Assembly (NCBI GenBank): GCA_947462765.1
Contig: CANHQK010000019.1
Coordinates: 1 to 36,818 of the forward strand
DNA from: Bdellovibrionales bacterium
Lineage (GTDB): Bacteria > Bdellovibrionota > UBA1018 > CAIMNF01
Reading direction: 5' to 3'
DNA length: 36,818 bases
In this document: positions 1 through 36,818 of the stretch, in pieces
Layout of the letters: each line of letters begins with the position of its first letter
Numbering within the stretch: the first letter of the stretch is position 1
Notes under the pieces: generated by a model
Told to the model about the DNA's origin: nothing
Databases searched by the model: none
The model's input: only the letters and a program-made list of their open reading frames with translations
Position numbers and translations under genes: made by a program

Positions 1-1
1 C

Positions 2-154
2 CCGGTGGACGTGATCGTGAGCTCGCCCGACTACGACAACTGCCGCACCTACAACCCGATGTACTACGGCTGCCAGATGAGCGCGGTGTGGATGAACCAC
101 ATGGCCGCTGCCAATGTCTCCGTGCAAACGGATGGCACCTGGTTGAATCCTTGA
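2..154 (+). CDS. 3' end of an unrecognised protein (partial)
   Basis: Only the last 50 codons are present and the 5' end lies outside the window. The frame beginning at base 2 stays open to a TGA at 152-154. It encodes an aromatic, Asn/Tyr/Met-rich tail with two cysteines (NCRTYNPMYYGC), which would suit an exported disulfide-containing protein. I do not recognise the family. The stop codon is inside the first copy of a 13-bp tandem repeat, so the last residues (WLNP) are encoded partly by repeat sequence. The gene converges on the aminopeptidase gene to its right. Confidence 0.55.
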   Translation, partial: PVDVIVSSPDYDNCRTYNPMYYGCQMSAVWMNHMAAANVSVQTDGTWLNP

Positions 155-246
155 GTTGAATCCTTGAGTTGAATCCTTGAGTTGAATCCTTGAGTTGAAT
201 CCTTGAGTTGAATCCTTGAGTCGAATCCTTGAGCTGAATCCTTGAG
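143..246. repeat. Tandem repeat, 8 copies of a 13-bp unit
   Basis: The unit TTGAATCCTTGAG occurs six times perfectly from 143 to 220, then twice with one changed base (TCGAATCC at 221, CTGAATCC at 234). The array fills the gap between two convergent genes and covers the stop codon of the left one. Each unit holds two TGA triplets and 13 is not a multiple of 3, so the array closes all three + frames. The opposite strand has no stop in any frame. No spacers are present, so it is not a CRISPR array. Confidence 0.95.
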
Positions 247-260
247 TGGAGTGACGGAGC

Positions 261-1328
261 TCAGTCCCGGATGGATTCAAGAACAGCTCTCACGTCCTCC
301 CTTTGGGGCCCACCAAAATCCGAGTCGGTCAGCCTGGAGAGACGCTTCAGAAAGGCGGGAACCTCTCCCCGATACCGCTCCAATAACTCACGGAAGCCCC
401 GATCACTCGGATCATAGGTCTTGTACTGGATGAGAGAAGCGTTATTCAAGTCCCGCCGGATTCCAGCTTTTGCCTTGAGCGCATCGAGAATCCGACTTTT
501 CTCCTGTCGTTTCTCCAATTCATTCCGCCCGGATCGATAGAGCTCATCGAGCTCACGATAGGCCTTGGCCAGATGGGACCGCACCTCATCACCCCGCTTG
601 CGTCTTTCCAAATAACGCGCCCATAACAACTGAGACTCCGCCCCTCCCGACCTGAAGTAACGCTCGGTGAGCACATCAGCTACAAAATCGGCGAGACTCT
701 CATTGAAGTAGGACTGATCCCTGAAGTAGAGCGTGGCATGAACGGATTCGTGCAAGAAAACGTGTACCAGATCCGGCAGGGCTTCCGGATGAATTCGCCC
801 CTCACCGGTCTTCGGGATCATAGTCGAAAGCAAGGGGTCCGGAAACCATCCGAGAGTGGAGTAGGCGGAAGCACCGCGGATATCGACGTCCATGCCCCTT
901 TGACGGTAAACCGAGGCGAACTCCTCAGCATCCTCACGGTCAAACCACCCGATATAGGTGAAACTCCCGACCAGGGGAAACGAAAAAATCTCGGGCTTAA
1001 ATGCCAAGGCATCTGAAACCGTGACCACATGAACCACGGCATCCCCGGGTAACTCGACATACTCCCGATAATTGGAAGTGGGTTTCAGCCCCTCGCGTTC
1101 TCCGAAGGCGCGAATCTCGGGAATCTTTCCGAGCAGAGCCCGCAAAGACTCATCCACCCGCTCATCGGTGACCACCTGATCCACCGGTTTGGCTCGATTC
1201 AAAAGCATGAGTTGACCCTGACCCGCCTGGATCAGAAACTTCGCGGTCGAACACCCGGTCAAAGCAGTCAGGAGTGAGAAGGCCACGATCCCATGCCTAA
1301 AAATAGAAGGAGCCTCCGACCGCGACAT
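261..1328 (-). CDS. Predicted zinc aminopeptidase lipoprotein (COG4324-like)
   Basis: This 355-residue protein has a lipoprotein signal with lipobox LTGC (Cys26). The motif HESVH at 193-197 is an HExxH zinc site. It is followed by FNESLADFV, whose Glu210 fits the third ligand of a gluzincin. The block GWFPDPLLSTM before the zinc site is typical of the predicted-aminopeptidase family COG4324 (Pfam Aminopep). The protein probably acts in the periplasm, anchored to a membrane by lipid. An ATG at 1361 would lengthen the protein, but the ATG at 1328 has GGAAAG 9 nt upstream and places the signal peptide properly. It overlaps the preceding beta-barrel gene by 32 nt and is the last gene of a five-gene operon. 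The substrate is unknown. Confidence 0.8.
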   Translation of the reverse strand: MSRSEAPSIFRHGIVAFSLLTALTGCSTAKFLIQAGQGQLMLLNRAKPVDQVVTDERVDESLRALLGKIPEIRAFGEREGLKPTSNYREYVELPGDAVVHVVTVSDALAFKPEIFSFPLVGSFTYIGWFDREDAEEFASVYRQRGMDVDIRGASAYSTLGWFPDPLLSTMIPKTGEGRIHPEALPDLVHVFLHESVHATLYFRDQSYFNESLADFVADVLTERYFRSGGAESQLLWARYLERRKRGDEVRSHLAKAYRELDELYRSGRNELEKRQEKSRILDALKAKAGIRRDLNNASLIQYKTYDPSDRGFRELLERYRGEVPAFLKRLSRLTDSDFGGPQREDVRAVLESIRD

Positions 1329-1848
1329 TGAAATTGTCTTTCCAGGTCGCAATGCTTCCACCCGTCAAATAGGATGTGCCGTCCAACCGGAGACCGAAAC
1401 GGCTCGATAGCTTGAACTTGAGACCGAAGCCGCTGATCACTGTCACCTGGTCGAGGCGGCCCGGAGGCGAAAAACCACCTTGGTAAGTTCCGGTGGCGTC
1501 TCGGTTGAGCTGCCCGACACCGAAACGCAAGAAAGGCCGGACCGCGGCCCCCTCCGAGAACAAGTGATAGAGAAAATTCATACTGTATACGCGGTCCCGA
1601 TACTTGATGTCCTGAACGTTGGGGACAAACTCCGAGTTCAAACTATCCTGATAGGAGAACTGGACTTGGCTGTCCTGGGTCAGATAATACCCCAAAGCAC
1701 CATTCCAACTCTGAGTCACACTGTAGCTACCGCCATTGTAGGCACTCCGGGAATACGAAAAACCGAGTGAGGTTTCAAAGACCCCCGCGTATGTATTCCC
1801 TGCCAGAAACATCAAGATGCATCCGAACCAAACCCTGAACCTGTTCAT
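1297..1848 (-). CDS. Outer-membrane beta-barrel protein
   Basis: This 183-residue protein has a signal peptide ending near NTYA (residue 21). Alternating hydrophobic and aromatic strands follow (for example SLGFSYSRSAY, LGYYLTQDSQVQFSYQ, FLRFGVGQLN) and the last residue is Phe, as expected of a BAM-assembled barrel. Its length suits an eight-stranded OmpA/OmpW-size barrel. GGGAGGGG lies 5 nt before the ATG. It sits 24 nt after the FecR-domain gene and overlaps the aminopeptidase gene, so it is probably co-transcribed with both. No pore or ligand function can be read from the sequence. Confidence 0.75.
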   Translation of the reverse strand: MNRFRVWFGCILMFLAGNTYAGVFETSLGFSYSRSAYNGGSYSVTQSWNGALGYYLTQDSQVQFSYQDSLNSEFVPNVQDIKYRDRVYSMNFLYHLFSEGAAVRPFLRFGVGQLNRDATGTYQGGFSPPGRLDQVTVISGFGLKFKLSSRFGLRLDGTSYLTGGSIATWKDNFNVAVGGSFYF

Positions 1849-1872
1849 TTGAGCCCCTCCCTGGACCGGACC

Positions 1873-2871
1873 TCACTCCTCTGAGGAATCCGGCCGGATT
1901 GAATCGATTTCCTTACCGATTCTCTTGACCTCACTCTTAAGTCGCTTGCGGTGAATCCCGTACTCCTCATCTGAAAAAACGGGGGGGACGCTCCGGGAAG
2001 CCGGCTTGCGATCGTTCTCCACCTTGGCCACATCCGCAGCCCTTCCGAACAGTCGATCCCTGAGTCGCGCCATCACAAACCGGGCCTCGACTTCATCTAC
2101 GGCGTCCTTCGCCCGATTGCCGAGCGATGCGGGACTCCGGGAAGGCTCCTCTTCCGGAGCTTCATTCCAGTCCTCAATTTCAGCTGCAAGCGCCTCACTC
2201 CTCGAATCGTGGATTTGCTTCACTATGGAAACCCACTCTTTCACCTCTTCAGCCGGTAATCCGAATCGAGTGAGCAGGGGGGCCACCACTGTGTGGCTGA
2301 TGATTTCCGGCTGGGAAGGGCGGATCCACGCTTGCTGAATGATCATCCTGCTGATCTCACCTGCATGGACGTCCCGACTCGCGTCGCGGTTGAAGCGATT
2401 CAAAAAACGGACGTTTCTGTTGAAGACAGCGAGTGAGGTGGAACGATCCGAGGGCTGATATTGTACCCAAACAACACCCCCCTTGTACTCGACCACTGAG
2501 TTCGGGGAGGTCCAGGTCACCGGTGCGCTCAGCGCCGGGCCCGATATCAGGATTTCACCCCGATACAGGCTTCTGACTCCACCGCCCTGAATCTCGACAA
2601 AGCTGCCCGGGGCAAGCTGAAAAACGGAACGGTCCTCGAGGCGGACCCGCGCCACACCTTCACGAGTCATGATCATCGAGCCACACGGGACAGGATCTTG
2701 GGCGTTCAGTCGTGTCTTGACCACACCCTTTGACGGGATCAATTGGGTCCCTGGATCGACTTTTTCAATCACCCCGCACATCTTGGCCATGGTTCCCGCA
2801 TTCGCTTCGGGAGCGATGCATAGCACGGCAAAAACCACTACTCTGCTCACCCTACCCTTACTCATGTGCAT
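1873..2871 (-). CDS. FecR-domain periplasmic protein
   Basis: This 332-residue protein has a signal peptide with likely cleavage after EANA (residue 25). A FecR-type beta domain spans roughly residues 35-150 (VARVRLEDRSVFQLAPGSFVEI, then VVEYKGGVVWVQ). The C-terminal half is charged and probably helical, with a Glu/Pro-rich stretch near 235. Classical FecR is an inner-membrane anti-sigma factor. Here there is no N-terminal cytoplasmic sigma-binding region and no sigma gene nearby, so this is a secreted FecR-domain protein and not a FecI regulator. The ATG at 2871 follows GGAGG by 6 nt, and the gene overlaps the end of the TPR gene by 14 nt, suggesting translational coupling. Confidence 0.75.
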   Translation of the reverse strand: MHMSKGRVSRVVVFAVLCIAPEANAGTMAKMCGVIEKVDPGTQLIPSKGVVKTRLNAQDPVPCGSMIMTREGVARVRLEDRSVFQLAPGSFVEIQGGGVRSLYRGEILISGPALSAPVTWTSPNSVVEYKGGVVWVQYQPSDRSTSLAVFNRNVRFLNRFNRDASRDVHAGEISRMIIQQAWIRPSQPEIISHTVVAPLLTRFGLPAEEVKEWVSIVKQIHDSRSEALAAEIEDWNEAPEEEPSRSPASLGNRAKDAVDEVEARFVMARLRDRLFGRAADVAKVENDRKPASRSVPPVFSDEEYGIHRKRLKSEVKRIGKEIDSIRPDSSEE

Positions 2872-3709
2872 GATGGGCCTCCTCCTTCTCGGGTAGGGCC
2901 TCTTTTTCCCCGGCCTTCACACTGGCAGGACTGCGTTTGCCATTCAGCCAATCGGCCTCATGAGAACCCGGATAGAGTTCGATGAAACTCAACATCATCT
3001 TTTCGGCTTGATCTTTTTTGCCAAGGGCACGGTAGCAGAGTGCCTGCCAGAACATTCCTTTGCGGTGGCCAATCTCTCCCCGTGAACTGATCCGCACCGA
3101 CTCCCTGAAATCACGCATGGCGAGATGGTAGTTCTTGAGATGGAACCACGAAATGCCGCTCATCAGATAGTTACCTGGCACCCTGAACTGTCCATCTTCT
3201 TTCAGGCTCAACAAGTGATGCAGAACCAGGGCCGACTTCTCATAATCCTCCCGGCGAAAATGGCCTACCGCAAGAGTATGAAGCTGATGAACAGCCAGGT
3301 GAGCGGGAACATCGTATTTGATGGATTGCATGGCCGTAGCCAGCTCAGAACCCGCTTCGTTCTTCAGTGTCTCTTCGAGTGTCTCACTCAAAGAGGCTAG
3401 ATCCCGGGTGGCACGGGCCGCATCACCGAGAATTTGATCCTTTTCGAGCTCAGCGAGCTTCCTGCTGAGCACGCGGTTCTCCCGATCGAGCTCGGCAAAC
3501 TCATCCACCCGATCGACAAATGAAAAGAAGTGCCGTTTATAGGTCCCGTAGATCCCGTATTCCTTGAACTCCTTCATTGCAAAAGAGCCCTTGAACTCCT
3601 CGATCACAGGAGTCCCGATCCGGAACAAACCGAACAGGCCGATGGCACAGGCGAAGCCGGCCAGAGCATGACGGAAAGCGGGTGTTTGAAGAAAACGATG
3701 AATCTTCAC
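2858..3709 (-). CDS. Membrane-anchored TPR/coiled-coil protein
   Basis: This 283-residue protein begins with a short basic segment and one hydrophobic helix at about residues 13-33. A charged coiled-coil region follows (about 70-115, rich in Glu/Leu/Lys). Helical repeats at about 140-245 have TPR character (HLAVHQLHTLAVGHFRREDY, YHLAMRDFRESVRIS, GMFWQALCYRALGKKDQAE). The tail is Glu/His-rich. It probably projects from the inner membrane as a scaffold. The start codon is GTG with a weak ribosome site. It lies 41 nt after the HD-GYP gene and overlaps the FecR-domain gene, so it may link c-di-GMP turnover to the envelope proteins downstream. That link is inferred from gene order only. Confidence 0.65.
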   Translation of the reverse strand: MKIHRFLQTPAFRHALAGFACAIGLFGLFRIGTPVIEEFKGSFAMKEFKEYGIYGTYKRHFFSFVDRVDEFAELDRENRVLSRKLAELEKDQILGDAARATRDLASLSETLEETLKNEAGSELATAMQSIKYDVPAHLAVHQLHTLAVGHFRREDYEKSALVLHHLLSLKEDGQFRVPGNYLMSGISWFHLKNYHLAMRDFRESVRISSRGEIGHRKGMFWQALCYRALGKKDQAEKMMLSFIELYPGSHEADWLNGKRSPASVKAGEKEALPEKEEAHHAHE

Positions 3710-3750
3710 GTCTCATGGATCGGCATCCAAGCAGGCGAACTTGAGTAAAA

Positions 3751-5241
3751 CTAGGCCGCTTTGCCTGATTTCTTGGTCGCGCCGGAGGCCGGGAGGAGAT
3801 AGGCCCTGGATTGGACGAACAGCTTGAACAGCACCCCGTCGAGTTTCCCCTGCTTGACCTCGGAATCAAGGATCTCCAGTGCCTTCTCGAGAGGAACAGC
3901 CGCCTTGTAAGGACGGTCCTTGGCAGTCAGTGCGTCGTAAATATCCGCGATGGTCAACATCCGGCTTTGAATCGGGATCTCCTGCCCGTCCACTTTGAGT
4001 GGATAGCCCGTTCCATCGAGTTTTTCATGGTGGCGGTGGGCGATGGTCGGCACCTGCTCGAGCCCCCGGCTCCAAGGCACCATCTTCAGGATCTCATAGG
4101 TGAACGAAACGTGTTTCTCGATCTCGATCCTCTCTTCGGGACTCAAGGAACCCCGCGGAATGCACAGGCGCTTTCCCTCGTGTGCATGAAGGGCGCAACA
4201 CACCTCTCCGTCGTCGATTTTGACCTGCAATTTAGTCAGTTCGAGGATGTTCTCCGAAACCTCTTGCGGCAAAACAGTGGGCTCGTTGGCCCTGAGAATG
4301 GTCTGGTAGGCAAGATCGAGTTCCTTGATGCGTCTGGCAAGCTCGAGACGATTCTCCTCACCTTGAAACTCAAGGCGATAAGCGCTCTTCATCAACTTGA
4401 ATCGCATCTCGATTTCTTTCAGTTCCCAAGGATGGAGCTTTTTCTCTTTCTGGAGAATATGCTCTTTCACCGAAATCTTCCCGATGTCATGCAACATGGC
4501 CGCGTATCTCAATTCACGGAACTGGGTGTCCGAGAAATGAATCAATCCGAGTGGGCCGGATTGCTCCCGGTTCACGGCGGAGGCAAGATTCAGGGTGAGA
4601 TCGCATACCCGTTGGGAATGCCCGGAGGTCACCGGATCGCGGGCTTCGATCGCCGTCACACAGGCGTTCACAAATCCGTCGAGGATGTTCTCCTGCTCCA
4701 GGAGAAGCATGCTGTTCTCAATGACCAGTGCGGCTTGGGAAGATACGATTCCACAGAGTCGCTCGTCTTTCTCATTGAAAACCCCCTCACTCTCGAGGTC
4801 CTCGGGAATCTTGTTCACCAACTGGATCACCCCGACCAGATCCCCTCTCGGCGTCAACAAGGGAGCCGATAACATATTGCGGGTTTCATATCCCATCGCA
4901 ATGTCAATGGCACTCCGGGGACGCAATCGCGGTACGGTTCCGTCAGCCGTCTGATGGACGGGGATCGCACTGTCGTTGTAAACTTGCCGGTTCAGCCCGG
5001 TTCGGCCCACGGTACTGTTCTCATCAAGGCGGAAGACCAGACTCCGGAGGTGGGTCGGTACCGCTTCCACTCCGAGACTGCGAGTGATCATGGCTTTGAA
5101 CACCAGAACAGACTCTCCCTGCAGGTTTTTCTCGAGGGTATAGATCGAGCCCCCGTCACACCCGATGAGATCGAGGAACGAGTTCAGGATGGAATGCAGA
5201 TCTGTAGTCAGGTTCTGTCTCGACATGATCCGAAGACTCAT
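3751..5241 (-). CDS. GAF and HD-GYP domain protein, probable c-di-GMP phosphodiesterase
   Basis: This 496-residue soluble protein has a GAF sensor domain at about 10-185 and an HD-GYP domain at about 190-470. Catalytic signatures are HDIGK at 251-255, an EKH at 375-377, HRHHE at 402-406 and DGTGYP at 409-414. The later DIYDALTAKDRPYK block (433-446) is also typical. HD-GYP enzymes hydrolyse cyclic di-GMP to pGpG or GMP, and the GAF domain would sense a small ligand. The HD pair and the next metal-binding His are about 126 residues apart, where ordinary family members have about 30. An extra helical segment containing two adjacent cysteines (residues 348-349) therefore sits inside the catalytic domain. 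It is the first gene of the five-gene operon. An ATG at 5226 (residue 6) is an alternative start, and neither start has a strong ribosome site. Confidence 0.88.
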   Translation of the reverse strand: MSLRIMSRQNLTTDLHSILNSFLDLIGCDGGSIYTLEKNLQGESVLVFKAMITRSLGVEAVPTHLRSLVFRLDENSTVGRTGLNRQVYNDSAIPVHQTADGTVPRLRPRSAIDIAMGYETRNMLSAPLLTPRGDLVGVIQLVNKIPEDLESEGVFNEKDERLCGIVSSQAALVIENSMLLLEQENILDGFVNACVTAIEARDPVTSGHSQRVCDLTLNLASAVNREQSGPLGLIHFSDTQFRELRYAAMLHDIGKISVKEHILQKEKKLHPWELKEIEMRFKLMKSAYRLEFQGEENRLELARRIKELDLAYQTILRANEPTVLPQEVSENILELTKLQVKIDDGEVCCALHAHEGKRLCIPRGSLSPEERIEIEKHVSFTYEILKMVPWSRGLEQVPTIAHRHHEKLDGTGYPLKVDGQEIPIQSRMLTIADIYDALTAKDRPYKAAVPLEKALEILDSEVKQGKLDGVLFKLFVQSRAYLLPASGATKKSGKAA

Positions 5242-5449
5242 CGGAACGGATCGCCCGGGGATTGAGAGAAATCATTGCTGTCAAACTTTTGGACAACCCC
5301 CCAACTCGCGATCACCCTGAGCAGGATCCACCTCGGCAGAGCACACTCGAAGCTGCACTAATTCATTGTAAAGATTGATTAATTTTCCAAAACCCTCACT
5401 CTTGGTCTTTGGCGCGCCCTTTGCAACATCTCGGATGAGAGTTGAGATT

Positions 5450-6670
5450 ATGAACAAATTTAATTGGTTGAGAGCCCTGGTTTCCCCTGCCCCGGTCAGC
5501 GCCCTGTTGCTGGGCCTGACGGCCTGTGGTCCGCAAGCCTTCGTGCCGAGCGGAATGGCCTATCGCCAAACTGCGGCCGGATCGGTGAACATTCCTCCAA
5601 AGGTGGACATCGTCCTCGGTGTGTCCATGAACGGGACCATGCAGAATATCGCCCCCGGCATCCAAACCGAGATCCCCGGCTTCTTACAAGGCCTGGAAAA
5701 CAGCGGTTGGGACTACCGGTTTGTTTCGATTCCGCTCGGTGAGCACACGCCGGTCGACGCCACCACCTTTCCGCTCCAGAGAAAAGTCTCCGTTTCCCGG
5801 TATGACACCAACACACCTGAAGCGAACTGGCTTTCGCCGTATCCCGGAGCCAGCTATAATGACCCGAAACTCGGAATCTCCCCGCAATTGATCGCACCCG
5901 TATTCACGGTCCCTTCCGTCACCGCGGGGGTGATGAACGGTCGTGAAACCGGGGTCCACAATCAGGTGAACTTCCTGACCCGCTCCGATGTCCTTCCCTC
6001 CAATGGGCGGAATCCGAATGCGAATTTCCTCCGGAGAGATGCGCTCCTGGCCGTCATCACTCTCTCGAACGGCGATGACCGCTCCGGTGGCAATTGGGTC
6101 TTCGATCCTTACTACAACCGGACCGTCTGGCAATCCGGCGGGACTGCCGTTGATCTTGCTTACCGCGACACCTTCATTGACGTGAAGCAAAGCGCTTCCC
6201 TGGTTCGGTATTACTCAGTCGTCGCTCACCAGCGCACGAGCTGCCGTGGTTATGGCACTTGGTCCGGAATCCGGTATGAGGGATTCGCCAGCATGCTCGG
6301 CGGGATCTCGCTCGATATCTGCGACAATCCTGTCAAGAACGCCCTCGAAGCGGTATCGAAGCACCTCCAGACTGTGAAGCTCTCGTTCCGTAAGAAATTC
6401 CTCGTGATGGGCACCGAGCCGAACCCGGCCACCATCAAGGTGGTCCGCTTCATCAACGGAGAGGCATCCCGTGCAGAGGTGATCCCCCAGAGTCCGACCA
6501 ACGGATGGACTTATGTCGGATACCGCACGAATCAAAATACCATCGATGCTCCGCTTGAGATGGAACCTGCGACCGGATACATGGTCGAGCTCCACGGAAG
6601 CGCCAAGCTGATGGGGAGCGATACCGCGGACATCACCTACCAGAATGCCGGTGACCCGGTCTCGAACTGA
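5450..6670 (+). CDS. Lipoprotein with degenerate von Willebrand A-type domain
   Basis: This 406-residue protein has a lipoprotein signal with lipobox LTAC (Cys26). The segment VDIVLGVSMNGTM (52-64) aligns with the first strand and metal site of vWA domains (usually VDILFVxDxSGSM), but the DxSxS residues read Ser59, Asn61 and Thr63. A second vWA-like strand, LLAVITLSNGDDRS, is at about 199-212. A C-terminal beta-rich region of about 90 residues follows. Lipid-anchored vWA proteins of this layout are common in predatory deltaproteobacteria. The missing Asp suggests weak or no metal binding. An earlier in-frame ATG (5375) is rejected because the signal peptide begins at 5450. The 208-nt gap upstream divides it from the divergent HD-GYP gene. 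Function unknown. Confidence 0.7.
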   Translation: MNKFNWLRALVSPAPVSALLLGLTACGPQAFVPSGMAYRQTAAGSVNIPPKVDIVLGVSMNGTMQNIAPGIQTEIPGFLQGLENSGWDYRFVSIPLGEHTPVDATTFPLQRKVSVSRYDTNTPEANWLSPYPGASYNDPKLGISPQLIAPVFTVPSVTAGVMNGRETGVHNQVNFLTRSDVLPSNGRNPNANFLRRDALLAVITLSNGDDRSGGNWVFDPYYNRTVWQSGGTAVDLAYRDTFIDVKQSASLVRYYSVVAHQRTSCRGYGTWSGIRYEGFASMLGGISLDICDNPVKNALEAVSKHLQTVKLSFRKKFLVMGTEPNPATIKVVRFINGEASRAEVIPQSPTNGWTYVGYRTNQNTIDAPLEMEPATGYMVELHGSAKLMGSDTADITYQNAGDPVSN

Positions 6671-6672
6671 TC

Positions 6673-6999
6673 ATGAAACGCAATAAGAACGCCGTACACG
6701 GTCTCCTTCTCCTCTCAGGAACCTACTTCTGCCCCGGTAACCCGGACATTTGCGACCAGGAAGTCAGGGTGTACAGCCAAAATGGTAAGATGACGGCTGT
6801 GAAGGTCGAGTATACCGGATACTGCGGGAGCATGGGACCCTACCTTTATCCCTGCTCGGGCAGGACCTGCAAGGATACGAATGCGGAGTTCAAGATCGAG
6901 AACGTTCGAAGCTACACCTGGAAGAATCTAGGCCACCCGTACTCCTGCCGTTTCGAATTAAAGACGAAGGACGCGTCTCAGCTTCTTACCGGCGAATGA
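6673..6999 (+). CDS. Small six-cysteine protein, function unknown
   Basis: This 108-residue product has cysteines at 20, 27, 51, 61, 66 and 92, enough for three disulfides, which points to export. The N-terminus has only a short hydrophobic run (GLLLLSGTYF) that makes a poor signal peptide, so the true start or export route is uncertain. The body (EVRVYSQNGKMTAVKVEYTGYCG) looks like a small beta domain. It starts 2 nt after the vWA lipoprotein gene and is probably co-transcribed with it. Its last 42 bases overlap the 3' end of the adenylate-forming enzyme gene on the other strand. I do not recognise the family. Confidence 0.55.
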   Translation: MKRNKNAVHGLLLLSGTYFCPGNPDICDQEVRVYSQNGKMTAVKVEYTGYCGSMGPYLYPCSGRTCKDTNAEFKIENVRSYTWKNLGHPYSCRFELKTKDASQLLTGE

Positions 7000-8238
7000 G
7001 GGAATCCCCTCATGAAAGCGGATCTCGGGACGTAAAGCTCCGACCCGATCTGCGAGGTTCGAAATCTCCACCTCGATCCGGTTCCTGACCGCCCCCTGCT
7101 CAGTCCCGATCATCACTTTAAGATGGATGTCGAGTTCCCCGTCCCGGGTTTGCGTCACCAGGTACTCTTCGATCGCTTCATCAGCAGTGATGACAGCACG
7201 ACGTATGAAATCGGGAAAAACAGCCACCGGCTCTCCACCCGACACCCGCTTGAACCGGAGGACATCATCCGAGCGCCCTTCAATGCTCTCGAGGGCAGTC
7301 ATCACTGAGCCGCACGCGCATGGTGTTGAACGCAGAGTGAGAATGTCATTGAGCCGATACCGGATCACTGGCTGCGAGGTCCGTGTGAAATCGGTGATGA
7401 TCGGCATGAACTTGGTCCGCGTTTCATCGAGCCATTCCGGATCGATACGGACACAGTCCTCATTCAGGTGAAGGGTACCGTGCTCACAACTGGCGGCTAA
7501 AAATCCCTCAGTGCACTGGTAAATCTGATGCACCTTCATTCCGAAGGCGGCGGTCATCCTCCGCTCATCGAGCGGATCCAAAGTCTCTGCGATTGAAAAA
7601 ATACGTCTGGGAAGAGCCGGGATCCGACCCGCCGCACGGGCTTCGGCCAGACGGATCAGCATTGAAGGAGGCGCGAACAGAAGATCCGGACGCTGAGACT
7701 CAAGACGCTCAAGGTGATCCTCGATCGGAGACAACAAATCATAGAATTCAAAAAGAATTCTCGACCCCGAGGAGGCGGTATAAAGATTCGAGTTCGCACG
7801 CATGAAAAAGGCAACCCGATATTGATCAAGAATGGATCCCGGAAGAATCTTCGCGAGAAGTGTCCCGGCATGCCGGGCCCGTTCGGAGTCCGACACCAGA
7901 AAGAGCCCCCGATTGCCGCTGGTGCCGGAAGAAAGCCCCACCGTCACCCCGTTCAGAGTCGGAGTGAAATCCCGGCTGGCTTCAGCTCGGAAGGCCAGAT
8001 CAAATGCCTGATCCCGATCGACTCCAACCGTGTTCAGATCGGTGAAATGCTCCATCATGATCTTTTTGTCGATCATCCCTCCGCTCCACTCCCGGTAGAA
8101 CTTCGAATGCCTTTTCACCCACCCCAAATGACGGGAGATCCTCCGTTCCTGATACCGCTCGAGCTCCGACCGGCTCTTGAAGCGACGCAAATAACGGGTC
8201 ACCAGATAATGAAAAAAAATCCGAAACTTAAAGAGCAT
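6958..8238 (-). CDS. PaaK/F390-synthetase-like adenylate-forming enzyme
   Basis: This 426-residue protein belongs to the adenylate-forming superfamily near phenylacetate-CoA ligase and coenzyme F390 synthetase (COG1541). Seen directly: the nucleotide-binding loop SSGTSGNRG at 103-111, a YQCTEG motif in the middle, and a C-terminal segment with DVLRFKR and the near-terminal KKLRRV lysine region. Such enzymes activate a carboxylate as an acyl-AMP and pass it to a thiol or other acceptor. The ATG at 8238 is chosen over one at 8262 because AAGGAACGGAG precedes it, and the gene then overlaps the MBL gene by 11 nt. It is the last gene of the minus arm of the lipid-type cluster and probably activates an acyl or aryl acid for that pathway. 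Substrate unknown. Confidence 0.75.
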   Translation of the reverse strand: MLFKFRIFFHYLVTRYLRRFKSRSELERYQERRISRHLGWVKRHSKFYREWSGGMIDKKIMMEHFTDLNTVGVDRDQAFDLAFRAEASRDFTPTLNGVTVGLSSGTSGNRGLFLVSDSERARHAGTLLAKILPGSILDQYRVAFFMRANSNLYTASSGSRILFEFYDLLSPIEDHLERLESQRPDLLFAPPSMLIRLAEARAAGRIPALPRRIFSIAETLDPLDERRMTAAFGMKVHQIYQCTEGFLAASCEHGTLHLNEDCVRIDPEWLDETRTKFMPIITDFTRTSQPVIRYRLNDILTLRSTPCACGSVMTALESIEGRSDDVLRFKRVSGGEPVAVFPDFIRRAVITADEAIEEYLVTQTRDGELDIHLKVMIGTEQGAVRNRIEVEISNLADRVGALRPEIRFHEGIPSFAGKKLRRVLRL

Positions 8239-9076
8239 GACTCCGTTCCTTCTCCATCGCAACCTCGCAATGGCAAGTCAGAATCCTGAGCCTTCCCGCA
8301 TCCCGCTTGGCACAATCAAGGCTGTGAATGCGGGAAAGGGTGGAGCGGTAAGAGGAGGGATCATGGAAAATCAGATCGGTGACTCGCATCGGTGCGATCC
8401 CTTCACGAAAAGAAGGAGTCAGCCAAGCCGCATCCGCAACCAAAAAATAATCCACATCCCGCACCGAAGGTACGAACAGCCCCATCTGGCCGAGTGTGTG
8501 ACCCGGCAGTGGGACCAGAAAGATGCTCCCATCACCCAACAAGTCCGATCCGTACCATCCCTCACCCAACTCCCTGAGGGGTACCGGAAACTCATCCACC
8601 CAGCGGGTCCTGGTCTCGAACGATTCAGGGAGGAGTGCTTTCAAAAATCCGTGTTTCACCTGCCGCACCGACCCTAACCCGCTCAGATAATCATACTCAC
8701 GGCGTGAGGCCACATAGCGGGCCCGGGAAAAATCACCCGCCCCTCCAATGTGATCCGCATGAAAGTGCGAGAGCAAGACTTGTGAGACTTCGGATTCGGC
8801 AATCCCGAGAGCCTTCAATCTCCCGACGGCGCTGGTTTCCGGGCTGACGGTCACGGGGGTGACCCAGGCATAAAGTTTTTCAGGGAATCGACGCGTGACC
8901 TCGTGAAATCGACCCGAGTACCCGGCATCAAAAAGCAAATACCCCTCCCGGGGATGCTCAATCAGCGCTACCGTCGACGGGAAACGGATTTTCCGCCATC
9001 GCCCAGTGACTGGATTGACGATTTTCTCGAACTGTTCGGTGTATCCGGCCTCTAGGAAGGTGATCGAGCGAACCAC
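8228..9076 (-). CDS. MBL-fold metallo-hydrolase
   Basis: This 282-residue protein has the metallo-beta-lactamase signature HFHADHIGG (His104, His106, Asp108, His109), a later metal ligand in PLPGHTLGQMG, a bridging Asp in VADAAW and a C-terminal His in LTCHCE. It resembles AHL-lactonase/glyoxalase II-type hydrolases, which cleave lactones, thioesters or similar ester bonds at a two-metal centre. There is no signal peptide, so it should be cytoplasmic. It begins with GTG, 7 nt after AAAGGA, and its 5' end overlaps the SDR gene by 25 nt. In this cluster it could release or proofread an acyl thioester or open a lactone intermediate. This role is inferred from context only. Confidence 0.85.
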   Translation of the reverse strand: MVRSITFLEAGYTEQFEKIVNPVTGRWRKIRFPSTVALIEHPREGYLLFDAGYSGRFHEVTRRFPEKLYAWVTPVTVSPETSAVGRLKALGIAESEVSQVLLSHFHADHIGGAGDFSRARYVASRREYDYLSGLGSVRQVKHGFLKALLPESFETRTRWVDEFPVPLRELGEGWYGSDLLGDGSIFLVPLPGHTLGQMGLFVPSVRDVDYFLVADAAWLTPSFREGIAPMRVTDLIFHDPSSYRSTLSRIHSLDCAKRDAGRLRILTCHCEVAMEKERSHAL

Positions 9077-10041
9077 GGGATTGTCCTTTCGAGACCCTCT
9101 TGCATGCTGATTCCGGGACGGTACCCGATGAGGGTCTTGGCTTTATCAATAGACAGAGTGCGGGTATACGCCAGTGTGCAGACTCCATACCGGGTCAATA
9201 GAGGCTCACGATCGGGAATGAAATGACGGTGAACCCATTCCAAGGCACCCGCAATTTTCCAGGCACGCTCGACCGGGATCCATTTTCTCTTCACCCGGTA
9301 ACCGAGGCGGCTGAGCAAAGCCTCGAGTGTGACCAGCTGATTCACGGGTTCGCCATTCGTGATATTGAACACCTCTCCAAGTGACTCAGGACCCGAACTC
9401 AGTGCGCAAAAAACAGCAGAGACCACGTTGTCGACGTAAGTGAGATCAATCCGGACCAATTCGTCCATCACCGGAACGAAGCCCTTCTCCGCGATGCGGA
9501 TCAACCGGGGCAGTATCGCTGTATCACGCGGACCGAAGATCCCCTGTGGGCGAAGGATCACGGTGTCCAGGCCGAGTTGAAAATACTCCTGAACCAAGCG
9601 TTCCGCCTTCAATTTCGAGTCTGCGTAATGATTGATCATCTTTTCCGGCAGCGGATCACCCTCAAGAATGAACTCTTTCGAGGCTTTCTCGACATAGACA
9701 CTCGGAGTGGAAATATGAACAAACCTGGATACCCGCTTCTCAAGTGCCACAGAGCACAGCACCTGGGTGGCCAGCACGTTTGAATGGTAGAATTCAGCGG
9801 GTCGTCCCCAAGGACTCGAGAGAGCCCCGCAGTGCACCACGGCGCTTTCTTCAGGCAAGACTTGTTCGAGAAACACTCGATCGGTCAGATCTCCAGCATG
9901 GGTGGAGGCTCCCAACTCGGCAAGGCGGCCGAGGGCCACCGGGTTCCGCCCCAATGCGATCACCCGCCTCCCCTGCTCGAGCAAGAGTTCAGTCAAACGC
10001 CCTCCAAGGAATCCGCTGGCCCCTGTCACCACCACCGTCAT
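9052..10041 (-). CDS. Extended SDR NAD(P)-dependent epimerase/dehydratase or 3-beta-HSD-like reductase
   Basis: This 329-residue protein has the Rossmann motif TGASGFLGG (6-14), a Ser-containing STPSVY (111-116) and catalytic YADSK (Tyr139, Lys143), the hallmarks of extended short-chain dehydrogenases. The C-terminal half carries substrate-domain blocks typical of the 3-beta-hydroxysteroid dehydrogenase/OleD side of the family (ILRPQGIFGPRD, IDLTYVDNVV, VFNITNGEPV). It would reduce a keto group or oxidise an alcohol. The ATG at 10041 gives the usual ATGA overlap with the ATP-grasp stop codon and has GGAACGG upstream. An ATG at 10053 would add four residues. It lies third in the operon after a KAS III, so a beta-ketoacyl product is a reasonable substrate. 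Confidence 0.82.
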   Translation of the reverse strand: MTVVVTGASGFLGGRLTELLLEQGRRVIALGRNPVALGRLAELGASTHAGDLTDRVFLEQVLPEESAVVHCGALSSPWGRPAEFYHSNVLATQVLCSVALEKRVSRFVHISTPSVYVEKASKEFILEGDPLPEKMINHYADSKLKAERLVQEYFQLGLDTVILRPQGIFGPRDTAILPRLIRIAEKGFVPVMDELVRIDLTYVDNVVSAVFCALSSGPESLGEVFNITNGEPVNQLVTLEALLSRLGYRVKRKWIPVERAWKIAGALEWVHRHFIPDREPLLTRYGVCTLAYTRTLSIDKAKTLIGYRPGISMQEGLERTIPWFARSPS

Positions 10042-11201
10042 GGGCCGTTCCATTCTATGTCGCGGGTGGAGGCCTCCAAGGGTGTCACACGACCGCGGAG
10101 ACCGGCACGAATCAGTGCAAAGAACGAAATGAACTGATCGAAAAACGGAATCGGATCGCGGGAATCAAACACCGTCTCGCGCGCCCCTGAGAAAATCGAT
10201 CCCCACAAGGTGAGCCGGTGCCAGGAATCGATCGAAGGAAGTCCGTATACGAGCATGGCCAATCGCAGTTGGGCTGACTCGCCGGACTCGGGGGCGAGAA
10301 TCCTCCCCGATCCTTCTCCTCCCGCCAGCAGATCGATGAATTCCGGATTCTGCGCAAACAAATGCAAGCCGCTCGTAGCCCTCGGGTTGCATTCCAAGGC
10401 ACGCACCGTCCCTGAGTCATCCTCGATGAAGTCGAAAGCGATCTGACCTGTGTATCCGGTCGCCTCGACAAATCGCTTCACCCAGTCCTCGATTGCCGGA
10501 TGGGACACAGCCTCGAAGCAGATCCCGGCCCCTTTTCCGGCCTTGAACTCATGGCTGTAGGTCAAGTGGGCTAGCAAGCGGCCATCTTTGGCCAAGGAAT
10601 ACGAACAATACTCCTTACCGGGGAGGAACTCCTGTACGCACCATGCTGCGCCGGTTGAAATTGAAGGAATGATGTTCCTTGCCTGATCCCGATCAAGAAT
10701 CAAGGTACGGGTGGCAAAACGAGAATACTCGGGTTTCAGAACAACGCGGTCTCCCCCGATTCCGTCGAGAGCCGAACCCAGCTCCTTCGGGCTGGTCGCA
10801 CGGAAGGTGAACGGAACCGGAAGACCGGCTGAGAGTGCACAGGTGTTGAATTCAACCTTGCTGTGAAGTCGGCCCAATTTCGCAGGATCATCCACCCAAA
10901 GAGTGAGCCGATCGGTCGAAGCACCACGCATCGGTGCCAGATGAAACACCTCCTCGCAGGTAGGGACCAGAACCTCCACTCCTTCATCCTCGATGACCTT
11001 ACCGACTGCCTTCCTGAAAGCATCAGGACCGTCGTTCGGAGCAGGCACCGAATAAAACGCAGAAAAAGCATTCGATCGACGGGATAACGCATGAGATAGA
11101 CTCTCGGCCCCGATCACACGGTGACCTGCACGCTTCAAAGCCCTTGCCAGATCGAGCGTCACCGGGGCCCGAGCCCCGGTCAGTAGAAAAGTCTTTCCCA
11201 T
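10038..11201 (-). CDS. ATP-grasp family ligase (CarB-like)
   Basis: This 387-residue protein has the layout of ATP-grasp ligases: an N-terminal pre-ATP-grasp Rossmann-like domain (FLLTGARAPVTLDLARALKRAGH), a central ATP-binding part (RVVLKPEYSRFATRTLI, then WCVQEFLPGKEYCSYSLAKDG) and the metal/phosphate segment ALECNPRATSGLHLF. Such enzymes make an acyl phosphate from a carboxylate and join it to an amine, thiol or hydroxyl. The gene begins 1 nt after the KAS III stop and ends in an ATGA overlap with the SDR, so it is translationally tied to both. It could form an amide or ester linkage on a lipid chain. The substrate cannot be read from the sequence. Confidence 0.8.
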   Translation of the reverse strand: MGKTFLLTGARAPVTLDLARALKRAGHRVIGAESLSHALSRRSNAFSAFYSVPAPNDGPDAFRKAVGKVIEDEGVEVLVPTCEEVFHLAPMRGASTDRLTLWVDDPAKLGRLHSKVEFNTCALSAGLPVPFTFRATSPKELGSALDGIGGDRVVLKPEYSRFATRTLILDRDQARNIIPSISTGAAWCVQEFLPGKEYCSYSLAKDGRLLAHLTYSHEFKAGKGAGICFEAVSHPAIEDWVKRFVEATGYTGQIAFDFIEDDSGTVRALECNPRATSGLHLFAQNPEFIDLLAGGEGSGRILAPESGESAQLRLAMLVYGLPSIDSWHRLTLWGSIFSGARETVFDSRDPIPFFDQFISFFALIRAGLRGRVTPLEASTRDIEWNGP

Positions 11202-11202
11202 C

Positions 11203-12204
11203 TCAATACTCGAAAATCACCATACCGAGAGACATACCGGCAGAAGTCCCCAGAAGGAGGACCTTGTCCCCCCTCCTGATTCGGCCCTGCTCGATAGCAT
11301 GATGGAGTGCCAGCGGAATCGATGCAGCAATCATGTTTCCATGTTTGGACAGGATGTCCATGTATTTCTCCTGGGCAATACCGAGTTTGCGTCGAACGAG
11401 CTCCATCCCGTTTCCGCTGGCCTGGTGTGGAACCACAAGCGCGATGTCGTTGAGACTCAACCCGCACTCTCGCATGGCCTCATCGAAAAACTCCGGTATT
11501 GTTTCAAGAACGAGGCGGAACACTTTCCGTCCATCCATGCAAAACAGGAATTTCTCGGAATCGGGACGCTCGGTTTTCGGGTGGACACGGGTCCCCCCTC
11601 CTTCGATTCGACAGTACCCCGCACCCTCACTGAAAGTCTTCATGTGGGCGTGAATGACTCCGGACCCTTCTCCGGGAGCGGGTCGGGTCACGATGGCGGC
11701 GGCCGCCCCGTCTCCGAATAAAGCATAGGCCTCATGCTGAGCCGGATTCAGTCCGACGGAGGCGATCTCAGTAGAGACGATCGCCAGAGTTCTGAACCGT
11801 CCGGTAGCCAATAAGGATGAGGCGAGATCGAAAGCCGTCACAAAACTGAGGCAAGTCGAATTGACATCGAAGCAAGGAATGGGAATCTCAGGTCGGTTCA
11901 GGGCTTTTTGGATCAGAGCCGCGGTTCCGGGGATGGCCTGTTCGGACGAACCGCTGGCACAGATGATGGCGTCGAGCTCCTCGTACCGGATACCGGATTT
12001 TTCGAGAGCTGCCATCAAAGCAAATGCGCCCATCTGAGACGCGGTCTCATCGGTCACATACCGACGCTCGGCAATGCCCGTCATCTGCTCGGATTTACCA
12101 CGAGCGAGACCCAGGCGGTCATCGACTTCCGCCCCGGTCACAATCCGCTTGGGGAGGTAAGATCCGGTAGAGAGGATTTTCAAGGGTCGTTTGTCGATTT
12201 TCAT
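11203..12204 (-). CDS. 3-oxoacyl-ACP synthase III family (KAS III) condensing enzyme
   Basis: This 333-residue protein has an intact KAS III triad: Cys118 (DVNSTCLSF), His260 (VPHQASG) and Asn290 (KHGNMIAASIP). It also has the family's YALFGDGAAAAI and terminal LLLGTSAGMSLGM blocks. It should perform a decarboxylative or Claisen condensation of an acyl-CoA with an ACP- or CoA-bound partner. The genomic context is a specialised cluster and not a fab operon, so it is probably not the housekeeping FabH, although no other FabH occurs in the window. The ATG at 12204 is preferred to a TTG at 12240, which overlaps the promoter. There is no Shine-Dalgarno sequence and a strong -10 ends 7 nt before the ATG, suggesting a leaderless mRNA. 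First gene of the minus arm. Confidence 0.88.
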   Translation of the reverse strand: MKIDKRPLKILSTGSYLPKRIVTGAEVDDRLGLARGKSEQMTGIAERRYVTDETASQMGAFALMAALEKSGIRYEELDAIICASGSSEQAIPGTAALIQKALNRPEIPIPCFDVNSTCLSFVTAFDLASSLLATGRFRTLAIVSTEIASVGLNPAQHEAYALFGDGAAAAIVTRPAPGEGSGVIHAHMKTFSEGAGYCRIEGGGTRVHPKTERPDSEKFLFCMDGRKVFRLVLETIPEFFDEAMRECGLSLNDIALVVPHQASGNGMELVRRKLGIAQEKYMDILSKHGNMIAASIPLALHHAIEQGRIRRGDKVLLLGTSAGMSLGMVIFEY

Positions 12205-12211
12205 GAGGCGG

Positions 12212-12240
12212 AGTATACCTGACTTTTTTAGTTTTTTCAA
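12212..12240 (-). promoter_or_regulatory. Strong sigma-70-type promoter of the KAS III operon
   Basis: On the minus strand a -35 TTGAAA (12240-12235, 5 of 6 matches) and a -10 TATACT (12217-12212, 5 of 6) are exactly 17 nt apart. Transcription should start at or within one or two bases of the ATG at 12204. The A-rich spacer could add promoter strength. The promoter lies in the divergent region between the two arms of the cluster. Confidence 0.75.
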
Positions 12241-12291
12241 TAGACTTTATATAAAAAAGAGGGTAGTTTCGCCCTGCATGGAGCGTTACGG

Positions 12292-12966
12292 ATGGCACAA
12301 CTGAAAAAGTGGTTCCGCTTTTTTTCCGCCTGCTTTTTTCTAATCACCGGAGGCGTGATCCTGATTTTCAATCGCAAGAACTACAAACCCATTTACCGCG
12401 GGTTCCGTTACTTCATGGAACACGAAAGCTACCAGATCACCCTGCGCCGCCTGCGGGAGGACCCGGATACGCGAGCCCTTGTCGAATCCCGGTACCGCCA
12501 GGGCCTCCCGGTCGATTGGGGCAAACTGCGCACTCTTCCCGAAAACACACTTGGCTTTCAGTTCGCCCGATTCATGAACCACCCGGAGGTGACTCCACTG
12601 GATCGGCTGCCCGAGGCCAGAACAGAGATTTCACCCGAGATCGATTACCTGAGACAACGGATCCGGTTGATTCATGACATCCATCATGTGGTTTGTGGTT
12701 TTCCTGCGGATGAACTCGGAGAAATGGGGATTTCGGCTTTCTACGTGGCCCAGATCAACAGCCCGCTGAATTCCATGCTCTTGGCTTTCGGTCTCATCAA
12801 ATGCACCATCAAGATGCCGGCCCGCCTACCCGAGCTGATGCAAGAAATCGTGAAGGGCTGGAGCATGGGGCTCAGGGCCAAGAATCTTTTCGGCATCAAG
12901 TGGGAGGAACTCTGGGAGATGCCAGTGGAGGACATCCGCAAGCTCGTCGGAGTGGAAGTCTCGTGA
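12292..12966 (+). CDS. COQ4-family protein
   Basis: This 224-residue protein carries the COQ4 metal motif HDxxH-x11-E exactly (His128, Asp129, His132, Glu144, in HDIHHVVCGFPADELGE). COQ4 proteins act in ubiquinone biosynthesis, on the C1 decarboxylation/hydroxylation step and in binding isoprenoid or lipid. An N-terminal hydrophobic segment at about 8-26 is unusual for the family and suggests membrane attachment. GGAG lies 8 nt before the ATG. A TATATA -10-like hexamer lies at 12248-12253, with a weak -35. It is the first gene of the plus arm, joined by an overlapping TGA/GTG to a desaturase and not to any ubi gene. A role in modifying a lipid or quinone-like product of the cluster is therefore likely but unproven. 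Confidence 0.82.
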   Translation: MAQLKKWFRFFSACFFLITGGVILIFNRKNYKPIYRGFRYFMEHESYQITLRRLREDPDTRALVESRYRQGLPVDWGKLRTLPENTLGFQFARFMNHPEVTPLDRLPEARTEISPEIDYLRQRIRLIHDIHHVVCGFPADELGEMGISAFYVAQINSPLNSMLLAFGLIKCTIKMPARLPELMQEIVKGWSMGLRAKNLFGIKWEELWEMPVEDIRKLVGVEVS

Positions 12967-13988
12967 ACCCGCGGTTTTCGATCGAGCTGAAAGGAGAGGT
13001 CCGGGCGCTTCTCAATTCGGATCCGAACGGACGGTACGCTGATCCGGGGGTCTGGGGCAAAGCAGCTGTCCTGATCGCTCTGACTGTTCTAGGTTATGGG
13101 AGTTTGCTTTTCCTCGCTCATACTTTTTCCGACCGCGTGGTTCTGGTCCTCGCCCTTGCCTTCGTCACCCTCTTTCTCGGACTGAATGTCATGCACGAGG
13201 CGGCCCACGGAAATCTTTCTCCGCACCCCGGGATCAATCGGATTCTGGCTTATACCTTCGATTTGTTCGGGATCAGTTCCGACCTTTATGTGATCAAACA
13301 CACCCATTTCCATCACCACTACACCAACCTCCATGAATTCGACGGAGACATCAACGAAGCCCCGCTGATTCGGATGTCGCTTGAGCAAACGCGCTGGGGG
13401 ATCCACCGTTACCAGGCCCTGTACACCCCTCTGCTTTATTCGCTGATCACCTTGACCTGGCCGTTCTTCGACCTCATTCGATTGGTGCGGCCACGCGTCG
13501 GCGGTAAGCCCTTCACTCCTCCACGTTTCGGGGTGAAACTCCGAATCCTACTGTTCAAGGTTCTGCACTATGTGCTCGCTTTGGCACTCCCCGCTCATCT
13601 CATCGGATGGAAAGAAACCCTGGTGTTATTCACCTTGTTTCACGCCGTGCTCGGTACGATCCTCGCCCTGATTTTTCAAGTCGCTCATGTTCACGAATCG
13701 GGACTGGTTCAGCCCGGGACCGGAAGGGAAGACTGGCACATCCATCAGATGCTGACGAGCGCTGACTTCAGCACCGGGAATCCTTGGATCAATCACAGTT
13801 TCGGCGGGCTCAATTTCCAGACCATCCACCATCTCTTTCCGAATGTTTCCCATCGTCACTTCCCGGCGATCCGTCAGATCGTCATCCGTCTGGCAAAACA
13901 GCACGGAATCCCCTACACCCATTTTGCGAGTTTCGGTGAAGCCATTCGCGCCCATTTCCGGCTGTTATCGCGACTGGGGCGAGCCTGA
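12963..13988 (+). CDS. Membrane fatty acid desaturase
   Basis: This 341-residue membrane protein has the three histidine boxes of acyl-lipid/acyl-CoA desaturases: HEAAH (78-82), HTHFHHHYTN (113-122) and QTIHH (286-290). Hydrophobic spans flank them (about 34-54, 58-76, 153-170, 197-215 and 218-241). The di-iron enzyme introduces a double bond, or hydroxylates an acyl chain, using O2 and an electron donor. No cytochrome b5 domain is fused. The start is a GTG overlapping the COQ4 stop (GTGA), with GGAG/GGAAG upstream. An in-frame extension back to 12801 inside the COQ4 gene is rejected. Its place in the cluster implies that the product has an unsaturated or oxidised acyl chain. Confidence 0.9.
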   Translation: MNPRFSIELKGEVRALLNSDPNGRYADPGVWGKAAVLIALTVLGYGSLLFLAHTFSDRVVLVLALAFVTLFLGLNVMHEAAHGNLSPHPGINRILAYTFDLFGISSDLYVIKHTHFHHHYTNLHEFDGDINEAPLIRMSLEQTRWGIHRYQALYTPLLYSLITLTWPFFDLIRLVRPRVGGKPFTPPRFGVKLRILLFKVLHYVLALALPAHLIGWKETLVLFTLFHAVLGTILALIFQVAHVHESGLVQPGTGREDWHIHQMLTSADFSTGNPWINHSFGGLNFQTIHHLFPNVSHRHFPAIRQIVIRLAKQHGIPYTHFASFGEAIRAHFRLLSRLGRA

Positions 13989-13991
13989 TCC

Positions 13992-15062
13992 ATGATCCAT
14001 CTCCACTGCCATGATCAACATGCCGGCCCCCGTTCGAACTCCCTTCTCGATCTCATCCGGGAAACCCGGGTTCCAGGTCCCATTTCATACCATTACGAAA
14101 GACCGGGAGGATACGAAGCCTTCGCCCGTGCCCAGGGATCACGCTTTAGGGTGGTCGAAGCTGAGGAGGACGGGATCACTCTCGGATTCACCCAAGTGAC
14201 CTTCGACCGTGTGTTGTGGGAAGAATCCGTACTCGAGATCGCCTACAGCGGAGACACACGGGTCGCGAGCTCCGCACGGGGCCTCCGGATTTCGGACCGT
14301 CTGATCTTTGAGGCTTGCGGCCTTCCTGTGCCGGTTTTCGGCGCCGTCATGTCCGGCAACGCCACTGTACTCCGTTCGAAACTGGGCCACTGGAGAAAGT
14401 CCGGCATCGATTTCAAGCCCATCGCGGACTTAGAGGCCTGTTTTTACCGTCCTTCGAAAGCTGTAGACCATGGCACCTGGTCCTGCCGTCAGGCCCGACC
14501 GGACGACTTGCCCTCGATGTTTTCGCTCTGGACCCAATACGCCCGCTCCCGCAATTTGACCCGGTGCTATGCCGATCCTGAGTCATTTGGCGCAGACTTT
14601 CCTCCCGGGACCTCACTCGAAACCACCTGGCTCATCCATGAGGGCCGGGATTTGATTGCGATGATGAGCCTCTGGGACCAAGATGCGCTCCGGATCATCC
14701 GGGTCGACTCAAGGTCCCCCGCAGTTGACTTTGCGCTCGCTTGGCTACCGGAATCCTGGATCCGGATCCCTGCCGCAGGAGAAGAACTCAGGATTCTGTA
14801 TTCCTACCGGCATGCATGGGCAACGGATCATCCTTCAGCCGCCCGCGCCCTACGCCTCCTGATTGCAGAGGGACGCCACCAGGCACTCAAGCAGGCCCGT
14901 CATTTCTTCTGTTTCGGGATCGATGCACGGGATCCGATGGCTGGCCCAGCACGTGCGGGTACGCTCTTCAGGAATCGGGCAAGAATCATCTGCGACCCGC
15001 GGGGAGTCCCGGGCGTCATTCCCGGAACCCGCCCGCTTCATCTGGAAATAGGTGTGGGCTGA
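13992..15062 (+). CDS. GNAT-family acyltransferase-like protein
   Basis: This 356-residue protein looks like a two-part GNAT. The first part (about 30-145) has the YHYERPGGYEAFARAQG opening seen in large GNAT proteins, a central strand pair and the CoA-binding-like loop SSARGLRISDRLI at about 92-104. The second half (about 155-350) has RQARPDDLPSMFSLW, another GNAT-type opening. The assignment is by pattern and individual catalytic residues cannot be named. It begins 3 nt after the desaturase stop, so it is part of the plus arm, and it could transfer an acyl group onto an amine or hydroxyl of the product. It ends 6 nt before the convergent CoA-transferase gene. Confidence 0.55.
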   Translation: MIHLHCHDQHAGPRSNSLLDLIRETRVPGPISYHYERPGGYEAFARAQGSRFRVVEAEEDGITLGFTQVTFDRVLWEESVLEIAYSGDTRVASSARGLRISDRLIFEACGLPVPVFGAVMSGNATVLRSKLGHWRKSGIDFKPIADLEACFYRPSKAVDHGTWSCRQARPDDLPSMFSLWTQYARSRNLTRCYADPESFGADFPPGTSLETTWLIHEGRDLIAMMSLWDQDALRIIRVDSRSPAVDFALAWLPESWIRIPAAGEELRILYSYRHAWATDHPSAARALRLLIAEGRHQALKQARHFFCFGIDARDPMAGPARAGTLFRNRARIICDPRGVPGVIPGTRPLHLEIGVG

Positions 15063-15068
15063 GGGAGC

Positions 15069-15731
15069 TCAGGCCGGAAGTGTCATCTCGGGAATCTCAC
15101 CCTCGATGATCAGGGGGGCTTCCGTAGAGCGGATAATCTCATCAACCGAAACACCGGGAGCCCGCTCGACCAAGCGCAATCCTTGCGGAGTCACATCGAT
15201 CACGGCGAGCTCGGACACAATCCGATTCACACAGCGCTTGCCAGTCAAAGGGAGAGTGCACTTCCGGAGAATCTTGCTCTTCCCGTCCTTCGATACGTGC
15301 TGCATCGCCACGACAACCCGCTTGGCCCCGGCCACCAGGTCCATCGCACCCCCCATGCCCTTCACAAGCTTGCCCGGAATCATCCAATTAGCGAGGTCAC
15401 CTTGCTCATCCACCTCCATAGCTCCGAGCACCGTCAGGTCGATTTTGCCGGCTCGGATCATAGCAAAGGAATCCGCACTCGAAAAAAACGCAGCTCCCGG
15501 AATCACCGTTACGGTCTCCTTACCGGCATTGATGAGATCGGCGTCCATCTCCTGCTCTGTCGGATAGGGTCCGAGGCCGAGAATCCCATTCTCACTCTGC
15601 AAAACAACTTCGATACCCCGGGGAATGTAGTTCGCAACCAGAGTCGGGATTCCGATCCCGAGATTGACATAGTAGCCATCGCGCAACTCTTGCGAAATGC
15701 GCATGGCAATCTGCTCACGCGATAGACTCAT
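15069..15731 (-). CDS. scoB: 3-oxoacid CoA-transferase subunit B
   Basis: This 220-residue protein matches the beta subunit of succinyl-CoA:3-ketoacid CoA-transferase (also AtoA/PcaJ-like). Catalytic Glu lies in the SENGILG motif. The [13 protein letters not shown] opening and the [17 protein letters not shown] block are characteristic. Together with subunit A it moves CoA from succinyl-CoA or acetyl-CoA to acetoacetate or a related ketoacid through a glutamyl-CoA thioester. Its ATG overlaps the TGA of the A subunit (ATGA). The sequence cannot settle whether acetoacetate or 3-oxoadipate is the substrate, but the thiolase at the head of the operon favours acetoacetate. Confidence 0.92.
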
Positions 15732-16444
15732 GACTGACCTCCTGTACGAAGCACTTTACGCTCAATCCGCTTCTGATAATCCTTACCCTGGAAAATCCGG
15801 TGGACATAAACACCCGGCAAGTGGATTTCATCGGGAGCGAGCTCACCCACCGGGACAAGCTGCTCGACCTCGGCAATCGTGATTTTTCCAGCCATCGCAC
15901 AAAGCGGGTTGAAATTACGGGACGTCATACGGAAAACGAGATTACCCATGGCATCCCCCTTCCAGGCCTTCACGATCCCGAAATCTCCGATGATCCCGCG
16001 CTCGAGCACAAACTTACGTCCATTGAACTCCCGCTCTTCCTTGCCCTCGGCGATCAAAGTCCCGACTCCAGTGGGGGTATAAAACGCCGGAATGCCTGAC
16101 CCTCCGGCACGAAGACGCTCGGCCAGGGTCCCCTGAGGCGCGAACTCGAGCTCGAGTTCACCAGAAAGAACCAGTTGCTCGAAGAGTTTGTTCTCTCCCA
16201 CATAACTCGAGACCATCTTACGGACCTGTCTCTTCTCGAGCATGAGCCCGATCCCGAACCCGTCGACACCGGCATTGTTCGAAACGCATGTGAGATCCTT
16301 CACACCCTTTCTGACCAGGGCAGCGATAGAATTCTCGGGAATCCCGCACAATCCGAAGCCCCCCATGGTGAGAATCGCGCCATCGAACACATCACGAACC
16401 GCCTCATCGGCACCGGAAACCACTTTGTTCATACCTTTGGACAT
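15728..16444 (-). CDS. scoA: 3-oxoacid CoA-transferase subunit A
   Basis: This 238-residue alpha subunit has the glycine-rich signature [13 protein letters not shown] near the N-terminus, the [14 protein letters not shown] block and [25 protein letters not shown], all standard for ScoA/AtoD/PcaI. It pairs with the next gene to form the active CoA-transferase. The ATG at 16444 is preferred to the GTG at 16450, because AAGGAG lies 5 nt before the ATG but only 1 nt before the GTG. It starts 22 nt after the solute-binding protein gene and belongs to the thiolase operon. Confidence 0.92.
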
Positions 16445-16466
16445 GCTCACTCCTTAGCTTGATAAA

Positions 16467-18065
16467 CTACTCTTTTTTGGCCGGAACGTCATCCACCTTC
16501 ACTCCGGATAAAACGGGAAGGGCCACATGATTGAACTCCAAATTGCGCACCCAAGCGTGCTGAAGCACTGAATAATCCTCGTCGAGAAGGGGCAACATGA
16601 CAAATTCCTCGGTCAGATAATGCCGTTGAGCCTGCTCGAATGCCTTGAGGGCATCACGGGGTCGCTTGGCCTGCATCCCCTCCTCCACCCATTGCTGGAA
16701 ATAGGGGCTGTTGAACTTGAGACGGCTGTTCGAAGCCGACTTCCCGTAAGGTCGGAGAAAATCCTCCGGAGTCGGGACCTTCGCGCTCCATCCGACGAGA
16801 ATGATGTCGTAGTCGAAAATATTCGCGTAAAGGTTGAACTCCCGTTCGTGAAGGGCGGCAAGATCGACATTGATCCCGAGGCCCTTCTGCAACTGTTCCT
16901 GGACTTCCTTCCCCACGGAGACATTGGCGGGATCGATACGGGTCAGGATACGGAGCTTGAAGGACGGACCGAAAACCAGACCCGAAACTTTCAGCGCTTT
17001 CCGGGCGTTTGCAAGATGGAACACGGGGGTCAATAACTTATCCGAACCGGGGAGCGGATGGGGAATCATTCCGTTTGCAATTCGCGAAGGGAAACTCGCA
17101 GCGGCCCGAACCTTGACCCGGTCGATCGCCTGGTACACCGCCTTCCTGAAATGGCGATTGTTCATCGGAAACTTGAGCGCATTCGAAACCAGGACATGAT
17201 TCCGGTAGATACGCGGATGTTTCAGATCCGGCGTTCCCCGATAGGCTTTGAGATGATCCGGCTTCGGATTCGGGAGGAATGCATAATGTCCGCTCTTGTA
17301 CTTCTCGAGGATTGAACCGGCATCCTGTTCGAAATAGACTTCGACAGAGTCGAGATTGGAGGCCCCCCGGGGATAGTAAGGATTCCGGTTGAGATTGAGT
17401 TTTTTCCCCGGCTCGAGACTTTCCGCGACAAACGGACCGTTCGAGGGAAGGATTCCGGCACGCCAGAGATTGCCGCCATACTTCTCGATCATGTCCTTCC
17501 TGACCGGATAAAACGGCCAAAAGGTGGTGAGGGACTCCCAGTTCGCCATCGGACGCCTGAATTCAACCTCGAGCAGGTGATCCCCTTTTGCACGGATTCC
17601 CACCTTGGACACTTCGGAAATCTTCCGCTTCCGGAAGTCCTCCGCATGGACGATGTCGAAAAAGTAGTAGTTATACAAAGAGGTTCCGAAGGGCGAAATC
17701 ACCCGCAGCCACGACTCGACAAAATCCTGAGCGTAGACCGGTCGACCATCGGACCACTTGGCATCCTTCCGGATTCGGAAGACATACTTTTTCAGGTCCT
17801 TCGATTTTTCGATCGATTCCGCCATCGCAGGCACCAGCTTTCCGGACGGATAATCGTAACGGTAGAGACCCTCGGCAATGAGGTGGATGATGGGCGCCTC
17901 GGTGGTGGTCACCGTCCCGGTCCAATCGAGGGTCGCCGGCGCGTCAGGCACAGGAAAACGCAAAACAGCCGATTCCGAACTGAAGGGAACCAGCAAAAGC
18001 AACGCGAGGATGGAAGCTACCGGATCAACACAACTCCAGCGCAATCGCAGTCGCCTCCCCGCCAC
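16467..18065 (-). CDS. Family-5 extracellular solute-binding protein (peptide/oligopeptide type)
   Basis: This protein of about 530 residues has an N-terminal signal segment (ILALLLLVPFSSESA) and the SBP_bac_5 fold. Visible family blocks include the opening ATLDWTGTVTTTEAPIIHLIAEGLYRYD, KDAKWSDGRPVYAQDFVESW at about 110-129 and FRKAVYQAIDRVKV. Such proteins deliver peptides or other solutes to an ABC importer. No permease or ATPase gene is adjacent, so it either serves a transporter encoded elsewhere or acts alone. The GTG at 18065 gives the longest form. A TTG at 18044 has GGGAGG 9 nt upstream and gives a more compact signal peptide, so it may be the true start. The gene overlaps the thiolase by about 20-40 nt and precedes the CoA-transferase genes. 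Confidence 0.8.
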   Translation of the reverse strand: MAGRRLRLRWSCVDPVASILALLLLVPFSSESAVLRFPVPDAPATLDWTGTVTTTEAPIIHLIAEGLYRYDYPSGKLVPAMAESIEKSKDLKKYVFRIRKDAKWSDGRPVYAQDFVESWLRVISPFGTSLYNYYFFDIVHAEDFRKRKISEVSKVGIRAKGDHLLEVEFRRPMANWESLTTFWPFYPVRKDMIEKYGGNLWRAGILPSNGPFVAESLEPGKKLNLNRNPYYPRGASNLDSVEVYFEQDAGSILEKYKSGHYAFLPNPKPDHLKAYRGTPDLKHPRIYRNHVLVSNALKFPMNNRHFRKAVYQAIDRVKVRAAASFPSRIANGMIPHPLPGSDKLLTPVFHLANARKALKVSGLVFGPSFKLRILTRIDPANVSVGKEVQEQLQKGLGINVDLAALHEREFNLYANIFDYDIILVGWSAKVPTPEDFLRPYGKSASNSRLKFNSPYFQQWVEEGMQAKRPRDALKAFEQAQRHYLTEEFVMLPLLDEDYSVLQHAWVRNLEFNHVALPVLSGVKVDDVPAKKE

Positions 18066-19206
18066 CGATACAGATGCCGGCGAGTCCTCTGCGGAGACCC
18101 TGCTCCCTCAATGCGGAAATGAGGGTGATCAGGATCCTCGCCCCGGATGCACCGATTGGATGACCGAGGCTGATCGCCCCACCCCGGACATTGAGCTTCT
18201 CTCTCGGAATCGAAAGTTCTTTTTCGGCTGCCATCGCCACCACAGCGAATGCCTCATTCACCTCGAAGAGATCAACGTCTCCGACATTCCATCCGGCTTT
18301 TTTAAGAGCCGCCCTCATGGCTCCGACAGGTGCGGTCGTGAACCACTCCGGTGCTTGGGCGTGAGTCGCCATGGAAACAATCCGGGCAATCGGGCGGGCT
18401 CCGGTTTTCTGCGCAAGATCGCCTTGCATGAGAACCAGTGCCGCAGCTCCGTCGTTCAGACTCGATGCATTCGCAGCGGTGACTGAGCCCGTTTTGTCAA
18501 ATGCGGGTTTCAGGGTCGGAATCTTGTCAAACTTCACCTTGCCCGGTGCCTCGTCATGCTCGAACAGTACGGACTCTCCCTTCGCGCCCTTCAGGGTCAT
18601 GGGTGCGATTTCATCGGCGAAAGCGCCTCGAGACTGAGCGGCCTGGGCGCGCTGATAACTCAGAATGGCATAAGCATCCTGCGCCTCGCGCGTGAAGGCG
18701 AATTCTTTGGCACAGATCTCTCCGCAGTTCCCCATGTGCTGGGAATGGTAGGGATCCCACAAACCGTCGTGGATCATGGAGTCAAGGACCTGGGAATTCC
18801 CCATCCGGAATCCACCCCGGGCTTGGGGCAGCAGGTAGGGAGCATTCGACATGCTCTCCTGACCACCGGCAACGACGATCTCACTTTCTCCGGTCATCAA
18901 GGACTGGGCCCCGAGCATCACCGCTTTCATGCCGCTTCCGCAGACCTTGTTTAGGGTCAGCGCCGGCACCGATACCGGAAGACCTGCCGCAATGAGCGCC
19001 TGCCGGGCGGGCGCCTGCCCCACTCCTGCTGTGAGCACGTTGCCCAGGATGACTTCTGAAACCCGGCTTCCGTCGACTCCAGCCCGCTGAAGCGCGGCGC
19101 GGATCGCATGGGCACCGAGCGCGGGAGCTGTCATCGAAGCAAGCGCTCCCTGAAAGGAGCCGATAGGAGTGCGGGCATAACCGGTGATCACGATGTTTGA
19201 ATTCAT
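18025..19206 (-). CDS. Acetyl-CoA C-acetyltransferase (thiolase)
   Basis: This 393-residue thiolase has nucleophile Cys89 (NKVCGSGMKAV), the VNEAFA motif, His349 (GGAISLGHPIGASGAR) and the acid/base Cys379 (CIGGGEATA). It condenses two acetyl-CoA to acetoacetyl-CoA or runs the reverse cleavage. It heads an operon with the solute-binding protein and ScoA/ScoB, so with the transferase it could convert imported acetoacetate into two acetyl-CoA. The ATG at 19206 has no clear Shine-Dalgarno sequence. A TAGAGT -10-like hexamer ends 6 nt before it, which points to a leaderless or near-leaderless mRNA. Confidence 0.93.
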   Translation of the reverse strand: MNSNIVITGYARTPIGSFQGALASMTAPALGAHAIRAALQRAGVDGSRVSEVILGNVLTAGVGQAPARQALIAAGLPVSVPALTLNKVCGSGMKAVMLGAQSLMTGESEIVVAGGQESMSNAPYLLPQARGGFRMGNSQVLDSMIHDGLWDPYHSQHMGNCGEICAKEFAFTREAQDAYAILSYQRAQAAQSRGAFADEIAPMTLKGAKGESVLFEHDEAPGKVKFDKIPTLKPAFDKTGSVTAANASSLNDGAAALVLMQGDLAQKTGARPIARIVSMATHAQAPEWFTTAPVGAMRAALKKAGWNVGDVDLFEVNEAFAVVAMAAEKELSIPREKLNVRGGAISLGHPIGASGARILITLISALREQGLRRGLAGICIGGGEATAIALELC

Positions 19207-19212
19207 GCCCCC

Positions 19213-19241
19213 ACTCTAGCCAAAGGCCTTCGGCCTTGCAA
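19213..19241 (-). promoter_or_regulatory. Putative thiolase-operon promoter with palindromic -35
   Basis: On the minus strand TTGCAA (19241-19236, 4 of 6 matches to -35) lies exactly 17 nt from TAGAGT (19218-19213, 4 of 6 to -10), and the ATG begins 6 nt later. TTGCAA is its own reverse complement, so the same hexamer could also serve as -35 for the divergent htrA gene. On the + strand a weak TATTCC lies 17 nt downstream and ends 7 nt before that ATG. Confidence 0.45.
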
Positions 19242-19271
19242 TGTCATGAGCTTCGGATTATTCCGAATTCC

Positions 19272-20366
19272 ATGCGATTTTCAGCACAAGTTTTATTCGC
19301 CGCATTGATCCCGCTCACCGTTTTCGCCGGTCCCTTCAATCCGGAAAATCTTCCCGACCTGGTGGATCGAATGGCCCCTTCGGCGGTCCACATTTCGACC
19401 CGAATTGACCAACGGCGCCAGTTCAAAGCTGCCGGCTGGGGAGATTTTCTGCAGTACTTCGGCATTCCCGAGGACCAGCAGACCGGCTCCCTCGGCACAG
19501 GATTTCTCATTGATCTCGAGGGTCACCTGTTGACGAACTACCACGTGATCGAACAGGCCGCCGAGAGCATGGCCGTCGACATCGTGGTCACCTTGAAGGA
19601 TAAGCGTCAGTTCGGAGCCAAAATCGTCGGCAAGGATCCCAAGACCGATATCGCCCTCTTGCAACTCCGGGACAGGAACGGCAAACCGCCCTCCATGATG
19701 CTGCCGGTCCGTATCGGTGATTCTGACCGGGTCAGGATCGGCGAACCGGTGATCGCAATCGGTAATCCATTCGGTCTCGATTATTCGGTCTCCGCAGGAA
19801 TCATCTCATCGAAAAACCGGAATATCGGACAGGGCCCCTTCGACAACTATCTCCAGACTGATGCGGCCATCAACCCGGGGAACAGCGGAGGGCCCCTTTT
19901 CAATACGAAGGGCGAAGTGATCGGAATCAACTCGGCGATTTTCTCGCGATCGGGTCAGTTCGGTGGCATCGGATTCGCCATCCCCATCAATGACGCAAAA
20001 ACCGTTCTCGAGAGCCTTAAAAAATACGGCAGGGTGAGGCGCCCCTGGTTGGGGGTGATCACCCGACAGGTGACCCCCACCCTTGCTTACATGTACAGTC
20101 TTCCGGTCGAGCATGGGATTGTGATCCTGAACCTGGTGGACTCGGCTCCGGCGGACTCGAGCGGACTGCGAATCGGAGACATCCTGATCGAAATCAACGG
20201 CAAAAAAATTAAGGAAGGAATCGAACTCGAACGGGAGCTTGGAAAACTCAAGCCCGACGACAAGGTCCAATTCACTATACAACGGGGCGCACGTAGGCTA
20301 AATACAAGCGTCAAACTGGAGGAATTCCCTCCTCAATTGAACCGGGTCCGCGAAGGAGTCATTTGA
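19272..20366 (+). CDS. HtrA/Deg family serine protease with one PDZ domain
   Basis: This 364-residue periplasmic protease has a signal peptide (MRFSAQVLFAALIPLTVFA) and an intact trypsin-like triad: His91 (TNYHVIE), Asp126 (KTDIALL) and Ser205 (NPGNSGGPLF). A single PDZ domain follows at about 265-360 (GIVILNLVDSAPADSSGLRIGDILIEING). One PDZ makes it DegS-like in layout, but it has a cleavable signal and not a plain membrane anchor, so DegS cannot be assigned. It should degrade or refold misfolded envelope proteins. The ATG at 19272 is chosen because the signal peptide begins there, and the in-frame extension to 19197 overlaps the thiolase start. No good ribosome site is visible. A gene of unknown function follows after 3 nt. 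Confidence 0.9.
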   Translation: MRFSAQVLFAALIPLTVFAGPFNPENLPDLVDRMAPSAVHISTRIDQRRQFKAAGWGDFLQYFGIPEDQQTGSLGTGFLIDLEGHLLTNYHVIEQAAESMAVDIVVTLKDKRQFGAKIVGKDPKTDIALLQLRDRNGKPPSMMLPVRIGDSDRVRIGEPVIAIGNPFGLDYSVSAGIISSKNRNIGQGPFDNYLQTDAAINPGNSGGPLFNTKGEVIGINSAIFSRSGQFGGIGFAIPINDAKTVLESLKKYGRVRRPWLGVITRQVTPTLAYMYSLPVEHGIVILNLVDSAPADSSGLRIGDILIEINGKKIKEGIELERELGKLKPDDKVQFTIQRGARRLNTSVKLEEFPPQLNRVREGVI

Positions 20367-20369
20367 TCC

Positions 20370-21047
20370 ATGACCATGAAATGGGAACGCAGGAAAAAAA
20401 GCTTGATGACCGCACCCGAAGGGGCACCGGGGCCGCTACCGGTTGATTTCATCCGACTGGTGGAGGAAACCCTCTCTCAAGGCCTGCAAGAAGGCCTGGA
20501 AGCCATCCGCCAGATCCATCCTGAATCGGGTTTCCGTGCGGGTGGAGCGATTTATGAAAATGAGATCCTGCTCGCCATCACTCTCACCCACGGTCCGAGT
20601 CAGATTTCAGCAACCACGGTATTCGGAAGTGCGGACTATGACCCGAACTCCGAAAAGCCGGCACTGATCGAGCTTCTCTCTGCCTGCCTCGACGCGGCGG
20701 GATCGGTGTTTCAACACTACCTCGATCCGGCCTTCCCCGAGAGAATCACCCAAATCGCCGATCAGTCCTTGGGAGCCCTCGAGGAAGCTCCGTTTCAATG
20801 GAGTCCAATCAAACCGGAATCACACTCGAAAATCGAGGTTCACGTAAAAATCGACAAGTCGAATCCCGTGCTCGACGCCCTGACCGAAGATTGGCTCAGG
20901 AAGCACGATCCGGATTATCAAGAGGACTCCGGTAAGAACATGGAAGAAAAGCGTAAAGAGGCTGAAGACTTCCTCGGAGAACGACTCGATGCGATCCAGG
21001 GCCGCAAAAACGGTCATGGCGGCAATACCCCGACCGGCCTCCACTGA
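20370..21047 (+). CDS. Hypothetical protein downstream of the HtrA protease
   Basis: This 225-residue protein is not one I recognise. It has no signal peptide or membrane segment. The middle (about 50-150) looks like a mixed alpha/beta domain (GGAIYENEILLAITLTHGPSQISATTVFGSADYD). The C-terminal 80 residues are highly charged and probably helical (KNMEEKRKEAEDFLGERLDAIQGRKNG in two parts). A GAAGGAG lies about 11 nt before the ATG, inside the end of the protease gene. The 3-nt gap implies co-expression with the protease, so it may be a cytoplasmic partner or simply travel with it. ATGs at residues 3 and 13 are alternative starts. Confidence 0.6.
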   Translation: MTMKWERRKKSLMTAPEGAPGPLPVDFIRLVEETLSQGLQEGLEAIRQIHPESGFRAGGAIYENEILLAITLTHGPSQISATTVFGSADYDPNSEKPALIELLSACLDAAGSVFQHYLDPAFPERITQIADQSLGALEEAPFQWSPIKPESHSKIEVHVKIDKSNPVLDALTEDWLRKHDPDYQEDSGKNMEEKRKEAEDFLGERLDAIQGRKNGHGGNTPTGLH

Positions 21048-21062
21048 GCCCTGAACTCAGAT

Positions 21063-21920
21063 TCAGAAATCGGTATCGTCGAAACCGTCGTCTTCCTTAC
21101 GGATGCTTCCGATCAGGGAATCGATGGAATCACTATCGTAGTCGAGGTCTTCCATCGACTCGTCCAGTTCGAGATCGTGAATCACTTTGTTGAAATTCAC
21201 TTCTGAGGACAGGTCCTGACGGATCACATCGATGTACTTGTCCGGGTACTTGCTGACCAACTCTTCGATATATTGGTTCAGCTTGCCCTCTTTCAGGATC
21301 ATCTCCTTGCGTTTGATCTTCTTCCAATTCTTGATGTAATCGAGCCTGCAGTAACCCTTGGTGGTGGCCGAATTTTCACAACCGGTCTCACGACACATTT
21401 TTTCATTGTGCACCTGGAGAGCCGGCTTGGTGCCCTTCCCGGAACGCCCCTTCCCTCCGGATACAGAGGCTGTGGACTCAGAACTGCCCGAAGCCTGACC
21501 CTTCGCCCCTTTACCGGGTTTCACCAACGGAGCCACCGCAGGGAGAGGAAGCACCCCTTGATCCTCGCCCTTGCCCTTTTTGGCCTGGGCTTTGGCAGGA
21601 GCCGCTTTGGGTGCCGCTGTCTTCGAAGGAACCGATTTGGGCGGCACAGCTTTTACAGCAGGAGTGGCCTTCGCCTTTTTAGACTTGGCCTCGACCTTCG
21701 CCTCGACTTTTGAAGATCCCTTTTTGACAGGTGCAGTGGCCTTGGCTGCCTTCGAAGTCTTCGGTGCGGGTTTTGTCTGGGCCTTTTTGGCCGGCTTCGC
21801 CGACATAGCCCGGGCAAGACCTTGGGCAAGCTGCTTCACCTGCTTCAGGACCTTGGAGGGACCCTTGACCTTGCTTTTGATTTTGTTCGGTTTTTTCGAA
21901 ACAGGGGAGCCTTTTTTCAT
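21063..21920 (-). CDS. Histone H1-like Lys/Ala-rich protein with conserved Cys domain and acidic tail
   Basis: This 285-residue protein has three parts. Residues 1-165 are a low-complexity Lys/Ala/Pro tail like histone H1 or bacterial Hc-type nucleoid proteins. Residues 170-250 form a folded-looking domain with C-x4-C-x9-C (Cys176, 181, 191), TTKGYCRLDYIKNWKKI and helix-rich LNQYIEELVSKYPDKYI. Residues 251-285 are strongly acidic. The basic tail should bind DNA or RNA and the Cys cluster may bind zinc. A similar domain with a basic tail is, as I recall, found in myxobacteria and Bdellovibrio. AGGAAA lies 8 nt before the ATG. It is divergent from rpmF and convergent with the hypothetical gene on its other side. 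Its role is unproven. Confidence 0.7.
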   Translation of the reverse strand: MKKGSPVSKKPNKIKSKVKGPSKVLKQVKQLAQGLARAMSAKPAKKAQTKPAPKTSKAAKATAPVKKGSSKVEAKVEAKSKKAKATPAVKAVPPKSVPSKTAAPKAAPAKAQAKKGKGEDQGVLPLPAVAPLVKPGKGAKGQASGSSESTASVSGGKGRSGKGTKPALQVHNEKMCRETGCENSATTKGYCRLDYIKNWKKIKRKEMILKEGKLNQYIEELVSKYPDKYIDVIRQDLSSEVNFNKVIHDLELDESMEDLDYDSDSIDSLIGSIRKEDDGFDDTDF

Positions 21921-22048
21921 GCGGATGGTTTCCTGACTCTACAGGGGTGCCCCAATCCCGCGGGAGCGTCAAGCTTTTTCTTGACAAATTCCGGCAGTTA
22001 GAGGAACTTCAGGTTTCTAAAAATTTCAATCGAAAGGGTACAAGGACC

Positions 22049-22255
22049 ATGGCAGTTCCTAAGAAGAAAAGTTCTCGCAGCCGTCGCAACATGCGCCGCT
22101 ATTCCGCAGCTTACAAACTGGATCCGATTTCTGAATCCACTTGTGAGTTCACTCACACTCCTGTGCGCTCGCACACCGTATCGATCAAGGCGATCAAGAA
22201 CGGTCTGTTCGAAGCCAAGAAGAAGACGTCCAAGTCTGCTTCTGCCCAGGCCTGA
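22049..22255 (+). CDS. rpmF: 50S ribosomal protein L32
   Basis: This 68-residue protein begins MAVPKKKSSRSRRNMRR, the standard L32 opening, and continues with the short basic L32 body. In place of the usual paired CxxC-type zinc site only one Cys is seen (STCEFTHTPVRSHTV), with His nearby, so it is a zinc-free or reduced-zinc form. The ATG at 22049 is preferred to an extension from 21947. AAGGA and AAAGGG lie just upstream. A perfect -35 hexamer TTGACA lies at 21981-21986, but no convincing -10 follows at 16-18 nt. In many bacteria rpmF is followed by plsX and fabH. Here fabD follows directly. Confidence 0.93.
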   Translation: MAVPKKKSSRSRRNMRRYSAAYKLDPISESTCEFTHTPVRSHTVSIKAIKNGLFEAKKKTSKSASAQA

Positions 22256-22306
22256 GCGCCGGGATCCGACAGGGTCCTCACTTCGGCATCAATTCGTAGA
22301 GAGACT

Positions 22307-22342
22307 CCCGGCGGATCCATTCCACCGGGGGTTTTTCGTTTT
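22307..22342 (+). terminator. Putative rho-independent terminator after rpmF
   Basis: CCCGGCGG (22307-22314) pairs with CCACCGGG (22322-22329) across a 7-nt loop with one internal mismatch. A T-rich run, TTTTTCGTTTTTT, follows at 22332-22344. It would end or attenuate rpmF transcription just before the fabD ribosome site (GGAGGG at 22345-22350). Confidence 0.6.
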
Positions 22343-22358
22343 TTGGAGGGTATGACAG

Positions 22359-23372
22359 GTGATCGCAGGTTTCTTTCCAGGACAGGGTTCGCAAAGTGTC
22401 GGCATGGGGCGTGAGCTCTATGACGAATTCACCGTGTTTCGTCAAACGATCGAGGAAGCTTCGGACACGCTCGGTTTGAATCTGAAAACGCTCCTGTTTG
22501 AAGGTCCTGAATCCGATCTCACCCTCACTGAGAATGCTCAGCCTGCCATCCTCGCGGTTTCCACCGGGTGTTTCCGGGTGGCGGAATCGGTACTGGGACT
22601 GAAAACCTCGGTCCATTTGGGACACTCCCTCGGGGAATATTCCGCACTCGTGGCCTCAGAGGCCTTCCCTTTCGCCGATGCGATCGCCTGGGTCCGGGTC
22701 CGCGGACAAGCCATGCAAATGGCCGTGCCGCTTGGACAGGGTACCATGGCTGCCGTGATCGGAGCGGACGATGCGGATGTCGAGGCGTGGTGCCGGGAGG
22801 CGGGTGAAGCTGCCCGAGCCCTGAGGACTCCGGGCCCGGCTGGAGTCGAGACCACCGTAAAGTGTGCAGTGGAATGCGCCAATTACAATGCTCCCGGGCA
22901 GGTGGTGGTGTCCGGCTCAGTGGATGCTGTTGAGCTGTTCGAAAAAACCGTTTCTTCGAAGGGAATCCGGGGAGTGATGGTGAAACGATTGGCAGTGAGC
23001 GCCCCCTTCCACAGCTCCTTGATGGCGCCCGCCCGGGGACGGATGATGGAAGAGTTCGCCTCAGCCAGAGGCCGAGGTCTTCCTGAAGCCCTGAAAACCC
23101 CCTACATTCCCAATCGGACGGCAATCCCCACCTCCGAGCCAGGAGTGGTCTTCCCCTTGCTCGAAGAGCAGGTCGACCACTCGGTCCTGTGGAGTCAGAG
23201 CGTTTCCCATCTGCTCGATTCCGGTGTGAGCCGTGCAATCGAATTCGGACCGGGCAAAGTCCTGCAAGGGCTTGCCAAGCGTATTGCAAAATCAAAGAAC
23301 GCCTCTTTTGAAACCATTCCCGTTTTTGACCTGGAGACTTTGAAAGCGGCAGAAAAAGGAATCCGCCCATGA
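22359..23372 (+). CDS. fabD: Malonyl-CoA:ACP transacylase
   Basis: This 337-residue enzyme has the opening FFPGQGSQSVGMG, nucleophile Ser90 in GHSLGEYSA and the His of APFHSSLM. It loads malonyl groups from CoA onto ACP for fatty acid elongation. It is about 25 residues longer than typical FabD. The extra length includes an insert near residues 145-170 rich in Ala, Pro and Gly (EAARALRTPGPAGVETTV). The start is GTG, 8 nt after GGAGGG. The stop overlaps the fabG ATG (ATGA). It heads the fabD-fabG-acpP unit. Confidence 0.95.
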   Translation: MIAGFFPGQGSQSVGMGRELYDEFTVFRQTIEEASDTLGLNLKTLLFEGPESDLTLTENAQPAILAVSTGCFRVAESVLGLKTSVHLGHSLGEYSALVASEAFPFADAIAWVRVRGQAMQMAVPLGQGTMAAVIGADDADVEAWCREAGEAARALRTPGPAGVETTVKCAVECANYNAPGQVVVSGSVDAVELFEKTVSSKGIRGVMVKRLAVSAPFHSSLMAPARGRMMEEFASARGRGLPEALKTPYIPNRTAIPTSEPGVVFPLLEEQVDHSVLWSQSVSHLLDSGVSRAIEFGPGKVLQGLAKRIAKSKNASFETIPVFDLETLKAAEKGIRP

Positions 23373-24115
23373 TCTCGACATTGAAAGGCCTTGCCCTGGT
23401 CACCGGAGGGTCACGCGGAATCGGTGCCGCGATCTCGAAAAAACTAGGGGCCCTTGGGTATCATGTGGTCGTGAACTACGTGTCGAATGAGGCTCGCGCC
23501 ATTGAAGTGGTTCGGGAGATTGTCAGCCAAGGAGGCTCGGCTGAGCTCATGCGCTTCGATGTCTCGAAAGAAGAGGAGATTCACACCGCATTCCAGAGGA
23601 TCTCCGAGTCCCCCCACCCGCTCCGGGTTCTGGTGAACAATGCCGGAATCTCGGAAGACTCACTGATCCTGAGACTGAAGAAAGAAAGCCTGGACCGGAC
23701 CCTTGAAACGAACCTGTCGAGTGCGATTCTCTGTTCGAAGGAAGCGGCCCGTCTCATGATGAAACAACGGACCGGATCGATTATCCAGATTTCGTCGGTG
23801 GTCGGCGAAATGGGGAATGCGGGCCAAGTGGCGTATGCTGCTGCGAAGGCTGGCATGATCGGATTGACGAAAAGTCTGGCCAAGGAGCTCGCCTCACGCA
23901 ACATCCGGGTGAATGCCGTGACTCCCGGGTACATTGAAACCGAGATGACGGGAGCCCTGACCCCGGAGCAGAAAGAAGCAATCACCCGGAACATCCCGCT
24001 CGGAACCTTGGGGCAAGCAGCAGATGTGGCTGAAATGGTTGGATTTTTAGCCTCTGATGGCGCCCGATACCTGACCGGTCAGGTGATCGGAGTGAACGGT
24101 GGACTTTACATTTAG
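23369..24115 (+). CDS. fabG: 3-oxoacyl-ACP reductase
   Basis: This 248-residue short-chain dehydrogenase has the cofactor motif TGGSRGIG (12-19), NNAG (90-93) and the catalytic Ser143, Tyr156 and Lys160 ([20 protein letters not shown]). The [15 protein letters not shown] and [11 protein letters not shown] blocks are FabG signatures. It reduces 3-oxoacyl-ACP with NADPH in the fatty acid cycle. It overlaps fabD by 4 nt and is followed after 59 nt by acpP. The standard fab order and length make the assignment firm. Confidence 0.95.
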
Positions 24116-24174
24116 GCCCCGGCGCATTAAAACACCGGAATCGTTTTCAAGCGATCATAAAGGAGAAGACAGAA

Positions 24175-24423
24175 ATGTCCACGAATACAGAAGACAGAGT
24201 CCGTACGATCATTTGCGACCAGCTCGCGGTTGAATCGGAAAAAGTGAAGCCGGCAGCATCCTTCATCGAAGACCTCGGTGCAGACAGCCTTGATATCGTC
24301 GAACTCGTGATGACCATGGAAGAAGAATTCGACATGGACATCCCCGATGAAGAAGCCGAGAAGATGAAGACCGTGGGGGATGTGATCAATTACATCAATG
24401 CGAAGGCCAGCGCGAACCACTGA
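24175..24423 (+). CDS. acpP: Acyl carrier protein
   Basis: This 82-residue acidic protein has the 4'-phosphopantetheine site Ser38 in [12 protein letters not shown] and the usual four-helix ACP pattern. It carries growing acyl chains for FabD, FabG and FabF, and may also serve the KAS III cluster to the left. AAAGGAG lies upstream at normal spacing. The stop codon ends only 2 nt before the left inverted repeat of an IS element, so the coding region is intact but its normal downstream neighbour, fabF, now lies about 3 kb away. Confidence 0.96.
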
Positions 24424-24425
24424 CC

Positions 24426-24443
24426 AACTGCCCCCTTTCGCTG
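24426..24443 (+). repeat. IS left terminal inverted repeat
   Basis: AACTGCCCCCTTTCGCTG, 17 of 18 bases identical to the reverse complement of the right repeat at 25404-25421. It begins 2 nt after the acpP stop codon. Confidence 0.85.
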
Positions 24444-24472
24444 CTGATTGATTCATCAACAAACAAGGATTG

Positions 24473-24510
24473 GCCTGGTTTTTGTGAGGTTGTCCCTCAT
24501 GAAACCAGGC
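24473..24510 (+). promoter_or_regulatory. Hairpin enclosing the transposase ribosome site and start codon
   Basis: GCCTGGTTT (24473-24481) pairs perfectly with AAACCAGGC (24502-24510). TGAGG (24485-24489) pairs with CCTCA (24495-24499). The loop is 5 nt and there is a small 3x2 internal loop. The Shine-Dalgarno GAGG (24486-24489) is fully base-paired and the ATG (24499-24501) sits in the 3' arm. On a long read-through transcript this would block translation. Several IS elements use such a structure to avoid activation by outside promoters. Confidence 0.7.
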
Positions 24511-25392
24511 TGCCCTCGTTTAAAGTGCGACTCTCATAAAAACCGGGGTCCGGAAAGCGGATCCGTGATCGCAAATGGTACATTCTTCCGCGCATGCGAT
24601 AGCCGACGAATCAGAAGATTTATTTGCCGTTCCTGTGGACTCAATTTTTCACAAAGCACAGGCTCTCCACGCTACCGACAAAAAAAGAGACGTATTGTTG
24701 AGCCGCTCTATCGACTCATGGCCTCTACAGTATCCCAAAGGCGAGCCGCACGCCTATTGGGTGTCGATAAGAAAACCGTAGTTCGCTACTTCAAGTTCAT
24801 TTCAAATGAATGTAGGAAGCGCGAAGATCAGCGAATCTCCTCCTACAGGACGGATCGTTTGAAGAGAATACAATTCGATGACCTCGAAACCCTCGAACAC
24901 ACCAAACTGAAACCCCTGAGTGTGGCGCTGGCTGTTGAACCAAACACTCGAAAAATCATCGGTTTTCAGGTATCCCGTATGCCGGCAAAGGGGCTACTCG
25001 CAAAAAAATCCAGGCACAAGTACGGTCCCCGTAAGGACGAGCGAAAGATGGGCTGGAATCGTCTGCTAAAGCGGCTCGTTCCATTGGTCGCCCCAGATGC
25101 GGAATTCCTATCAGACCAAAATCCGCATTACCCTCAAGTACTGAAAATGCACTTCCCTCGGGCTCACCATGAAACCACCCCCGGAGGTCGGGGTGCAATC
25201 ACGGGTCAGGGAGAGCTGAAGAAGCTCGCCTTTGATCCACTATTCGCACTCAATCACACCTGCGCAATGATGCGAGCGAACATGAATCGCCTACTCAGAA
25301 GAACCTGGTGTACGACAAAAACGATCCAGGGCCTAAAGGATCATCTGGCTATTTATGTTGACTATCACAATCGGATTCTCACCCCCGAGTGA
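24499..25392 (+). CDS. IS transposase (zinc-ribbon, HTH, DDE type)
   Basis: This 297-residue protein has an N-terminal Cys cluster (Cys5, Cys10, then Cys43 and Cys46 in FICRSC), a helix-turn-helix at about 78-100 (SQRRAARLLGVDKKTVVRYF) and a DDE-like catalytic part. Candidate acidic residues are Asp127/Asp128 (QFDDLET), Asp206 (LSDQNPHY) and Glu239 (GQGELKK). The C-terminal NHTCAMMRANMNRLLRRTW and DHLAIYVDYHN blocks are typical of IS1-like single-ORF transposases. The ATG at 24499 follows GAGG by 9 nt, both inside a hairpin. A TTG at 24448 would extend the frame but has no ribosome site. The gene appears intact. Its base composition is visibly more AT-rich than that of its neighbours. Confidence 0.82.
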   Translation: MKPGCPRLKCDSHKNRGPESGSVIANGTFFRACDSRRIRRFICRSCGLNFSQSTGSPRYRQKKRRIVEPLYRLMASTVSQRRAARLLGVDKKTVVRYFKFISNECRKREDQRISSYRTDRLKRIQFDDLETLEHTKLKPLSVALAVEPNTRKIIGFQVSRMPAKGLLAKKSRHKYGPRKDERKMGWNRLLKRLVPLVAPDAEFLSDQNPHYPQVLKMHFPRAHHETTPGGRGAITGQGELKKLAFDPLFALNHTCAMMRANMNRLLRRTWCTTKTIQGLKDHLAIYVDYHNRILTPE

Positions 25393-25403
25393 AGTGAAAT
25401 CCA

Positions 25404-25421
25404 CAGCGAAAGGGGTCAGTT
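25404..25421 (-). repeat. IS right terminal inverted repeat
   Basis: Reverse complement AACTGACCCCTTTCGCTG, 17 of 18 matching the left repeat. The TGA inside it (25418-25416 on the minus strand) is the stop codon of the S41 peptidase gene. Confidence 0.85.
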
Positions 25422-27245
25422 TGCGGTCACCAACATCGCGGCACCCTTCTGCACCGCCCCCTTGTACTTCTCCCTCGCCATCCCAAACGTCTTCAGCTCC
25501 ACCGTCGGACGGATCCCGAAGTTCTCGATATAACCCTGAGGATCGACGCTCCTGTCCTTGCGTACGATCAGCGACTCTGTCTGACGCAAATCCAAGTGGC
25601 TATTCGGAGCCTGGTTGTAGCTCACCACATTCCCACCGGCCCCCATCGTGCGCTGGCCGATCACCGTGGCCATCCCGTTATCCTGCAGCATCGCCGCAAA
25701 AATGTCGCACATCGAGGCACACATCTCGTTCACGAGCAAAACGATCTTGAACCCATCCTCGACCGCCGTATTCGGGCTGATCGAGAACGGGGCCAGCACC
25801 TCGGCCGATACCGGAGCTGACAACCTCAATCCGGCACGTCTCTGGGATTCGAAATCCTCCAAGGTTCTCCGGGAGATTTCCCGTTCCGAGTCATTGCTCG
25901 CATTCATCGACTCCGATTCGAACTGATCCAACCAGCTGTCCGAGAGACGGAACTGCATCTTCGGCATCTCGATCCGGGTCGAGGAGAGCGCCTGAGCCAT
26001 CTTCATCCCGAGCACCAAAGAGCCCCCGCCATTGTTGATCGTGTCCAGAATCAGTCGCTCGACACCGAGGGACTGCATGGCCTTCAGAGTCGCTTTGAAT
26101 TCCGAAATCACCGTGCTCTCCTCTTGCTGGGGAGAAAAAGTGTCGATCAGGATATATCCGACGAGCTCTTTTTTCTTGGTCGGTTTACCGGTCGAATCGA
26201 GCGGGCGAACCGGAGCCACATAAGCGGGATAGGTTTTCGCCACATCGATCGAGACAGCGTTCTCAAGGACAAACCGGCGTTTCGAAAGCGCCTCGAGAGG
26301 AGAGGCATCTGCCGCGGCCCCGACCTTACTCTCTACCGGGCTCCAGGTCTCGATCCCATCGATAAACCGGAATCCGTCTGCAAAGGTTTTTCGGACCCCG
26401 CGCAGAACACTCTGAAGGCGATCGATCGGCATTTCCGCCCGTCCATCGAACCCCATGAACCTGAACGAAAACACTCCCGATTCCGCCCGGTCATCCGACA
26501 CCATCATGAAATTGCCGCTCTTCTTATCCTGAGCGGCCTTGGCCTTGTCCTGTTCCAGACGGAACTGGTACAGATCGCGAACCACCCACGGAAGCGTGAC
26601 CTCGAAACTCTTTCCGTCTCTCTCCACGGTCAGGACCGCGTCCTTTCCTTCCGGTAATCCATTCTGGGTCGAGATCCGGGTGAACAGCTTGTTCATGTGA
26701 AACGTGATATTGGCTTCCTCGTTTCCGAGGTCCCGGAGCGGTACCAGGACGGACTCGATCTGCTCGCGCAGCGTCTTCCCGTCCAATTTGCGGATCTTGT
26801 CTCCGACCTTCACAGGATACTCGGACTTCGGGTCAATGGTCGGGAGCAACTGGCTCACCATGAGATCATCCCCATCGCGATACCCGCCGAAGCCCAAAAA
26901 CGCCACCTGCGCCCGGTTCGGCAAAGAGGCGTTGGTGAGCGCAGCGGAGGTGTGAGCGTCCTTGAAGCGCGCGACAAACTTCATCATCAAAGCATAGAAC
27001 TCGTCATTGTCGCGGGTGAGCGCCGCCGCTTCGTTGGTCTCGCGCTTCAACTGCCCGTAGTCAAAGCCATGGAGTCTCTGCTTCATCTCAAGGGGGGCGT
27101 AGTTCTCACCAAACTGTGAATAGATCCAAGCCAGGTCAGCCAACTTCTCGTCAGTGGTCAAGGTCCGGCGAGGCACAGGATCGCAAGCGGTCAGGGTCAG
27201 AAATACAGTCACGAGAACAGAAACAAGAATGATCAGGCGCTTCAT
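25416..27245 (-). CDS. S41-family peptidase lipoprotein
   Basis: This 609-residue protein has a lipoprotein signal with lipobox LTAC (Cys21). Its C-terminal S41 peptidase domain has the nucleophile region VNEMCASMCDIFAAM (Ser511) and the later GQRTMGAGGNV loop. A PDZ-like segment appears at about residues 125-165 (VKVGDKIRKLDGKTLREQIESV). S41 enzymes (C-terminal processing or tricorn-like) cut envelope or imported proteins. The ATG at 27245 is chosen over an extension to 27398, which overlaps the fabF start. The last codon and stop fall inside the IS inverted repeat, so the native C-terminus may have been altered by the insertion. The gene lies between acpP and fabF on the opposite strand. 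Confidence 0.83.
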   Translation of the reverse strand: MKRLIILVSVLVTVFLTLTACDPVPRRTLTTDEKLADLAWIYSQFGENYAPLEMKQRLHGFDYGQLKRETNEAAALTRDNDEFYALMMKFVARFKDAHTSAALTNASLPNRAQVAFLGFGGYRDGDDLMVSQLLPTIDPKSEYPVKVGDKIRKLDGKTLREQIESVLVPLRDLGNEEANITFHMNKLFTRISTQNGLPEGKDAVLTVERDGKSFEVTLPWVVRDLYQFRLEQDKAKAAQDKKSGNFMMVSDDRAESGVFSFRFMGFDGRAEMPIDRLQSVLRGVRKTFADGFRFIDGIETWSPVESKVGAAADASPLEALSKRRFVLENAVSIDVAKTYPAYVAPVRPLDSTGKPTKKKELVGYILIDTFSPQQEESTVISEFKATLKAMQSLGVERLILDTINNGGGSLVLGMKMAQALSSTRIEMPKMQFRLSDSWLDQFESESMNASNDSEREISRRTLEDFESQRRAGLRLSAPVSAEVLAPFSISPNTAVEDGFKIVLLVNEMCASMCDIFAAMLQDNGMATVIGQRTMGAGGNVVSYNQAPNSHLDLRQTESLIVRKDRSVDPQGYIENFGIRPTVELKTFGMAREKYKGAVQKGAAMLVTAN

Positions 27246-27276
27246 GGCGCAGGACGCTACCCCGCTAGCGTGCCTT

Positions 27277-27304
27277 TGTATAGGCAATTTGAGAGGCGCG
27301 TCAC
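27277..27304 (-). promoter_or_regulatory. Putative promoter of the S41 peptidase gene
   Basis: On the minus strand GTGACG (27304-27299, 4 of 6 to -35) and TATACA (27282-27277, 4 of 6 to -10) are 16 nt apart. The predicted leader to the ATG at 27245 is about 25 nt. Moderate match only. Confidence 0.4.
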
Positions 27305-27355
27305 CCATTTCGCTAACGCACCACACCAAGCAACGAATCCCGCAATGCTTTCCTG

Positions 27356-27384
27356 TTTCCCTTTCGGGGCCGGTTTGGTTAAAT
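27356..27384 (+). promoter_or_regulatory. Putative promoter of the fabF operon
   Basis: TTTCCC (27356-27361, 3 of 6 to -35) and TTAAAT (27379-27384, 4 of 6 to -10) are 17 nt apart, and the fabF ATG begins 7 nt after the -10. The match is weak, but fabF needs a new promoter because the IS and S41 gene separate it from fabD-fabG-acpP. No Shine-Dalgarno sequence is seen. Confidence 0.35.
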
Positions 27385-27391
27385 TCCGGGC

Positions 27392-28714
27392 ATGTCACGT
27401 TATGGAAGCCACCGCGTTGCCGTCACCGGCATCGGAATCGTGAGTCCGGTCGGACTGACCCGGGAGAGTAGTTGGAATGCCGTCATCGAAGGCCGTTCGG
27501 GAATCGCGCCTATCACTCTGTTCGATCCGCAGGATTGCTCCTGTCGAATCGCCGGCGAGGTGAAGGGCTTCGATCCCACCTCGGCCCTGCCCCACCCCCT
27601 CCACCCGAGAGGGCCTGACCATGCCCCCCTCACCCAAGCCGTTTCTCCGAAAGAAATGAAACGAATGGACCGGTTCATCCACTTGGCTCTGGTCGCAGGA
27701 CTCGAAGCCTATGCGGATTCCGGGCTCGATTCGGCAAGAGACCGCATCTCGCCTGAGGACATCGGTATCAACATCGGTGTCGGAATGGGAGGGCTTCCAG
27801 GAATCGAAGAAACCCACGATACTTATCGCGACAAGGGCATTCGCCGAATCTCCCCGTTTTTCATTCCACAAGTGATTCCGAACCTGGCGGCCGGGCAACT
27901 CTCCATTTTGCTCGACACCCGCAACATCAACACCTGCTCGGTATCCGCCTGCGCTTCAAGCGCTCATTCCATCGGGGAGTCCTTCCGGGCGATTCAAAGG
28001 GGCGAAGCGAAGGTCATGCTGGCCGGAGGAGCCGAAGCCGTGGTGTGCGCACTCGGTATCGGAGGTTTTGCCTCGATGCGCGCCCTTTCGACCCGCAACG
28101 AGGAGCCCGCGAAAGCATCGCGACCCTTCGACACCGCTCGGGACGGATTTGTCATGGGTGAAGGCGCAGCGATCCTCGTCCTCGAAGAACTCGAATGCGC
28201 CCGGGCCCGAGCGGCGCGGATTTACGCCGAGATCGCCGGTTACGGAGCGACGGCTGACGCCTATCACATCACCGCTCCACTTGAAGACGGAGCCGGCGGC
28301 TACCGTGCCATGAAACTCGCTCTCGAAGATGCCGGATTGAATCCAGGATCCGTTTCCTATGTGAACGCCCACGGTACCTCCACTCCGCTCGGGGATGTTC
28401 AAGAGGCTTTGGCCGTAAAGCGACTTTTTCCGGAATCGAAAGACCTCCATGTGAGTTCGACGAAGTCCATGACCGGACACCTTCTCGGTGCGGCCGGAGC
28501 GATCGAGGCTGCTTTTTCGATCCTGGCGATTCGGGATTCGGTGATTCCACCCACCATCAATCTCGACAACCTGGATCCGAAGTGCGCTGAAACCGGTCTT
28601 GATTTCACCGCTCATACCGCCGTCCGGAAACCCGTGACTGCGGCCATGAGCAACAGTTTCGGATTCGGCGGAACCAATGTATCCCTGGTCTTCAAGAAGG
28701 CGGGGACTCCATGA
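27392..28714 (+). CDS. fabF: 3-oxoacyl-ACP synthase II
   Basis: This 440-residue condensing enzyme has the Cys-His-His triad of KAS I/II: Cys187 (SVSACASSAH), His in NAHGTSTPLGD and His in SMTGHLLGAAGA. It also has the GFGGTNVSL end block. It elongates acyl-ACP with malonyl-ACP. It is longer than usual FabF (about 410-415), partly because of a Pro/His-rich insert at about 63-86 (PTSALPHPLHPRGPDHAPL) before the conserved KRMDRF. The ATG has no ribosome site. Its stop overlaps the rpiB ATG (ATGA), and it heads a four-gene translationally coupled operon. It would normally follow acpP directly. Confidence 0.94.
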   Translation: MSRYGSHRVAVTGIGIVSPVGLTRESSWNAVIEGRSGIAPITLFDPQDCSCRIAGEVKGFDPTSALPHPLHPRGPDHAPLTQAVSPKEMKRMDRFIHLALVAGLEAYADSGLDSARDRISPEDIGINIGVGMGGLPGIEETHDTYRDKGIRRISPFFIPQVIPNLAAGQLSILLDTRNINTCSVSACASSAHSIGESFRAIQRGEAKVMLAGGAEAVVCALGIGGFASMRALSTRNEEPAKASRPFDTARDGFVMGEGAAILVLEELECARARAARIYAEIAGYGATADAYHITAPLEDGAGGYRAMKLALEDAGLNPGSVSYVNAHGTSTPLGDVQEALAVKRLFPESKDLHVSSTKSMTGHLLGAAGAIEAAFSILAIRDSVIPPTINLDNLDPKCAETGLDFTAHTAVRKPVTAAMSNSFGFGGTNVSLVFKKAGTP

Positions 28715-29157
28715 ACCTCCTGATCGCATCCGATCACGCCGGATTCGAGCTGAAAGAAGCCTTGAAGAAACGTGCAGGCGCCCTGGGGGTCACCTTCTCG
28801 GATCTCGGAACCCACTCATTGGACAGCGTCGATTATCCCGACTACGCCCACGCGCTCGCCCGTGAGCTCCTCAAAACGGGGGCTTCCGCTTCGCTCGGGA
28901 TCCTCATTTGCGGGAGCGGCGTCGGTGTCAGCATCGCAGCCAACCGTCACCCGGGAATCCGGGCGGTTCTCGCGGAATCACCGGAGATCGCGCGCCTGGG
29001 ACGTGAACACAATCACGCCAATGTGCTCTGCCTCGGTGCCCGCTTCCTCAATCCTGAGGAAGCGATTGAAGTGATCAAAGCTTTTTTAAACGCCACCCCC
29101 GAATCCGGTGAACGTCATGTCCGGCGGGTCCAAAAACTGGGAGAACCCCTGAAATGA
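28711..29157 (+). CDS. rpiB: Ribose-5-phosphate isomerase B
   Basis: This 148-residue protein shows the RpiB/LacAB signatures: N-terminal [12 protein letters not shown], catalytic Cys in [16 protein letters not shown] and [14 protein letters not shown]. It interconverts ribose 5-phosphate and ribulose 5-phosphate in the pentose phosphate pathway. Its length is normal. It has 4-nt overlaps with fabF before it and glyA after it, so the three are translated as one coupled unit. An RpiB-to-GlyA order is frequent in bacteria. Confidence 0.94.
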
Positions 29158-30428
29158 GCCAAAACCCCAACTTCACAAAGTCACTGAAACATGCCGATCC
29201 TGAGCTCTTTGCCACCATCACGGCCGAGTGTGCACGGGAAGAAGAGGGCCTCGAGCTCATCGCATCCGAAAACTACGCCTCACGCGCGGTCATGGAGGCG
29301 CAAGGATCGATTTTAACCAACAAGTATGCCGAAGGCTATCCCGGTAAGCGCTACTACGGGGGATGCGTGAACGTCGACAAAGCCGAGACCCTCGCAATCG
29401 AGCGGGTGTGCAAGCTATTCGGAGCCGAGGCCGCCAATGTCCAACCCCATTCCGGTTCTAGCGCGAACATGGGAGTTTACCTTTCGCTCCTGCAGCCGGG
29501 AGACACGATTCTCGGGATGAGTCTGTCACACGGCGGCCACCTGACCCATGGCAGCCCGGTGAATTTCTCCGGAAAACTTTTCCGTGCCGTCCACTACGGA
29601 CTGAATCCTGCGAATGACCTCTTGGATTACGATCAAATCCGGGAGATGGCCAAGTTGGAGCGTCCAAAAGTGATCATCGCCGGAGCGAGCGCCTATTCCA
29701 GGATCATCGACTTCAAAGTCTTCGGTGAGATCGCCACCGAGGTCGGAGCCAAATTGGTGGTCGACATGGCGCACATCGCGGGGTTGATCGCGGCCGGACT
29801 CCACCCGAGCCCGATTCCGCATGCCGCCTACACCACTTCGACCACGCACAAAACACTGCGGGGTCCCCGGGGCGGAATCATTCTGTGCTCCCAAGAAAAC
29901 CTGAAAGCGGTCAACTCCCTCATTTTCCCCGGTATCCAAGGGGGACCGCTCATGCATGTGATCGCCGCGAAGGCAGTGGCCTTCGGCGAGGCGCTCACAG
30001 GCGAATTCAGATCCTATCAGGAGCAGGTGATTCGCAATGCGAAGACGCTCGCCGATTCACTGATGAGTCTCGGATTCCGGTTGGTCACCCACGGCACCGA
30101 CAACCATCTGATGCTGATCGACCTTTCTCAGAGCCACACGGGTGAAGTGACAGGAAAAGAAGCCGAAGCCTGGCTGGACCTTGCCGGCATCACTGTGAAC
30201 AAGAATACGGTTCCGAACGAGAAGCGTTCGCCTTTCGTCACGAGCGGAATCCGGGTGGGCACTCCTGCTATGACCACCCGCGGACTCAAGGAGCTTGAAA
30301 TGAGGCAAATCGCGGTTTGGATCCGCGACGCCGTTTTGTCCAAAGGAGATGCCGATACGCTCGCTAAAATCCGTCATCAGGTGAAGGAACTCTGCCTACG
30401 TTTCCCGGTTTACGGAGAGAAAGTATGA
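29154..30428 (+). CDS. glyA: Serine hydroxymethyltransferase
   Basis: This 424-residue PLP enzyme has the Schiff-base Lys233 in [15 protein letters not shown], the substrate region [10 protein letters not shown] near the N-terminus and [15 protein letters not shown]. It converts serine and tetrahydrofolate to glycine and 5,10-methylene-THF, the main one-carbon source. Full length and all key blocks are present. It overlaps rpiB and the acyl-CoA dehydrogenase gene by 4 nt each (ATGA). Confidence 0.96.
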
Positions 30429-31570
30429 TTTTCGATACAACATTCGAAACCGAGGCCCAAGTCGAGATCCGCCACCTGGCGCGTAAATTCGCGCAGGAAC
30501 GGATCCGTCCGATTGTCGAGCACGACGAAGAAACAGGAACCTTCCGGCGCGATCTCATCCGGGAACTCGGTAGCCTCGGACTCACCGGCATCCCTGCATC
30601 CGAAACCTACGGAGGAGCGGGTCTCGGGTATCAGGAATACATCGGGGCCATCGAAGAGATCGCGGCTGAGAGCGGGGCTTATGCCGTCAGTATCGCCGTC
30701 ACGGGACTTCCTCAAGTCATACTCGAGAAACAAGGGAACGAGAACCAGAAGAAACGGTACATTCCGAAACTCGCCTCGGGCGAGGGAATCGGGTCCTTTG
30801 TTCTTTCAGAGGCCGGGAGCGGCTCCGATGCAGCGAGCCTCCGGACCACTGCTCAACGCCAGGGCGACCATTATATCCTGAACGGAACCAAACTCTGGAT
30901 CACCCAGGCCGACGAGGCTGATGTGTTCATTGCCATGGCCCGCACCGGCGGACCGGGAGCCAAAGGCGTCTCGGCCTTCATCCTTGAAAAAGGAATGAAG
31001 GGCATTCAGATGGGTAAGCGCGAGAAAAAAATGGGCATGAACATCTCCCACACCATGGAAGTGCTCCTGGAGGAGGTTCGCGTCCCCGCTGAAAACCTGA
31101 TCGCCGAAGAAGGTGACGGCATGAAGGTCGCTTTCGCAGCGCTCGACTCGGGCCGGATCACGATTGCAGCCACCGCCCTCGGGCTCGCTCGCTCGGCCAT
31201 CGAATGCGCAACTCGGCACGCCAATTTACGTGAGCAGTTCGGCAAACCCATCCTTGATTTTCAGGGTGTGGGATTCATGCTGGCTGACATGCTGAATGAG
31301 TACCACTCGGCGAAACTCATCGTACAGAAGGCCGCATTTCTGAAAGACCAGGGCCTTCCATTCTCGATCCAGGCCGCTCAAGCCAAAGTGATCGCCACCG
31401 ATATGGCCATGAAGGTCACGACGGACGCCGTACAAATCCTGGGGGGCTCCGGCTACACCCGCGAGTTCCCGGTGGAACGTCTCATGCGAGAAGCGAAGAT
31501 GCTCCAGATTGTCGAGGGCACCAACCAGATCCAGCGATTGGTGATTTCCAGGGCCCTGAAGCACAGCTGA
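30425..31570 (+). CDS. Acyl-CoA dehydrogenase (short-chain/butyryl-CoA type)
   Basis: This 381-residue flavoprotein has the ACAD blocks [56 protein letters not shown] and [18 protein letters not shown]. The Glu of the last block is in the position of the catalytic base of short-chain ACADs. It oxidises an acyl-CoA to a 2,3-enoyl-CoA and passes electrons to ETF. It overlaps glyA by 4 nt. A fatty acid oxidation enzyme coupled to glyA is unusual. It might share a need with the thiolase/CoA-transferase operon, but that is inference. Confidence 0.92.
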
Positions 31571-31587
31571 AGCCCCGTGATGGTCTC

Positions 31588-31616
31588 TTTTCATTTTTCA
31601 GGCTTTCGGCTACGAT
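31588..31616 (+). promoter_or_regulatory. Putative promoter of pgi
   Basis: TTTTCA (31588-31593, 4 of 6) and TACGAT (31611-31616, 4 of 6) are exactly 17 nt apart, and the ATG begins 6 nt later. No ribosome site precedes the ATG, so the transcript may be leaderless. Confidence 0.45.
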
Positions 31617-31622
31617 CCGCCC

Positions 31623-32978
31623 ATGTCGATCAGTGCATCCCGTTTTGGAAACTCCCCCCTCCTCCTTGATTGGAGCGGACTTAATACCGAGATTCAACCC
31701 CAGGAGCGTGAGGAGGCCCACAGCAAATGGCTGGCTACCCTGGAAGGGCTTCGTGCCCGGTCCTCCGGATTTTACGATGCGGTGATTGATCCCGAACTTT
31801 CTCAGATCGAGGCTTGCCGGAATCTGGCGGAGCGGTTCAAGGGGGACTCCCGGATCCGCCATTGCCTGTTTATCGGCATCGGCGGGAGCAGTCTCGGACC
31901 TCTCTGTCTGATCGACGCTCTCAAACACCGGACCACCTCAGCAATACAGTTTCACTTTTTCGAAAACCCGGATCCGATCGACTGGCAGTACCGGATCGCC
32001 CGGTTGAAGCCCGAGGAGACCTTGGTGTGCGTGGTGACCAAATCCGGCACCACCTATGAAACGATCTCTATTTTCATGCTTGCCTGGAACTGGCTGGTTC
32101 AAGCTCTCGGCTCACCACGTGCCGCCGCCCAGACTGTCGCGATTACCGATCCCGCCAAAGGGGAGTTGCTAGAATTCGCACGCAAGGAAGGTGTTTCCAC
32201 ACTGGAAATCGCCCCCTCTGTCGGCGGACGCTTCAGCGTATTCACTCCGGTTGGTTTGTTCGCGGCGGCTCTCGCGGGTCTCGATCTGGATGCATTCCTG
32301 CTGGGAGCGAAGAAAATCAGGGATTATTGCGAGCGTGCGACTCTCGAAAAAAATCTTTTTCTGACCTGGGCGGTATCACTCTTGAGGAAGCGTACGAGTC
32401 ACCCCATCCACGTGATGATGCCCTACACGACCCCGCTCCGTCAGGCCGCTGCCTGGTGGGTCCAGCTCTGGTCAGAGAGTCTCGGAAAAGACGGCAAAGG
32501 ATTCACCGCAGTCCCCTCGCTCGGCGCAGTGGATCAACACTCGATGCTCCAACTCCTCCGTGACGGTCCGGCGGACAAGGTGATCTGGTTTGTGAATGTC
32601 CAGGACTTCGGACCCAAGGTTCCGATTCCATCGGTTCATTTCCCGGTCAAAACCTTCGACCTGCTGGAAGGCCAGGAGCTCGGATCCCTGCTCGACACCG
32701 AGTTCAGGGCCATTCAAAAGGTGATGAAAAACCAGGGTCGACCCGCGCTCCAACTTCAGCTCGATTCTCTTTCGGAAGAGGCCCTCGGAGCTTTCTTCTT
32801 CACCCTGTCCGTTCTGACGGCCTACACGGGGCATCTCCTCGGTGTGGATCCTTTCGATCAGCCGGGGGTGGAGGAAGGAAAGGTGTACATCCGCGAAACC
32901 CTCGAACAGATCAAACGGCGGCTGAAGACCGAAGAACCGACGGACGCGGTTCATCGGCTGAGACTCCATCGCGAATGA
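31623..32978 (+). CDS. pgi: Glucose-6-phosphate isomerase
   Basis: This 451-residue enzyme shows sugar-isomerase blocks FIGIGGSSLGPL, CVVTKSGTTYETI, APSVGGRFSVFTPVGL and GKDGKGFTAVPSLGAVDQHS. The length matches the shorter (about 450 aa) bacterial Pgi class and not the 550-residue E. coli type. It interconverts glucose 6-phosphate and fructose 6-phosphate. The ATG at 31623 lacks a ribosome site. The gene is 52 nt after the acyl-CoA dehydrogenase and probably has its own promoter. A long hairpin follows its stop. Confidence 0.94.
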   Translation: MSISASRFGNSPLLLDWSGLNTEIQPQEREEAHSKWLATLEGLRARSSGFYDAVIDPELSQIEACRNLAERFKGDSRIRHCLFIGIGGSSLGPLCLIDALKHRTTSAIQFHFFENPDPIDWQYRIARLKPEETLVCVVTKSGTTYETISIFMLAWNWLVQALGSPRAAAQTVAITDPAKGELLEFARKEGVSTLEIAPSVGGRFSVFTPVGLFAAALAGLDLDAFLLGAKKIRDYCERATLEKNLFLTWAVSLLRKRTSHPIHVMMPYTTPLRQAAAWWVQLWSESLGKDGKGFTAVPSLGAVDQHSMLQLLRDGPADKVIWFVNVQDFGPKVPIPSVHFPVKTFDLLEGQELGSLLDTEFRAIQKVMKNQGRPALQLQLDSLSEEALGAFFFTLSVLTAYTGHLLGVDPFDQPGVEEGKVYIRETLEQIKRRLKTEEPTDAVHRLRLHRE

Positions 32979-32993
32979 GATAACGCATTCCGC

Positions 32994-33025
32994 CAGCCGG
33001 AAAACTGACTGGTTTTTCCCGGCTG
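32994..33025 (+). terminator. Stem-loop after pgi, possible terminator
   Basis: CAGCCGGAAAAC (32994-33005) pairs with GTTTTTCCCGGCTG (33012-33025) around a 6-nt loop with a 2-nt bulge. The stem is strong, but no T-run follows the 3' arm, so it may be an atypical terminator or a processing/stability hairpin. Confidence 0.4.
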
Positions 33026-33072
33026 TAGCTCCTCTTTCATTTGCGTGCGCTTTACTTTAAGATAGTGAGGCC

Positions 33073-34002
33073 ATGGCTAACAGCGATTTTGATTCAAAAG
33101 ACCGCACTGCGATCCTCGGTTTCGACCAGGAGACGATCAACCGTGAACTCCAGAAAGCGAAGGAGCAACCGGCCTGTCTGATCCTAATCAAGGGGACTCC
33201 GCAGGGACACCGGTACTTCATCACCGCTGATGAGATGGTGATCGGACGGGATCCGGCAGCGGATATCTCGATCCCGGACAACTCCATCTCGCGTAAACAC
33301 GCCCGGATCAAACAATCGGGCGGCTCGGTCACCATCGAAGACCTCGGTTCTTCGAACGGGACTTCCGTCAACAGCAAGAAGCTCGAGCCGGGGAATGTGG
33401 TCACCCTCTCGAAAGAGGACATGATCAAGCTCGGAAACTCCATCGTGAAGTACCTACCCGCAGGGGAGCTTGAGATCGTGTTTTACGGAAATCTCAACCA
33501 GGCGGCCAATACCGATCCGATGACCAAATGCTTCAACAAAGGATATTTCCTCGAGGCCATCGAGGCGGAAGTGAAGCGCGCCAAGGCCCTTTCCACTCCG
33601 ATTACCCTCATGTTCTTCGATCTCGACCACTTCAAAAAAGTGAATGACACCTACGGGCATGAGGGCGGTGACTTCGTACTGAAGGAATTCACCAATCTCG
33701 TCCGGGGTCTGGGAGTCATCCAAAAGAAAGACATCTTCGCACGCTATGGCGGAGAGGAGTTCTGCTTGATGATGCCTTCCACCACGGCAACCGACGCCGC
33801 CAAGATCGCTGAGACCATCCGGGGCAAGGTCCAGATGCACGAGTTCAATTACGAGGGGCAAAGGATTCCGGTAACCACCAGTCTCGGAGTCGCTGAGCTG
33901 AAAACCGAGATGGAAACCGCGACCGACCTGATCAAGGCCTCCGACAAGGCTCTTTATGAGTCCAAAAAAGGTGGCCGCAATCGCGTCACAGTCGCCGTCT
34001 GA
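33073..34002 (+). CDS. FHA-GGDEF diguanylate cyclase (DgcB-like layout)
   Basis: This 309-residue cytoplasmic protein has an FHA domain at about 35-125 (VIGRDPAADISIPDNSISRKHA, then DLGSSNGTSVN) and a GGDEF domain at about 140-305 with FFDLDHFKKVNDTYGH and the active GGEEF at 226-230. It makes cyclic di-GMP from two GTP. The inhibitory RxxD I-site is degenerate (Gln217-x-x-Asp220), so product inhibition may be lost. The N-terminal tail carries Thr12 in KDRTAIL, a possible phospho-Thr for FHA binding. FHA-GGDEF is the layout of Bdellovibrio DgcB, which is needed for prey invasion. Orthology is not proven. GAGG lies just before the ATG and a TAAGAT -10-like hexamer lies further upstream. Confidence 0.9.
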   Translation: MANSDFDSKDRTAILGFDQETINRELQKAKEQPACLILIKGTPQGHRYFITADEMVIGRDPAADISIPDNSISRKHARIKQSGGSVTIEDLGSSNGTSVNSKKLEPGNVVTLSKEDMIKLGNSIVKYLPAGELEIVFYGNLNQAANTDPMTKCFNKGYFLEAIEAEVKRAKALSTPITLMFFDLDHFKKVNDTYGHEGGDFVLKEFTNLVRGLGVIQKKDIFARYGGEEFCLMMPSTTATDAAKIAETIRGKVQMHEFNYEGQRIPVTTSLGVAELKTEMETATDLIKASDKALYESKKGGRNRVTVAV

Positions 34003-34016
34003 ACGGCGGCCCTGAC

Positions 34017-35765
34017 ATGGGAAAGATCCGGATTCTTCCCTCCCTGATCGCCGAGCGCATCGCTGCAGGTGAAGTGGTGGAGCGTCCCGCGAGCGTGGTG
34101 AAGGAGCTCTGCGAGAATGCGATCGATGCCGGAACGCGTGCTATCGAAGTCCGCCTCATTCGAGGTGGAACCGAGTTGATCGAAGTCACGGACAACGGTT
34201 CCGGGATGCCCCGTGAAGATCTCGAAGTCTGCATCGGTCGGCATGCCACCAGCAAGATCAGGGAATTCGAAGATCTATCGCGGCTGAACACCCTCGGATT
34301 CAGGGGAGAGGCGCTACCGAGCATCGCTTCAGTGTCCGAGCTTTCGGTGGTCTCGAGGACATCCGGCTCCGACACCACACATGAGATCCGCCTCGCCCAA
34401 AGTGCGGCCGAGCGCGTGGAATCCCGGCAAGTCCCGAACATCTCTTTTCTAGGATCATCCCATGGCACCCGCGTGCGCGTAGCCTCGCTCTTCTCGCAGA
34501 TTCCGGCTCGATTGAAGTTCCTGAAATCCACCGGAGCCGAAACCTCGGCTGTGCGCGAGATCATCGAGCGTCTCGCACTCACTCATCCTGAGGTGGCCTT
34601 CACCCTCCGGAACGAAGATAAGAATCTGCTCGAACTCCCGGCTGAGAATCTGAAGGATCGGACAGTCAGAATGCTCGCGGATGACAATCCCTTCGAGGTC
34701 GTCGAAACTGAGCTTCCCGGCGCCTATTCGATTCGGGTGATCTGGCTCAAGGGATTGAGCCTGCCCCACACCCGGGGCCTGTATCAGATCGTGAATGGAC
34801 GCGCCCTCCGCGATCGCACCTTGCAATCGGCGATTCTCAATCCACTGAAGCAGTCTTTTCTACCCGGAAATTTTCCAGTTTGCGTGGTCCGGATCGATCT
34901 TCCACCTGACGAACTCGACGTCAACGTCCATCCCGGAAAGACAGAGATCCGTTTTCTCGAGTCCCGAAAGATCTACGCCCTCTGTGATGCCGCTTTCGAG
35001 CGCTTGTTGGGTCGACCGGCCTTCCAGGATTCTGGGCCGGGTCCGGATTCGCGCTTCTCACCTCCCAACTGGCATCCGAACTGGGGTCGGGAGTCGACAC
35101 CGTTTCTGACTCCGGAGTCGATCCAGGCCGGAACAATCACTTCGAACTCCACCCCCGCATTTTTCGATTCGACTCCGATCGGTGAATACCGTGGAGTCTG
35201 GTTTGCAACTTACCTCGCATTCGAAAAAGACGACCGAATCACCCTGATCGATCAACACGCGGCACATGAGCGCGTCCGTTATGAGCAGATCAAAAAGGGA
35301 ATACTCGGAAAACAAGGATGCGAGACCCAACAACTTCTGGTCCCCGAGGTGGTGAAGTTCCCAACGGATCGGCTGATCGGGCTGAGAACCAAGCTCGACT
35401 GGATCAAACCGCTCGGATTCGAGGCGGAGGTCTTCGGAGAAGAGTCGGTTGTTTTCCGGGCCATCCCGGCCATATGGGGTTCTGGAACCCTGCCCGAACG
35501 ACTTCGGAACCTGCTTGAGCGGTTAGAAAACGAAAATGCCGGCCCTGAGCATCCGACCTGGGATGAGGTGCTGTTCGAAAAAATCGCGATGGAAGCCTGC
35601 CGATCCTCCTTCAAGGCAGGAGATTCCATTCACGAATCGTCCGCACGCGATCTCGTTCGGAAGCTCTATTCGTGCCAGCATCCCGGGAATTGTCCTCACG
35701 GCCGTCCCACCTCGATCACCCTCTCGCGCAACAAGGTAGAAGAATGGTTCAGTCGATTATCCTGA
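34017..35765 (+). CDS. mutL: DNA mismatch repair protein MutL with endonuclease motifs
   Basis: This 582-residue protein has a GHKL ATPase domain (Glu30 and Asn34 in VVKELCENAIDAG, DNGSGM, GFRGEAL), a variable linker at about 335-385 and a C-terminal dimerisation domain. The CTD contains DQHAAHERVRYE (412-423), which matches the metal endonuclease motif DQHA-x2-E-x4-E, plus ACRSSFKAGD (527-536) and CPHGRP (559-564). Such MutL nicks the new strand itself and is found in bacteria that lack MutH. The gene begins 14 nt after the GGDEF gene and its end overlaps miaA by 22 nt. mutL-miaA order is common across bacteria. Confidence 0.95.
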   Translation: MGKIRILPSLIAERIAAGEVVERPASVVKELCENAIDAGTRAIEVRLIRGGTELIEVTDNGSGMPREDLEVCIGRHATSKIREFEDLSRLNTLGFRGEALPSIASVSELSVVSRTSGSDTTHEIRLAQSAAERVESRQVPNISFLGSSHGTRVRVASLFSQIPARLKFLKSTGAETSAVREIIERLALTHPEVAFTLRNEDKNLLELPAENLKDRTVRMLADDNPFEVVETELPGAYSIRVIWLKGLSLPHTRGLYQIVNGRALRDRTLQSAILNPLKQSFLPGNFPVCVVRIDLPPDELDVNVHPGKTEIRFLESRKIYALCDAAFERLLGRPAFQDSGPGPDSRFSPPNWHPNWGRESTPFLTPESIQAGTITSNSTPAFFDSTPIGEYRGVWFATYLAFEKDDRITLIDQHAAHERVRYEQIKKGILGKQGCETQQLLVPEVVKFPTDRLIGLRTKLDWIKPLGFEAEVFGEESVVFRAIPAIWGSGTLPERLRNLLERLENENAGPEHPTWDEVLFEKIAMEACRSSFKAGDSIHESSARDLVRKLYSCQHPGNCPHGRPTSITLSRNKVEEWFSRLS

Positions 35766-36661
35766 GCGGGCCGACGGCTTCCGGCAAATCTTCTCTGGCC
35801 TTGGAGGTTGCTTCAAGTCTCGGGCTAGAAATCATCAATGCCGACAGCGTCTGTTTTTATCGGGGATTCGATATCGGCTCAGCCAAACCCACCATCGAGG
35901 AACGCTCCCGGGTCCCCCACCATTTGATCGATATCGCCGATCCGCTCGAAACCTATCATGCGGGGAGGTTTCTCAAGGACTGCCGCGAGCGTCTCGCAGA
36001 GATCCATTCACGGGGCAAGCGCGCTCTCATTGTCGGGGGTAGCGGATTCTACCTGAAGGCCCTTCGAAAGGGCCTCTGGGATGCCCCGGAGGGGTCCCCT
36101 GAATTCCGGAACACTCTTGCCGATCGACCGACCGAGGACCTGTACCAAGAACTCTCAACCTTCGATCCCGCCCATGCAACGAAGATCGGACCCACGGACC
36201 GCTACAGGATGGTCCGGGCACTCGAAATCTTCCACCTCTCCGGACGGAGGCCCTCGGAGCTCGAGTCCGGGATGGGCGATCAGACCGATCCATCCTTTCA
36301 ACTTTGGGTGATCGATCGGGAAACACCGGAGCTCATGGAGCGAATCCGACTCCGTGTGGACCACATGCTTGCAGGGGGCTGGGTGGAAGAAACCCGGCAC
36401 CTCATGGACCATTATCCTGAATCGAGAACCCTCCGGGCTGTCGGATATGCACAGGTGGTTCGGTACCTCCGGGGAGAACTCCCCCCGGGCCGGAAGATTC
36501 CTCCGGGAATCCCGGGCCTGCGTGAGGAAATCGTTCTTTCCCACCGGCAACTCGTCAAACAGCAACGAACCTGGTTCAAGCAGCTTTCGCCCGACCGGAC
36601 CTTCACTCTCGAGGCTGGCCTGGGCAACCTAAAAGAAAAACTGATCCATTTCTATCAGTAA
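35744..36661 (+). CDS. miaA: tRNA dimethylallyltransferase
   Basis: This 305-residue enzyme has the P-loop GPTASGKSS (9-17), INADSVCFYRGFDIGSAKP and the middle VGGSGFYLKALRKG segment of MiaA. It transfers a dimethylallyl group to A37 of tRNAs that read UNN codons. The ATG at 35744 gives the canonical N-terminus and follows AAGG inside the end of mutL. The longer frame from 35672 is not used. Length and motifs are complete, and the gene is probably translated together with mutL. Confidence 0.95.
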   Translation: MVQSIILSGPTASGKSSLALEVASSLGLEIINADSVCFYRGFDIGSAKPTIEERSRVPHHLIDIADPLETYHAGRFLKDCRERLAEIHSRGKRALIVGGSGFYLKALRKGLWDAPEGSPEFRNTLADRPTEDLYQELSTFDPAHATKIGPTDRYRMVRALEIFHLSGRRPSELESGMGDQTDPSFQLWVIDRETPELMERIRLRVDHMLAGGWVEETRHLMDHYPESRTLRAVGYAQVVRYLRGELPPGRKIPPGIPGLREEIVLSHRQLVKQQRTWFKQLSPDRTFTLEAGLGNLKEKLIHFYQ

Positions 36662-36721
36662 GGATTAGCTGATATTTTAGGATGCATCGGGTAATCATGA
36701 GGCTCAAGAGGAGCGCGGATT

Positions 36722-36818
36722 ATGGCACGTGGCAGCAAACTCTGGTTAAATGGGACCATCCTAAATGTAGAAGAGGCGAAGATCAGCCTGTTCTCACACG
36801 CCCTGCATTACGGCACGG
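36722..36818 (+). CDS. ilvE: Branched-chain amino acid aminotransferase, 5' end (partial)
   Basis: Only the first 32 codons are in the window. They read MARGSKLWLNGTILNVEEAK followed by ISLFSHALHYGT, which is the N-terminus of class IV PLP aminotransferases of the IlvE type. D-amino-acid aminotransferase and aminodeoxychorismate lyase share the fold but usually differ in this opening. GAGGAG lies 8 nt before the ATG. The 60-nt gap after miaA holds an AT-rich TGATATTTTAG stretch that may be a -10 region. The assignment rests on a short segment. Confidence 0.75.
   Translation, partial: MARGSKLWLNGTILNVEEAKISLFSHALHYGT

Follow-up and report, generated by a model that had tools for sequence, protein, structure and literature searches.

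Eight open reading frames (ORFs) span exactly positions 6958-15062 of the window, the 36,818-nucleotide stretch of Bdellovibrionales DNA analysed here, and form two tightly packed divergent arms (Table 1). In the ORF list, neighbouring genes of the minus arm overlap by 11 nt (F390-like enzyme and MBL hydrolase), 25 nt (MBL hydrolase and SDR) and 16 nt (SDR and ATP-grasp ligase), and 1 nt separates the ATP-grasp ligase from KAS III; in the plus arm, the COQ4 and desaturase genes overlap by 4 nt, and a gap of 3 nt precedes the last ORF. The 87 nt between the arms contain a putative sigma-70-like promoter (TTGAAA-17-TATACT at 12240-12212, minus strand), which ends 7 nt ahead of the KAS III ATG.

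Table 1. Features of the divergent locus, in window coordinates
Feature	Position	Strand	Remarks
F390-synthetase-related adenylate-forming enzyme	6958-8238	-	TIGR02304; SGTSG 104-108, E244, D298, K419 conserved
MBL-fold hydrolase, AHL-lactonase group nearest	8228-9076	-	H104, H106, D108, H109, H193, D215, H269 intact
Extended SDR	9052-10053	-	Best NCBIfam family OleD (2-alkyl-3-oxoalkanoate reductase), below cut-off; S115, Y143, K147
ATP-grasp ligase (PRK06849-like), relative of cyanobacterial MysC	10038-11201	-	
KAS III ketosynthase (PRK07204), nearest CorB/MxnB	11203-12204	-	C118, H260, N290; I91 at OleA Glu117 position
Divergent intergenic region	12205-12291	.	Putative sigma-70-like promoter
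COQ4-family protein	12292-12966	+	N-terminal membrane segment apparent by eye; HDxxHx11E motif (residue 128)
Membrane fatty-acid desaturase	12963-13988	+	His boxes
Protein without family (initial annotation: GNAT)	13992-15062	+	Strong matches, among 58 genomes, confined to the window's genus

The ORF coordinates, together with Pfam or NCBIfam families for seven of the eight products, bear out the tightly packed divergent genes described in the initial annotation. KAS III (NF005541/PRK07204, 409.7 bits; cut-off 402) and the F390-like enzyme (470.7 bits; cut-off 251.9) reach their NCBIfam cut-offs, and the Pfam cut-offs are exceeded by the SDR (Epimerase, 127.9 bits; cut-off 20.9), the MBL hydrolase (Lactamase_B, 51.2 bits; 22.7), the COQ4-family protein (Coq4, 95.4 bits; gathering cut-off 22.9) and the desaturase (FA_desaturase, 108 bits; 29.7). 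The ATP-grasp ligase is matched below cut-off, both by the Pfam ATP-grasp models and by NF005315/PRK06849 (352.5 bits; the cut-off of 406 is reached in none of ten matched genomes). Active-site motifs, which had been described as intact, are so throughout the alignments: in 18 of 18 sets for KAS III, SDR, MBL hydrolase and F390-like enzyme, and in 13 of 13 for the ATP-grasp ligase. The motifs that we take to be characteristic of COQ4 (HDxxHx11E) and of desaturases (His boxes) are also present. The 18 sets comprise seven of the phylum's nine and 11 of 26 plasmid records, the remaining sets being omitted for redundancy or missing annotation.

Conservation of the minus arm

The minus arm is almost certainly a real unit. 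Matches to the F390-like enzyme at E 1e-30 occur in 26 plasmid records (at a loose 1e-5, 104 records matched, 70 of them over <80% of the query), and KAS III lies on the same record in all 26 and within 10 kb in 25, the records not being independent (five near-identical Ketogulonicigenium, two E. coli, two Shinella oryzae). Two of the 28 plasmid records with KAS III, from Priestia and Paracoccus TOH, have no F390 match. Among 97 relatives, all nine with an over-cut-off F390-like enzyme have the core together with the ATP-grasp ligase, in one case split over two contigs; in nine others, the F390 match falls below the cut-off. The divergence of the four core enzymes (KAS III, SDR, MBL hydrolase and F390-like enzyme) is correlated, with r 0.82-0.91 over the 18 sets and 0.45-0.70 over 13 thinned sets in a distance test that makes no correction for common ancestry or joint transfer.

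The set recurs in Bdellovibrionota, Pseudomonadota and Bacillota, and in permuted form in Fusobacteriota, which rules out an arrangement unique to the window's genome. The initial annotation had proposed that a unit would show itself by five or more of the eight genes occurring together in distant genomes, and KAS III, ATP-grasp ligase, SDR, MBL hydrolase and F390-like enzyme do so in Paenibacillus, Pontibacillus, Paraburkholderia, Shinella, Rhizobium and Roseateles. No distant locus among those examined has all eight. The proposal of an eight-gene unit thus holds for the core of the minus arm, which is conserved together, but the eight are not equally conserved: the core is of four, often five, genes. 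The ATP-grasp ligase is not part of the core, because E. coli, Ketogulonicigenium, Paracoccus and Fusobacterium are absent from the 14 plasmid records that contain it; four of these 14 (two Deinococcus, Nostoc HK-01, FeN3W) have no F390 match within 10 kb.

The narI-tRNA-Tyr/purU operon of E. coli (KAS III-SDR-MBL-F390-PAP2-FA hydroxylase-desaturase) contains a homologous four-gene core in the same order, but the tailoring genes are others and the stretch has no match to the ATP-grasp ligase, COQ4 or the last ORF. Among 5,426 complete E. coli genomes, 672, or about one in eight, contain a match to this version of the core. In one genome (G053, 77% complete), no F390 match was found and the MBL gene is followed directly by the ATP-grasp gene, so the F390-like enzyme may be dispensable, lost or located elsewhere there. 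In a phage collection, 22 records matched, with 31% identity or less among the best 10 of the 22.

The plus arm and other neighbours of the core

The plus arm is a genus-level add-on, its gene order being seen only in the window's genus among the loci examined. Within this genus, COQ4 is found in all six genomes with an over-cut-off F390-like enzyme and in none of the six without, and the family of the last ORF in five and none, respectively. In one genome (G003), the latter family is missing and a methyltransferase separates COQ4 from KAS III; in another (G005), COQ4 and the last-ORF family lie on another contig. These two genomes would suit a reading of the locus as two separate operons, a biosynthetic minus arm and a plus arm of another function that is adjacent by chance or through shared regulation, as would the lack of all eight genes at any distant locus examined and the fact that the 14 plasmid records with a COQ4 match do not overlap with the 26 F390 records. 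We consider this reading improbable, since COQ4 and the last-ORF family accompany the F390-like enzyme within the genus, and since desaturases are neighbours of the core in E. coli, B. stagnalis, G005, G016 and, at a distance of about 3 kb, G029.

The label 'GNAT', the only one of the eight that found no backing, is unconfirmed because the product of the last ORF gave no hit among families (Pfam/NCBIfam at E 0.01, PHROGs at E 1), plasmid records or solved structures (E 0.1 or better); among 58 genomes, its matches outside the genus are two weak ones. We rejected its identification with the acyltransferase-like protein that accompanies the core elsewhere, a conserved GNAT (alignment A1): profile comparison gave a probability of 0.4%, and the alignment has no match in the window's genome. 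The best solved structure for the conserved GNAT profile (E 0.084) is unrelated.

The COQ4-family protein is without an obvious quinone job, because the window's genome (91% complete), searched for three families only, showed no MqnA/D or MenD and no UbiG over cut-off. Oxidative decarboxylation has been reported for COQ4 in human cells (PMC11495197). Both points would accord with an aromatic or quinone-like lipid, whose ring would form by cyclisation of the ketosynthase product and be decarboxylated and hydroxylated by the COQ4-like protein. Such a product is nevertheless very improbable, given that the eight genes include no cyclase or aromatase, that the F390 plasmid records lack COQ4, and that the quinone searches were of so restricted a scope.

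At some other loci, the core is adjoined by a sulfotransferase, by a GT21 glycosyltransferase, by PAP2 with an FA hydroxylase and a desaturase, or by a DUF3419 protein. This range of neighbours suggests a lipid with interchangeable polar heads.

Relationships of the enzymes

In a single-sequence search, the solved structures nearest to KAS III are MxnB (229.5 bits; structure 4v2p, printed 'ketosynthase', which we take to be MxnB) and CorB (227 bits), and a profile search also puts them nearest. FabH is the next nearest group, and '3-oxoacyl-[ACP] synthase III' chains of 338-358 aa, presumably OleA, score about 64-71 bits. All 18 aligned KAS IIIs have the Cys-His-Asn triad and a non-acidic residue (Ile in nine, Leu in nine) at the position of OleA Glu117 and PpyS Glu105; in OleA, according to two papers, the Glu at 117 is usually followed by Pro (PMC7064751, PMC4578411). 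CorB and MxnB, the chain-joining ketosynthases of corallopyronin and myxopyronin, share the triad and likewise have a hydrophobic residue there (V94), but they turn PKS chains into alpha-pyrones, whereas the eight genes here include no PKS and the partners of KAS III are an SDR, an MBL hydrolase and an F390-like enzyme. The earlier likening of KAS III to OleA accordingly fails, and we rejected it as a member of that group; OleA-style joining of two unactivated acyl chains is unlikely, because the OleA/PpyS catalytic Glu is lacking. KAS III was also rejected as the genome's only, housekeeping FabH, since the genome has two other FabH-like proteins. In the KAS III tree, these two paralogues fall on the FabH side, from which the cluster KAS IIIs and CorB/MxnB are jointly separated (100/100). 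CorB/MxnB branch with a Priestia KAS III (92/83), outside the cluster group; support for a single cluster group is moderate (88/76), the group being recovered in 84% of bootstrap trees.

That two chains are joined, rather than one extended, is close to an even call, though short of one. In the alternative, KAS III would extend a specific acyl-CoA with malonyl-ACP by the decarboxylative Claisen chemistry of FabH, the SDR would reduce the product, and the F390-like and ATP-grasp enzymes would convert it to a 3-hydroxyacyl amino acid. Ile or Leu in place of the OleA Glu, together with the triad, suits decarboxylative as well as CorB chemistry, and FabH follows CorB/MxnB in similarity; but the cluster KAS IIIs fall in the tree with chain-joining ketosynthases and not with FabH, and the family that fits the SDR best reduces alpha-branched two-chain products, so that we regard extension of one chain as unlikely.

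The score of the window's SDR with the OleD model (NF042422) is 183.9 bits, far below the cut-off of 580; this model matches all 18 aligned SDRs at E 1e-20 or better, and the HpnA model also matches all 18. In profile comparison, the MBL hydrolase scores 94 bits with AHL lactonase versus about 27 with PqsE, and the AHL-lactonase metal ligands (HxHxDH and a later His, Asp and His) are found in all 18 aligned MBLs; with the curated AttM lactonase model it scores 79.2 bits, not reaching the cut-off of 390. In the literature, F390 synthetase appears as one gene of a phenol transcriptome (PMC5501837) and as several genes linked to the response to oxygen (PMC2702500).

The parallel drawn in the initial annotation with the OleABCD olefin/beta-lactone pathway survives in part. 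The logic of condensing, reducing, adenylating and hydrolysing is alike and, among NCBIfam families, the SDR fits OleD best, but the match is far below cut-off, HpnA matches too, the ketosynthase is not OleA, and the hydrolase is an MBL enzyme where OleB is an alpha/beta hydrolase. A substituted Ole pathway to a beta-lactone or olefin, with KAS III for OleA, the SDR for OleD, the F390-like enzyme for OleC and the MBL hydrolase for OleB, is in our view quite improbable: the OleA Glu is missing in every aligned KAS III, OleC belongs to another adenylating family than the F390-like enzyme, and the head-group and tailoring genes beside several cores do not suit a hydrocarbon. In its favour are the same four enzyme types and an MBL hydrolase nearest to lactonases, Ole sets without oleB being described as makers of beta-lactones (PMC7064751).

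The ATP-grasp ligase is homologous to MysC of mycosporine biosynthesis (31% over about 350 aa, 171 bits; the Nostoc gene was taken as mysC by its position), and its profile scores 231 bits with MysC and 2.8 with MysD; among solved structures, it had no match at E 0.1. The window's ligase lacks a counterpart of the first 69 residues of the Nostoc protein. MysC adds glycine to 4-deoxygadusol (PMC10510106), but the eight genes include no MysA or MysB homologue, and the substrate here must differ.

A candidate lipid pathway

Five of the eight genes constitute a conserved enzyme set that probably makes a decorated lipid. A lipid-type product is likely from the enzyme types and the neighbours of the core, which also make a head group likely, in agreement with the initial view that the enzymes fit together. 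That view could also name no matching pathway. We likewise found no characterised one, and none of the open-access papers listed in searches for the unit describes it; a description may be in print elsewhere.

From the enzyme families we infer each reaction, its substrates, the order of steps and the product as follows. The CorB/MxnB-like KAS III would load an acyl thioester on Cys118 and condense it with a second activated chain acting as a beta-ketoacyl- or malonyl-type nucleophile; hydrolysis of a lactone or thioester by the lactonase-type MBL enzyme would release the carboxylate; the OleD-like SDR would reduce the 3-oxo group to give a 3-hydroxy acid; and the F390-like enzyme would adenylate this acid for handing on. 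In the window's lineage, the MysC-like ATP-grasp ligase may couple an amino acid or amine, and the desaturase, the COQ4-like protein and the product of the last ORF may tailor the chain. We offer this whole route, in which a conserved unit makes a lipid-type product bearing a polar head, tentatively, as having somewhat less than an even chance. More speculatively, the unit may represent a hitherto unrecognised class of bacterial lipids. The four-enzyme core, which occurs in at least four phyla and in about one in eight complete E. coli genomes, would make a hydroxylated (perhaps two-chain, 2-alkyl-3-hydroxy) backbone, and the polar head added to it (sulfate, sugar, amino acid, homoserine-type or phosphatase-processed group) would differ from lineage to lineage.

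A compact gene set common to Bdellovibrio relatives, bacteria of soil and plants, Bacillota, Fusobacterium and some E. coli would be a metabolic function that annotation has overlooked, because each gene bears a bland name. Its four or five genes can be transferred to a laboratory host, and the question of the product is therefore directly testable. Should the product prove to be a lipid whose heads are interchangeable, the known membrane or surfactant chemistry of common bacteria would be extended; should the route be Ole-like, it would be Ole chemistry assembled from other enzyme families.

Gene content and packing in the window

The genome that holds the window comprises 2.33 Mb in 97 contigs and is 91% complete; the closest named relatives were assembled from metagenomes, and of these one is classed as Bdellovibrionota and another as Pseudomonadota. 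ORF calling recovers the eight genes of the initial annotation in the same places and on the same strands. Adjacent reading frames within each arm share 11, 25, 16 or 4 nt or are separated by 1 or 3 nt. Seven of the eight labels are backed by Pfam and NCBIfam, but that of the last plus-arm gene (ORF8), which had been called a GNAT acyltransferase, is not: no family is matched in Pfam, NCBIfam or PHROGs, nor any plasmid record in PLSDB, nor any solved structure (best E 0.12).

Positions of the cluster genes and neighbouring features in the window, and of features in fetched loci
Record	Positions	Strand	Feature
Window	6958-8238	minus	F390-like adenylate-forming enzyme
Window	8228-9076	minus	MBL-fold hydrolase
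Window	9052-10053	minus	SDR
Window	10038-11201	minus	ATP-grasp ligase
Window	11203-12204	minus	KAS III
Window	12212-12240	minus	Sigma-70-like promoter, TTGAAA-17-TATACT
Window	12292-12966	plus	COQ4-family protein
Window	12963-13988	plus	Desaturase
Window	13992-15062	plus	ORF8
Window	15069-16450		Two CoA-transferase-type subunits
L029	1-19248		Fusobacterium vincentii, PLSDB entry of 2.1 Mb
L037	5430-6131		Methyltransferase-domain protein, genome G003
L065	8992-12620		Priestia megaterium plasmid, KAS III locus
L067	4001-10882		E. coli seven-gene stretch
L090	1-3356		SDR-MBL-ATP-grasp-GNAT, genome G053

The promoter ends 7 nt upstream of the KAS III ATG, so that a leaderless mRNA is predicted. 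Judged by eye, a comparable box lies 7-10 nt upstream of the ATG in five of the six aligned loci of the genus, the exception being L037. The CoA-transferase-type pair, labelled from sequence, is convergent with the last plus-arm gene, also adjoins the cluster in loci L034-L036, and probably belongs to unrelated metabolism.

Conservation of the minus arm

The minus arm is a unit. Its F390-like protein matches 26 plasmid records (tblastn, E 1e-30), some of which are 2-3 Mb long and may be chromosomes. All 26 also carry KAS III (28 records in total at E 1e-40), and the two genes are less than 10 kb apart in 25 of them, the exception being the Pseudomonas megaplasmid pMPPla107, with a distance of 17.6 kb. 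The order KAS III-SDR-MBL-F390 is found in fetched loci of Paenibacillus, Pontibacillus, E. coli, Ketogulonicigenium, Paracoccus (two), Pseudomonas FeN3W, Burkholderia stagnalis, Paraburkholderia, Roseateles, Shinella and Rhizobium (two), in some of which the ATP-grasp gene comes after KAS III; the order in Fusobacterium is SDR-MBL-F390-KAS III. We refer to these four enzymes as the core.

Two features of the plasmid records may be mentioned here. The entries of 2.1 Mb (F. vincentii) and 3.2 Mb (B. stagnalis, L033) are probably chromosomes or chromids, and on two Pseudomonas megaplasmids, pMPPla107 (L030, L066) and pBASL58 (L031), the core genes are scattered over 10-20 kb with mostly hypothetical genes between them.

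Within the phylum of the window, an F390 match of any strength occurs in 18 of 97 genomes and one over the cut-off in nine; in all nine, KAS III, ATP-grasp, SDR and MBL adjoin it, although in one (G003) the genes are split across two contigs. The ATP-grasp family is present in 10 of 58 relatives, namely these nine and G053. The latter is an exception to the core: no F390 match was found in this genome, which is 77% complete. Its cluster genes lie on a contig of 3.4 kb, where no F390 gene stands between MBL and ATP-grasp.

The plus arm accompanies the core in the genus of the window and elsewhere is no part of it. Within the genus, COQ4 is present in all six genomes with an over-cut-off F390 and ORF8 in five of these six, and both are absent from the six without it; none of the 26 F390 plasmid records has a COQ4 match. 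Four genus genomes (G000, G001, G004 and G009) have the order COQ4-desaturase-ORF8, and a fifth (G005) has COQ4 and ORF8 adjacent on a separate contig and two desaturases next to KAS III. COQ4 was also found in a further five of the 97 genomes; one of them, G029, carries the core, but on a different contig. In one genus member, G003, a methyltransferase-domain protein is encoded between COQ4 and KAS III and would be consistent with methylation of the head group.

Among 5,426 complete E. coli genomes, 672 have a match to the E. coli version, and in 671 of them it covers at least 80%; the matches lie at 671 chromosomal and two plasmid places. It is a stretch of seven genes, KAS III-SDR-MBL-F390-PAP2-hydroxylase-desaturase, of which no description came up among the papers listed in our open-access literature searches. 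In both records inspected it is flanked on one side by narI; on the other are two tRNA-Tyr genes (annotated in one of the two records) and then purU.

Active sites and family affinities

Alignments were made for 18 sets, each consisting of the enzymes of one locus, from four phyla (seven of the nine loci of this phylum and 11 of the 26 plasmid records). Invariant throughout are Cys-His-Asn of KAS III, Ser-Tyr-Lys of the SDR, all seven metal ligands of the MBL enzyme, and a Glu and the C-terminal Lys of the F390 enzyme, as are Lys, Glu and Asn in the 13 aligned ATP-grasp proteins; the roles of these residues are assigned by family. Divergence is correlated among the four core enzymes, with r 0.82-0.91 for pairwise distances over the 18 sets and r 0.45-0.70 once five close sets are removed (equalled by 0 to 7 of 5,000 permutations), which fits both inheritance and transfer of the core en bloc.

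The nearest solved structures of KAS III are 4v2p, which we take to be MxnB, and CorB, with FabH further off. In a tree of 26 proteins, made up of the 18 cluster KAS IIIs, CorB/MxnB, a Priestia KAS III and FabH, the FabH proteins, among them two FabH-like paralogues from the window genome, are split from all others at 100/100, and the 18 cluster proteins form a single group (88/76). The Priestia megaterium KAS III, which branches with CorB/MxnB, is plasmid-borne, and the genes after it encode an acyl carrier protein and then an MMPL transporter, possibly as part of another uncharacterised pathway.

The minus arm had been likened to the olefin/beta-lactone OleA-D pathway. According to PMC4578411, the catalytic base is a Glu (E117 in OleA, E105 in PpyS), and MxnB and CorB have Val94 in its place. 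The window KAS III has Ile91 there, at the same distance before the catalytic Cys (27 residues) as the corresponding residue of CorB, and all 18 aligned cluster KAS IIIs have Ile or Leu, which makes the OleA chemistry with two unactivated chains unlikely. What remains is the joining of a beta-ketoacyl chain in the style of CorB, as outlined in PMC4901931, or malonyl-dependent extension. The SDR half of the comparison fares better: for the window SDR, the one protein so ranked, no NCBIfam family scores higher than OleD, although it falls far short of the curated OleD threshold. All 18 cluster SDRs match at E 1e-20 or better not only the OleD model but also a second 2-alkyl-3-oxoalkanoate reductase model and HpnA.

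The MBL family profile scores 94 bits against AHL lactonases versus about 27 bits against the thioesterase PqsE. Among plasmid records, the window ATP-grasp protein matches a gene in a Nostoc mycosporine-type cluster that is taken, from its position, to be mysC; the 13-member ATP-grasp profile scores 231 bits against it versus 2.8 bits against the neighbouring mysD-type ligase. Since MysC adds glycine to 4-deoxygadusol (PMC10510106), the natural guess by analogy is that the ATP-grasp enzyme would attach an amino acid, or an amine, to an acid or enol.

Accessory enzymes and a possible pathway

The genes that accompany the core differ by lineage. A conserved acyltransferase-like protein (359-384 aa) occurs with ATP-grasp in Paenibacillus, Paraburkholderia, Shinella, Rhizobium, Roseateles and the relative G028, and lies two ORFs away in G029; a Deinococcus plasmid has both genes with no nearby copy of the core. 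Two of its nine known members exceed the Pfam Acetyltransf_6 cut-off, and three others tested have no match; the ninth, in Rhizobium NIBRBAC000502774, occurs with a DUF3419 protein (DUF3419 is the BtaA-type aminocarboxypropyl transferase family). The protein was not found in the genus of the window, and a profile comparison revealed no homology between it and ORF8. A Rieske protein stands alongside the core in G028, Rhizobium, Shinella and Roseateles, mutually homologous sulfotransferases (49-64%) in Ketogulonicigenium and the two Paracoccus, a GT21 glycosyltransferase in Fusobacterium, and PAP2, a fatty acid hydroxylase and a fatty acid desaturase in E. coli and B. stagnalis. In Ketogulonicigenium vulgare the locus consists of the four core genes plus the sulfotransferase. 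These enzyme types add groups to, or modify, hydroxylated lipids, from which we infer a common lipid backbone with interchangeable heads.

What was observed is where the genes occur, how they are ordered and how far they have spread, together with their intact active sites, their correlated distances and their family placement. To this our best reading, put forward tentatively, adds all of the reactions and the product: acyl chains would be joined, reduced to a hydroxy acid, activated and given a head group. The main rival, for the same enzymes, is a conjugate of a single 3-hydroxyacyl chain, which we consider somewhat less likely.

Seven of the eight window proteins belong to known families. 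We found no description of their combination among the best-ranked papers of our open-access literature searches, and no open-access paper on the F390, KAS III and ATP-grasp families when searching by accession and name. We rate the unit as akin to ketosynthase-initiated lipid or pyrone-type pathways, and it is of interest because of its wide spread.
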